NCBI GenBank assembly: GCA_018675425.1
Contig: JABGYD010000089.1
Span: 1-39,450, forward strand
Length of the DNA: 39,450 bases
DNA from: Kordiimonadaceae bacterium
GTDB taxonomy: Bacteria > Pseudomonadota > Alphaproteobacteria > Sphingomonadales > Emcibacteraceae
Direction: 5' to 3'
Shown here: positions 1 to 39,450 of the stretch, one piece after another
Numbering within the stretch: position 1 is the stretch's first letter
How the letters are laid out: every line of letters begins with the position of its first letter
Translations under genes and position numbers: made by a program
Notes under the pieces: model-generated
What the model was told of the DNA's origin: nothing
The model's input: the letters and a program-made list of their open reading frames with translations, nothing else
The model's database searches: none

Positions 1-2
1 TA

Positions 3-260
3 GAAGTACATAACGATAGTGAAGCTGAAAAATTACTTGTTGTTGGTGGTTTTGCTGAAGTGAATTCTGAGGGCCTTATAATTCTTGCTGAGATAGCTAG
101 GCCTCTAGCAGGGGTTGATAGAGAGACTTACCTCTCTGAGCTTAAAGATCTTGAAGAAACTGTTTTACATGCAAAAGATAATGATGCTAAAGCTCGTGCT
201 GAAAAGGCTAGGGACGGCATAGCTTCTATAATAGAAGTATTGGACCGCGAAGTAGCATAA
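3..260 (+). CDS. atpC: F0F1 ATP synthase epsilon subunit, 3' part
   Basis: This is the C-terminal part of the epsilon subunit of the F1 sector, the central-stalk subunit that couples rotation and inhibits ATP hydrolysis. The frame is open from base 3 to the stop at 258-260, so the 5' end lies outside the window. About 85 residues are visible. They include the end of the beta-sandwich domain (VVGGFAEVNSEGL, typical of alphaproteobacterial AtpC) followed by an Ala/Glu/Lys-rich helical hairpin. A GTG inside the frame at base 60 is not the true start, because the conserved domain continues upstream of it. The rest of the atp operon is presumably to the left. The downstream gene is convergent. Confidence 0.88.
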   Translation, partial: EVHNDSEAEKLLVVGGFAEVNSEGLIILAEIARPLAGVDRETYLSELKDLEETVLHAKDNDAKARAEKARDGIASIIEVLDREVA

Positions 261-380
261 ATCTATAGATTATTTTTATTTGTCTTGCGTGTAATTTTCA
301 CAGCCATTTGTAACTCTAAGTTCAAAAATACGTATCTTTGAGGCTATTTTTTTCACAGTTTGTTGAGATACTGCTTCACG

Positions 381-1181
381 TTATGCTGTAATTTTCGTTA
401 TTTGATTTTCATTCTCAAGGTCTACGGGAACTAACAACTCATAAATTTTTACCCCAGAACTTATAATTATAATACTAGGCAATAAGAGAAATGGGAATAG
501 AAGGTATGAGAGAAGGTCTGAGGGACCAACCAGGTCTATTATCGTTACCCCGATTATTGATGGAAACATTGCAGGAATAAAACTAAGCAGGCCAATAATT
601 ATGATCCGTCTATTATTATCACGTGTATAATAATAGGCTGATTTCATAGGAAGAATAGTTTTATTTAGAGCTATACTTATAAAGGTTGGCTGAACTCTCA
701 TTGTTATGAGAAGAATAAAAATCAACATAACTATAGTAACTAGTGCAGTTAAAAACGCTTCGCTTAATGCAGTTTTTCCCGCGACTTCTTCGACAATACT
801 TACTATGAGACCCAATAATAGCAACAATGTTAGAATAGCTAGAAACAAAACGCATAGCAGCGCTAATATGTATGCTGCCATTTTTAAAAATGATTTAATA
901 AATTCACTTATGTCAATTTTAAAGAGATCCTTTTTTGGAAGTGCAAATACACGATAGAAAAAAATATTTATAGAGATCAAAATTATAAAACAGAAAGTTA
1001 TATAAAAACTAAGTGAAAGAAAACTATAATTCATCTGTGATAATACCGTTGATAAAAGAAAAATAGGTATAGCTAAGATATACGAGTATATGAGCCATAT
1101 TTTAATATTATTAAAGACCATCAAATAAGATTTTTTCAAAATGGTCATAACAGGTAAAATTATATTTTTGTTGTCGATCAT
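381..1181 (-). CDS. Multi-pass membrane protein of unknown function
   Basis: I do not recognise this 266-residue protein. It has about six hydrophobic segments (roughly residues 27-47, 53-75, 95-125, 140-165, 195-220 and 225-250) and short charged ends, so it is an integral inner-membrane protein. No enzyme motif is visible. The general look (long Ile/Leu helices, a YYYTRDNNRR stretch in a cytoplasmic or periplasmic loop) resembles uncharacterised small membrane proteins annotated only as hypothetical. It starts 3 bases after the rppH stop and is the last gene of the minus-strand cluster, so it is probably co-transcribed with rppH. It converges on atpC. The reading frame is long and free of stops, with composition like its neighbours, so I consider it real. 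Confidence 0.75.
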   Translation of the reverse strand: MIDNKNIILPVMTILKKSYLMVFNNIKIWLIYSYILAIPIFLLSTVLSQMNYSFLSLSFYITFCFIILISINIFFYRVFALPKKDLFKIDISEFIKSFLKMAAYILALLCVLFLAILTLLLLLGLIVSIVEEVAGKTALSEAFLTALVTIVMLIFILLITMRVQPTFISIALNKTILPMKSAYYYTRDNNRRIIIIGLLSFIPAMFPSIIGVTIIDLVGPSDLLSYLLFPFLLLPSIIIISSGVKIYELLVPVDLENENQITKITA

Positions 1182-1184
1182 TAC

Positions 1185-1661
1185 TTATTCCGTAAGGTAA
1201 TAAAATTTTTCAGAGAGTGCTTTATATATATCCCGTTTGAAGGGTACTATTATTTCTTGGAGGTCATTCATGTCAACCCATCTCCAAGATGAAAATTCCG
1301 GATGCCTGGTTTTAATATTTATGTCGCTGTCTTCGCCATGGAAGCGCATCACATACCACTTCATTGTTTGGCCACCGTAAAGTCCTTTCCATACTTTTCC
1401 ATAGAGTTTATCTGGTAGATCATAAGTAAGCCAATCTTGATACTCAGCAATAATATCGGCTTGTGTAATGCCTGTTTCCTCTTCTAGTTCGCGTATAGCG
1501 GCAACCTTTGGATCCTCACCATTCTCAATTCCACCTTGAGGCATTTGCCAGGCTTCAGTATCCGTGTCTATTCTTCGAGCCACGAAGACTTTCCCTTTAT
1601 TATTAAGGAGCATAATGCCAGCACAGGGACGATAAGGGAGAACTAAACTTCTTTTTGACAT
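1185..1661 (-). CDS. rppH: RNA pyrophosphohydrolase RppH (Nudix)
   Basis: RppH removes pyrophosphate from the 5' triphosphate of mRNAs and so starts 5'-end-dependent decay. The 158-residue protein carries a complete Nudix box (GGIENGE, then REL-EEETGI; the G-x5-E-x7-RE-U-x-EE-x-G-U pattern is intact), preceded by YRPCAGIMLLN and the WQMPQGG segment typical of the RppH/IalA group. The frame is open upstream to 1739, but I choose the ATG at 1661. It overlaps the stop of the preceding deacetylase gene as TAATG, has a GGTGA-like ribosome site just upstream, and gives the family-standard N-terminus. Adjacency to the envC-ctpA-deacetylase block is usual in alphaproteobacteria. Confidence 0.95.
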   Translation of the reverse strand: MSKRSLVLPYRPCAGIMLLNNKGKVFVARRIDTDTEAWQMPQGGIENGEDPKVAAIRELEEETGITQADIIAEYQDWLTYDLPDKLYGKVWKGLYGGQTMKWYVMRFHGEDSDINIKTRHPEFSSWRWVDMNDLQEIIVPFKRDIYKALSEKFYYLTE

Positions 1662-2839
1662 TATTTCACCCATTGACGGTTTGCGATTGCGGTAACTGGA
1701 ACAAGCTCTATCCCTTTGTTGGCTAGAGTATCTGCCCATTCGGAAATTTCATTTATTGAAAGTGGAACCGCGCGCGCAAGACCGAGCGCTGTGCCCAATT
1801 TTACTGCAGTTTTTTCAAGTTCATCAAGATGTTTTTGAATTTCTACTTTAGTTAGAACGTTATCAATATATCGATCATTTTTGGCACTGGGCATACCCAA
1901 GTTCTGTGCTATCTGAGAGGCCACGCTGAACCTAGTAGACCGGCTATCGATAAACATGAGATTCTTATTTTGAAGCTCGGTAAGAATAGGCGTGAGGGCT
2001 TCTTCTTCAGTTGTAAATTTCGAACCCATATGATTAATAACACCGACATATCCTGTAACTTGATTAAGTAGCCAATCAAGTTTGGCTAAATTGTCAACGG
2101 GATCATCATTAGTCATTAGAGTGTGTGGTCCAGGATCGTTACTTGGATAACTAAGGGGCTCGGTGGGGATCATCAAAAATCCTTCGTGACCTGTTTTTCG
2201 AACCCTATCCATCCAGGATTGAATATTTCTTGCATATGGTGATAAGGCAAGGCCAACCTGTTCCGGCAGGATATTAATAGCCTCATTGCTATTATTCAAA
2301 TTAAGACCAATATCGGTTATTATAATAGTAATCCGGGGAAGATCTTTGCTTCCTATAAAGGGTTGCGCATATTCCTTCCAGGCGATAAAGCCTTCCTGTT
2401 CTTGAGTAGATTGGGGTTCATGATTACCCTCGGTTAAAATATTTTTATCTATAGAAACCTGTAAGGTTTTTTGTTGAGGACTTTCAGTGTTAAGTATTGG
2501 AAGAGCTCTTGTGATTAAAGGTTTTGTAATAAAGATTTTTTGTTGACTGATTAATTGGGTTTTTAATTTTTTGTTTTTGGGTTCTTCAACTTCATCTATA
2601 ACAACTGTAATGGGATAGGTTGTAATAATTTTTGAAATATTCTCATCTTCACTATTTATTAAAGTATTAATAGTTATAGAATTTTTAGAGGCTATTTTTG
2701 ACGTGGTCTGGTCCTCATCAGATAGAAATGCCCAAGCTATAACAATGACAATTAAAAAAATGACTAATCCCCAAGCTAATCTGAGTGGATTAATTAATTG
2801 TTGACGCATTGACGCTTGTAATTCAGGTTCATTTAACAT
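1661..2839 (-). CDS. Divergent polysaccharide deacetylase family protein (YibQ-like)
   Basis: This is a 392-residue envelope protein. A single N-terminal membrane anchor (about residues 21-41) is followed by a low-complexity linker rich in Lys, Thr, Ile and Pro (about 42-160) and a C-terminal deacetylase-like domain (about 165-390). Recognisable signatures are ITIIITDIGLN at the start of the domain, LALSPYA, the HEGFLMIPTEPLSYP segment, NHMGSKFT and LMFIDSRSTR, which match the divergent polysaccharide deacetylase family of E. coli YibQ. In E. coli yibQ also lies beside envC and gpmM. The substrate is unknown; a cell-wall role is inferred from context. The stop overlaps the rppH start, and there is a 28-base gap after ctpA. 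Confidence 0.88.
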   Translation of the reverse strand: MLNEPELQASMRQQLINPLRLAWGLVIFLIVIVIAWAFLSDEDQTTSKIASKNSITINTLINSEDENISKIITTYPITVVIDEVEEPKNKKLKTQLISQQKIFITKPLITRALPILNTESPQQKTLQVSIDKNILTEGNHEPQSTQEQEGFIAWKEYAQPFIGSKDLPRITIIITDIGLNLNNSNEAINILPEQVGLALSPYARNIQSWMDRVRKTGHEGFLMIPTEPLSYPSNDPGPHTLMTNDDPVDNLAKLDWLLNQVTGYVGVINHMGSKFTTEEEALTPILTELQNKNLMFIDSRSTRFSVASQIAQNLGMPSAKNDRYIDNVLTKVEIQKHLDELEKTAVKLGTALGLARAVPLSINEISEWADTLANKGIELVPVTAIANRQWVK

Positions 2840-2867
2840 TGAGTTCTAATATAAAATCTATTGTTGT

Positions 2868-4232
2868 TTAATTGTTGCTAGTTATAGCCATGCCACGGAT
2901 GAGATTGAGTGCGAAGTTAAGTTGGTAATCGTCCTGTGCAGTTGTAGTCCGTTGAATTATATCGTTACCCTCTTCTTTCTCAAGCTCTTCCTCGTCTAAC
3001 GAGTTATTAATTATAACTTCTCCTGCATCATCAAGCTCAACTAGGTCGTCACTCTTTTCTGCCGGGTTCGGCTGGATAGTGTTTGGGTTAGCAAGACTTC
3101 CTCGAAGGCTAGATTCACTGCGACGATTTTCTACAATCTCTTTATTCTCAAGGCTTAGTTGCTCAACGACGACATCTGGAAGTATGCCTTCGCCTTGGAT
3201 TGAATTGCCAGATGGTGTGAAATAGTAGGCGGTTGTTAAACTCATGGCACCATCAATCGAAAGGGGAATAACAGTTTGAACTGATCCTTTCCCAAAGGAT
3301 TTAGTTCCTAAAACTACAGCCCGTTCGTGATCTTGCAACGCACCGGCGACAATTTCAGACGCTGATGCAGAACCACCATTAATTAGAACTACCAAAGGCT
3401 TACTATCAATACTGTCTCCAGATTGTGCATTATACCGTTGAATATTTTGATCATTTCTGTTTCTTGTAGATACAATTTCGCCACGATCAAGGAACACATT
3501 TGTTACGTCAATAGCTTGATCTAATAACCCGCCCGGATTATTTCTAAGGTCAAGAACAATCCCCTGCATATTATCACCAAGTTCTTTTTTAATTTCCGAT
3601 ATAGCTTCGCGTAATCCGGGAGTTGCTTTTTCTGTAAAGGATGAAATACGGATATATCCAACCTCATCTTCAATATGATGGCGAACTGAATTTACTTCAA
3701 TAATAGCGCGCGTTAGGGTTAGCTCGATAAGGCTATTTTCATCTTTTCTAGCTATGCTAATATTGATATCTGTACCGACCTTACCACGCATTTTTTCAAC
3801 AGCTTCATTTAAGGTTAAACCATTTATTTGCTCTCCATTAATCCTTGTGATGTAATCTCCGGCCTCGATACCAGCACGGTCAGCGGGGGTATCATCCATT
3901 GGAGAAACAACAAGAATAACGCCTTTATCCATTGTGACTTCAATACCTAAGCCACCAAACTCTCCGCTGGTCTGGACACGCATATTTTCATATTTCTTTG
4001 AGTTTAAATAGTTTGAATGTGGGTCTAGAGAGGTCAGCATGCCATTAATAGCAGCTTCAATTAATTCTTCATCTTCAACTTCTTTAACATATTGCGAACG
4101 GATGCGCTCAAATACATCAGCAAATAAATTCAGTTGATTGTATGTTTCAGACTTTTCTGCGTGTGCTTGCATACTCGTATTGGAGCAGAAAATACTAATC
4201 ACAAATAGGCTCGTTTTAAATAATTTTTTCAT
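2868..4232 (-). CDS. ctpA: Carboxy-terminal processing peptidase, S41 family
   Basis: This is a periplasmic serine protease of the CtpA/Prc type. The start at 4232 gives a good signal peptide (MKKLFKTSLF, hydrophobic core, cut near QAHA) and a GGAAAG ribosome site about 10 bases upstream. An alternative ATG at 4250 overlaps the envC stop as TAATG and would add six residues. Domains in order: N-terminal helices (NLFADVFERIRSQYV), a PDZ domain with GGLGIEV and INGEQINGL, and the S41 catalytic core with the Ser in NGGSASASEI and the Lys in GTKSFGKGSVQ. The C-terminus is an acidic, low-complexity tail rich in Glu and Asp. It is co-transcribed with envC; proteases of this family often trim cell-wall enzymes or their regulators. 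Confidence 0.94.
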   Translation of the reverse strand: MKKLFKTSLFVISIFCSNTSMQAHAEKSETYNQLNLFADVFERIRSQYVKEVEDEELIEAAINGMLTSLDPHSNYLNSKKYENMRVQTSGEFGGLGIEVTMDKGVILVVSPMDDTPADRAGIEAGDYITRINGEQINGLTLNEAVEKMRGKVGTDINISIARKDENSLIELTLTRAIIEVNSVRHHIEDEVGYIRISSFTEKATPGLREAISEIKKELGDNMQGIVLDLRNNPGGLLDQAIDVTNVFLDRGEIVSTRNRNDQNIQRYNAQSGDSIDSKPLVVLINGGSASASEIVAGALQDHERAVVLGTKSFGKGSVQTVIPLSIDGAMSLTTAYYFTPSGNSIQGEGILPDVVVEQLSLENKEIVENRRSESSLRGSLANPNTIQPNPAEKSDDLVELDDAGEVIINNSLDEEELEKEEGNDIIQRTTTAQDDYQLNFALNLIRGMAITSNN

Positions 4233-4249
4233 CACAAAATATCTTTCCA

Positions 4250-5509
4250 TTACTTTACAGCGCGATCCATAGCCATAATCCATAACATGGGATTAATTGG
4301 TTTTCCCTTTTGTCTTAATTCCACATAAAGTTTATGATGAGAATCAGACGTAAATTTTTCTAAGGACATTTGTCCTACTGGCTCACCTTTTAGTATTGAT
4401 TGTCCTACAATACCATTAATATTTTTCATGCCGGATAGAAGTGTATGATAACCTTCTCCGTGGTCAATGATCAAGAGTTGTCCATAGGAACGAAATATCC
4501 CTGAAAAAACAATACGCCCGTCATGGGGAGCAACCACAGGAGCGCCGCTATGCGTATTAATAATAATACCCTTTGCTCTTTGCCCTGTTGGAAGTAGTTG
4601 ATTATAAATTTGATAGATTGAACCACGAGCTGGCAACGCTATATTGCCTTTTGCCCGAGCAAAAGACAGACTGCTTCTTGGGGCAGATATGGAGGCGGTC
4701 GGAAAAAAGGTATGTTTATGATTTGGTTTGTCTCTAAGGTCTTTTTGTGCAGTTATAGCAGCTTCTTCACGGAGAATAATTTCAGAGGCTATTTTTTTTA
4801 TTAGGTCCTCTAAATTAATCGCTGTTTCAGCAAAAACCCTTAATCTTTCTCGTTCTTTTATTGTGGAGTATTCAATATTACTTTGTCGGCCTAGACGCTT
4901 TTTAAGAAGATCATCAATTTCATTATTTACAGTAACTAGCTTTGCTCTATTTTTTTTTAATTCAATACTCTGCTGACGCATCTCAGCCCGTATATTATCT
5001 AGATCGGATAAGTCGTTCTCAATAATGAGGGCGCGGTTTTTTAGATTAGGTAAAATTACTTTCAGTAAAGAAGTAGTTCGGAGAGTATTTAACGCATCGT
5101 TTGGCTTAAAGGCGACAATATTAGCTTTTTGTAAACTTAGTCGCTGCATTGCACCCAACGTTGACGCCATTTCGAAATTTTTTGTACTTAGATTTTTTTT
5201 TAATTCTAATTCACGAACGCGAAGATCTAATAGATTATCCTCTGCAATAAAAATATCCTCCTCAATGATTTGTATTTTTGCGGCGGAATTTATCAAGTTT
5301 TTTTGAATTAGAGAAATTTCTTCGTGAATTTCACGTGCTTGGTCCTCAAGGACGCCTGCACGTTCGGAAGATTTTTCTATTTGTTTGCGAAGGGTTTGAA
5401 GTTTAGTGGTGTTTTCTTGATTTTCTTCTCGTATTTGTGCCGCTAGTTTAGACGCAGGAATAAATGTTAAGATCAAAACGACACTAATAAATGTTGAACT
5501 AACCAGCAT
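4250..5509 (-). CDS. envC: Murein hydrolase activator EnvC (LytM/M23-like)
   Basis: EnvC is the periplasmic activator of N-acetylmuramoyl-L-alanine amidases at the division site, recruited by FtsEX (also in this window). An export signal is followed by a long coiled coil (about residues 25-250: heptads of Leu/Ile with Glu/Lys/Gln) and a C-terminal LytM domain (about 310-412). The domain is degenerate. Where active M23 enzymes have a zinc-binding His and Asp this one reads GIIINTHSGAPVVAP, and the HxH motif is replaced by HKLYVELR. This is the expected state for EnvC. The ATG at 5509 has no ribosome site and yields a signal peptide without basic residues. An in-frame ATT at 5545 with GGAG upstream may be the real start (see findings). 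Confidence 0.92.
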   Translation of the reverse strand: MLVSSTFISVVLILTFIPASKLAAQIREENQENTTKLQTLRKQIEKSSERAGVLEDQAREIHEEISLIQKNLINSAAKIQIIEEDIFIAEDNLLDLRVRELELKKNLSTKNFEMASTLGAMQRLSLQKANIVAFKPNDALNTLRTTSLLKVILPNLKNRALIIENDLSDLDNIRAEMRQQSIELKKNRAKLVTVNNEIDDLLKKRLGRQSNIEYSTIKERERLRVFAETAINLEDLIKKIASEIILREEAAITAQKDLRDKPNHKHTFFPTASISAPRSSLSFARAKGNIALPARGSIYQIYNQLLPTGQRAKGIIINTHSGAPVVAPHDGRIVFSGIFRSYGQLLIIDHGEGYHTLLSGMKNINGIVGQSILKGEPVGQMSLEKFTSDSHHKLYVELRQKGKPINPMLWIMAMDRAVK

Positions 5510-5547
5510 TTTTTTATTGAAAAATCTAAACTTTATGTTTGAAATGG

Positions 5548-7119
5548 CTAAGCTCCATCCATTTTAGACTTTATAAGACTTCGCCCAGTCATACTCGATG
5601 GTTGCTCGAGCTTCATTAGTGATAAAATGGTTGGAGCAATATCACATAGGGCACCATTTTCTAGTGTTATCAGATCACTTGAGCGCACTTGGTCATTTAT
5701 TAAAATAAAGGGTACGAGATTTGTGGTATGAGCGGTATGAGGCACTCCTGTAGAGGGATCTTTCATTAGCTCAATATTGCCATGATCTGCTGTCACCAAC
5801 ATTGAACCCCCGACCGTTTCTAGGGCTTCTCTGAGTTTTCCGAGACAATCGTCAATTGTTTCAACTGCCTTAAGAGCAGCCTCAAGAACTCCAGTATGTC
5901 CAACCATGTCCGGATTTGCATAGTTCACGACGATAAGATCAAATTTCTCGGTAAGGATTGCATCTACCAACTTATTTGTTAATTCTAGTGCTGACATTTC
6001 TGGCTTGGTATCATAAGTAGCTACATCTGGTGAGGGAATTAATATACGTTCTTCACCAGCATACAAATCTTCGTTACCACCATTAAAGAAAAAGGTTACG
6101 TGAGCATATTTTTCTGTTTCCGAAATCCGTAGTTGGTTGAGATTTTGCTCAGAAATTATCTCCCCCAATGTATTTTTAAGGGCTTCTGTCGGAAAGAGGC
6201 ATTCCATATGACTGGAAAGATGATTGGAATATTTACTCATACCAATGGCTGCGGACAAATTAATATTCTTTGGTTTTTTAAAACCATCAAAACTAGGATC
6301 AACAAATGTCGCCATAATCTCACGAGCGCGATCAGCCCGAAAGTTACTTGAAACGATCGCATCACCGTCATGCATCCCTTTATAATTTGCTATGATGCTC
6401 GGTTCGATGAATTCATCAGAGAGGTTGGTTTGATATGCATGGTTTACGACAGAAATAGATGATTTAAAATGATGTCCTGTGCCGCTAGATATTGCTAAAT
6501 GAGCTTTTATAACACGGTCCCACCGGTTGTCACGATCCATGGAGTAGTATCTACCAGAGACGGTTACTATGTGGACATTTCTCAATTCGGCAATATCATC
6601 TTCGAATTGCTTAATAAACTTAAGAGCACTTTTCGGTGGGACATCACGACCATCAGTAAAGGCGTGTATGGCAACAGGAATATCAGCTTTCGAATATTCA
6701 CGAGCTAGGGCTACGATGTGATCTTGATGTCCATGAACCCCCCCGGGTGATATGAGGCCAAGGATATGACAAGTACCTTTGGTTTTTTTAAGTGCTACTA
6801 TTGATTTTTTTAAACAATTAATATCTTTAAGGCGATCATTTAAAATAGCTTCGTCAATTCGAGGTAGTTCTTGTTTAACGACCCTACCTCCACCAATATT
6901 CATGTGCCCGACTTCTGAATTTCCCATTTGCCCAATGGGAAGGCCTACAGCCTTGCCGGACGTTTGTAAAAGGGAGTTAGGAAAGTCTGAAATTAGTGCA
7001 TCATAGTTGGGTGTATTAGCCAATTTTATGGCATTATTTTCAGTGCTCTCACGAGCACCCCACCCATCAAGAATGCATAAAATTAATGGTTTTGTTGGTT
7101 TTAAAATAAATTTGTTCAT
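5548..7119 (-). CDS. gpmI: 2,3-bisphosphoglycerate-independent phosphoglycerate mutase
   Basis: This enzyme interconverts 3- and 2-phosphoglycerate in glycolysis and gluconeogenesis in the cytoplasm and depends on Mn2+. It has 523 residues, the normal size. Visible features: the first metal site ILDGWG (Asp18), the phosphoserine nucleophile in MGNSEVGHMNIGGG (Ser68), the HIHTDGRD-type segment HAFTDGRDVPP, the arginine-bearing NFRADRARE, and the C-terminal metal site TADHGNIE. It is followed almost directly by envC (as gpmM and envC are neighbours in E. coli). A 107-base gap holding a perfect tandem repeat separates it from rlmH, the largest gap in this cluster, so an internal promoter is possible. 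Confidence 0.97.
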   Translation of the reverse strand: MNKFILKPTKPLILCILDGWGARESTENNAIKLANTPNYDALISDFPNSLLQTSGKAVGLPIGQMGNSEVGHMNIGGGRVVKQELPRIDEAILNDRLKDINCLKKSIVALKKTKGTCHILGLISPGGVHGHQDHIVALAREYSKADIPVAIHAFTDGRDVPPKSALKFIKQFEDDIAELRNVHIVTVSGRYYSMDRDNRWDRVIKAHLAISSGTGHHFKSSISVVNHAYQTNLSDEFIEPSIIANYKGMHDGDAIVSSNFRADRAREIMATFVDPSFDGFKKPKNINLSAAIGMSKYSNHLSSHMECLFPTEALKNTLGEIISEQNLNQLRISETEKYAHVTFFFNGGNEDLYAGEERILIPSPDVATYDTKPEMSALELTNKLVDAILTEKFDLIVVNYANPDMVGHTGVLEAALKAVETIDDCLGKLREALETVGGSMLVTADHGNIELMKDPSTGVPHTAHTTNLVPFILINDQVRSSDLITLENGALCDIAPTILSLMKLEQPSSMTGRSLIKSKMDGA

Positions 7120-7141
7120 GGACTGACTATACTACTAATTT

Positions 7142-7173
7142 TTTTTAAAGGACAATATTTTTAAAGGACAATA
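7142..7173. repeat. Perfect 16-bp tandem duplication upstream of gpmI
   Basis: The unit tttttaaaggacaata occurs at 7142-7157 and again at 7158-7173 with no mismatch. A degenerate third copy (ttttttaagggataata) follows at about 7176-7191. It lies in the 107-base gap between rlmH and gpmI. On the coding (minus) strand each unit contains TTGTCC, a fair -35 element, so the repeat may duplicate promoter parts; that is inference. Confidence 0.85.
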
Positions 7174-7226
7174 AATTTTTTAAGGGATAATATAAAGTGT
7201 GATTTTATTTATGTATCTTGGTATTT

Positions 7227-7685
7227 TTAGTCTTTATGATAAGGATGGCCTGAAAGTATGGCTGAAGCTCGATAGAGTTGTTCACAAAGCATTGCTCTGA
7301 CCATCATGTGCGGCCAGGTCATATCCCCAAAAGAGATTAGATAATGCGCACGGCTTTTAATTTTTTCATCATATCCATCGGCTCCGCCAATAAGAAAGAC
7401 TAGGTTCACTACTCCTTGATCTTGCCATGCGCTGACTTTATTGGCGAAATTAGTACTGCGTAACTTTTCACCACGTTCATCAAGGGCAATTATAATAGCA
7501 CTTTGGGGTATAGCTTTCAGCAGAAGTTCACCTTCCCTTTTCATTCTAGGGCCAGCCTTAAGAGGTCTTTTTTCTTCAACCTCGATAATCCTAATATCCC
7601 ACGGACAGCGCTTCAGATAGGTTTTTAGTAGATCATATTCTGCAGATTTTTTCATTCTGCCAACGGCAATAATGTAGATGTTCAT
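7227..7685 (-). CDS. rlmH: 23S rRNA pseudouridine-1915 N3-methyltransferase RlmH
   Basis: RlmH is a SPOUT-class methyltransferase that methylates pseudouridine 1915 in helix 69 of 23S rRNA on assembled 70S ribosomes, using S-adenosylmethionine. The 152 residues match the family length. Hallmarks are ALDERGE, the SAM-binding FLIGGADGYD and the C-terminal signature TWPHMMVRAMLCEQLYRA ending in HPYHKD. The start codon overlaps the stop of rsfS as TAATG, so the two are translationally coupled. The pairing rsfS-rlmH is widespread in bacteria and links two ribosome-directed functions. Confidence 0.97.
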   Translation of the reverse strand: MNIYIIAVGRMKKSAEYDLLKTYLKRCPWDIRIIEVEEKRPLKAGPRMKREGELLLKAIPQSAIIIALDERGEKLRSTNFANKVSAWQDQGVVNLVFLIGGADGYDEKIKSRAHYLISFGDMTWPHMMVRAMLCEQLYRASAILSGHPYHKD

Positions 7686-8098
7686 TATTTCTGCGCATCA
7701 ACTGCTGAGGCTAACATTTTTTCAGGGGTAAAATCGACAGCCCACATCTTTTCAAGGTTGTAAAAAGTACGAACCTCTGGTCTAAAAATATGAATAATAA
7801 TACTTCCTGCATCAAGGAGCACCCAATCAGCTTTTTCCATTCCCTCAAGTTTGCAACCGTTTGGCCCATGCTTGAGTTTGCGGTAAAGGTGATCTGCTAT
7901 TGCAGCGACCTGTCTTGTAGAACGGCCTGATGCGATTATCATCGAATCGGCGATGCTAGTTTTTCCCTTTAGATCTATGTTGATGATATCTTCTGCTTTA
8001 TCGTCCTCTAGTGAAGTAATAACGAATTGCAGAAGTTCAGCACTGCTGAATGACTGAATGGGATCTGACGCGTTCTTTAACTCTGTTGTATCTTGCAC
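7685..8098 (-). CDS. rsfS: Ribosomal silencing factor RsfS
   Basis: RsfS binds ribosomal protein L14 and blocks joining of the 30S and 50S subunits, lowering translation in starvation. The 137-residue protein shows the family core: SLEDDKAEDIINIDLKGK, SIADSMIIASGRSTRQV, and LEGMEKADWVLLDAGSIIIHIF followed by YNLEKMW. The start is a GTG at 8098. The nearest purine-rich site (AAGAGG) is about 15 bases upstream, farther than usual, so initiation may be weak or coupled. It follows nadD by 21 bases and overlaps rlmH. Confidence 0.95.
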   Translation of the reverse strand: MQDTTELKNASDPIQSFSSAELLQFVITSLEDDKAEDIINIDLKGKTSIADSMIIASGRSTRQVAAIADHLYRKLKHGPNGCKLEGMEKADWVLLDAGSIIIHIFRPEVRTFYNLEKMWAVDFTPEKMLASAVDAQK

Positions 8099-8119
8099 TT
8101 TAAATTATGTAACCTCTTG

Positions 8120-8704
8120 TTATTTAATATTATTTCTTATTTCTGTTGATGACAATGGATTATAAGTAACTTCACAAAAAATCCATGCCGGCGGGGTTAA
8201 ACTATATAGAGTGTTGGCCTGTTCTATGGGGACCTGGGCACTTTTTAATGCCTTTGCTGCAACACTCTCTAAGACCTCTCTAGAATAACTGGGACGGTTA
8301 AAAATCGCAAACGGAACCGTATTAGCTATCTTTTTCCAATCTTTCCATTCATGAAACTGGACTAAATTATCTGCTCCCATTAACCAGATAAAATGGTCAT
8401 TTTTCATATTTATTTTAATCTTCTCTAAAGTATCAACTGTATAGATAGTTCCAAATTTATTTTCAATATCACTTACCTTGATGCGAGGGTCGTTTGCTTG
8501 GTTTTGAGCGGATGAGTACCGGTCTATAAAATTTTTATTAGTGGTTGTTGACTTGAGCGGATTACGTGGGGAAACCAGCCACCAAATTTCATCAAGTTCC
8601 AAAATATCAAGTGCAACGAGACTAATCTCGAGATGACCATTATGTGCAGGATTAAAGGATCCTCCAAGTAGGCCTATTTTTTTACTCTGGGCGGATTTGT
8701 CCAT
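8120..8704 (-). CDS. nadD: Nicotinate-nucleotide adenylyltransferase
   Basis: NadD transfers AMP from ATP to nicotinate mononucleotide, giving deamido-NAD in the cytoplasmic NAD synthesis pathway. The 194-residue protein carries the nucleotidyltransferase motif GGSFNPAHNGH near the N-terminus (about residues 14-24), the conserved LVSPRNPLK, WLMGADNL, and the C-terminal YNPLSSTEIR (the ISSTxIR motif). The ATG at 8704 lies inside the end of proA (23-base overlap) with AGAGG upstream. The order proA-nadD-rsfS-rlmH is standard in alphaproteobacteria. Confidence 0.96.
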   Translation of the reverse strand: MDKSAQSKKIGLLGGSFNPAHNGHLEISLVALDILELDEIWWLVSPRNPLKSTTTNKNFIDRYSSAQNQANDPRIKVSDIENKFGTIYTVDTLEKIKINMKNDHFIWLMGADNLVQFHEWKDWKKIANTVPFAIFNRPSYSREVLESVAAKALKSAQVPIEQANTLYSLTPPAWIFCEVTYNPLSSTEIRNNIK

Positions 8705-9953
8705 TGCCTCTTACCTGATATTTATAGCTAGTTAATTGCTGGAGGCCGACTGGCCCGCGTGCATGTATTTTTCCAGTTGATATTCCGATTTCGGCTCCCA
8801 TTCCAAATTCACCGCCATCAGCATATTGAGTAGAAGCATTATGCATAACAATTGCACTATCAACTTCATTTAAAAATTTTTCAGCATTTTTTGTATTTTC
8901 AGTGATAATACTTTCCGTATGACTTGAGCCATACTTGGCTATATGCGAAATAGCCTGATCGATACCATCAACAATGCGTACCGAAATAATTGCATCGAGG
9001 TATTCAGTGCTCCAATCAACTTCTGTTGCTTCCTTAGCATTTTTAAATAGTGTGCAAATAAATTTATCACCTCGTATTTCGCAATTTTGATCATTTAAGG
9101 TTTTTAAAATAGCTATTACTTTATGTTCAGTAATATTACTATTTATTAACAGAGTTTCTGCCGAACCACAAATACCTGTCCGACGCATCTTTGCATTGAG
9201 AGTGATTGCTATTGCCTTTTCAAGATCAGCACCTTCATCAATGTAGATGTGACAAATACCGTTTAGATGGGCCATCACTGGTACTCGGCTATCATTTTGT
9301 ATTCGCTCAATCAATGATGTACCTCCACGTGGTATAATTACATCCACATAGTCAGAAAGACGAAGCAATTCCCCAACCGCTGAGCGGTCTTGGGTGGGGA
9401 TCAATTGAATTGCATCTTCAGGCAGCCCGGCACTTTTTAGTCCTCGAACAATGCAGGCATGAATTGCATGACTTGAATAGGCACTTTCACTACCACAACG
9501 AAGTATCACTGCGTTCCCAGCCTTTAAACAAAGAACGCCAGCATCAGCGGTAACGTTTGGGCGGGATTCAAAAATTACACCAATAACACCAAGTGGTACA
9601 CGCACTTGAGAAATATGAAGTCCATTTGGGCGGGTGTTCGTTTCCATAACATCCCCAATAGGATCTTCGAGATGAAGTATAGCCTCAATACTGCAGGCTA
9701 TAGCCTCAATGCGTTCATTATCAAGAAACAACCTATCCAGCATGGCGACGCTGAGGCTGCGTCCCTTTCCAATATCCATATCTTTTTTGTTAGCTTTTAT
9801 TATTTCATCTTTAGCACTTCTAATCTCCAGAGCTGCTACTTTTAGGGCCTTATTCTTAATGGAGGTAGATGCTAGCGCCAGTTCTTGTGACGCCACCTTA
9901 GCTTTTTGGCCAATACCCTTAATGAGAATTTTTATATTATTTTCGCTATTCAT
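8682..9953 (-). CDS. proA: Gamma-glutamyl phosphate reductase
   Basis: ProA reduces gamma-glutamyl phosphate to glutamate-5-semialdehyde with NADPH, the second step of proline synthesis. It is a 423-residue aldehyde-dehydrogenase-superfamily protein. Motifs: VPLGVIGVIFESRPNVT, the cofactor-binding GNAVILRCGSES, IPRGGTSLI, and the catalytic Cys in RRTGICGSAETLL; the C-terminal ARGPVGLQQLTSYKY is typical. A GTG directly before the ATG at 9953 could also serve; I choose the ATG, with GGAAGA about 6 bases upstream. It overlaps the 3' end of proB by 8 bases and nadD by 23, so all three are coupled. Confidence 0.97.
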   Translation of the reverse strand: MNSENNIKILIKGIGQKAKVASQELALASTSIKNKALKVAALEIRSAKDEIIKANKKDMDIGKGRSLSVAMLDRLFLDNERIEAIACSIEAILHLEDPIGDVMETNTRPNGLHISQVRVPLGVIGVIFESRPNVTADAGVLCLKAGNAVILRCGSESAYSSHAIHACIVRGLKSAGLPEDAIQLIPTQDRSAVGELLRLSDYVDVIIPRGGTSLIERIQNDSRVPVMAHLNGICHIYIDEGADLEKAIAITLNAKMRRTGICGSAETLLINSNITEHKVIAILKTLNDQNCEIRGDKFICTLFKNAKEATEVDWSTEYLDAIISVRIVDGIDQAISHIAKYGSSHTESIITENTKNAEKFLNEVDSAIVMHNASTQYADGGEFGMGAEIGISTGKIHARGPVGLQQLTSYKYQVRGNGQIRPE

Positions 9954-11127
9954 CACTTTGTCTTCCTTGGCTTATTACCATATCACTGCGGTGTATAATC
10001 TCTTCTCGTCCGCTGTATCCAAGAATATTTTCAATTTCGCTACTTCGCGCACCTATAATTTTTTCTACTTCCTCAGATGCGTAAGCTACTAATCCGCGAG
10101 CAAACTCAGTGCCATTATTATTTGTAACTTTTACTGTATCACCCCTTTTAAAATCTCCATCTACGCTAATAAGTCCTGCTGGTAATAGACTTTTTCCATT
10201 AGAAAGAGCTTTTAATGCACCATTATCTATAACAATTGTCCCAGCAGGCAGAAGTGTACTTGCAATCCATTTTTTCTTTGATGTTAGTGGCATTACTGAT
10301 GCTTCAAACCAGGTGCCGTTATCTTTTTTTGCGCCCTGTTCTAAGTACATCTTAATTGGATTATTCATAGTGCCGTTTAAGATAACCATATGACAACCAC
10401 TAGTAGTAGCAATACTTGCAGCGGCGATTTTTGTAATCATACCGCCACTTCCAAAACCAGTGGATATTGGCTCTCCAGCCATTTTTTCAATTTGAGGAGT
10501 TATTTCTCTAACAGTGCGGATAAATTTAGCCTTCGAATTTGTTTTGGGATTTTCACTATATAAGCCGTTAATGTCAGAGAGCAATATCAATAGATCAGCT
10601 TCACACATGGTGGCAACTCGCGCAGCTAAACGGTCATTATCACCATAACATAATTCGTCCGTTGCCACTGTGTCATTCTCGTTGATTACTGGCACAACAC
10701 CAAGTTTGAGCAAACGGTTAATTGTGCCTCGCGCATTTAGATACTGGCCTCTGTTTTCTGTGTTACTATAGGTGAGAAGTACTTGAGCGACGGGGATACC
10801 GTGCTCTGCTAACTTTTCTCGAAAAGTTGCAGATAGTTCTATTTGCCCAATAGCTGCTGCAGCCTGATTTTCAACTATTTTTTTACTCATCTTGAGGCCA
10901 AGAATTTTTCGGCCGAGTGCAATAGAGCCAGATGAAACTAGGATAACATCTTTGCCTTGCTCTTTTAATTTGGCAACGTCCGCAGCAATACTAGATAACC
11001 AATCAGAGGAAATTTTTCCCGTATTTCCATCTATTAGCAGTGCCGAGCCAATTTTAATAACTATCCGATTTAGTGACTTAAAGCGGACCTCTTTTGCATG
11101 AAGATCTATATCTCGTTTTATATCCAT
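9946..11127 (-). CDS. proB: Glutamate 5-kinase
   Basis: ProB phosphorylates glutamate to gamma-glutamyl phosphate, the committed and proline-inhibited step of proline synthesis. The amino acid kinase domain (about residues 18-265) shows IVIKIGSALL, ILVSSGSIALG, GDNDRLAARVA and SGFGSGG-type segments. A C-terminal PUA domain (about 290-380) has GLISVDGDFKRGDTV. The frame runs open to 11220, inside obg. I choose the ATG at 11127 because it sits one base after the obg stop (TAAAATG) and gives 393 residues with a slightly long N-terminus before the kinase core. It is probably translated by coupling to obg, since there is no strong ribosome site. Confidence 0.95.
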   Translation of the reverse strand: MDIKRDIDLHAKEVRFKSLNRIVIKIGSALLIDGNTGKISSDWLSSIAADVAKLKEQGKDVILVSSGSIALGRKILGLKMSKKIVENQAAAAIGQIELSATFREKLAEHGIPVAQVLLTYSNTENRGQYLNARGTINRLLKLGVVPVINENDTVATDELCYGDNDRLAARVATMCEADLLILLSDINGLYSENPKTNSKAKFIRTVREITPQIEKMAGEPISTGFGSGGMITKIAAASIATTSGCHMVILNGTMNNPIKMYLEQGAKKDNGTWFEASVMPLTSKKKWIASTLLPAGTIVIDNGALKALSNGKSLLPAGLISVDGDFKRGDTVKVTNNNGTEFARGLVAYASEEVEKIIGARSSEIENILGYSGREEIIHRSDMVISQGRQSDE

Positions 11128-11128
11128 T

Positions 11129-12202
11129 TTAGACGGGAGACCATTCTTTAGGGTTGGCATCCCCTTCTTCAGGAGCCAAGGTTTCCTGATCTTGAACAGC
11201 ACGTTCAGTGTGTCGAACACTTTCTACATTTTCAAGAAGTGCTCGCAGCATTTCTGTAATGCCTTCACCGGTTACACCTGAGATTGGCATAATAGGTGAA
11301 GACGTAACCTGTGAAAGTTCATTAACAAGCATTTTTACCAACTCTTCATCAAGCGCATCAATTTTATTGATAGCAATTATTTCCTTCTTTTCTGCAAGTC
11401 CTTCGCCATATTGCTCTAATTCATGACGAATAGTTTTATATGCTTCTACAATTTCTTCCCCGGTTCCATCAATGACATGGAGGATGGTTGAACAACGTTC
11501 AATATGGCCAAGAAAACGATCACCAAGACCAAGCCCTTCATGTGCACCTTCAATGAGACCAGGAATATCAGCAATAACAAATTCTTTTTTATCCACATAT
11601 ACAACGCCAAGCTGAGGTTTGAGTGTAGTGAAGGGATAGTCAGCAATTTTTGGTTTGGCCCGGCTTGCAGCGGATAAAAATGTTGATTTTCCTGCATTAG
11701 GCAATCCCACAAGACCTGTGTCTGCCATTAACTTCAACTGCATCCAGATCCACATTTCTTCTGCGGGACCGCCTTGTGTAGTTTGGCGCGGAGCCTGATT
11801 TACTGACGTTTTAAAACTTGTATTACCGCGGCCACCCCTTCCGCCCTCGAGCATCAATATTGTTTGACCAGCATCAGTAAGGTCTGCGAGCATGACATCG
11901 TTATTTTCATCGAAAATCTGTGTACCAACTGGCACAGACATGATGATGTCTTGCCCCTTTGCCCCAGTGCGATTTTGACCCATGCCGTGCATTCCCCTAC
12001 TTGCTTTAAAATGCTGCTTATAGCGGTAGTCGATAAGAGTGTTGAGGCCTTCGACGGCTTCAATGATTATGTGGCCACCCATTCCCCCACTTCCACCATC
12101 AGGGCCTCCGAACTCCACGCTTTTTTCACGACGAAAACTCAAGCACCCTACACCACCTGCGCCTGATTTTATATACGTCTTACATTGATCCAAAAACTTC
12201 AT
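11129..12202 (-). CDS. obg: GTPase Obg (CgtA)
   Basis: Obg is an essential GTPase that associates with the 50S subunit and takes part in ribosome assembly and stress signalling. The glycine-rich Obg fold fills about residues 1-158 (GAGGVGCLSFRREK, GGPDGGSGGMGG, GGRGGRGN). The G domain follows with G1 GLPNAGKST (166-174), the switch segment DYPFTT, G3 DIPGLIEGAHEG, G4 NKID and G5 PISG. The last ~25 residues are acidic and variable, as usual. It is the first gene of the long minus-strand cluster and lies just beyond the rpmA terminator; the upstream 60 bases must hold its promoter if it is not read through from rplU-rpmA. Confidence 0.97.
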   Translation of the reverse strand: MKFLDQCKTYIKSGAGGVGCLSFRREKSVEFGGPDGGSGGMGGHIIIEAVEGLNTLIDYRYKQHFKASRGMHGMGQNRTGAKGQDIIMSVPVGTQIFDENNDVMLADLTDAGQTILMLEGGRGGRGNTSFKTSVNQAPRQTTQGGPAEEMWIWMQLKLMADTGLVGLPNAGKSTFLSAASRAKPKIADYPFTTLKPQLGVVYVDKKEFVIADIPGLIEGAHEGLGLGDRFLGHIERCSTILHVIDGTGEEIVEAYKTIRHELEQYGEGLAEKKEIIAINKIDALDEELVKMLVNELSQVTSSPIMPISGVTGEGITEMLRALLENVESVRHTERAVQDQETLAPEEGDANPKEWSPV

Positions 12203-12266
12203 GTTAGGCCCGAACTTTATTGGTTAAGAATTTAACTATATATTATTTGGTTTAGTTTAGTCGCAA

Positions 12267-12298
12267 AAAAAGGAGAGTGACTGATCATTCTCCTTTTT
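12267..12298 (-). terminator. Intrinsic terminator of rplU-rpmA
   Basis: A hairpin with a stem of 14 pairs (one a G-T wobble) and a CTGA loop: arms at 12267-12280 and 12285-12298. Read on the minus strand it follows the rpmA stop by about 28 bases and ends in a run of seven T. The plus-strand side also ends in five T, so it could act both ways. Confidence 0.9.
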
Positions 12299-12326
12299 CA
12301 AATCTCTTATGGCGTAGCATTTTATT

Positions 12327-12584
12327 TTAGGCGAGTAATTCAACAGAAACAAAATTACGTTTTAATTTGCCTTTATAAAATTTAATTTTACCTTCTGTCA
12401 AAGCAAAAAGTGTGTGATCTTTACCCATTCCTACGTTGTCTCCAGGATAAAACTTAGTTCCACGTTGACGAACAATAATATTTCCTGGGATTACCGCTTC
12501 ACCACCATATTTTTTAACACCAAGGCGACGCCCCGCTGAATCACGACCGTTACGTGAACTACCACCAGCTTTCTTATGTGCCAT
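12327..12584 (-). CDS. rpmA: 50S ribosomal protein L27
   Basis: L27 (bL27) sits near the peptidyl-transferase centre of the 50S subunit, where its N-terminal tail contacts tRNA. The 85 residues are normal for the family: [20 protein letters not shown] at the N-terminus, then [25 protein letters not shown] and GRDHTLFAL-like [18 protein letters not shown] lies just upstream, within the last codons of rplU. It forms a two-gene operon with rplU, as in most bacteria, and is followed by a strong terminator. Confidence 0.98.
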
Positions 12585-12586
12585 TA

Positions 12587-13084
12587 TTATTTCTCCTTAG
12601 TTTTAGTTGCTATTTTCTTAGCTGCAGGCTTTTTCACTGCTACTTTTTTTGGACCGACTTTTTTCGCCGGAGCTTTTTTCACTGCTGCTTTTTTTGGCGC
12701 ATCTTTTTTTTCTTCAGCTTTGAGCTCTACTGCCTTTGTAGCTACTTTTTTTGGTGCAGCTTTCTTCGGCGCATTTTTACCAATACCCATGATCCTTAGG
12801 ACAGTTTGTTCCTGTCTATGCCCTGCCTTACGGCGGTAACCTTGGCGGCGTTTTTTCTTAAAGACGATAATTTTAGCTGCTCTGGCTTGCTCAAGAATTT
12901 CTGCTGTAACAATAATTCCTGAAACGGCAGGCGTACCTACTTTAACACCTTTATCGTCACCAACCATGAGTACGGTGTCTAAGGATATTTCAGTTCCGGC
13001 TTCTCCGTCGAGCTTCTCCACTTTAATTACATCACCGACAGCAACTTTGTATTGCTTTGCGCCGGTCTTGATGACTGCAAACAT
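12587..13084 (-). CDS. rplU: 50S ribosomal protein L21 with Lys/Ala-rich C-terminal extension
   Basis: L21 (bL21) binds 23S rRNA in the 50S subunit. Residues 1-103 are the ordinary protein ([48 protein letters not shown]). About 60 further residues (104-165) form a low-complexity tail built from short Lys/Ala/Pro words such as [20 protein letters not shown] and KKPAAKK, resembling histone H1-like tails. C-terminal extensions of L21 occur in several alphaproteobacteria, but the tail is not needed for the L21 fold; extra RNA or ribosome contacts are inference. The start at 13084 has AGGAA 7 bases upstream. Its promoter and leader are listed separately. Confidence 0.97.
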
Positions 13085-13110
13085 AATCTGTTCCTATTTT
13101 ATCTTCTGGT

Positions 13111-13191
13111 CATAGCCGGTAATGAACTTTGTTCATATTTATGGACCGGATTATGACGAATGTCATCTTTAAATATGAGAATCTATTCTCA
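13111..13191 (-). promoter_or_regulatory. Structured 5' leader of rplU-rpmA, candidate autoregulatory RNA
   Basis: Within the predicted leader I see three elements. (1) A hairpin with ATGAAC/GTTCAT arms (13122-13127, 13131-13136) nested in an outer stem CCGGT/ACCGG (13116-13120, 13145-13149) with CATA/TATG extending it. (2) ATGAC-GAAT-GTCAT at 13153-13166, which shares bases with the outer stem of (1), so the two exclude each other. (3) TGAGAAT-N2-ATTCTCA at 13176-13191. Ribosomal-protein leaders often bind their own product; that this one does so is inference. Element (3) could instead be a DNA operator. Confidence 0.45.
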
Positions 13192-13208
13192 CAATTAAAA
13201 GTGGGCGA

Positions 13209-13236
13209 AATATAGCGTTCAGCAGGACTGTGTCAA
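13209..13236 (-). promoter_or_regulatory. Sigma-70 promoter of rplU-rpmA
   Basis: On the minus strand TTGACA (13231-13236) and TATATT (13209-13214) are separated by 16 bases. The -35 is a perfect consensus and the -10 is one base off. The predicted start is near 13202, giving a leader of about 118 bases. Confidence 0.8.
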
Positions 13237-13316
13237 GGTTTTTTGTGATAAAATCATTTGTTGAAAGTGATTAAATTTATCACCATCGAAAACACTATGC
13301 GTTTAAACAGGCTTAG

Positions 13317-13366
13317 GGGGAAATTTTATTAAGATATTATGCACTCTCTAATAAAATAATTTCCCC
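13317..13366. repeat. Long inverted repeat downstream of znuD
   Basis: GGGGAAATTTTATTA at 13317-13331 pairs with 13349-13366 in 15 base pairs, with a three-base bulge (13356-13358) and a 17-base loop. It lies 37 bases past the znuD stop. No T-run follows on the minus strand, so it is not a classical intrinsic terminator; it could be a 3'-end stabilising hairpin or a factor-dependent end. Confidence 0.6.
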
Positions 13367-13402
13367 GAAAACCGTGTTTTAAAACTCCCTACTAAAGATT
13401 AT

Positions 13403-15487
13403 TTAGAAACCATAATTCATGGACAGTCGGAAGTTCCGGCCCGGCAAGGGTACCGTGTCTTTTAGATATGAAGTATGTTGGCGACGCTCAGCATTTGTAA
13501 TATTCAAGGCCTGTAACCTGACATTTAAATCACGCTCCGATCCAAATGGTCGCCAAGTTGCTGATAAATCAATAGTTGTATAGCCGTCTGTAGGAAGAAT
13601 GTTTGTGACTGTTTTTTTTGTGCTGCCCGTTACACCTAAATTTCCGCCAATATCAAATATGTCACTTTTGTATTCAATGCCAAAATTACCACTAGCCGCT
13701 GGCATACGGGGAATGATGCCATTATTACTAAAGCGCGCATGAACAAAATCTGCAGACCCACTTAGATGTAAACTATAGTCTTTTGTTTCGATTAAAGTAT
13801 AGTTTAATTCTAACTCCGCACCGTAAAATTTAGCATCTTTTGCTCTATACTCAAAGCGGCTAAGGTTACCTGTTTTTAGGCCAGTTGCATATTCATAAAT
13901 ATAGTCTTTGTACCAAGTATGATAAATATTTACACTACTACTAAATGCCCCTGTATCTCTTTTAAAGGTAAGTTCTGCGGAGGTTGCCTTTTCTGTTTTG
14001 AGGTTTAGGTTACCAACCTCATAGGCTTTAGTGGCCAAATGGGGTCCGTTCGAATATAATTCTTCTGGATTTGGGCTACGTTCTGAACGGCTTAAATTAA
14101 TCCCTATAAGGTCCGATTCGGTGGGATGAATAGCGGCCCCTGCAGAGAAACTAAGGTTATGAAATGTTTTATTTGTACCGAGAGTAAGATTTTTAGTCTT
14201 CTGTTGATCGTAGCGTCCCCCAACTTCAAAAGTAACTGGATCTAAGTCAATTTCTTCAACGGCAAATACACCCCACTGAAATGTAGTGTTGGGTGCAACA
14301 AACGCCTCTTCGCCTATAGCAGAAAACTCCCGATTTCTAAGCTGAATACCCATCGAACCCTGGATGGCCCCAATGGGTTTTTGGGCCAGTTCTACACGAC
14401 CTTCCCAGCCTTTATTCTTGAAAGTAGTCCCAGCAGCTCCATTTTCCATCTCTACATGTTTGTAGTCTGCATATCCAAAACGAATTAGACTTTCTTCAAA
14501 TATCATAAAGTCATTTTCAATATTGCCTTTTAAATCAAAACGCTTCTGGTCAAGATTAACGCGAACAACTTCTTCCTCTCCTTCCTCTTCTTCCTCACCG
14601 TGAGCGCCATGCCCTGGAACACCATAGTTACCGTCATTCAAACTGAAAGAGGCCCCAAATTTTGCATTCTCACCAATCCACCCAATTCCAAAAGTACCAC
14701 CTTTGTTGTCTACATCAGAATTTTTAACTGTTCCTTTTTCTTCAGCGTGCTCTTCGCCTTCGTGACCTTCTTCTTCTTCGGCCTCTTCTGCCGCTCTATA
14801 GGCCTTACTTTCGACAAATCCAGGAATGGTATAATTTCCTGTACGGCGTTTATAGCCATCAACATGAAGTGCAATATTATCGGATATACCAATATTAATA
14901 CTGGCACTACCTGATCGGTCATTACTAACAGAATCGAATGAAAGGCGGGCTTTTCCATTTACGCCTCCATCAGGTATGACGTTAGGGATCCTATTGTCAA
15001 TAATATTGACAACACCACCAATGGCATTATTGCCGTATAGTAGAGTGCTGGCTCCTCGGATAATTTCAATGCGTTCCGCCGTGAGTGGATCGCCGGCAAC
15101 AGCATGATCCGGACTTGCAGTTGAAGCGTCTATACTGCCAATACCATTGACAAGAACGCGGATCCGATCTCCGCCCTGTCCTCGGATAATTGGTCGGCTG
15201 GCACCGGGACCAAAATAAGTTGACGAAATACCTGGCATATTAGCCAGAGTTTCGCCAATTGTGGCTTCTAGCCTTTTATCAAGGCTATCCCCAAATAAAA
15301 TACTGGATCCTTGCAACAAATCACCTGTATTCTTGCCATACGGTGCTGCAGTTACTAAAATTAAATCATCGTTGCCCCCTTGGGCGTTGAGGTCTTCTGG
15401 TTGTATTTCTTGCGCAGAAGCTAAAGTGGCTCCAATTATAAAAAAAGGTAGCGTTAAAAATTTCGTGCGGTGTGTATAGATATTCAT
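13403..15487 (-). CDS. znuD: TonB-dependent zinc receptor, ZnuD type
   Basis: This is an outer-membrane TonB-dependent transporter of 694 residues: signal peptide (cut near TLASA), TonB-box-like DLILVTAAP, plug domain (about 50-165), and a 22-strand barrel ending in Phe. The plug segments TYFGPGASRPIIRGQGGDRI and SPDHAVAGDPLTAERIEIIRG match the ZnuD group of zinc receptors. Two extracellular-loop regions are packed with Glu and His (about residues 231-250, EEEEGHEGEEHAEE, and about 289-305, GHGAHGEEEEEGEE), as expected for metal capture. A Zur-like palindrome sits between the promoter elements upstream. Together these argue for zinc uptake under zinc limitation. No TonB or inner-membrane zinc ABC genes are nearby. 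Confidence 0.88.
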   Translation of the reverse strand: MNIYTHRTKFLTLPFFIIGATLASAQEIQPEDLNAQGGNDDLILVTAAPYGKNTGDLLQGSSILFGDSLDKRLEATIGETLANMPGISSTYFGPGASRPIIRGQGGDRIRVLVNGIGSIDASTASPDHAVAGDPLTAERIEIIRGASTLLYGNNAIGGVVNIIDNRIPNVIPDGGVNGKARLSFDSVSNDRSGSASINIGISDNIALHVDGYKRRTGNYTIPGFVESKAYRAAEEAEEEEGHEGEEHAEEKGTVKNSDVDNKGGTFGIGWIGENAKFGASFSLNDGNYGVPGHGAHGEEEEEGEEEVVRVNLDQKRFDLKGNIENDFMIFEESLIRFGYADYKHVEMENGAAGTTFKNKGWEGRVELAQKPIGAIQGSMGIQLRNREFSAIGEEAFVAPNTTFQWGVFAVEEIDLDPVTFEVGGRYDQQKTKNLTLGTNKTFHNLSFSAGAAIHPTESDLIGINLSRSERSPNPEELYSNGPHLATKAYEVGNLNLKTEKATSAELTFKRDTGAFSSSVNIYHTWYKDYIYEYATGLKTGNLSRFEYRAKDAKFYGAELELNYTLIETKDYSLHLSGSADFVHARFSNNGIIPRMPAASGNFGIEYKSDIFDIGGNLGVTGSTKKTVTNILPTDGYTTIDLSATWRPFGSERDLNVRLQALNITNAERRQHTSYLKDTVPLPGRNFRLSMNYGF

Positions 15488-15536
15488 AATAAAAGGCCTG
15501 ATTATATTAATGTTGAAAGATGTGATATTACTATAA

Positions 15537-15551
15537 TGTTATAATATAACA
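15537..15551 (-). promoter_or_regulatory. Zur operator upstream of znuD
   Basis: TGTTATA-N-TATAACA is a perfect 7-1-7 palindrome and continues as ATT on the gene side, matching the core of the proteobacterial Zur box (GAAATGTTATANTATAACATTTC). It lies 50 bases upstream of the znuD start, just downstream of TTGACT (15550-15555) and before TATAGT, so a bound repressor would cover the promoter. No zur gene is in the window. Confidence 0.8.
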
Positions 15552-15570
15552 GTCAAGGCCTTTATTCTAA

Positions 15571-16155
15571 TCACAAAGGTTTTGATTTTAAGAGGAAATA
15601 ATTAATTAGCCTTTGAGCACTATCAGAATTCCATTCAGCCGGCCCTATTAATCTGCCCACTTCGTATCCTTTGGCATTTATTAAGATACTGGTAGGTAGC
15701 GCATTCGCTTTAAAAGTTCGTGCAACACTTCTATTAGTATCGATATACGTAGTAAGGTGGCTGATATTATTATTTTTAAGAAATGCTAATGAACTCTCAA
15801 TCCCATCCGAATTTTGTGATATCAGGATAACTTCAAAATCGTCATTTTCAAAAGATTTTTGAAGCTCATTTAAATCAGGCATTTCTTTGATACAAGGGGC
15901 GCACCAAGTGGCCCAAAGATTGACTAAAATCACTTTACCATTGAAATCTGAAAAATTCACCACTCTACCATTTGCATCTTGAAATGAAGCATTTGTTGCC
16001 GGGACCATTTTGTCATTAAAAACAAATCTCTTCATTGCGCCTGCGTTAAGATCTTGCGGTATATCGTTATTTGGCGTATTGCCTAGTTCATATAAAGAAA
16101 AAATACCTATGAATAGAGCAATGATTGATAGTATATAAAGAGACTTATTTTTCAT
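15571..16155 (-). CDS. tlpA: TlpA-family thiol:disulfide oxidoreductase
   Basis: This is a membrane-anchored periplasmic thioredoxin-like protein of 194 residues. One N-terminal membrane segment (about 6-24) precedes an AhpC/TSA-Redoxin fold with [19 protein letters not shown] and the active-site motif W84-C-A-P-C88; the cis-Pro loop is ALPTSILI. TlpA proteins keep cysteines reduced, for example during cytochrome oxidase copper-site assembly; the client here is unknown. It starts with AGGA 5 bases upstream and diverges from argH with only 33 bases between the start codons. A tlpA gene beside argH is a common alphaproteobacterial arrangement. znuD downstream has its own Zur-type promoter. Confidence 0.9.
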
Positions 16156-16188
16156 TTTAATCCTGTAAAAAATATAAAGAAATTAACG

Positions 16189-17598
16189 ATGACTAATGAT
16201 ACTCAAAAACCAAAAGCAAATTCTTTATGGGGTGGCCGTTTTGAAGGTGGCGTTTCCGATATAATGGAAAAAATTAACGCCTCAATCGATTTTGATAAAT
16301 TACTATACAGGCAAGATATTCAGGGATCAATTGAACATTGTAGAATGTTGGCTGCGACAGGTATCATTTCAAATAAAGATGCAGAAATCATTCAAAGTGG
16401 ATTGAAAAAAATAGAAGGTGAAATTGAAGCTGGCGAATTTGAATTTTCTTCGGCACTTGAAGATATACATATGAATATTGAAGCACGCCTTACTGAAATC
16501 ATTGGTTCAACTGCAGGCCGGCTTCATACCGCGCGTTCTCGAAACGATCAGGTTGCGACCGATTTTAAACTTTGGGTACGCCAGGCTTGCGATCAGACGG
16601 ATGAAGCCTTAAAGGCTCTTCAGTTAGCTCTTGTCAAAAAAGCTGAAGAGAACGCGGATGTTATTATTCCGGGTTTTACTCACCTTCAAAGTGCTCAACC
16701 AGTTACTTTTGGTCATCATATGCTTGCATATTTTGAAATGTTCACACGCGATAGGGGGAGGTTCAAGGACGTTAGAAAGCGTTTAAATGAATGCCCGCTT
16801 GGTGCAGCTGCTCTAGCCGGAACATCCTTTCCTATTGACCGAAATCAAACCTCTGATGCACTTGGTTTTGACAGGCCTACAGCAAACTCTATGGACACAG
16901 TCTCAGACCGTGACTTTGCCCTCGAATTTATGTCTGCTGCAGCTATTAGCGCAATTCACGTCTCTAGATTAGCAGAAGAAATGATTACTTGGTCCTGTGC
17001 TCAGTTTAAATTTATTGAAATGTCCGATAGTTTCACTACCGGTTCATCGATTATGCCACAAAAAAGAAATCCTGATGCAGCTGAACTTTGTAGGGGTAAA
17101 TCCGGACGCATAATTGGTTCACTTAATAGTTTACTCATCACTATGAAGGGACTGCCATTAACATTTTCAAAAGATATGCAGGAAGATAAAGAAGCAACAT
17201 TTGATGTTGTTGAAACCTATTCCTTAATCATAGCTGCCATGACTGGTATGGTGCTAGATATGACTATAAATGTTAAAGAGATGAAACATGCAACTGAAAC
17301 TGGCTTTATAACTGCAACAGATCTAGCTGACTGGGTGGTCCGTGTTCTTGGGTTGCCGTTTAGAAATGCTCATCACATAACTGGCTCGATAGTTGCATTA
17401 GCAGAAAAAAAGGGCTGTGATCTTAATGGCCTTTCGTTAGAAGAGATGCAATCGGTGGAACCAAAAATTACCAACGATGTGTTTAATGTATTAAGTGTTG
17501 AAAATTCAGTTTCAAGCAGAGTAAGCTATGGCGGCACAGCACCATTAAAAGTGTTGGAACAAGTGGAAAATGCGAAAGAAAGAATAGAGTGTAAATGA
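16189..17598 (+). CDS. argH: Argininosuccinate lyase
   Basis: ArgH cleaves argininosuccinate into arginine and fumarate, the last step of arginine synthesis, as a cytoplasmic tetramer. The 469 residues show the full family pattern: LWGGRF near the N-terminus, [21 protein letters not shown], the catalytic His165 in FTHLQSAQP, and the flexible signature loop [11 protein letters not shown] (285-295). The ATG at 16189 follows a weak AAAG ribosome site. Its stop overlaps the next start (ATGA), so lptM is coupled to it. Because tlpA starts 33 bases away, the promoter must overlap the beginning of tlpA. Confidence 0.98.
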
Positions 17599-17714
17599 AA
17601 CAGATTATAAAACTAATATTGAGCATCACATTGATTTTTGTGGTTGGATCTTGCGGAAAACGGGGTGATTTATTACCTCCCCCAGGTTATGAAAATCTAA
17701 GTAATAATAGTTAA
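17595..17714 (+). CDS. lptM: Small lipoprotein, LptM-like
   Basis: A 39-residue reading frame starts at the ATG overlapping the argH stop (ATGA) and ends 12 bases before lysA. It has a lysine-bearing N-terminus (MKQIIK), a hydrophobic core, a lipobox-like VVGSC with the acceptor Cys at residue 20, and then [12 protein letters not shown], which matches the CGxxGxL-P pattern of LptM (formerly YifL), the lipoprotein that helps LptD mature at the outer membrane. A tiny lipoprotein between argH and lysA is a known alphaproteobacterial layout that gene finders often miss. Function is assigned by motif and position only. Confidence 0.8.
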
Positions 17715-17726
17715 GAAGATAATTTT

Positions 17727-18989
17727 ATGAATTTTTTTGAGCATAGAGACGGCGAAATGTTTGCCGAAAATATTAAGGTTTCAGAGATTGCTAAAAGTAT
17801 TAGTACGCCATTTTATCTCTATTCCACAGCGTCACTGACTTACCAATTTAATCAAATAAAAGAAGCATTTAGAAATACAGACCATCTTATTTGTTACGCG
17901 GTCAAAGCAAATACAAATCAAGCAGTTATAAAAACTCTTGGTGACCTTGGAGCTGGAGCTGATGTTGTCTCTGAAGGTGAAATGAGAAGAGTGCTAAAGG
18001 CCGGCATCCCCGCATGCAAAATTGTTTATTCAGGTGTAGCCAAGACTGCTCAGGAAATGACCTTTGCTCTTGAGCAGGGTATTTATCAGTTTAATGTAGA
18101 AAGCGAACCAGAGCTTTACCAGTTAAGTGAGGTTGCTTCTTCCATGGATAAAACTGCGGATATTACCTTTCGTGTAAACCCTGATGTAGATGCTAAAACA
18201 CATGCTAAAATTTCTACAGGTAAATCAGAAAATAAGTTTGGAATTCCTTGGGGTAACGTTCGCGAAATATGTCAGAGGGCATCTAAGCTTCCCGGAATTA
18301 ATCTGGTAGGGCTTGATCTTCATATTGGGTCGCAAATTACTAAACTTGAACCTTTTGAGGAAGCGTTCACACTTGTCGCCGGTCTTGTGAAACTTTTGCG
18401 TGAAGATGGCCATAATATTACTCGTCTCGATCTTGGCGGTGGTCTCGGTATCTCATACGAATGTAATGACCTACCGCCGCTGCCAAGTGATTATGCAAAA
18501 ATGGTTAAGCGGGTAACAGAACACCTTGGCTGTAGAATTATACTTGAACCCGGTCGGTTTTTAGTTGGTAATGCAGGCATATTAGTCTCAACAGTAGTTT
18601 ATATAAAAGACGGTGAAGAAAGAAAATTTCTAATCGTTGATGCTGCTATGAACGATCTTATCAGGCCGAGTATGTATGACGCTTATCACGAAATTGTGCC
18701 AGTTTTAGAAAGTAATGAAGAAATTTTACTTTATGATATTGTAGGCCCAGTTTGTGAAACTGGCGACAGTTTTGCTAGCAACCGCCCTATCACTTCGATG
18801 AAAACTGGCGACCTGCTAGCGATCCGTTCTGTGGGGGCTTATGGGGCTGTGATGTCATCAACATATAATACTAGAAAACTTATACCAGAAGTCCTTGTAA
18901 AGGACGATAAATTTGCTGTTGTAAGACCTCGGCCTACTTACGAGGAAATAATAAATCTTGATCATATTGCCCCCTGGCTGTCAGAGTAG
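17727..18989 (+). CDS. lysA: Diaminopimelate decarboxylase
   Basis: LysA decarboxylates meso-diaminopimelate to L-lysine, the final step of lysine synthesis. It is a 420-residue PLP enzyme with an alanine-racemase-type TIM barrel and a C-terminal beta domain. Visible are the PLP-binding Lys60 in CYAVKANTN, GADVVSEGE, NKFGI, LHIGSQI, the glycine-rich phosphate-binding LDLGGGLGI, EPGRFLVGNAG, and the substrate-binding GPVCETGD near the C-terminus. The ATG at 17727 has AAGA upstream. It belongs to the argH-lptM-lysA-DUF4175 operon. Confidence 0.97.
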   Translation: MNFFEHRDGEMFAENIKVSEIAKSISTPFYLYSTASLTYQFNQIKEAFRNTDHLICYAVKANTNQAVIKTLGDLGAGADVVSEGEMRRVLKAGIPACKIVYSGVAKTAQEMTFALEQGIYQFNVESEPELYQLSEVASSMDKTADITFRVNPDVDAKTHAKISTGKSENKFGIPWGNVREICQRASKLPGINLVGLDLHIGSQITKLEPFEEAFTLVAGLVKLLREDGHNITRLDLGGGLGISYECNDLPPLPSDYAKMVKRVTEHLGCRIILEPGRFLVGNAGILVSTVVYIKDGEERKFLIVDAAMNDLIRPSMYDAYHEIVPVLESNEEILLYDIVGPVCETGDSFASNRPITSMKTGDLLAIRSVGAYGAVMSSTYNTRKLIPEVLVKDDKFAVVRPRPTYEEIINLDHIAPWLSE

Positions 18990-19018
18990 ATTTAGCTGTA
19001 TAATTAAAAGGTTGTATT

Positions 19019-21028
19019 TTGTTAAAAGCTAAATTTAAATTTTTTACTAATAATAAAAGATTGCCATTTAATGGAACGTCTTTTATTTCCGGTTTAGTTC
19101 CCACTCTAATAGTTATTCTTACATATTATATTATTTCTCTTCTTGATCTGTGGCCCTACTTTTCCCCCATTGTGCAAACCATTTTCTATTTATTTACACT
19201 GCTTGTTGGAAGTATTTTTTTACTCTTGGGGTTTTTTAGAAAAATAAAATATTCTCAAAAAAAAGCAACTGCGTCGCTCGCTGTGTGTATTTGTATATTT
19301 ACTATATTAGCTCTTTCCAGTGGAACAAATTTTGTGCATCTAACCACTCTCGCCTTCAAGCCAAGGTCTCTTTTTGATTATCCTGTTGCGTATGTAACAG
19401 CCGTCGTAACTGCACCAGAATATCTTCAAAAAGAACCGCTCCAAATTTTTTTTACGGATATTACTGAAGATGGTGGAGAATTAAATCCGATCCATGAGGG
19501 TAGTATCATCAGCGTACATGTGGAGGGTCTTGATTGGGCCCCTATTATTAAACTTTCAGACGGTAAGGTGGTTCCATTTAAAAAACAGAAGAATGGTGAT
19601 TTAAAAGCTAATATAAAAATCAGTAATCAAATTTGGTGGTCGTTGAACCAAGGCTCACGTTCACTTGGCACTTGGCCAATTATTATCATAGAAGATCAAG
19701 AGCCAAAGATTACCAAATTTAGCCTTGAGGATCACGCTAACGATAAAGGCTATTTGACCTTTGATGTAGATGTTATTGATGATCGAAAAATTATAAATAC
19801 GTTTGTAGAACTCATCAATTCAAATGGGATAATTGTGGATAGAAAAGCCTTAGCTCTTGAGGATATAATATCATACAACCGTAATTTTTATCTTGATTTT
19901 AGCAGGTCTAAATATGCAGGCTTTGTTGTAGACGTTAAATTATCAGTTGAGGATGAAATGGGTCAGGTGTCGAGTTTTATTCTTGAAAATATAAAAATAC
20001 CAATAAAGACCTACCGTCATCCAGTAGCTGGAAAACTCATTTCTCTTTATCATGAACTTGGCCAGAAAAGGCCAGAATTTAGGTCGATTACACGACAAAT
20101 TAAAGCTCTTGGCTTATTACCTGATGCAGAGGGTCTTCCTCCTATATATTATGTGGCCATGCGTTCAGCATATTGGCGCTTAAGTGATTATAATAACCAT
20201 GAAGGTTATGAAGTAGCTCGCAATTTACTCTGGGATACTGCCCAAAAAATTGAAAACAGTGACATGGGCATCATTGAGAATAATCTTATCGCCTCGTTGG
20301 ATAAACTTGCTCTTTTAATAAACCAGAAACAATCAGTCCAAAATATACGTGAAGGACTTAGAAGTGTGGATGGCTTTTTTCAAGATTATATAGTGGTAGG
20401 GAAAACTACCACCTCGCATGACTATTCACTCGATGTAGATATCCAATCGGTAAGAAAATTATATAGTTATATTTTAGCTTTTAGTGACCAGAAAAAATAT
20501 CATAGTGCGTTATTAATGGTTAACTTTATTAGTAAAGGCTTAGTTCAAAATAATAATCTTATTCTAAGTGGTAATGGTCTTGGACATTATTTAGCCCTTT
20601 CAGAAGGCAGAAAAATTATTGATAATTTAATTTTGGTTCAAAAAAAACTGCTTTCTAATTCTTATAATGAGGAAGTTTGGGGTGGACTTATTATAAATAA
20701 GCGACAAACTAATGGAAAGATAGATTTAGAAAATGTAAAGCATAGTCAGTTTATCTTACAATCAAAAGTAGGCGATGCCATGAAGGCGCTGGAAAAAAAA
20801 GTTTCTTTCGCCAGTAAAAAATCAAACTTTTTACTAAAAAGTGCTTCTGTACTTGTAGAGGAAATTCTTGCAAAAATGACTAATAATGAAATTAATAAAA
20901 TAGCTCTGTCCCAGTCAGAACTTGTTGTTATCATGGGTAATCTTAAGAGGGAGCTTGGAAAACCTATTTTAAAATCACCAGAGTTTCAAAATATAATGAA
21001 AGAGATAAATTTTAAACCGACCCTCTGA
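19019..21028 (+). CDS. DUF4175 / TIGR02302-family membrane protein
   Basis: This 669-residue protein of unknown function belongs to a family found in alphaproteobacteria next to lysA. Two or three N-terminal membrane segments (about 22-42, 50-72 and 83-100) precede a large, presumably periplasmic part. The diagnostic middle segment reads YRHPVAGKLISLYHELGQ, then PIYYVAMRSAYWRL and ARNLLWDTAQKIE. Many family members have a long Gln-rich C-terminus and exceed 800 residues; here that tail is missing, so this is a short version. The start is a TTG at 19019 with AAAAGG 7 bases upstream; no better start exists. It converges on the MJ0042 gene. Confidence 0.85.
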   Translation: MLKAKFKFFTNNKRLPFNGTSFISGLVPTLIVILTYYIISLLDLWPYFSPIVQTIFYLFTLLVGSIFLLLGFFRKIKYSQKKATASLAVCICIFTILALSSGTNFVHLTTLAFKPRSLFDYPVAYVTAVVTAPEYLQKEPLQIFFTDITEDGGELNPIHEGSIISVHVEGLDWAPIIKLSDGKVVPFKKQKNGDLKANIKISNQIWWSLNQGSRSLGTWPIIIIEDQEPKITKFSLEDHANDKGYLTFDVDVIDDRKIINTFVELINSNGIIVDRKALALEDIISYNRNFYLDFSRSKYAGFVVDVKLSVEDEMGQVSSFILENIKIPIKTYRHPVAGKLISLYHELGQKRPEFRSITRQIKALGLLPDAEGLPPIYYVAMRSAYWRLSDYNNHEGYEVARNLLWDTAQKIENSDMGIIENNLIASLDKLALLINQKQSVQNIREGLRSVDGFFQDYIVVGKTTTSHDYSLDVDIQSVRKLYSYILAFSDQKKYHSALLMVNFISKGLVQNNNLILSGNGLGHYLALSEGRKIIDNLILVQKKLLSNSYNEEVWGGLIINKRQTNGKIDLENVKHSQFILQSKVGDAMKALEKKVSFASKKSNFLLKSASVLVEEILAKMTNNEINKIALSQSELVVIMGNLKRELGKPILKSPEFQNIMKEINFKPTL

Positions 21029-21053
21029 CCTTTGAATTTTCTTTTTCTATACT

Positions 21054-21088
21054 TAAAGTAATTAAGCTTATTATAACTAATTACTTTA
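21054..21088. terminator. Candidate shared hairpin between convergent genes
   Basis: TAAAGTAATTA (21054-21064) and TAATTACTTTA (21078-21088) are perfect inverted repeats of 11 bp with a 13-base loop, between the stops of DUF4175 and the MJ0042 gene; the right arm covers the MJ0042 stop codon. It is AT-rich and no T-run follows, so termination is plausible but not certain. Confidence 0.4.
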
Positions 21089-21848
21089 TTGTAAATGTAA
21101 CGCTGGCGTCTCTGGCTTCTTTAGGGGGAGATGGCAGATAATTAATAAAATTGATACTCTCTCCCTTTTGAATACTTGTTGTTTCAGTTTTAAAGTTCCA
21201 AGTATGAATATTACGACTATTTTCATCAAGAAGTGTGACTTTAATTGCTGGTATTATTTGATGATAATCTGTGTGGTTTTCGACAGTGCCTTCAATAACT
21301 AGATGAGAGATTTCGTTAATTTGTTTTAGTATTACCTTGTTTACTTCGATTTTTAGGAGACTTTCATTTTTCACAACTTTTTTGGCTCCAGTTGGGCGAA
21401 TAGCTCCGCTATTATCTAAGCCCAACGCAATATAAAGTTTTTGTGCTGGGAGCCAGTTTGACACTATGGTGTCCTGAAAACCTATGAATGAACTGGAAAG
21501 AATAGTTATAAAAATAGCAAGTGAAACCCAACCAATTTTGTTTGATTCATATTTTTGATTTTGAAGTGCTGGTAGGTTAGACTTTTCTATGGCTGGTCCC
21601 GACTGTTCTCTTTTTTTGTTTGGTTGCACATCTGAACCATCGTTGTTTTTGGAACCTTCATTTTCTGTAACTTGAGTCTCCTTGGTTTGGCTAATGTTTT
21701 TTAGCTGAGAAATATCTAGATCATTTTCAGATTTTTTCTCAAACCAGCTGTGGGCGCATTTTGCACAACGTACAGTTCGCCCAAGGGGGAGAAGGACGTT
21801 GGGGTTAACGACATATCGTGCTTTACATTCCGGACACGTAAGAATCAT
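21081..21848 (-). CDS. MJ0042-type zinc-ribbon and DUF3426-like membrane protein
   Basis: The 255-residue protein starts with a zinc ribbon (ILTCPECKARYVV and VRCAKCAHSWF: two CxxC pairs, residues 4-40). A charged, disordered linker (about 41-100) comes next, then one membrane segment (about 105-127), then a C-terminal domain (about 150-255) with IEGTVENHTDY and PAIKVTLLDENSR, typical of DUF3426/FxLYD-like domains. The topology would be a cytoplasmic ribbon and an external beta domain. Function is unknown. A gene of this type divergent from ftsE is conserved in many alphaproteobacteria, hinting at envelope or division control. Its promoter is listed separately. Confidence 0.85.
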   Translation of the reverse strand: MILTCPECKARYVVNPNVLLPLGRTVRCAKCAHSWFEKKSENDLDISQLKNISQTKETQVTENEGSKNNDGSDVQPNKKREQSGPAIEKSNLPALQNQKYESNKIGWVSLAIFITILSSSFIGFQDTIVSNWLPAQKLYIALGLDNSGAIRPTGAKKVVKNESLLKIEVNKVILKQINEISHLVIEGTVENHTDYHQIIPAIKVTLLDENSRNIHTWNFKTETTSIQKGESINFINYLPSPPKEARDASVTFTIK

Positions 21849-21892
21849 TTATGGAGCCCGCTTCCTGCTATGGTATGTTAAATTGTATTCAC

Positions 21893-21921
21893 ATTATAAT
21901 GTGCCCCCCGATGATTATCAA
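21893..21921 (-). promoter_or_regulatory. Promoter of the MJ0042-type gene, with palindromic -10 region
   Basis: On the minus strand TTGATA (21916-21921) and TATAAT (21893-21898) are 17 bases apart. The -10 is perfect and lies inside a 14-bp perfect palindrome, CACATTATAATGTG (21890-21903), which could be an operator. Confidence 0.65.
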
Positions 21922-22019
21922 TACATTAACATTTATGAGATATAACGTGTCGATAATATGGGTCAATTCGGTTTGCATTATGATTATTACTGTGTTCTAA
22001 AAGAAAAAATAGGATTTTA

Positions 22020-22046
22020 ATGAATATAGGGGCCTTAATTGGTTGA
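22020..22046 (+). CDS. Possible minicistron overlapping the ftsE start
   Basis: ATG at 22020 opens an eight-residue frame (MNIGALIG) closed by TGA at 22044-22046. AGGA sits 5 bases upstream. The frame overlaps the TTG start of ftsE (22039) out of frame, so ribosomes ending here could re-initiate on ftsE. No homology can be judged at this length; it could be chance. Confidence 0.3.
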   Translation: MNIGALIG

Positions 22047-22749
22047 GTTTAAAAATGTAAGTATGAGCTATGAAAAAGGGCATGAAGTTTTGAAGAATAT
22101 TTCTTTTAAACTTGAACCTGGGTCTATGCATTTTCTCACCGGCCCTAGCGGATCAGGTAAGACATCTTTACTCAAACTAATTTATTTGGCGCAGAAGCCA
22201 AGTTATGGGGAAATACTAATGTTTAACCGCGACGTCGCAAAGGTTAAACGAGAAGATTTGCCAGCACTCAGGCGCCGAATTGGAGTAGTTTTTCAGGATT
22301 TTAGACTACTTGACCATATGTCAGCTGTCCATAATGTGGCATTACCTCTAAGGATTGCTGGTGCCAGCTTTTCTGAGGTTAGCGAACACGTTGAAGAACT
22401 TCTGAGCTGGGTAGGGCTTGGCGATAAAATGAATTCAAATCCGACAGCTCTTTCGGGTGGAGAAAAACAAAGAGTGGCTATCGCCCGCGCTGTAATACGT
22501 CGACCTGATATAATAGTTGCGGATGAACCAACAGGTAACGTTGATCCAAAAATGGCCGAGCGACTTATGTACCTCTTCGTTGAACTTAACAAGTTGGGCA
22601 CAACAATTGTTATCGCTACCCACGATGATGCCCTAGTTGCTAAAGTGGGCGCACCAAGATTACATTTAATTGATGGTAAGCTCTTGCAAGTCAAAGGTTC
22701 AAAGGAAGATATTAGTGAGTTCATTGAAAATGAAGGGATATCAAGATGA
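22039..22749 (+). CDS. ftsE: Cell division ATP-binding protein FtsE
   Basis: FtsE is the cytoplasmic ATPase of the FtsEX complex, which uses ATP cycles to activate EnvC and the septal amidases. The 236 residues carry Walker A GPSGSGKT (35-42), the Q-loop VFQDFRLL, the ABC signature LSGGEKQRVAIARA, Walker B IIVADEPTGNVDP and the switch His in IATHDD. The start must be the TTG at 22039: an in-frame stop lies directly upstream and MVEFKNVSMSY fits the family N-terminus. AGGGG lies 6 bases upstream. It overlaps ftsX (ATGA). The non-AUG start and the overlapping minicistron suggest low, coupled translation. Confidence 0.97.
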   Translation: MVEFKNVSMSYEKGHEVLKNISFKLEPGSMHFLTGPSGSGKTSLLKLIYLAQKPSYGEILMFNRDVAKVKREDLPALRRRIGVVFQDFRLLDHMSAVHNVALPLRIAGASFSEVSEHVEELLSWVGLGDKMNSNPTALSGGEKQRVAIARAVIRRPDIIVADEPTGNVDPKMAERLMYLFVELNKLGTTIVIATHDDALVAKVGAPRLHLIDGKLLQVKGSKEDISEFIENEGISR

Positions 22750-23627
22750 GCCAATCCTTTGATTTTTTGCCAACAATAAATAATCGTGAAGCGACAAAAC
22801 TACTGCCTTGGGTCATGGCAATTATGGTTTATTTGAGTGCACTTGCAGCAACGGGAAGCTTGCTGTTAAACGCAGGTTTTGAAGATTGGGCAGGCTCACT
22901 CCAAGGTCGTATCACCGTGCAGGTGACTGGTGCTGATAAAGACCTTATAGTTGCGCAGTCATTTGAAATTCAAGAAACACTCCAGCGTACCCCGGGAATA
23001 AAATCAGTACGAATTCTATCGGATGAAGAAATATCATTACTTCTAGAGCCTTGGTTGGGTTCTGGAAATATTACCGAAGACCTTCCGCTGCCAATAATGA
23101 TGGATGTCCTAATTAATAATGGTGCCTATATCAATCTTGGGGCCCTGGAAAGTAAAGTTAAACAAATCAGTGATAGTGTTTATCTCGATGACCATGGCCA
23201 GTGGTTAAATAGTTTTTATGATTTAGCTAATATGATTGAGTATATGTCGGTGGGTATTTTATTTATGGTTCTTATAGTTTCAGTTTGCATTGTAATTTTT
23301 GCTACAAAATCCAGCATGTCCGAACACAAAAAAACTCTTAAAATAATGCACCTAATGGGGGCTCAAGATAAGATGGTCGCCCGCACATACCAAAAAAGAT
23401 TTATGTATTATGGCCTTAAGGGTGGAGTTATTGGATTGGTATTTTCTTTCTTAACATTTTATGGACTTTTAAATCTCTTCCAAAATCTATCAGAAGGCCT
23501 CGTTGAAATGCCTACATTACCATATTTAAAAATGTGTATCCTGCTGTTGATACCGGTCCTATTTGCCTTGCTGACAATGCTGTCGGCAAGAATTACTGTT
23601 TTGCGCGCACTGGGAAGGATGGTATGA
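22746..23627 (+). CDS. ftsX: Cell division protein FtsX
   Basis: FtsX is the membrane half of FtsEX; its extracytoplasmic domain binds EnvC-type activators. The 293-residue protein has the expected topology: one membrane segment (about 22-43), an external domain of about 120 residues (QGRITVQVTG, SVRILSDEE, ITEDLPLPIMMDV), then three more membrane segments (about 170-192, 218-240, 260-282). MHLMGAQDKMVARTYQKRF between the second and third is the typical FtsX cytoplasmic loop. It starts within the ftsE stop and ends 7 bases before the ydcF-like gene. Confidence 0.95.
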   Translation: MSQSFDFLPTINNREATKLLPWVMAIMVYLSALAATGSLLLNAGFEDWAGSLQGRITVQVTGADKDLIVAQSFEIQETLQRTPGIKSVRILSDEEISLLLEPWLGSGNITEDLPLPIMMDVLINNGAYINLGALESKVKQISDSVYLDDHGQWLNSFYDLANMIEYMSVGILFMVLIVSVCIVIFATKSSMSEHKKTLKIMHLMGAQDKMVARTYQKRFMYYGLKGGVIGLVFSFLTFYGLLNLFQNLSEGLVEMPTLPYLKMCILLLIPVLFALLTMLSARITVLRALGRMV

Positions 23628-23634
23628 TCCTAGC

Positions 23635-24213
23635 ATGCGATTAATATTTTCCATTTTCTTTTCATTTCTTCTTGTCTGGTTTGGCGGCTATTTATGGTAC
23701 ATAAATAAACTCACCTCGGGTGAATTGACTGTGAATGAGAAAACCGATGCCATAGTAGTTCTTACAGGCGGTCAAAATCGCCTGAATGTTGCAATCAAAT
23801 TACTTGAAGATGGTTTGGCTGAGAAGCTTTATATTTCTGGCGTTGATGAAAAGGTAACGCGCGCTGAACTACTTAACTTGTTGGGTAGTAAAAAAGAGCT
23901 AGAGGAATGTTGTATAGAAAGTGGTAATCAAGCGGAAGATACTGTTGGCAACGCTATCGAAACACTGAAGTGGCTAGAAAATAATAATATAAAAACTTTA
24001 AGGGTAGTTACTTCTCTCGAACATATGCCACGTGCAATGGTAGAATTTAAACGGTTTATACCGAAAATTAAATTCATTGAACATCCAGTTGGAAGCTGGC
24101 GGCCTGAAAATATTAATTATTTCAGCTTGTCGCAAGAATATAGTAAATATATTATTAGTCTGCTTCGGGCAAAGGCCTTAGATCAATTATATAACAAAAT
24201 TACCTCATCTTGA
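23635..24213 (+). CDS. YdcF-family (DUF218) membrane-anchored protein
   Basis: This is a 192-residue protein with an N-terminal membrane segment (about 4-24) and a DUF218 domain. Signature parts are TDAIVVLTGGQNRLNVAI, AEKLYISGV, GNQAEDTVGNAIETLKWL and LRVVTSLEHMPRAMVEF. DUF218 members include YdcF and the E. coli ElyC/SanA group, linked to envelope integrity and peptidoglycan or lipid-carrier metabolism; the exact reaction is not established. Its position between ftsX and plsC is common in alphaproteobacteria and supports an envelope role. No strong ribosome site precedes the ATG at 23635, so it is probably coupled to ftsX. Confidence 0.88.
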   Translation: MRLIFSIFFSFLLVWFGGYLWYINKLTSGELTVNEKTDAIVVLTGGQNRLNVAIKLLEDGLAEKLYISGVDEKVTRAELLNLLGSKKELEECCIESGNQAEDTVGNAIETLKWLENNNIKTLRVVTSLEHMPRAMVEFKRFIPKIKFIEHPVGSWRPENINYFSLSQEYSKYIISLLRAKALDQLYNKITSS

Positions 24214-24233
24214 TGAATAAAGGAGAAAAATAA

Positions 24234-24941
24234 GTGCCGGCAGTGCGGTCTAGTTTTTTTAAGGCAATTTTTTATCTATGGACGGTATTATTTTGCGTGC
24301 TCTATCTACCTTTATTCTGGCTACCAACAAATGGTTTAATTGCGTTTCAGGGTATATGGTCGCGCGGGGTGCGGGTTATATTGCAAGTTATTATGAATAT
24401 TCGGCTTGAAATTAGAGGTTCCAAATATATACCCACTGGTGGGGCTCTGATCGCTATGAAGCATCAATCGTCTTTTGATACTTTTGTAATGCACACAGTA
24501 GTGAGCCATCCGGCATTTGTGATGAAAAAAGAACTCCTTAGAATACCTCTTTACGGTCAATTTTGCTTAAATACGGGCATGATACCTATTGATCGCGATG
24601 GAGGTTTGAGAGCGCTAAAAAGACTCATGAAAGATGCAAAAAAATCGATTAATGAGGAACGACAGTTAATTATTTTTCCAGAAGGTTCGCGAACATATCC
24701 TGGGCAACACGTAGAGTATCAGTCAGGTATTTTTGGTATTTATAAATACACCAAAAAAGCCGTAATACCAGTAGCCCTTAATTCGGGTACTTACTGGCCG
24801 AAAAAAGAGCATTTGGTGGCGGGGGGCACAATTATTTTTGAATTTCTTGAGCCCATTAAATCGGGACTTACCAAAGATGTTTTTATGAAAGTGCTTGAAA
24901 ATAAAATTGAGACAGCAAGCAATGATCTGATAAATAGTTAA
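24234..24941 (+). CDS. plsC: 1-acyl-sn-glycerol-3-phosphate acyltransferase
   Basis: PlsC acylates lysophosphatidic acid at position 2 to make phosphatidic acid at the inner membrane. The 235-residue protein has an N-terminal membrane segment (about 8-32) and the acyltransferase motifs: H77-QSSFD82 (HX4D catalytic dyad), a GMIPIDRDGG block, and FPEGSR (148-153) for phosphate binding; VIPVALNSG is motif IV. The start is a GTG at 24234 with AAAGGAGA upstream. It is the last gene of the ftsE-ftsX-ydcF-plsC group; hairpins follow. Confidence 0.94.
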   Translation: MPAVRSSFFKAIFYLWTVLFCVLYLPLFWLPTNGLIAFQGIWSRGVRVILQVIMNIRLEIRGSKYIPTGGALIAMKHQSSFDTFVMHTVVSHPAFVMKKELLRIPLYGQFCLNTGMIPIDRDGGLRALKRLMKDAKKSINEERQLIIFPEGSRTYPGQHVEYQSGIFGIYKYTKKAVIPVALNSGTYWPKKEHLVAGGTIIFEFLEPIKSGLTKDVFMKVLENKIETASNDLINS

Positions 24942-24951
24942 AATAAAAAAT

Positions 24952-25003
24952 AACTATCTTAAATAGTCTCCTGTCATATTTGATAGGCTGAATTATAGTT
25001 TTT
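24952..25003 (+). terminator. Candidate terminator after plsC
   Basis: An inner hairpin (24970-24987, seven pairs including one G-T, four-base loop) is enclosed by AACTAT (24952-24957) and ATAGTT (24995-25000), followed by five T (24999-25003). The outer stem is weak. Confidence 0.4.
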
Positions 25004-25059
25004 AATAGATAAAATAATTTGTATCAACAGACCTTGATTAACTTATTATCTATTTTTTT
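25004..25059 (+). terminator. Second candidate terminator, between plsC and DUF2125
   Basis: AATAGATAA (25004-25012) pairs perfectly with TTATCTATT (25046-25054). The loop contains a further ATCAA/TTGAT stem, and a run of seven T covers 25053-25059. It ends 18 bases before the DUF2125 start, so it may terminate the ftsE operon or attenuate DUF2125. Confidence 0.5.
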
Positions 25060-25077
25060 AATTAATAGGAATACTTT

Positions 25078-26100
25078 ATGCGCGCCAGAATTTTATTAGC
25101 TTTTACTTTACTTCTTATTGTGGGCTATAGCCTTTTCTGGTTTCAATTAGCAAAAAAAGTTGAAAAAAATACTCTTGATTGGATTATAAATAGTGAAAGT
25201 CGCTTAAACGGGACTAAGTTTTATGTTAACGATTTGAGCCTATCAGGGTTTCCTTATAAAATTGTGATTAAAGCATCTTCTTTAACTGCCTCCATACCAA
25301 GTGGACGGTTTTCCACTGACCCACTTTTGATAAGTATTCCTGAGGTTGCGGTGGTGTTTCAACCGTGGAAGCCAAATCACGCCATCATTATTGCTGATTA
25401 TTTTAATGTGGAATTAAGTTTATTTAACGAGCAAAAGGCTAATATGGCCTTTGATAAAGTAAAGTCGTCAATAATTCTCGATCCTGTGACTAACCATCTA
25501 AATAATTTATCGATAGTAGCTGAAAGTATAAGTTGGTATTATGGAGATGAAATAAAAATCAATGAAAGCCCGGCTGTAGAGGATGTAGAATTTCATTTAA
25601 GACGTTCTATTTTATTACAAAATGATTATGATCTTCCAGTAAATAGCTCAGTATTTTTTAAGGCAAGTAATTTAAAAATTAATGAACTTTCTTCTACCGC
25701 CTTTGGAGTAGATGAGAATGAGCTCAGAATAGATGCCCAACTTCACGCAAATAAACACCCTGAATATAACGTTGTGGAGCTGTCAAAATGGCGTGATGAG
25801 GGCGGTACCATCAGTATCAGAAAATTTGAATATGTCACTAAAGATTTAGTTTTGAGTTTAACCGGTGACGTGACGTTAGATGAAGAATTAAAGCCACTGG
25901 GGGCATTTAATGCTAATATATTAAGTGATGGTAATCTTCTGAATAACCTGCCTAAAGGTTTAATGAATTTACAACCTAAGGATCCTATTCCACCGGGGCA
26001 GACTGCAAACCAAGGGGTCTCTTTATCAATACGTATGCAAAATGGCGGACTATATCTTGGTCCACTAATGTTAATGGAGCTTTGGTCAGTTGTTAAATAG
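25078..26100 (+). CDS. DUF2125 domain-containing protein
   Basis: This is a 340-residue protein with an N-terminal membrane anchor or uncleaved signal (about 5-23) and a beta-rich external part. The beginning of the mature part (NDLSLSGFPYKIVI) and the closing GGLYLGPLMLMEL are characteristic of DUF2125, a family frequent in alphaproteobacteria beside tyrC-hisC. FPYKI and the repeated short beta strands resemble AsmA-like envelope proteins, but no function is established. AGGA lies 7 bases upstream of the ATG. It stands alone on the plus strand and converges with tyrC, with two bases between stops. Confidence 0.85.
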   Translation: MRARILLAFTLLLIVGYSLFWFQLAKKVEKNTLDWIINSESRLNGTKFYVNDLSLSGFPYKIVIKASSLTASIPSGRFSTDPLLISIPEVAVVFQPWKPNHAIIIADYFNVELSLFNEQKANMAFDKVKSSIILDPVTNHLNNLSIVAESISWYYGDEIKINESPAVEDVEFHLRRSILLQNDYDLPVNSSVFFKASNLKINELSSTAFGVDENELRIDAQLHANKHPEYNVVELSKWRDEGGTISIRKFEYVTKDLVLSLTGDVTLDEELKPLGAFNANILSDGNLLNNLPKGLMNLQPKDPIPPGQTANQGVSLSIRMQNGGLYLGPLMLMELWSVVK

Positions 26101-26102
26101 TT

Positions 26103-27017
26103 TTAGTCGTCACTAGAGCGACCAAAGTTTTCTAAATCCTCTTCCTGCCCAGCGTCGATAATTTGCTTACGAATGCGGCGTGTTTTTTCAAATATATCAT
26201 AAAGGGCATCGCCATCCTCCCAGCGAATTGCCCTTTGTAATGCGGTGAGATCTTCACTAAAGCGTCCCAGCATCTCTAGTACAGCTTCTTTATTGTTTAA
26301 AAAAACATCTCGCCACATGGTTGGGTCAGAGGCAGCTATACGGGTAAAGTCACGAAAACCTCCAGCAGAAAATTTAATTACTTCAGATTTAGTGACTTCT
26401 TCCAGATCACGTGCAGTGCCAACTATGTTATAAGCAATTAAGTGAGGGACGTGACTGGTAATAGCTAGAACTTTATCATGATGGTCGGCGTTCATAATTT
26501 CTACGTTGCTGCCTAGCATCTCCCAAAAGGTTGTTAACTTCTCTAAAGCTTGTGTATCTGTCCCCTTGGCAGGTGTGATAATAGCCCATCGATCATGAAA
26601 CAGGCTTGAAAATCCTGCTGCAGGACCTGATTTTTCTGTGCCGGCTACTGGATGGGCAGGTATAAAGTGAACCTTTTCAGATAATGAGGGTTCTAGCATT
26701 CCGAAAACAGCTGCTTTAATACTCCCAACATCGCTGAGGGTAGCTCCTTCTTTAATATGGGAGCCAATAATTTTTCCTATATTTTCGTATGCGCCAACCG
26801 GAGTAGCTAGAATAATTAAATCAGCATCCTCAACTGCTGATATAAGGTCTGTAGCCAATACATCAACTAAACTAAGATCATTTATAGTTTTCACAAAGAC
26901 AGAATTTTTTTCATAGGCGTGTAAATACTTGGCTATTTTTTTTTCTTTAATTCCACGAGCTATAGAGGAGCCGATAAGACCCAGACCGATAATAGTTATT
27001 TTATTATATAAGGCCAT
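26103..27017 (-). CDS. tyrC: Prephenate/arogenate (cyclohexadienyl) dehydrogenase
   Basis: This enzyme oxidatively decarboxylates prephenate or arogenate in tyrosine synthesis. The 304-residue protein has an N-terminal Rossmann fold (ITIIGLGLIGSSIARGI, GxGxxG) with ILATPVGAY, LSDVGSIKAAV, and the substrate-site segment FIPAHPVAGTEKSGP. Next come the helical dimerisation domain (ITSHVPHLIAY) and FRDFTRIAASDPTMWRD. It lacks the chorismate mutase domain of E. coli TyrA, so it is monofunctional. Its ATG directly follows the hisC stop (TAG-ATG, no gap). A tyrC-hisC pairing is known from Zymomonas and other alphaproteobacteria. Substrate choice between prephenate and arogenate cannot be read from the sequence. 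Confidence 0.94.
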   Translation of the reverse strand: MALYNKITIIGLGLIGSSIARGIKEKKIAKYLHAYEKNSVFVKTINDLSLVDVLATDLISAVEDADLIILATPVGAYENIGKIIGSHIKEGATLSDVGSIKAAVFGMLEPSLSEKVHFIPAHPVAGTEKSGPAAGFSSLFHDRWAIITPAKGTDTQALEKLTTFWEMLGSNVEIMNADHHDKVLAITSHVPHLIAYNIVGTARDLEEVTKSEVIKFSAGGFRDFTRIAASDPTMWRDVFLNNKEAVLEMLGRFSEDLTALQRAIRWEDGDALYDIFEKTRRIRKQIIDAGQEEDLENFGRSSDD

Positions 27018-28106
27018 CTAGTCTTCCAGAAATTGTTTTATCAGTTTTATCACTGTTTTGTTTTCATCTGCTGTACCGACAGTTAGCCTTAAAAAATTAC
27101 CAAGGCCTTGGCCACTGTAATAACGCAGGATATAACCATTTTGAACAAGGAAATTGTTGGCATTGACGGCAGTTTTATTTTTATTTTCAAACTTAAACAT
27201 AATAAAATTAGTGACACTAGGAATAACTTTAAGTCCAAGTGCGGTTAACTCATTAGCGAGCCAACGTCGCCATTCATTAGTGAAGCGGATAACATTATCT
27301 TCAAAGTTTTTATCTTTGAGTGCGGCGATCCCAGCTGCCTGAGCACTACTTGGAATATTGAAGGGATCTCTAACTTTATCTAATGTCTGAGCGATATCTG
27401 GGCAGGCATAACCCCAACCAAGTCGCAAGGCGGCAAGACCGTAGAGCTTGGAAAATGTTCTTGTCATTAGGACATTTTTTGACCTACGGACTAAGTCGAT
27501 TCCCGCATCATAATTTTCGTCCTCAACAAATTCGGCATAAGCACTATCAAGAACTAGTAGCACGTGCTCAGGTATATTTTTCCATAATCTTTCAATTTCA
27601 TCTTTCATAATAACAGTGCCAGTTGGATTGTTCGGATTTGCAATAAAAATGAGACGGGTCTTATCGTTAATAGCAGCAATGATATTATCGATATTAGTGG
27701 TATAGTTAGTATCTTCGACCTCAATGCCAACAGCTCCTACTGATTTAATAGCAATTGGATATATAAGAAAACTATGTGCAACAAAAATAGCCTCGTCGCC
27801 TGGACTAAGATAGGCTCGGCAAACTTGTTTAAGAAGGTCATCTGAACCAGCACCACACATAATTTGATTAGCCTCAATATCATATTTTTCAGCAAGTGCT
27901 GATCTTAGGTCGAAGTATATAGGGTCTGGATAACGATGAAGAGAGAGGGCTGCTTCAGTGTATGCTTCTACCGCAAGTGGGCTCGGGCCAAGTGCACTTT
28001 CATTTGCCGATAGTTTATGAATTTCAGCGACTCCAACTGCTTTAGATTTTCCTGCTGGATAAACGTTCAAGTCTGTTATCCAGCTATGTGTTTTAGGACC
28101 ACTCAT
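27018..28106 (-). CDS. hisC: Histidinol-phosphate / aromatic aminotransferase
   Basis: This is a fold-type I PLP aminotransferase of 362 residues. It has HKLSANESALGPSP, the SLHRYPDP segment, FIANPNNPTGT, LDSAYAEF, and the PLP lysine K220 in RTFSKLYGLAALRLGW; the C-terminus has the substrate Arg region in NFLRLTVGT. HisC makes histidinol phosphate from imidazole-acetol phosphate. Because the gene is fused in an operon with tyrC, it may also or mainly transaminate aromatic keto acids, as shown for the Zymomonas homologue. The ATG at 28106 has AAAGG upstream. It diverges from metX across 197 bases. Confidence 0.93.
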   Translation of the reverse strand: MSGPKTHSWITDLNVYPAGKSKAVGVAEIHKLSANESALGPSPLAVEAYTEAALSLHRYPDPIYFDLRSALAEKYDIEANQIMCGAGSDDLLKQVCRAYLSPGDEAIFVAHSFLIYPIAIKSVGAVGIEVEDTNYTTNIDNIIAAINDKTRLIFIANPNNPTGTVIMKDEIERLWKNIPEHVLLVLDSAYAEFVEDENYDAGIDLVRRSKNVLMTRTFSKLYGLAALRLGWGYACPDIAQTLDKVRDPFNIPSSAQAAGIAALKDKNFEDNVIRFTNEWRRWLANELTALGLKVIPSVTNFIMFKFENKNKTAVNANNFLVQNGYILRYYSGQGLGNFLRLTVGTADENKTVIKLIKQFLED

Positions 28107-28303
28107 TTTTGACCTTTATTTTATTTATTTATTTATACATACATTTTGTTCTATAGGGATATAAGCCATTAATTCATTAAAAAATAGAATTTTTTCGATA
28201 ATTGGTAAATTTTTACTATGATAAATCATTCATTTGTTGACTTCCCCTAGCACAAAGGTAGAAATCTAGAAGGTTAGTTTTGATAAGAAGTGGTAATTAA
28301 ATA

Positions 28304-29446
28304 ATGAAAGAGAAAGAAAAAAACGCTAAGGATGATGGCTTTGTCGAGGAAGTAACTCTTGGTGAAATTCATCCGCTGCAGCTTTCTTCTGGTGGCACAT
28401 TATCACCTTTTAAGATAGCTTATAAATCTTGGGGTAAACTTAATAGTGATAAATCTAATGCTATATTAGTTTGTCATGCCCTGACCGGTGATCAATATGC
28501 AAGAGGAAAAAACCCTCTTACCGGTAAGGACGGTTGGTGGCCAAAAATGATAGGCCCAGGACTACCTATTGATACGAATAAATATTTTGTTATCTGCACT
28601 AACGTCCTCGGTTCTTGTTCGGGCACTAGTGGACCAAAAGAAATAAATACGAAGACAAACGAACCTTACGGACTGGACTTTCCTGTTATTACAATCGCTG
28701 ATATGGTCTCTGCTCAAGTCATGTTAGTCAACTATTTGAAAATTGATCAGTTATTTTCTGTAATAGGTGGATCAATGGGCGGAATGCAGGTTCTCCAATG
28801 GGCTGTTAATCACAGCGCTCGCGTGAGAACGGCTATTCCTATTGCTTCAACCTGGCGCCATTCGGCACAAAATATTGCTTTTCATGAGGTTGGTCGCCAG
28901 GCGATTATGGCTGATCCTAATTGGAGTAAGGGTCGTTATTTCGAAAATGACAACGGACCTCATGCGGGCCTTTCGGTAGCGCGGATGGCAGCTCATATTA
29001 CTTATATGTCAGAAAGAAGCCTGACGGCGAAGTTTGGTAGAAATCTTCAAGATCGAGAAAAACTTACTTTTGGCTTTGACGCTGATTTTCAGGTGGAAAG
29101 CTATCTCAGGTATCAGGGAATTTCATTTGTTGATCGCTTTGATGCTAATAGTTATCTTTATATTACTAGGGCAATGGATTATTTTGATATTTCAGCTGAT
29201 TACGGCGGTAACCTTTCTAAAGCATTTGAAAATACTCCGGTTAAATTCTGTATTATGTCATTTACATCAGACTGGCTTTATACCACACAGGAAAGTCGAG
29301 AAATAGTCCGAGCGCTAAATGCTGTAGGAGCGCAGGTCAGTTCTGTTGAAATTGATATGGAAAAAGGACATGATAGCTTCTTACTTGATTGTCCAGAAAT
29401 GTTCAATATTATAGCAGGTTTTCTAGCTGCGGAAGCGGGGAAGTGA
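28304..29446 (+). CDS. metX: Homoserine O-acyltransferase MetX
   Basis: MetX activates homoserine by acylation (usually acetylation) as the first committed step of methionine synthesis. It is a 380-residue alpha/beta hydrolase with nucleophile Ser157 in GGSMGGMQ, Asp323 in SFTSDWLY and His356 in [20 protein letters not shown] and HALTGDQYA are typical of the family. Acetyl versus succinyl specificity cannot be decided by eye. The ribosome site is weak. I see no SAM-II (metA-type) riboswitch in the 197 bases upstream. metW follows after 3 bases. Confidence 0.95.
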
Positions 29447-29449
29447 TAA

Positions 29450-30082
29450 ATGGACATAAATCAAAATAATCTCCGAGCTTCTGATATCCGGATAGACCTT
29501 TTACTTATTGCTAATATGATACCTGACGGGGTCCGCGTACTTGATGTTGGGTGTGGGGATGGTGAGCTTTTGAATTTTCTGCGTCGGGAAAAAAATGCAG
29601 AGGTTCGGGGTATTGAGTTGAGCCCGAATGGTGTGAATAAAAGCGTTGCCAAAGGGCTCTCTGTCATTCAAGGGAATGCTGAAAAAGAAATCAGTCATTT
29701 TCCAGATAATAGTTTTGACTATGTTATTTTGAGCCAAACACTACAGGCAATGGATAGGCCCGATCGAATTCTTAAAGAACTACTTCGGGTTGGTAAAAGA
29801 GCGGTTGTTTCATTTCCAAACTTTGGTCACTGGCGGGTTCGAATTCATCTTGCTCTTAAAGGTAAAATGCCGGTAACTAAGTCACTCGATTATCCCTGGT
29901 ATAGTACGCCAAATATTCATTTTTGTACTATTCGTGATTTTGTTGATCTCTGCGAAAAGCTTGATATAAAAATTGAAAAAGGGATGGCGGTGGGCAACAC
30001 AGGAAGTAAAATGTTCGTTAATTCTATGATACTCTCCAATCTTTTTGGAACTCAAGGGCTATATGTTATTGCACGCAATTAA
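29450..30082 (+). CDS. metW: Methionine biosynthesis protein MetW
   Basis: MetW is a class I methyltransferase-like protein of 210 residues that works with MetX in many bacteria, where it appears to support homoserine acyltransferase activity. The SAM-binding motif LDVGCGDGELLNFL lies at about 36-49, followed by VRGIELSPNGV, FDYVILSQTLQAM, SFPNFGHWRVR and LDYPWYSTPNIHFCT, the MetW-specific block. It is three bases downstream of metX, a conserved pair. It is the last gene of the unit; only weak AT-rich inverted repeats follow. Confidence 0.95.
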   Translation: MDINQNNLRASDIRIDLLLIANMIPDGVRVLDVGCGDGELLNFLRREKNAEVRGIELSPNGVNKSVAKGLSVIQGNAEKEISHFPDNSFDYVILSQTLQAMDRPDRILKELLRVGKRAVVSFPNFGHWRVRIHLALKGKMPVTKSLDYPWYSTPNIHFCTIRDFVDLCEKLDIKIEKGMAVGNTGSKMFVNSMILSNLFGTQGLYVIARN

Positions 30083-30266
30083 TGTGTTTTTTTAATTTTA
30101 GATATTTATGAGCTAACAATGACATAATTTTTTGTTAATATTTTTTGACTAAACGGTTTATTGTAATGAACTGGTGATATGCAAAAATCTTGTTGAATTA
30201 TAGTAAATTATAAAAAAAAATTAAAAGCTCAATCGAGGTATTAGAGGATCTTTAAAAGGTAATAAA

Positions 30267-32321
30267 ATGAGATATAAAAAATATTTAGTTATTGGGATTA
30301 TTATCGGTTTAATTTCAAGTTGCGATAATAATTCATCAACAGATCAAGAACTAACGACGATAAATTTTGATCAAATATCTGGCGTAAAGTTTAATGATAT
30401 GGATCTCAAAATCCATCCTGGGGATGATTTTAACAGGTATGTGAGTGGAGGCTGGTTTGCTCGCACTGAAATTCCTGCGGATAAAAGTAGGTACGGTGCT
30501 TTTAATATTTTAAGAGATGGTGCTGATGCAGATATTCGCACAATAATCGACGAAGCTGTAGCTTCTGACGCTGAGAAAGGTAGCAATGAGCAAAAGGTGG
30601 GAGACCTCTATAAGTCCTATATAGATATGAGTTCAAGAAGCGCATTAGGCTTATCCCCTATTAACAATCGCATGACGAAGATAGACGCTATTATAGACTT
30701 AGGTGGAATATCAAAATATATGGCCGAAGCAGGAAAGTATTCCTACAGCTCACCCTTGGCATTTTATATTAGTGTGGATGCCAAAATTCCAACAGAATAT
30801 TCACTTCATGTCTATCAAGCCGGCCTCGGGCTCCCAGACCGTGAATATTATTTTAAAGAAGATGAAAAATCAAAGCTGATAAGAATAAAATATATTGAAC
30901 ATATTGAAAAAATGCTGGCTCTGGCGGATATTCAAGATGGTGTAAAAAAAGCTTCACAGATTATGGATTTAGAAACAAAATTAGCCAGCTTTCATTGGCT
31001 CAAAGAGGATAATCGAGATGCTAATAAGCGATATAATAAATATGCAATAGCTGATTTTAAAAAATTACTGTCTAATTTAGATATTGATGCTTCACTAGGG
31101 ATTATCGGTGCACCAGAAGTTAGGGATATTATTATAAATCAACCAAGTTTTCTGAAAGGATTTAATACCTTGCTTACCAGCGAAAACCTGGAAACCTGGA
31201 AATTATATTTAAAGTGGTCGCTCGTTAATGATATGGCAAGTAGTTTGAATGAAGAGTTAGATAATCAGAACTTTGAATTTTTTGGTAAGACACTCAGCGG
31301 CCTCGAAGAGCAGCGACAGATGTGGCAACGGGCGACGGCTATAGTAAGTGCTAACCTTGGTGAAGTGGTGGGAGAGGTTTATGTTTCTAAAAATTTTAAG
31401 CCGGATGCTAAAGCGAGAATGGTGGAGCTTGTAGATAATCTAGTGAGTGCTTATGGGTCCAGTATAAAAAAGCTAGATTGGATGGGCGAAAAGACTAAAA
31501 TGAAAGCACTTTCAAAGCTTTCAAAATTCACTCCTAAAATAGGATACCCTGATCAGTGGAAAGACTACTCCGCCCTAGATATAGTAGCAGATGATTTAGT
31601 AGGGAATATTGAGCGCTCGGCCTTAACTGTTCATAATCGCGAACTGGCCAAGTTGGGGGGTCCAATTGATAAAACAGAATGGTTCATGACACCACAAACA
31701 GTAAATGCTTATTATAATCCAACCATGAATGAAATAGTATTTCCGGCAGCTATACTCCAACCACCATTTTTTAATATGTCTGCAGATGATGCGGTTAATT
31801 ACGGTGGGATTGGTGGTGTGATAGGTCATGAAATTGGCCACGGTTTTGATGATAGTGGTAGCCGTTACAATGGTGATGGGGCACTTGAGGAGTGGTGGAC
31901 GGAAAGTGACCGAGAAAATTTTTCAGAGAGAACTGACGCTTTAGTTGTGCAATTTGATAACTTTGAACCTTTGAAAGGATTAAATGTCAACGGAACCTTT
32001 ACTTTGGGAGAAAATATTGGTGATTTAAGCGGTTTGAGTATTGCATACAAAGCCTATAAAGCTTCGCTGGGAGATAAAGAGGCTTTAGTTATAGACGGAT
32101 TAACGGGCGATCAGCGTTTCTTTATCGGTTGGGCACAGGCTTTTCAATCAAAAATACGTGACGAAGCACTTATCAGGCAGGTAGCAACGGACCCTCATGC
32201 ACCCGATCAATATAGGGTAAATGGAATTGTCTATAATATTGATGCTTTTTATGAAGCATTTGATGTGAGGCCCGAGCATAAACTCTATATTGAACCCGAA
32301 AAACGAGTTAAAATTTGGTAG
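30267..32321 (+). CDS. M13-family zinc metallopeptidase, lipoprotein
   Basis: This is a 684-residue neprilysin/PepO-type endopeptidase. The N-terminus is a lipoprotein signal: MRYKKY, hydrophobic stretch, lipobox LISSC with the Cys at residue 19, then an Asp/Asn/Ser-rich linker; Asp at +2 might keep it in the inner membrane if an E. coli-like rule applies. The N-terminal M13 domain has MDLKIHPGDDFNRYVSGGW. The catalytic part shows NAYYNPTMNEIVFPAAILQP, the zinc site H521-EIGH525 with E522 as base, and the third ligand Glu582 in GENIGD. It ends with AFDVRPEHKLYI and the usual W. It likely degrades peptides in the periplasm. It is monocistronic; its stop directly abuts that of the convergent gene. 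Confidence 0.94.
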   Translation: MRYKKYLVIGIIIGLISSCDNNSSTDQELTTINFDQISGVKFNDMDLKIHPGDDFNRYVSGGWFARTEIPADKSRYGAFNILRDGADADIRTIIDEAVASDAEKGSNEQKVGDLYKSYIDMSSRSALGLSPINNRMTKIDAIIDLGGISKYMAEAGKYSYSSPLAFYISVDAKIPTEYSLHVYQAGLGLPDREYYFKEDEKSKLIRIKYIEHIEKMLALADIQDGVKKASQIMDLETKLASFHWLKEDNRDANKRYNKYAIADFKKLLSNLDIDASLGIIGAPEVRDIIINQPSFLKGFNTLLTSENLETWKLYLKWSLVNDMASSLNEELDNQNFEFFGKTLSGLEEQRQMWQRATAIVSANLGEVVGEVYVSKNFKPDAKARMVELVDNLVSAYGSSIKKLDWMGEKTKMKALSKLSKFTPKIGYPDQWKDYSALDIVADDLVGNIERSALTVHNRELAKLGGPIDKTEWFMTPQTVNAYYNPTMNEIVFPAAILQPPFFNMSADDAVNYGGIGGVIGHEIGHGFDDSGSRYNGDGALEEWWTESDRENFSERTDALVVQFDNFEPLKGLNVNGTFTLGENIGDLSGLSIAYKAYKASLGDKEALVIDGLTGDQRFFIGWAQAFQSKIRDEALIRQVATDPHAPDQYRVNGIVYNIDAFYEAFDVRPEHKLYIEPEKRVKIW

Positions 32322-32825
32322 CTACTGATTATTTTGTTTTTTTAGCAACTGGGATCGTAAAAAATTCCAGTTACCGTTGGCTAGGATAAGGTTTGTACCG
32401 CGGTTTGTTTCCCAATGATCTTGGTAGGCTGGTGAATAATGTAGAAACAGAAGCCCCGCTTTGACGGAATAGACTTCGGGATTAGATGGTGTGGTATAAC
32501 CTTCTGATATGCCAACTGGGTCATAACCACCAAACTGTGGTGCGTATTTTTCAGGGTTTGCAGTAAATAGCTCGCGGTTTTTTAGACTAATAAAATACCA
32601 AATGGAACCAGCCCAGGAAACTTGATATGTTGCACTCCCGCGTTGAGGTCTTTTATCAAGCTGATAGGATACTGTATCATACCCGTTTATGGCTATGTTT
32701 TTACTAGTGTTAAAGATAACGCTGTCTGCGGCATAATCCTGTTTTGTCAGATAAAAGGAATAAGCTCCCAAAGACGATATGACGATGGCAGAAATTAATA
32801 AAATATTACGGGTGTAATTATTCAT
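32322..32825 (-). CDS. YHS domain-containing exported protein
   Basis: This is a 167-residue protein with an N-terminal membrane segment (about 8-26) and a YHS-type domain: AINGYDTVSYQ, WAGSIWYFISLKNRELF, NPEKYAPQFGGYDPVG, then LLFLHYSPAYQDHW and NGNWNFL. This order is that of the YHS domain-containing (seleno)proteins. Most relatives I know have Cys (or selenocysteine) after the GGY; here it is Asp, encoded by GAC. Function is unknown; related YHS domains bind metals. It is the last gene of the etfB-etfA-hbd unit, 12 bases after hbd. Its TAG abuts the TAG of the M13 gene on the other strand (TAGCTA). Confidence 0.85.
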   Translation of the reverse strand: MNNYTRNILLISAIVISSLGAYSFYLTKQDYAADSVIFNTSKNIAINGYDTVSYQLDKRPQRGSATYQVSWAGSIWYFISLKNRELFTANPEKYAPQFGGYDPVGISEGYTTPSNPEVYSVKAGLLFLHYSPAYQDHWETNRGTNLILANGNWNFLRSQLLKKQNNQ

Positions 32826-32837
32826 CTAATGGCTCAC

Positions 32838-33710
32838 TTAGATTGTTGGTACTGGTTCATTTCCACTATAGTCATAGAAACCTTTACCAGATTTTCGACC
32901 AAGCCATCCAGCCTCTACATATTTTACGAGTAACGGACAGGGGCGATATTTACTGTCGGCTAATCCATCATAAAGTACTTTCATGACAGAAAGGCACGTA
33001 TCAAGACCAATAAAATCAGCGAGCTTAAGAGGCCCCATTGGTTGATTAGTTCCAAGTTCCATGCAAAGGTCTATATCTTGAACTGTACCTATTCCTTCGT
33101 AAAGCGTAAAAGCGGCTTCATTGATCATGGGCATAAGAATGCGATTAACAATAAATGCAGGATAGTCTTTGGACATGGCGCTTTTTTTACCAATTTTATC
33201 TATAATTTTTTCGACGATCTTATACGTTCTATTGCTTGTAGCTACACCCCGAATTAGTTCAACAAGTGCCATAATGGGTACTGGGTTCATAAAGTGAACA
33301 CCTATAAAGTTTTCTGGCCTATCTGTAATAGCTGCAAGCCGAGTTACTGAAATTGATGATGTATTTGTTGCCATAATAGCACCTGGCTTCATAATATTAC
33401 TAAGATCTTTAAAAATAGCCTTTTTAATATTTTCATTTTCCGTCGCAGCTTCTATTGCGAGGTCTACATTATTAAAATCAGATAAATTTATGGTAGTTTT
33501 GATTCGAGCAAGAGCGACTTTGCATTCTTCATCACTTATAGTGTTTTTTAATACCTGACGCTTCATATTATTTTCAATAATAGAAGTTGCGTGGTTAAGA
33601 ACTTCCTGATTTTGATCACTGAGTAAGACGTTATAACCTGCGATGGCAAATACATGTGCAATGCCGTTTCCCATTTGCCCTGCTCCAATAATACCAATTA
33701 TTTTAACCAT
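32838..33710 (-). CDS. hbd: 3-hydroxybutyryl-CoA dehydrogenase
   Basis: Hbd interconverts 3-hydroxyacyl-CoA (short chain) and acetoacetyl-CoA with NAD(P). The 290-residue protein begins with a Rossmann motif [16 protein letters not shown], then [25 protein letters not shown], and the substrate-site [13 protein letters not shown] with the catalytic His. [17 protein letters not shown] and GLDTCLSVM mark the C-terminal dimerisation domain, and KSGKGFYDY closes it. The start overlaps the etfA stop (TAATG). The etfB-etfA-hbd order is common in alphaproteobacteria and fits fatty-acid or polyhydroxybutyrate metabolism. Confidence 0.95.
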
Positions 33711-34642
33711 TAACTAAGCTCCTTATTAAGTTCTGGTAGTACCTCAAAGAGATCCGCAACTAAACCGTAATCAGCTACTTGGAAGATAGGCGCGTCGTCA
33801 TCTTTGTTGATAGCTACAATAACTTTACTGTCCTTCATTCCTGCAAGATGCTGAATGGCACCAGAAATGCCGACAGCAATATAAAGGTCGGGCGCAACGA
33901 TTTTTCCTGTTTGCCCGACTTGATAATCATTAGGTACGTAGCCCGCATCTACTGCAGCACGTGATGCGCCAATGGCGGCTCCTAGTTTATCAGCAATACC
34001 TTCAATTAATGAAAAATTCTCTCCACTGCCCATACCCCTGCCACCAGAAATAATAATTTTGGCACTGGTAAGTTCCGGACGTTCAGATTTGCTCAGTTCG
34101 GAACTGACAAAACTTGAAAGACTTTGGTTGCTATCGATAGAAATATTTTCAATTACAACAGATTGATCTCCGGTTAAGGCCGCCGCAAAAGTGGTTGTCC
34201 TGACGGTTATTAATTTCTTGGTATCATTACTTTCAACCGTAGCAATGGCGTTACCGGCATATATTGGTCTTTTAAATGTATTTCCATTTTCAATAGAAAT
34301 TATATCTGATATCTGTGCCATATCGAGAATGGCGGCTACGCGTGGCATAAAATTTTTACCTGTGGTAGTAGCGGCCACCATAATTTGATCATATTTGCCG
34401 GCAAGGTTTACCACCACTGGTGTAACTGCTTCGGCAAGGGGATGCTTTAAAGAGATGTCATCAGCACAAATTACTTTGTCAACTCCATTAATTTTTGCTG
34501 CTGCATTAGCAACTAATGCACAGTTATAGCCAGCTACAAGCACATGAATTTCGCTGTTAAATTTTGTTGCGGCAGTAACTGTGTTTAAAGTGCTATCTTT
34601 AAGTTTTTCGTTATCATGATCGGCTATTACTAATACAGTCAT
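33710..34642 (-). CDS. etfA: Electron transfer flavoprotein, alpha subunit
   Basis: EtfA carries FAD and passes electrons from acyl-CoA dehydrogenases to ETF:ubiquinone oxidoreductase. It has 310 residues. The N-terminal half starts [14 protein letters not shown] and contains [18 protein letters not shown]. The C-terminal FAD domain has the diagnostic run [54 protein letters not shown] and [16 protein letters not shown]. The start overlaps the etfB stop (TAATG). No ETF dehydrogenase gene is in the window. Confidence 0.97.
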
Positions 34643-35391
34643 TATATTACCTTCGCTTCATCGCGTAGTTTTGAAACCAGCTCGGATACGCTTTTCACCA
34701 TAATACCAGCAATACGCCCTGCAGGCTCTTCCACTTTAAGAGTTTTAATACGAGGACTGATATCAACTTTGTAGTCTTCAGGTGTTTTTACATCTAATAA
34801 CTTGCGCTTTGCTTTCATAATATTGGGCAATGAGGCATAGCGTGGTTCGTTGAGCCGAAGATCAGTGGTGATAACTGCTGGTAAAGTAAGATTGACCGTT
34901 TCGAGCCCACCATCTATCTCCCGAGTAACATATAGTGATGAACCGTCTAACTTAACATCGCTAGCAAAAGTACCTTGACCCCAACCAAGCAGAGCCGCCA
35001 GCATTTGGCCAGTTTGGTTGCAGTCGTCATCAATAGCTTGTTTTCCCATTAGAACAATTTTGGGACCTTCTTGTTCAACAACGGCTTTTAAAATTTTTGC
35101 AATCGCTAGAGGTTCAACCTCTTCATCTGTTTTAACTAATATAGCCCTATCTGCACCCATAGCTAGAGCCGTCCGTAATGTTTCCTGTGCTTTTTCAGGA
35201 CCAATAGAAATACTAATAATTTCTTCGACATCCCCTGCTTCTTTTAATCTGATTGCTTCTTCTATCGCAATCTCATCAAAAGGATTCATCGACATTTTAA
35301 CATTATCTAGCTCAACGCCGCTCTGATCCGATTTAACACGAATTTTAACGTTATAATCAATAACGCGTTTTACTGGGACGAGTACCTTCAT
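34642..35391 (-). CDS. etfB: Electron transfer flavoprotein, beta subunit
   Basis: EtfB pairs with EtfA and binds AMP. The 249 residues follow the family: [51 protein letters not shown], the signature [38 protein letters not shown], and the C-terminal arm that wraps EtfA. It is the first gene of the unit, with GGAGA upstream and a good promoter at 35433-35460. Confidence 0.97.
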
Positions 35392-35432
35392 GTTCTTTTT
35401 ATCTCCGGATATTTATTCTGGTTGGAACTAAT

Positions 35433-35460
35433 AGTATAATATCAATTATAACTTATTCAA
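35433..35460 (-). promoter_or_regulatory. Promoter of etfB-etfA-hbd
   Basis: On the minus strand TTGAAT (35455-35460) and TATACT (35433-35438) are separated by 16 bases; the predicted start is about 35 bases upstream of the etfB ATG. Confidence 0.6.
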
Positions 35461-35495
35461 TGGAATTTCAGGTTCTACGGAAGAAAGGGGTCACT

Positions 35496-35524
35496 TTGAC
35501 ATTCTATAATCAAGGGACTACGAT
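35496..35524 (+). promoter_or_regulatory. Promoter of the tandem FAH-family genes
   Basis: TTGACA (35496-35501) and TACGAT (35519-35524) are 17 bases apart. The predicted start near 35531 leaves only about 16 bases of leader, with no ribosome site. Confidence 0.6.
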
Positions 35525-35546
35525 TGGTATATGTTATAAATAAATA

Positions 35547-36389
35547 ATGGTACCAAAAATGATGTATTTTTTTAAATGTGTTTCACTGTGGCTGATTGTT
35601 AGTTTTTATGTTCCTGTGATAGGCAATGCCGCAAGCTTTGTTCGTTATGTGAATAATGGCACAACTTCGTGGGGAGAGCTAAAGGGCAATAACATTTATC
35701 AGCTATCAGATGCACCTTATCTAAGTGGATACGAAACTGGAAAGGTTGTGCTGAGGAAAGATGTGAAATTGTTAGCCCCAGTTGATCCGCACGATGTCTA
35801 TATGACCGGCTTTAATTATAAGGATCACGTTCCCGAAGGGCAAAAAACAACCTCTTATCCCGGGTTATTCATGGTTCCAGCTGGAACATTGATTGGACCT
35901 GAAGATGATATAATTCATCCTGCGGACAGTATCAATATTGGGTATGAGGCAGAGACTGTGATTGTGATAGCAAAGCGAGCAGATAACGTTTCCGTGGAAG
36001 ATGCATCAGATTATATATTTGCTGTCACCGCCGGTAATGACGTATCAGCTCGGGACTGGATCCCTGCTGATATACAATGGTTTAGAGGAAAAGGTGCCAA
36101 AGGCTTTAATTCTATTGGGCCAGCCATTGTTACAGGTCTAGATTATAAAAACTTAAACCTAACTGCGCGACTTAATGGTGAAATACGTCAAATTGGTAAT
36201 ACATCAAAGATGATCCATAATTTTGATGAAATGGTTAGTTATATATCAAAATATTTTGTACTTAATCCGGGTGACTTGATCTGGTCAGGAACTGTGGGTA
36301 CATCAGAAAAATTAAATTTAGGGGATGTTTTTGAAGTAGAGATTGATGGGGTTGGTATTTTAAAGAATAAAATTATACAAGGAAAATAA
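35547..36389 (+). CDS. Exported fumarylacetoacetate hydrolase-family protein, copy 1
   Basis: The 280-residue protein has a Sec signal peptide (basic MVPKMMYFFK, hydrophobic core to about 25, cut near GNAA). The FAH fold follows: FNYKDHVPEG with the His94/Glu97 pair, FMVPAGTLIGPED, YEAE (Glu134, Glu136) and GNDVSARDW (Asp165) as metal ligands, Lys182, and LNPGDLIWSGT near the C-terminus. Family members hydrolyse or decarboxylate acylpyruvates and related beta-diketo or 2-oxo acids in the cytosol; the substrate here is unknown. Metal and catalytic residues are kept, so it should be active. ATG codons at 35547, 35559 and 35562 are all possible starts; no ribosome site is evident. Copy 2 follows after 3 bases. 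Confidence 0.87.
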   Translation: MVPKMMYFFKCVSLWLIVSFYVPVIGNAASFVRYVNNGTTSWGELKGNNIYQLSDAPYLSGYETGKVVLRKDVKLLAPVDPHDVYMTGFNYKDHVPEGQKTTSYPGLFMVPAGTLIGPEDDIIHPADSINIGYEAETVIVIAKRADNVSVEDASDYIFAVTAGNDVSARDWIPADIQWFRGKGAKGFNSIGPAIVTGLDYKNLNLTARLNGEIRQIGNTSKMIHNFDEMVSYISKYFVLNPGDLIWSGTVGTSEKLNLGDVFEVEIDGVGILKNKIIQGK

Positions 36390-36392
36390 TAT

Positions 36393-37229
36393 ATGAGTTT
36401 TAATTTTTCAGTCTTGGGAGTGATTACGTCACTTCTCATTGTATCTTCAGCATCTGCTGAGCGATATGTACGTTACGAAGAAAATGGAATAGTTTCATGG
36501 GGTGAATTGGTTGATGGAACCATTCACCAGCTATCTGATGCACCCTATCTTAGCGGCAGCCGCACAGGTGCTAAGCATATTGAAGGATCTGTTAAACTAA
36601 AGGCGCCCGTTAATCCAAAACTATCTTTCATGACCGCGTTTAATTATAGTGACCATAAAAAAGAAACTTTTGGTATTACAAAAGATACAAAAAAGCAGCC
36701 GGGGCTTTTTACAGTTCCTGTAAGTTCGATCATTGGTCCTGAGGACAATATGGTCCGCCCATTCGGTACAACTAACTTTCATTATGAAGCGGAAATGGTT
36801 GTTGTTATTGGAAAGAAGGCTGAAAATGTTTCTCTAGAGAATGCCGGTGATCATATATTTGGTATAACTATAGGTAATGATGGATCAGAACGTGACTGGC
36901 AAGCAAGTGATATTCAGTGGACAAGGGCAAAAGGGTCAAAAAATTTTAACCCTGTAGGGCCTCATCTAGTCACCGGGCTTGACTATACCGATCTGAATAT
37001 TGAAGGACGGCACAACGGAATTAAATCACAGGGAGCTAATTCATCGGGCATGATTTTTAATTTTAATTATATGGTTCATTATATTTCAAAGTATTTCACC
37101 CTTGAGCCGGGTGATGTAATTTGGTCTGGTACTATGGGCGATACTGGTCCTATGCAACCAGGTGATACTTATTCAATCACCGTGGATGGCATTGGAACCC
37201 TTAATAGTAAATTAGTGCAGGGTAATTAA
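36393..37229 (+). CDS. Exported fumarylacetoacetate hydrolase-family protein, copy 2
   Basis: This 278-residue paralogue of the preceding gene shares the same plan: signal peptide cut near SSASA (residue 22), then RYVRYEENGIVSWGEL, QLSDAPYLSG (identical in copy 1), FNYSDHKKE (His88, Glu91), YEAEMVVVIGKKAENVS (Glu132, Glu134), GNDGSERDW (Asp163), Lys180, and LEPGDVIWSGTMG. All expected metal and catalytic positions are present. Copies differ at many other sites, so the duplication is old and the two probably differ in substrate. The start has only a weak ribosome site; translation is likely coupled to copy 1. It converges on feoB. Confidence 0.87.
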   Translation: MSFNFSVLGVITSLLIVSSASAERYVRYEENGIVSWGELVDGTIHQLSDAPYLSGSRTGAKHIEGSVKLKAPVNPKLSFMTAFNYSDHKKETFGITKDTKKQPGLFTVPVSSIIGPEDNMVRPFGTTNFHYEAEMVVVIGKKAENVSLENAGDHIFGITIGNDGSERDWQASDIQWTRAKGSKNFNPVGPHLVTGLDYTDLNIEGRHNGIKSQGANSSGMIFNFNYMVHYISKYFTLEPGDVIWSGTMGDTGPMQPGDTYSITVDGIGTLNSKLVQGN

Positions 37230-37255
37230 GCTTTTTAAATGAATTTAGAAAAGCT

Positions 37256-37271
37256 CCCAAATGGGTTTTTT
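37256..37271 (+). terminator. Weak candidate terminator after the FAH pair
   Basis: CCC-AAAT-GGG followed by six T (37266-37271). A separate inverted repeat AGCTTTT/AAAAGCT (37229-37255) lies just before it. The stem is short; the region between convergent genes is only 40 bases. Confidence 0.35.
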
Positions 37272-39117
37272 ATGCCATTAGTGCCTTAGAGGTTATATTA
37301 ACAATGAATGCCATCAAATAAGCGAGGGCGAATAAATAACCAGTCATGAATGCGGTCCAGCCCCAACTGTTTGTTTCTCTGCGTGCAGTAGCTAACATTG
37401 CGAGGCATTGTGGTGCGTATACAAACCAGGCAAGAAAGGCAAGTGCGGTGGAAAGTGGCCATGCTGTTTGTAGGACCGTGGATAAACTTTCCGAAATTTG
37501 GTTTTCGTCACCTTGCAGGGCATAAACTGTACCGAGTGCACTCACCACGACTTCGCGGGCTGCCATCCCAGGCACTAAAGCGATGGAAATTTCCCAATTA
37601 AAACCAAGTGGGGCAAAAATATATTGTAGTGTTCGGCCGATCATTCCAGCAAAGCTGTAGTAAATATCCGCTTCCGGAGCGCCCTTTGGTGCGTTGGGAT
37701 AGAGTGTAAGGGCCCAAAGTGCGATAGCGGCATATAAAATAATGGTACCTGCTCTTCGTAAAAAAGCTCGAACGCGTTGCCATAATCCTAATAAAACATG
37801 TTTGATACGGGGCATTTGATATTTAGGAAGTTCCATCAAAAAGGGTTGTAATGATCCTTTTGTTATAGTTTTTTTCATTACAGCTGCAACTATAATAGCG
37901 CTGACAATGCCGGCTAGATAAAGAGTGAAAAAGACCATGCCTTGAAGACCAAAATATCCCAGAACGGTTTTGTTGGGTATAAAGGCTGAGATAAGCAATG
38001 TATAAACTGGTAGACGTGCAGAACAAGTCATTAAAGGCGCAATCATTATGGTCGTGATACGATCCCGATGGTTAGCAATTGTGCGGGTTGCCATAATACC
38101 AGGAATTGCACAGGCAAAACTTGATAGAAGAGGAATAAAGGCACGCCCATTAAGACCCACTTTTGCCATAAGCTTGTCCATTATAAAAGCCGCTCGTGCC
38201 ATATATCCACTTGCTTCTAGGATTAAGATAAATAGAAATAAAATAATAATTTGAGGTAGAAAAACAAGGACACTACCGACCCCAGCAATTAACCCATCCT
38301 GAATAAAGCTTCTAAATATTCCTTCAGGAATATAAGTTGCAACGAAATCTCCAAGGATTGTAAAAGAGCTTTCGACTAAATCCATTGGCGTGCCAGCCCA
38401 ACTAAATACAGCTTGGAACATAAAAAAGAGAATAACAAAAAATAATAAAGGTCCGGCCGCAGGATGCAGTGCAACGCTATCAAGAACTCGGGTTATCTTA
38501 TGATGACCGCCTTCTGAAACAATTACGAGCTTTGCAATTTTACTTGCTTCTTTTTGTAGTGCTCGCGTTGAAGTGTCTTTAGGCACTCTAGTTGGTTTTG
38601 AGTATGCGCTAGCATCACGATCAAGAAACTCTGTAAGCCTTGCAACGCCGCTTTTTCGAACAGCAATTGTCGTAATTACGGGTAGCCCAAGTTCTTCTGA
38701 AAGGCGTTTAGTATCTATTTCGAGACCTTCTCGAGTTGCCAGATCATGCATATTAAGGGCAACAATAATGGGAAGACCTAATGTTTTAAGTTCAAGAACT
38801 AGGCGAAGGTGGACGCGCAAGTTTGATGCATTGATAACACAGATCAGCACATTCGGTTGTTGTTCAAATTCATGAACGCCAGTAATAATTTCACGGCTTA
38901 CTTTTTCATCTAAACTTCGATCATTTAAACTATAAATTCCTGGTAGATCGATCATTTTTACCACATGGCCGCTTTGAGTGGTAACATTACCAGACCTTCG
39001 TTCAACTGTTACACCGGGATAATTAGCAACTTTTTGATGACTGCCAGTTAGAGTATTAAACAGAGAGCTTTTACCTGAATTGGGTGCTCCAATCAATGCA
39101 ACACGAAGATTACTCAT
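37270..39117 (-). CDS. feoB: Ferrous iron transporter FeoB
   Basis: FeoB imports Fe2+ across the inner membrane and has an N-terminal G-protein domain. The G domain (about 1-165) shows G1 GAPNSGKSS, NYPGVTVE, G3 DLPGIYSL, and G4 NMHD; the latter differs slightly from the commoner NMMD but keeps the Asn and Asp. A helical spacer comes next, then a polytopic membrane part from about residue 218. The two Gate motifs are visible as SSFACAIPGIMATRTI and TCSARLPVYTLLI, with their conserved cysteines. Length 615 is on the short side for FeoB (many exceed 700) but no domain seems missing. The start overlaps the feoA stop (ATGA). No feoC was found. Confidence 0.96.
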   Translation of the reverse strand: MSNLRVALIGAPNSGKSSLFNTLTGSHQKVANYPGVTVERRSGNVTTQSGHVVKMIDLPGIYSLNDRSLDEKVSREIITGVHEFEQQPNVLICVINASNLRVHLRLVLELKTLGLPIIVALNMHDLATREGLEIDTKRLSEELGLPVITTIAVRKSGVARLTEFLDRDASAYSKPTRVPKDTSTRALQKEASKIAKLVIVSEGGHHKITRVLDSVALHPAAGPLLFFVILFFMFQAVFSWAGTPMDLVESSFTILGDFVATYIPEGIFRSFIQDGLIAGVGSVLVFLPQIIILFLFILILEASGYMARAAFIMDKLMAKVGLNGRAFIPLLSSFACAIPGIMATRTIANHRDRITTIMIAPLMTCSARLPVYTLLISAFIPNKTVLGYFGLQGMVFFTLYLAGIVSAIIVAAVMKKTITKGSLQPFLMELPKYQMPRIKHVLLGLWQRVRAFLRRAGTIILYAAIALWALTLYPNAPKGAPEADIYYSFAGMIGRTLQYIFAPLGFNWEISIALVPGMAAREVVVSALGTVYALQGDENQISESLSTVLQTAWPLSTALAFLAWFVYAPQCLAMLATARRETNSWGWTAFMTGYLFALAYLMAFIVNITSKALMA

Positions 39118-39374
39118 TCACTTTCACCTAGAATAATGGCATCTGCTTCCATTTTACGCAGGCCGACTGTCGTTGGGCCAATTCTAACTGCAATTGGGTC
39201 CCCACCAATGGTACCTTTATGCAGTAGTTCAACAGTCAGGCCTTCCTCAAAACCTATTTCAAGAAGGCGATCTTCTAGATCTTCAGCAAAGATTCTATCT
39301 TCAATACGGGCTGTATCAAAACCATAAATTGTACTAGTTTCACCAATTTTTAAATTACTTAAGTATTTTGTCAT
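39114..39374 (-). CDS. feoA: Ferrous iron transport protein FeoA
   Basis: FeoA is a small cytoplasmic SH3-like protein needed for FeoB function. The 86 residues include LKIGETSTIYGF, the family core RLLEIGFEEGLTVELLHKG (normally RL-E-GF-PG-V), DPIAVRIGPTTVGLRKMEA and the end of the SH3 barrel. It precedes feoB with a 4-base overlap. A Fur-like sequence lies 15 to 33 bases upstream of the ATG. The ribosome site is weak. Confidence 0.93.
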   Translation of the reverse strand: MTKYLSNLKIGETSTIYGFDTARIEDRIFAEDLEDRLLEIGFEEGLTVELLHKGTIGGDPIAVRIGPTTVGLRKMEADAIILGESE

Positions 39375-39388
39375 TTAACGTTCTTATT

Positions 39389-39407
39389 AATTATAATTCT
39401 TATTATC
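39389..39407 (-). promoter_or_regulatory. Fur-like box upstream of feoAB
   Basis: The minus strand reads GATAATAAGAATTATAATT; aligned by eye with the 19-bp Fur consensus (three GATAAT-type hexamers) about 14 positions agree. The whole upstream region is very AT-rich, so chance similarity is possible; Irr or another iron regulator could use the site instead. Confidence 0.4.
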
Positions 39408-39450
39408 AATAGAGTATTAAATGATTCTTTGAATTTTGGAAACAAAAAAA

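Follow-up and report, generated by a model that had tools for sequence, protein, structure and literature searches.

The fahA-fahB locus

The window, i.e., the whole stretch of 39,450 nucleotides of Kordiimonadaceae DNA analyzed here, corresponds to contig C76 of a 2.2 Mb assembly in 94 contigs, in which seven FAH-family matches were detected. It contains two FAH-family genes in tandem, fahA and fahB, located on the forward strand and separated by 3 bases (Table 1). This arrangement, described in an earlier note on the same DNA, was confirmed by the open reading frames (35547-36389 and 36393-37229) and by the Pfam cut-offs, which both proteins pass for PF01557 (23.9 bits) as well as for PF10370. 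The fahA frame opens at 35547, but according to the alignment of the upstream region across the genus, translation starts four codons further in, at ATG 35559. Both proteins display the domain order PF10370 + PF01557 and are 51% identical over 275 columns. Their single-chain AlphaFold models were poor (mean pLDDT 56.3 and 62.1).

Table 1. Features of the fahA-fahB locus, in window coordinates.
Feature	Coordinates	Strand	Evidence
Promoter-like site TTGACA-N17-TACGAT before fahA	35496..35524	+	Scan match and conservation
fahA, FAH-family protein with predicted export signal, 276 aa	35559..36389	+	PF01557 185 bits, PF10370 28.5 bits
Signal-peptide region of FahA, predicted cleavage between GNA and ASFV	35559..35630	+	Written rule; same anatomy in orthologues
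Codon for Ile172 of FahA, at the position of the catalytic Gln of relatives	36060..36062	+	Active-site table; alignment to Cg1458
fahB, FAH-family protein with predicted export signal, 278 aa	36393..37229	+	PF01557 181 bits, PF10370 22.2 bits
Signal-peptide region of FahB, predicted cleavage between ASA and ERYV	36393..36458	+	Hydrophobic core and site; no Lys/Arg in n-region
Codon for Gln170 of FahB, conserved catalytic Gln	36900..36902	+	Active-site table

The pair is flanked by a divergent etfB-etfA-hbd block on one side and by convergent feoBA on the other (3-hydroxyacyl-CoA dehydrogenase, ETF alpha, ETF beta, FeoB and FeoA by Pfam). The position between acyl-CoA oxidation genes and feoAB pointed out in the earlier note therefore holds in the window, and also in the genus, but not beyond it, where exported relatives have other neighbors. 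Further away are found an M13-family peptidase with a lipoprotein-type leader (window 30267-32321) and a YHS-like protein with a hydrophobic N-terminus (32322-32825), both of which are close to the pair in every genus genome whose contig extends that far; the YHS-like protein was named by eye, with no Pfam match at 1e-5.

The pair was also thought to have its own promoter. The scan alone is uninformative in this regard (8 such matches vs 7.5 expected); however, the -35 region CTTTGACATTC is identical in 12 of 12 aligned genus genomes, and the -10 element reads TAC(C/G)(A/G)T at unchanged spacing in the same 12 (G003 via the upstream alignment). The promoter is considered real because of this conservation. 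A second conserved block (window 35433-35460), with a TATAAT-like element and TTATTCAA on the forward strand, looks like the divergent etfB promoter.

Predicted export signals of FahA and FahB

Export was evaluated with a simple written rule that requires an n-region with Lys/Arg, a hydrophobic core of 10 uncharged residues and a small-x-small site. FahA is among the 26 of 27 genus proteins (12 genomes) that satisfy this full Sec type I rule. The sole failure is FahB of the window, whose n-region (MSFNFS) lacks Lys/Arg; with its core and small-x-small site it passes once the charge demand is dropped, and the leader anatomy recurs in all 27 proteins. Among the controls, none of 44 proteins passed (hbd 0/10, etfA 0/10, etfB 0/12, feoA 0/12) and metW gave 1/9, while proteins with visible leaders were recognized in most cases (M13 peptidase 9/10, YHS-like protein 10/10). 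The rule was passed by 23 of 27 gammaproteobacterial relatives, the misses being one truncated protein and three without Lys/Arg before the core, by 0/1 for the row of G139, a relative discussed below, and by 4 of 63 other FAH proteins; these 4 include the third signal-bearing FAH encoded by the window's own genome. Here and in the cysteine and active-site counts, the 63 "other" rows include this signal-bearing protein (L005) and the leader-like L033.

Evidence independent of the signal rule comes from the near-absence of cysteine in the mature parts of the genus proteins, with 1 Cys in 6,745 residues and none at all in 26 of 27. The 27 gammaproteobacterial rows have 23 in 6,522 residues (15 proteins with none), and the 63 other FAH proteins 218 in 15,103; the only Cys-free protein among the latter, L033, has itself a leader-like stretch before the FAH domain. 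The cytosolic FAH copies of the window's genome contain 3, 1, 5 and 5 Cys. Taken together, the Sec-type export signals that the earlier note had read on both copies are very probable, even though FahB of the window lacks the n-region charge, and export of FahA and FahB is considered very likely; both would probably act outside the inner membrane, with cleavage and a periplasmic location predicted.

A different conclusion was reached for the mature N-terminus, which had been described as unusual. The segment RYV...SWGEL...QLSDAPYLSG corresponds to the PF10370 domain, at residues 31-78 in the FahA ORF, and cytosolic relatives start the same fold directly after Met; thus it is an ordinary part of this FAH subfamily and the signal is an addition. 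The caveat raised in advance, that cytosolic homologues might show the same N-terminus as part of the fold, applies to this mature region but not to the leader, which is added in front of it.

The third signal-bearing FAH of the window's genome (L005; contig C12, FAH domain 5108-5815) is a protein of about 400 aa of another subfamily, with a leader ending between VSA and QATK and two Cys in HACEGC. It is located on a long branch outside the group of the exported pair, which suggests that export in the FAH family arose more than once.

Conservation of the pair in the genus

The pair is kept in 12 of 13 genus genomes (its own and 11 of the 12 others), the exception being G011, which is 53% complete. 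In all 12 pair-bearing genomes the pair stands between etfB and feoB, with an extra 196-codon ORF before feoB in G001, and a third copy, FahC, occurs between fahA and fahB in G006, G008 and G010. Median dN/dS values were 0.13 for FahA (5 of 66 pairs with dS under 1.5), 0.11 for FahB (3/66), 0.07 for etfA (5/45) and 0.07 for etfB (3/66), all calculated from few unsaturated pairs and on stop-to-stop frames that include short in-frame upstream stretches. fahA and fahB are thus retained jointly and under purifying selection across the genus.

Among 86 genomes from other genera of the family and order there was no match better than E 5.7e-34 or above 43% identity, and in the 18 of them examined beside etfB there was no FAH gene in the stretch read (in L166 it ends before the upstream side). 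The etfB-etfA-hbd order is kept in all 18 without an adjoining FAH gene, so that the block looks like housekeeping, and a link of the pair with etf or acyl-CoA oxidation was rejected on this basis.

Exported relatives and phylogeny

The best matches outside the genus among 398 genomes of the phylum were found in G139 (46%, no signal), G194 (40%, signal) and G163 (38%, signal). Across 369 genomes of the class of G139, E values better than 1e-100 were obtained in G139 and G654 only; the remaining 14 hit genomes gave 4.9e-64 or weaker, with no convincing leader by eye although the rule flags two. A single member was found in each of 19 of the 99 genomes of the Vibrio-like genus of G194, and in the family of G464 7 of 12 genomes have one. 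A Vibrio plasmid record has the same gene order as the G163 locus, which places this Vibrio-like genus in or close to Vibrio. Exported relatives outside the genus are single in each stretch of 3.6-3.8 kb read; signal-bearing FAH proteins usually stand alone, and pairing was seen only in this genus. Plasmid matches from Rhizobium, Roseibium and Paraburkholderia, read singly, have no leader at the start, and 14 phage records have weak FAH matches.

In a tree of 118 rows all 27 genus proteins fall into a single group (SH-aLRT 99); a second one (99) comprises 26 gammaproteobacterial rows and the truncated L129, there counted as "other". L130 lies on a long branch. A more careful tree was made with 62 of these rows (15 of 27 genus, 26 of 27 gammaproteobacterial with L130 left out, and 21 of 64 others). 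Both groups were recovered at 100/99. The node that unites them (85/87) also includes the cytosolic G139 row, placed next to the gammaproteobacterial group (82/82). With this one cytosolic row between the two groups, a single exported clade was not recovered, but it was not rejected either (p-AU 0.37). The question of whether signal-bearing members form one clade thus has a divided answer: they cluster in two solid groups, but with a cytosolic row in between and L005 outside. Within the genus, FahC groups with FahB (97/94) to the exclusion of FahA, which dates the first duplication to the base of the genus or earlier.

Active-site residues

The metal ligands Glu134, Glu136 and Asp165, together with Lys182 (FahA numbering), are present in 27 of 27 genus rows, and His94/Glu97 of FahA and their counterparts in FahB are present in the window. 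The alignment therefore agrees with the earlier observation that both window copies keep the His/Glu pair, the ExE..D ligands and the active-site Lys; the His/Glu pair is, however, not kept across the exported family. His94 occurs in 12 of 12 FahA, and the lid Glu in 11 of 12 FahA, 7 of 12 FahB (window included), 0 of 3 FahC, 1 of 27 gammaproteobacterial rows and 50 of 63 others. The FahB lid has two forms in the genus, HKKETFG and H.LPGYEQ, the latter without the Glu of the His-Glu pair; the lid Glu is missing from FahB in G001, G003, G007, G008 and G009 (L050, L052, L056, L057 and L058). In FahC the lid takes a third form, H.GDREP.

The two copies differ at the position that lies three residues beyond the conserved Arg. 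It is occupied by Gln in 12 of 12 FahB, 3 of 3 FahC, 26 of 27 gammaproteobacterial rows and G139, and by Ile (11) or Leu (1) in the 12 FahA; the 63 other FAH rows have Gln in 35 and Ile in 4, Gln being missing in 28. Ile172 of FahA aligns with chain position 174 of the Cg1458 structure 4dbf, which we take to be Gln154 of Cg1458, assuming a 20-residue tag. The Pro after Thr249 is also replaced, by Val/Ile in FahA and by Met in FahB and FahC, and is kept in 27 of 27 gammaproteobacterial rows and 35 of 63 others. According to two studies, mutation of the Gln nearly abolished decarboxylation by Cg1458, and the hydroxide that attacks the substrate is proposed to be generated by a His-Glu dyad (PMC8398924, PMC7116474); FAH-fold enzymes can also act as oxaloacetate tautomerases (PMC10825186). 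The loss of the catalytic Gln in FahA, with its retention in FahB and in 26 of the 27 exported gammaproteobacterial relatives, is new here, and because of it the two copies probably differ in chemistry.

Comparison with known FAH enzymes

Rv2993c-like FAH proteins (3qdf, 3rr6, 4pfz; annotated as HpcE-type isomerases) are the best or near-best sequence matches of FahA and FahB and have the same PF10370 + PF01557 order, metal ligands and Lys. Unlike FahA and FahB, these chains align from the N domain on, with no added leader; they also have the Gln that FahA lacks, and the Pro of the GTP loop is replaced in both proteins of the pair. The oxaloacetate decarboxylase Cg1458 (4dbf) and FAHD1 have in common with the pair the metal ligands, Lys and Arg, and in the window also His-Glu. 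They are cytosolic or mitochondrial, whereas FahA and FahB have predicted export signals, and their decarboxylase-type Gln three after Arg is absent in FahA and present in FahB. For HpaG/HpcE, TIGR02303 is the top NCBIfam model and 1gtt the best PDB match of FahA, but the pair scores 153 and 140 bits, below the equivalog cut-off of 276; moreover, HpaG/HpcE is one fused chain and here there are two chains with predicted export signals.

Proposed function and alternative explanations

Somewhat more probably than not, fahA-fahB would be a two-gene operon for Sec-exported, metal-dependent FAH-fold enzymes that divide the labor on 2-oxo acids in the periplasm. Export is strongly supported, and the chemistry is a proposal drawn from the residues. 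Both proteins would reach the periplasm via Sec and act on small 2-oxo acids of the acylpyruvate or oxaloacetate type, with metal use suggested by the conserved Glu134, Glu136, Asp165 and Lys182. FahA, with the His-Glu lid pair kept and the substrate-positioning Gln for decarboxylation lost, is read as a hydrolase-type copy, and FahB, which keeps the Gln and in 5 of the 12 genomes, though not that of the window, has lost the lid Glu, as a putative decarboxylase- or tautomerase-type copy. The duplication would date to the base of the genus or earlier, and may have started from an exported protein ancestral also to the single-copy exported FAH of Vibrio-like bacteria.

Several observations weigh against parts of this proposal. 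Since 28 of the 63 other FAH rows likewise lack the Gln, Ile172 may point to a different reaction rather than to a loss. Both copies in the window have the lid Glu, and FahB of the window has no positive n-region. In addition, the replaced Pro after Thr249 may indicate a substrate outside the acylpyruvate class, and the genes neighboring the pair gave no clue to the substrate. A bolder version, which we hold as tentative and rather doubtful, is that in this genus of marine Alphaproteobacteria one exported ancestor gave rise to a periplasmic module of two or three enzymes, among which the hydrolytic dyad and the decarboxylation Gln are being distributed, and which would carry out an as yet undescribed chemistry of 2,4-dioxo acids outside the cytoplasm.

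FAH proteins commonly occur as dimers, and FahA and FahB could be obligate partners in an exported heterodimer that has a single function, in which each altered site is made good or regulatory by the partner. Their adjacency in all 12 genomes read (in 11 of these FahC is either missing or placed between them), their joint retention in 12 of 13 and their 51% identity are in favor of this explanation, which we regard as unlikely though worth considering, given that exported relatives elsewhere are single, so the fold needs no partner, and that three genomes have three copies. It is improbable that FahA, lacking the Gln, is a non-catalytic binding or regulatory protein and the other copy the enzyme: Ile/Leu at 172 in 12 of 12 FahA and Val/Ile at 250 would fit such a role, but the metal ligands, Lys182 and His94 are all present in 12 of 12 FahA and Glu97 in 11, and dN/dS is alike for both copies. 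A function of the pair in iron uptake or acyl-CoA oxidation, as could be deduced from the feoAB and etfAB-hbd genes that flank it in the genus, is quite improbable in view of the etf block without an adjoining FAH gene in the genomes read from other genera and of the other neighbors of exported relatives. Least credible is a cytosolic location of both proteins, with N-terminal stretches that do not serve for export, a reading which the n-region of the window FahB without Lys/Arg and a GTG near the FahA domain start (a possible alternative start) would allow, against a leader anatomy repeated across 27 genus proteins and a mature part depleted of cysteine.

Significance and gene context of exported FAH proteins

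To our knowledge, FAH-family enzymes are treated as cytosolic or mitochondrial. A literature search for an exported FAH enzyme found no report among the matches listed, a weak result that covers mostly titles and the starts of abstracts. The present work adds a supported group of exported FAH proteins, present in about one-fifth of the Vibrio-like genomes searched and as a pair in one alphaproteobacterial genus, which offers a well-defined target in the search for a 2-oxo acid reaction outside the cytoplasm. For its part, the A/B pair constitutes a natural test of which residue sets hydrolysis vs decarboxylation or tautomerization.

Alginate-lyase-like genes and a cupin lie beside the exported FAH gene in 10 of 24 gammaproteobacterial loci, with kdgK and eda in 9; the lyase at these loci is under the NCBIfam cut-off and over two Pfam cut-offs. 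In the Vibrio-like loci L089, L091, L138, L140, L141, L143, L144, L145, L147 and L148 two alginate-lyase-like genes lie upstream of the FAH gene, within a cluster of alginate type that also has cupin, kdgK, eda and a symporter. About 350 bases (L144, L148) or 980 (L089, L091) part the FAH gene from the lyase gene, and an alginate link was not adopted for the window. PF08787 lyases, the one lyase family searched for, were not found in 12 genus genomes, a weak negative in view of the silent control (0/14 genomes). In a 2026 paper on a Vibrio alginate locus, a FAH-family gene is called not apparently related to alginate use and left uninvestigated (PMC13390454). This gene, which is single and has other neighbors than fahA-fahB, is a likely candidate for the single-copy exported gammaproteobacterial FAH seen beside lyase genes.

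A siderophore-type ABC transporter occurs beside the exported FAH gene in 3 of 24 gammaproteobacterial loci; an iron link, including that offered by feoAB next to the pair, was not adopted. The other gammaproteobacterial loci with exported FAH genes had no shared neighbor pattern. In the three loci read of the genus of G464, norR is found directly before the single exported FAH gene, on the same strand and with nnrS near by (L092 9639-12110, L154 7592-10058, L155), which hints at a nitric-oxide context for the exported FAH of that genus.
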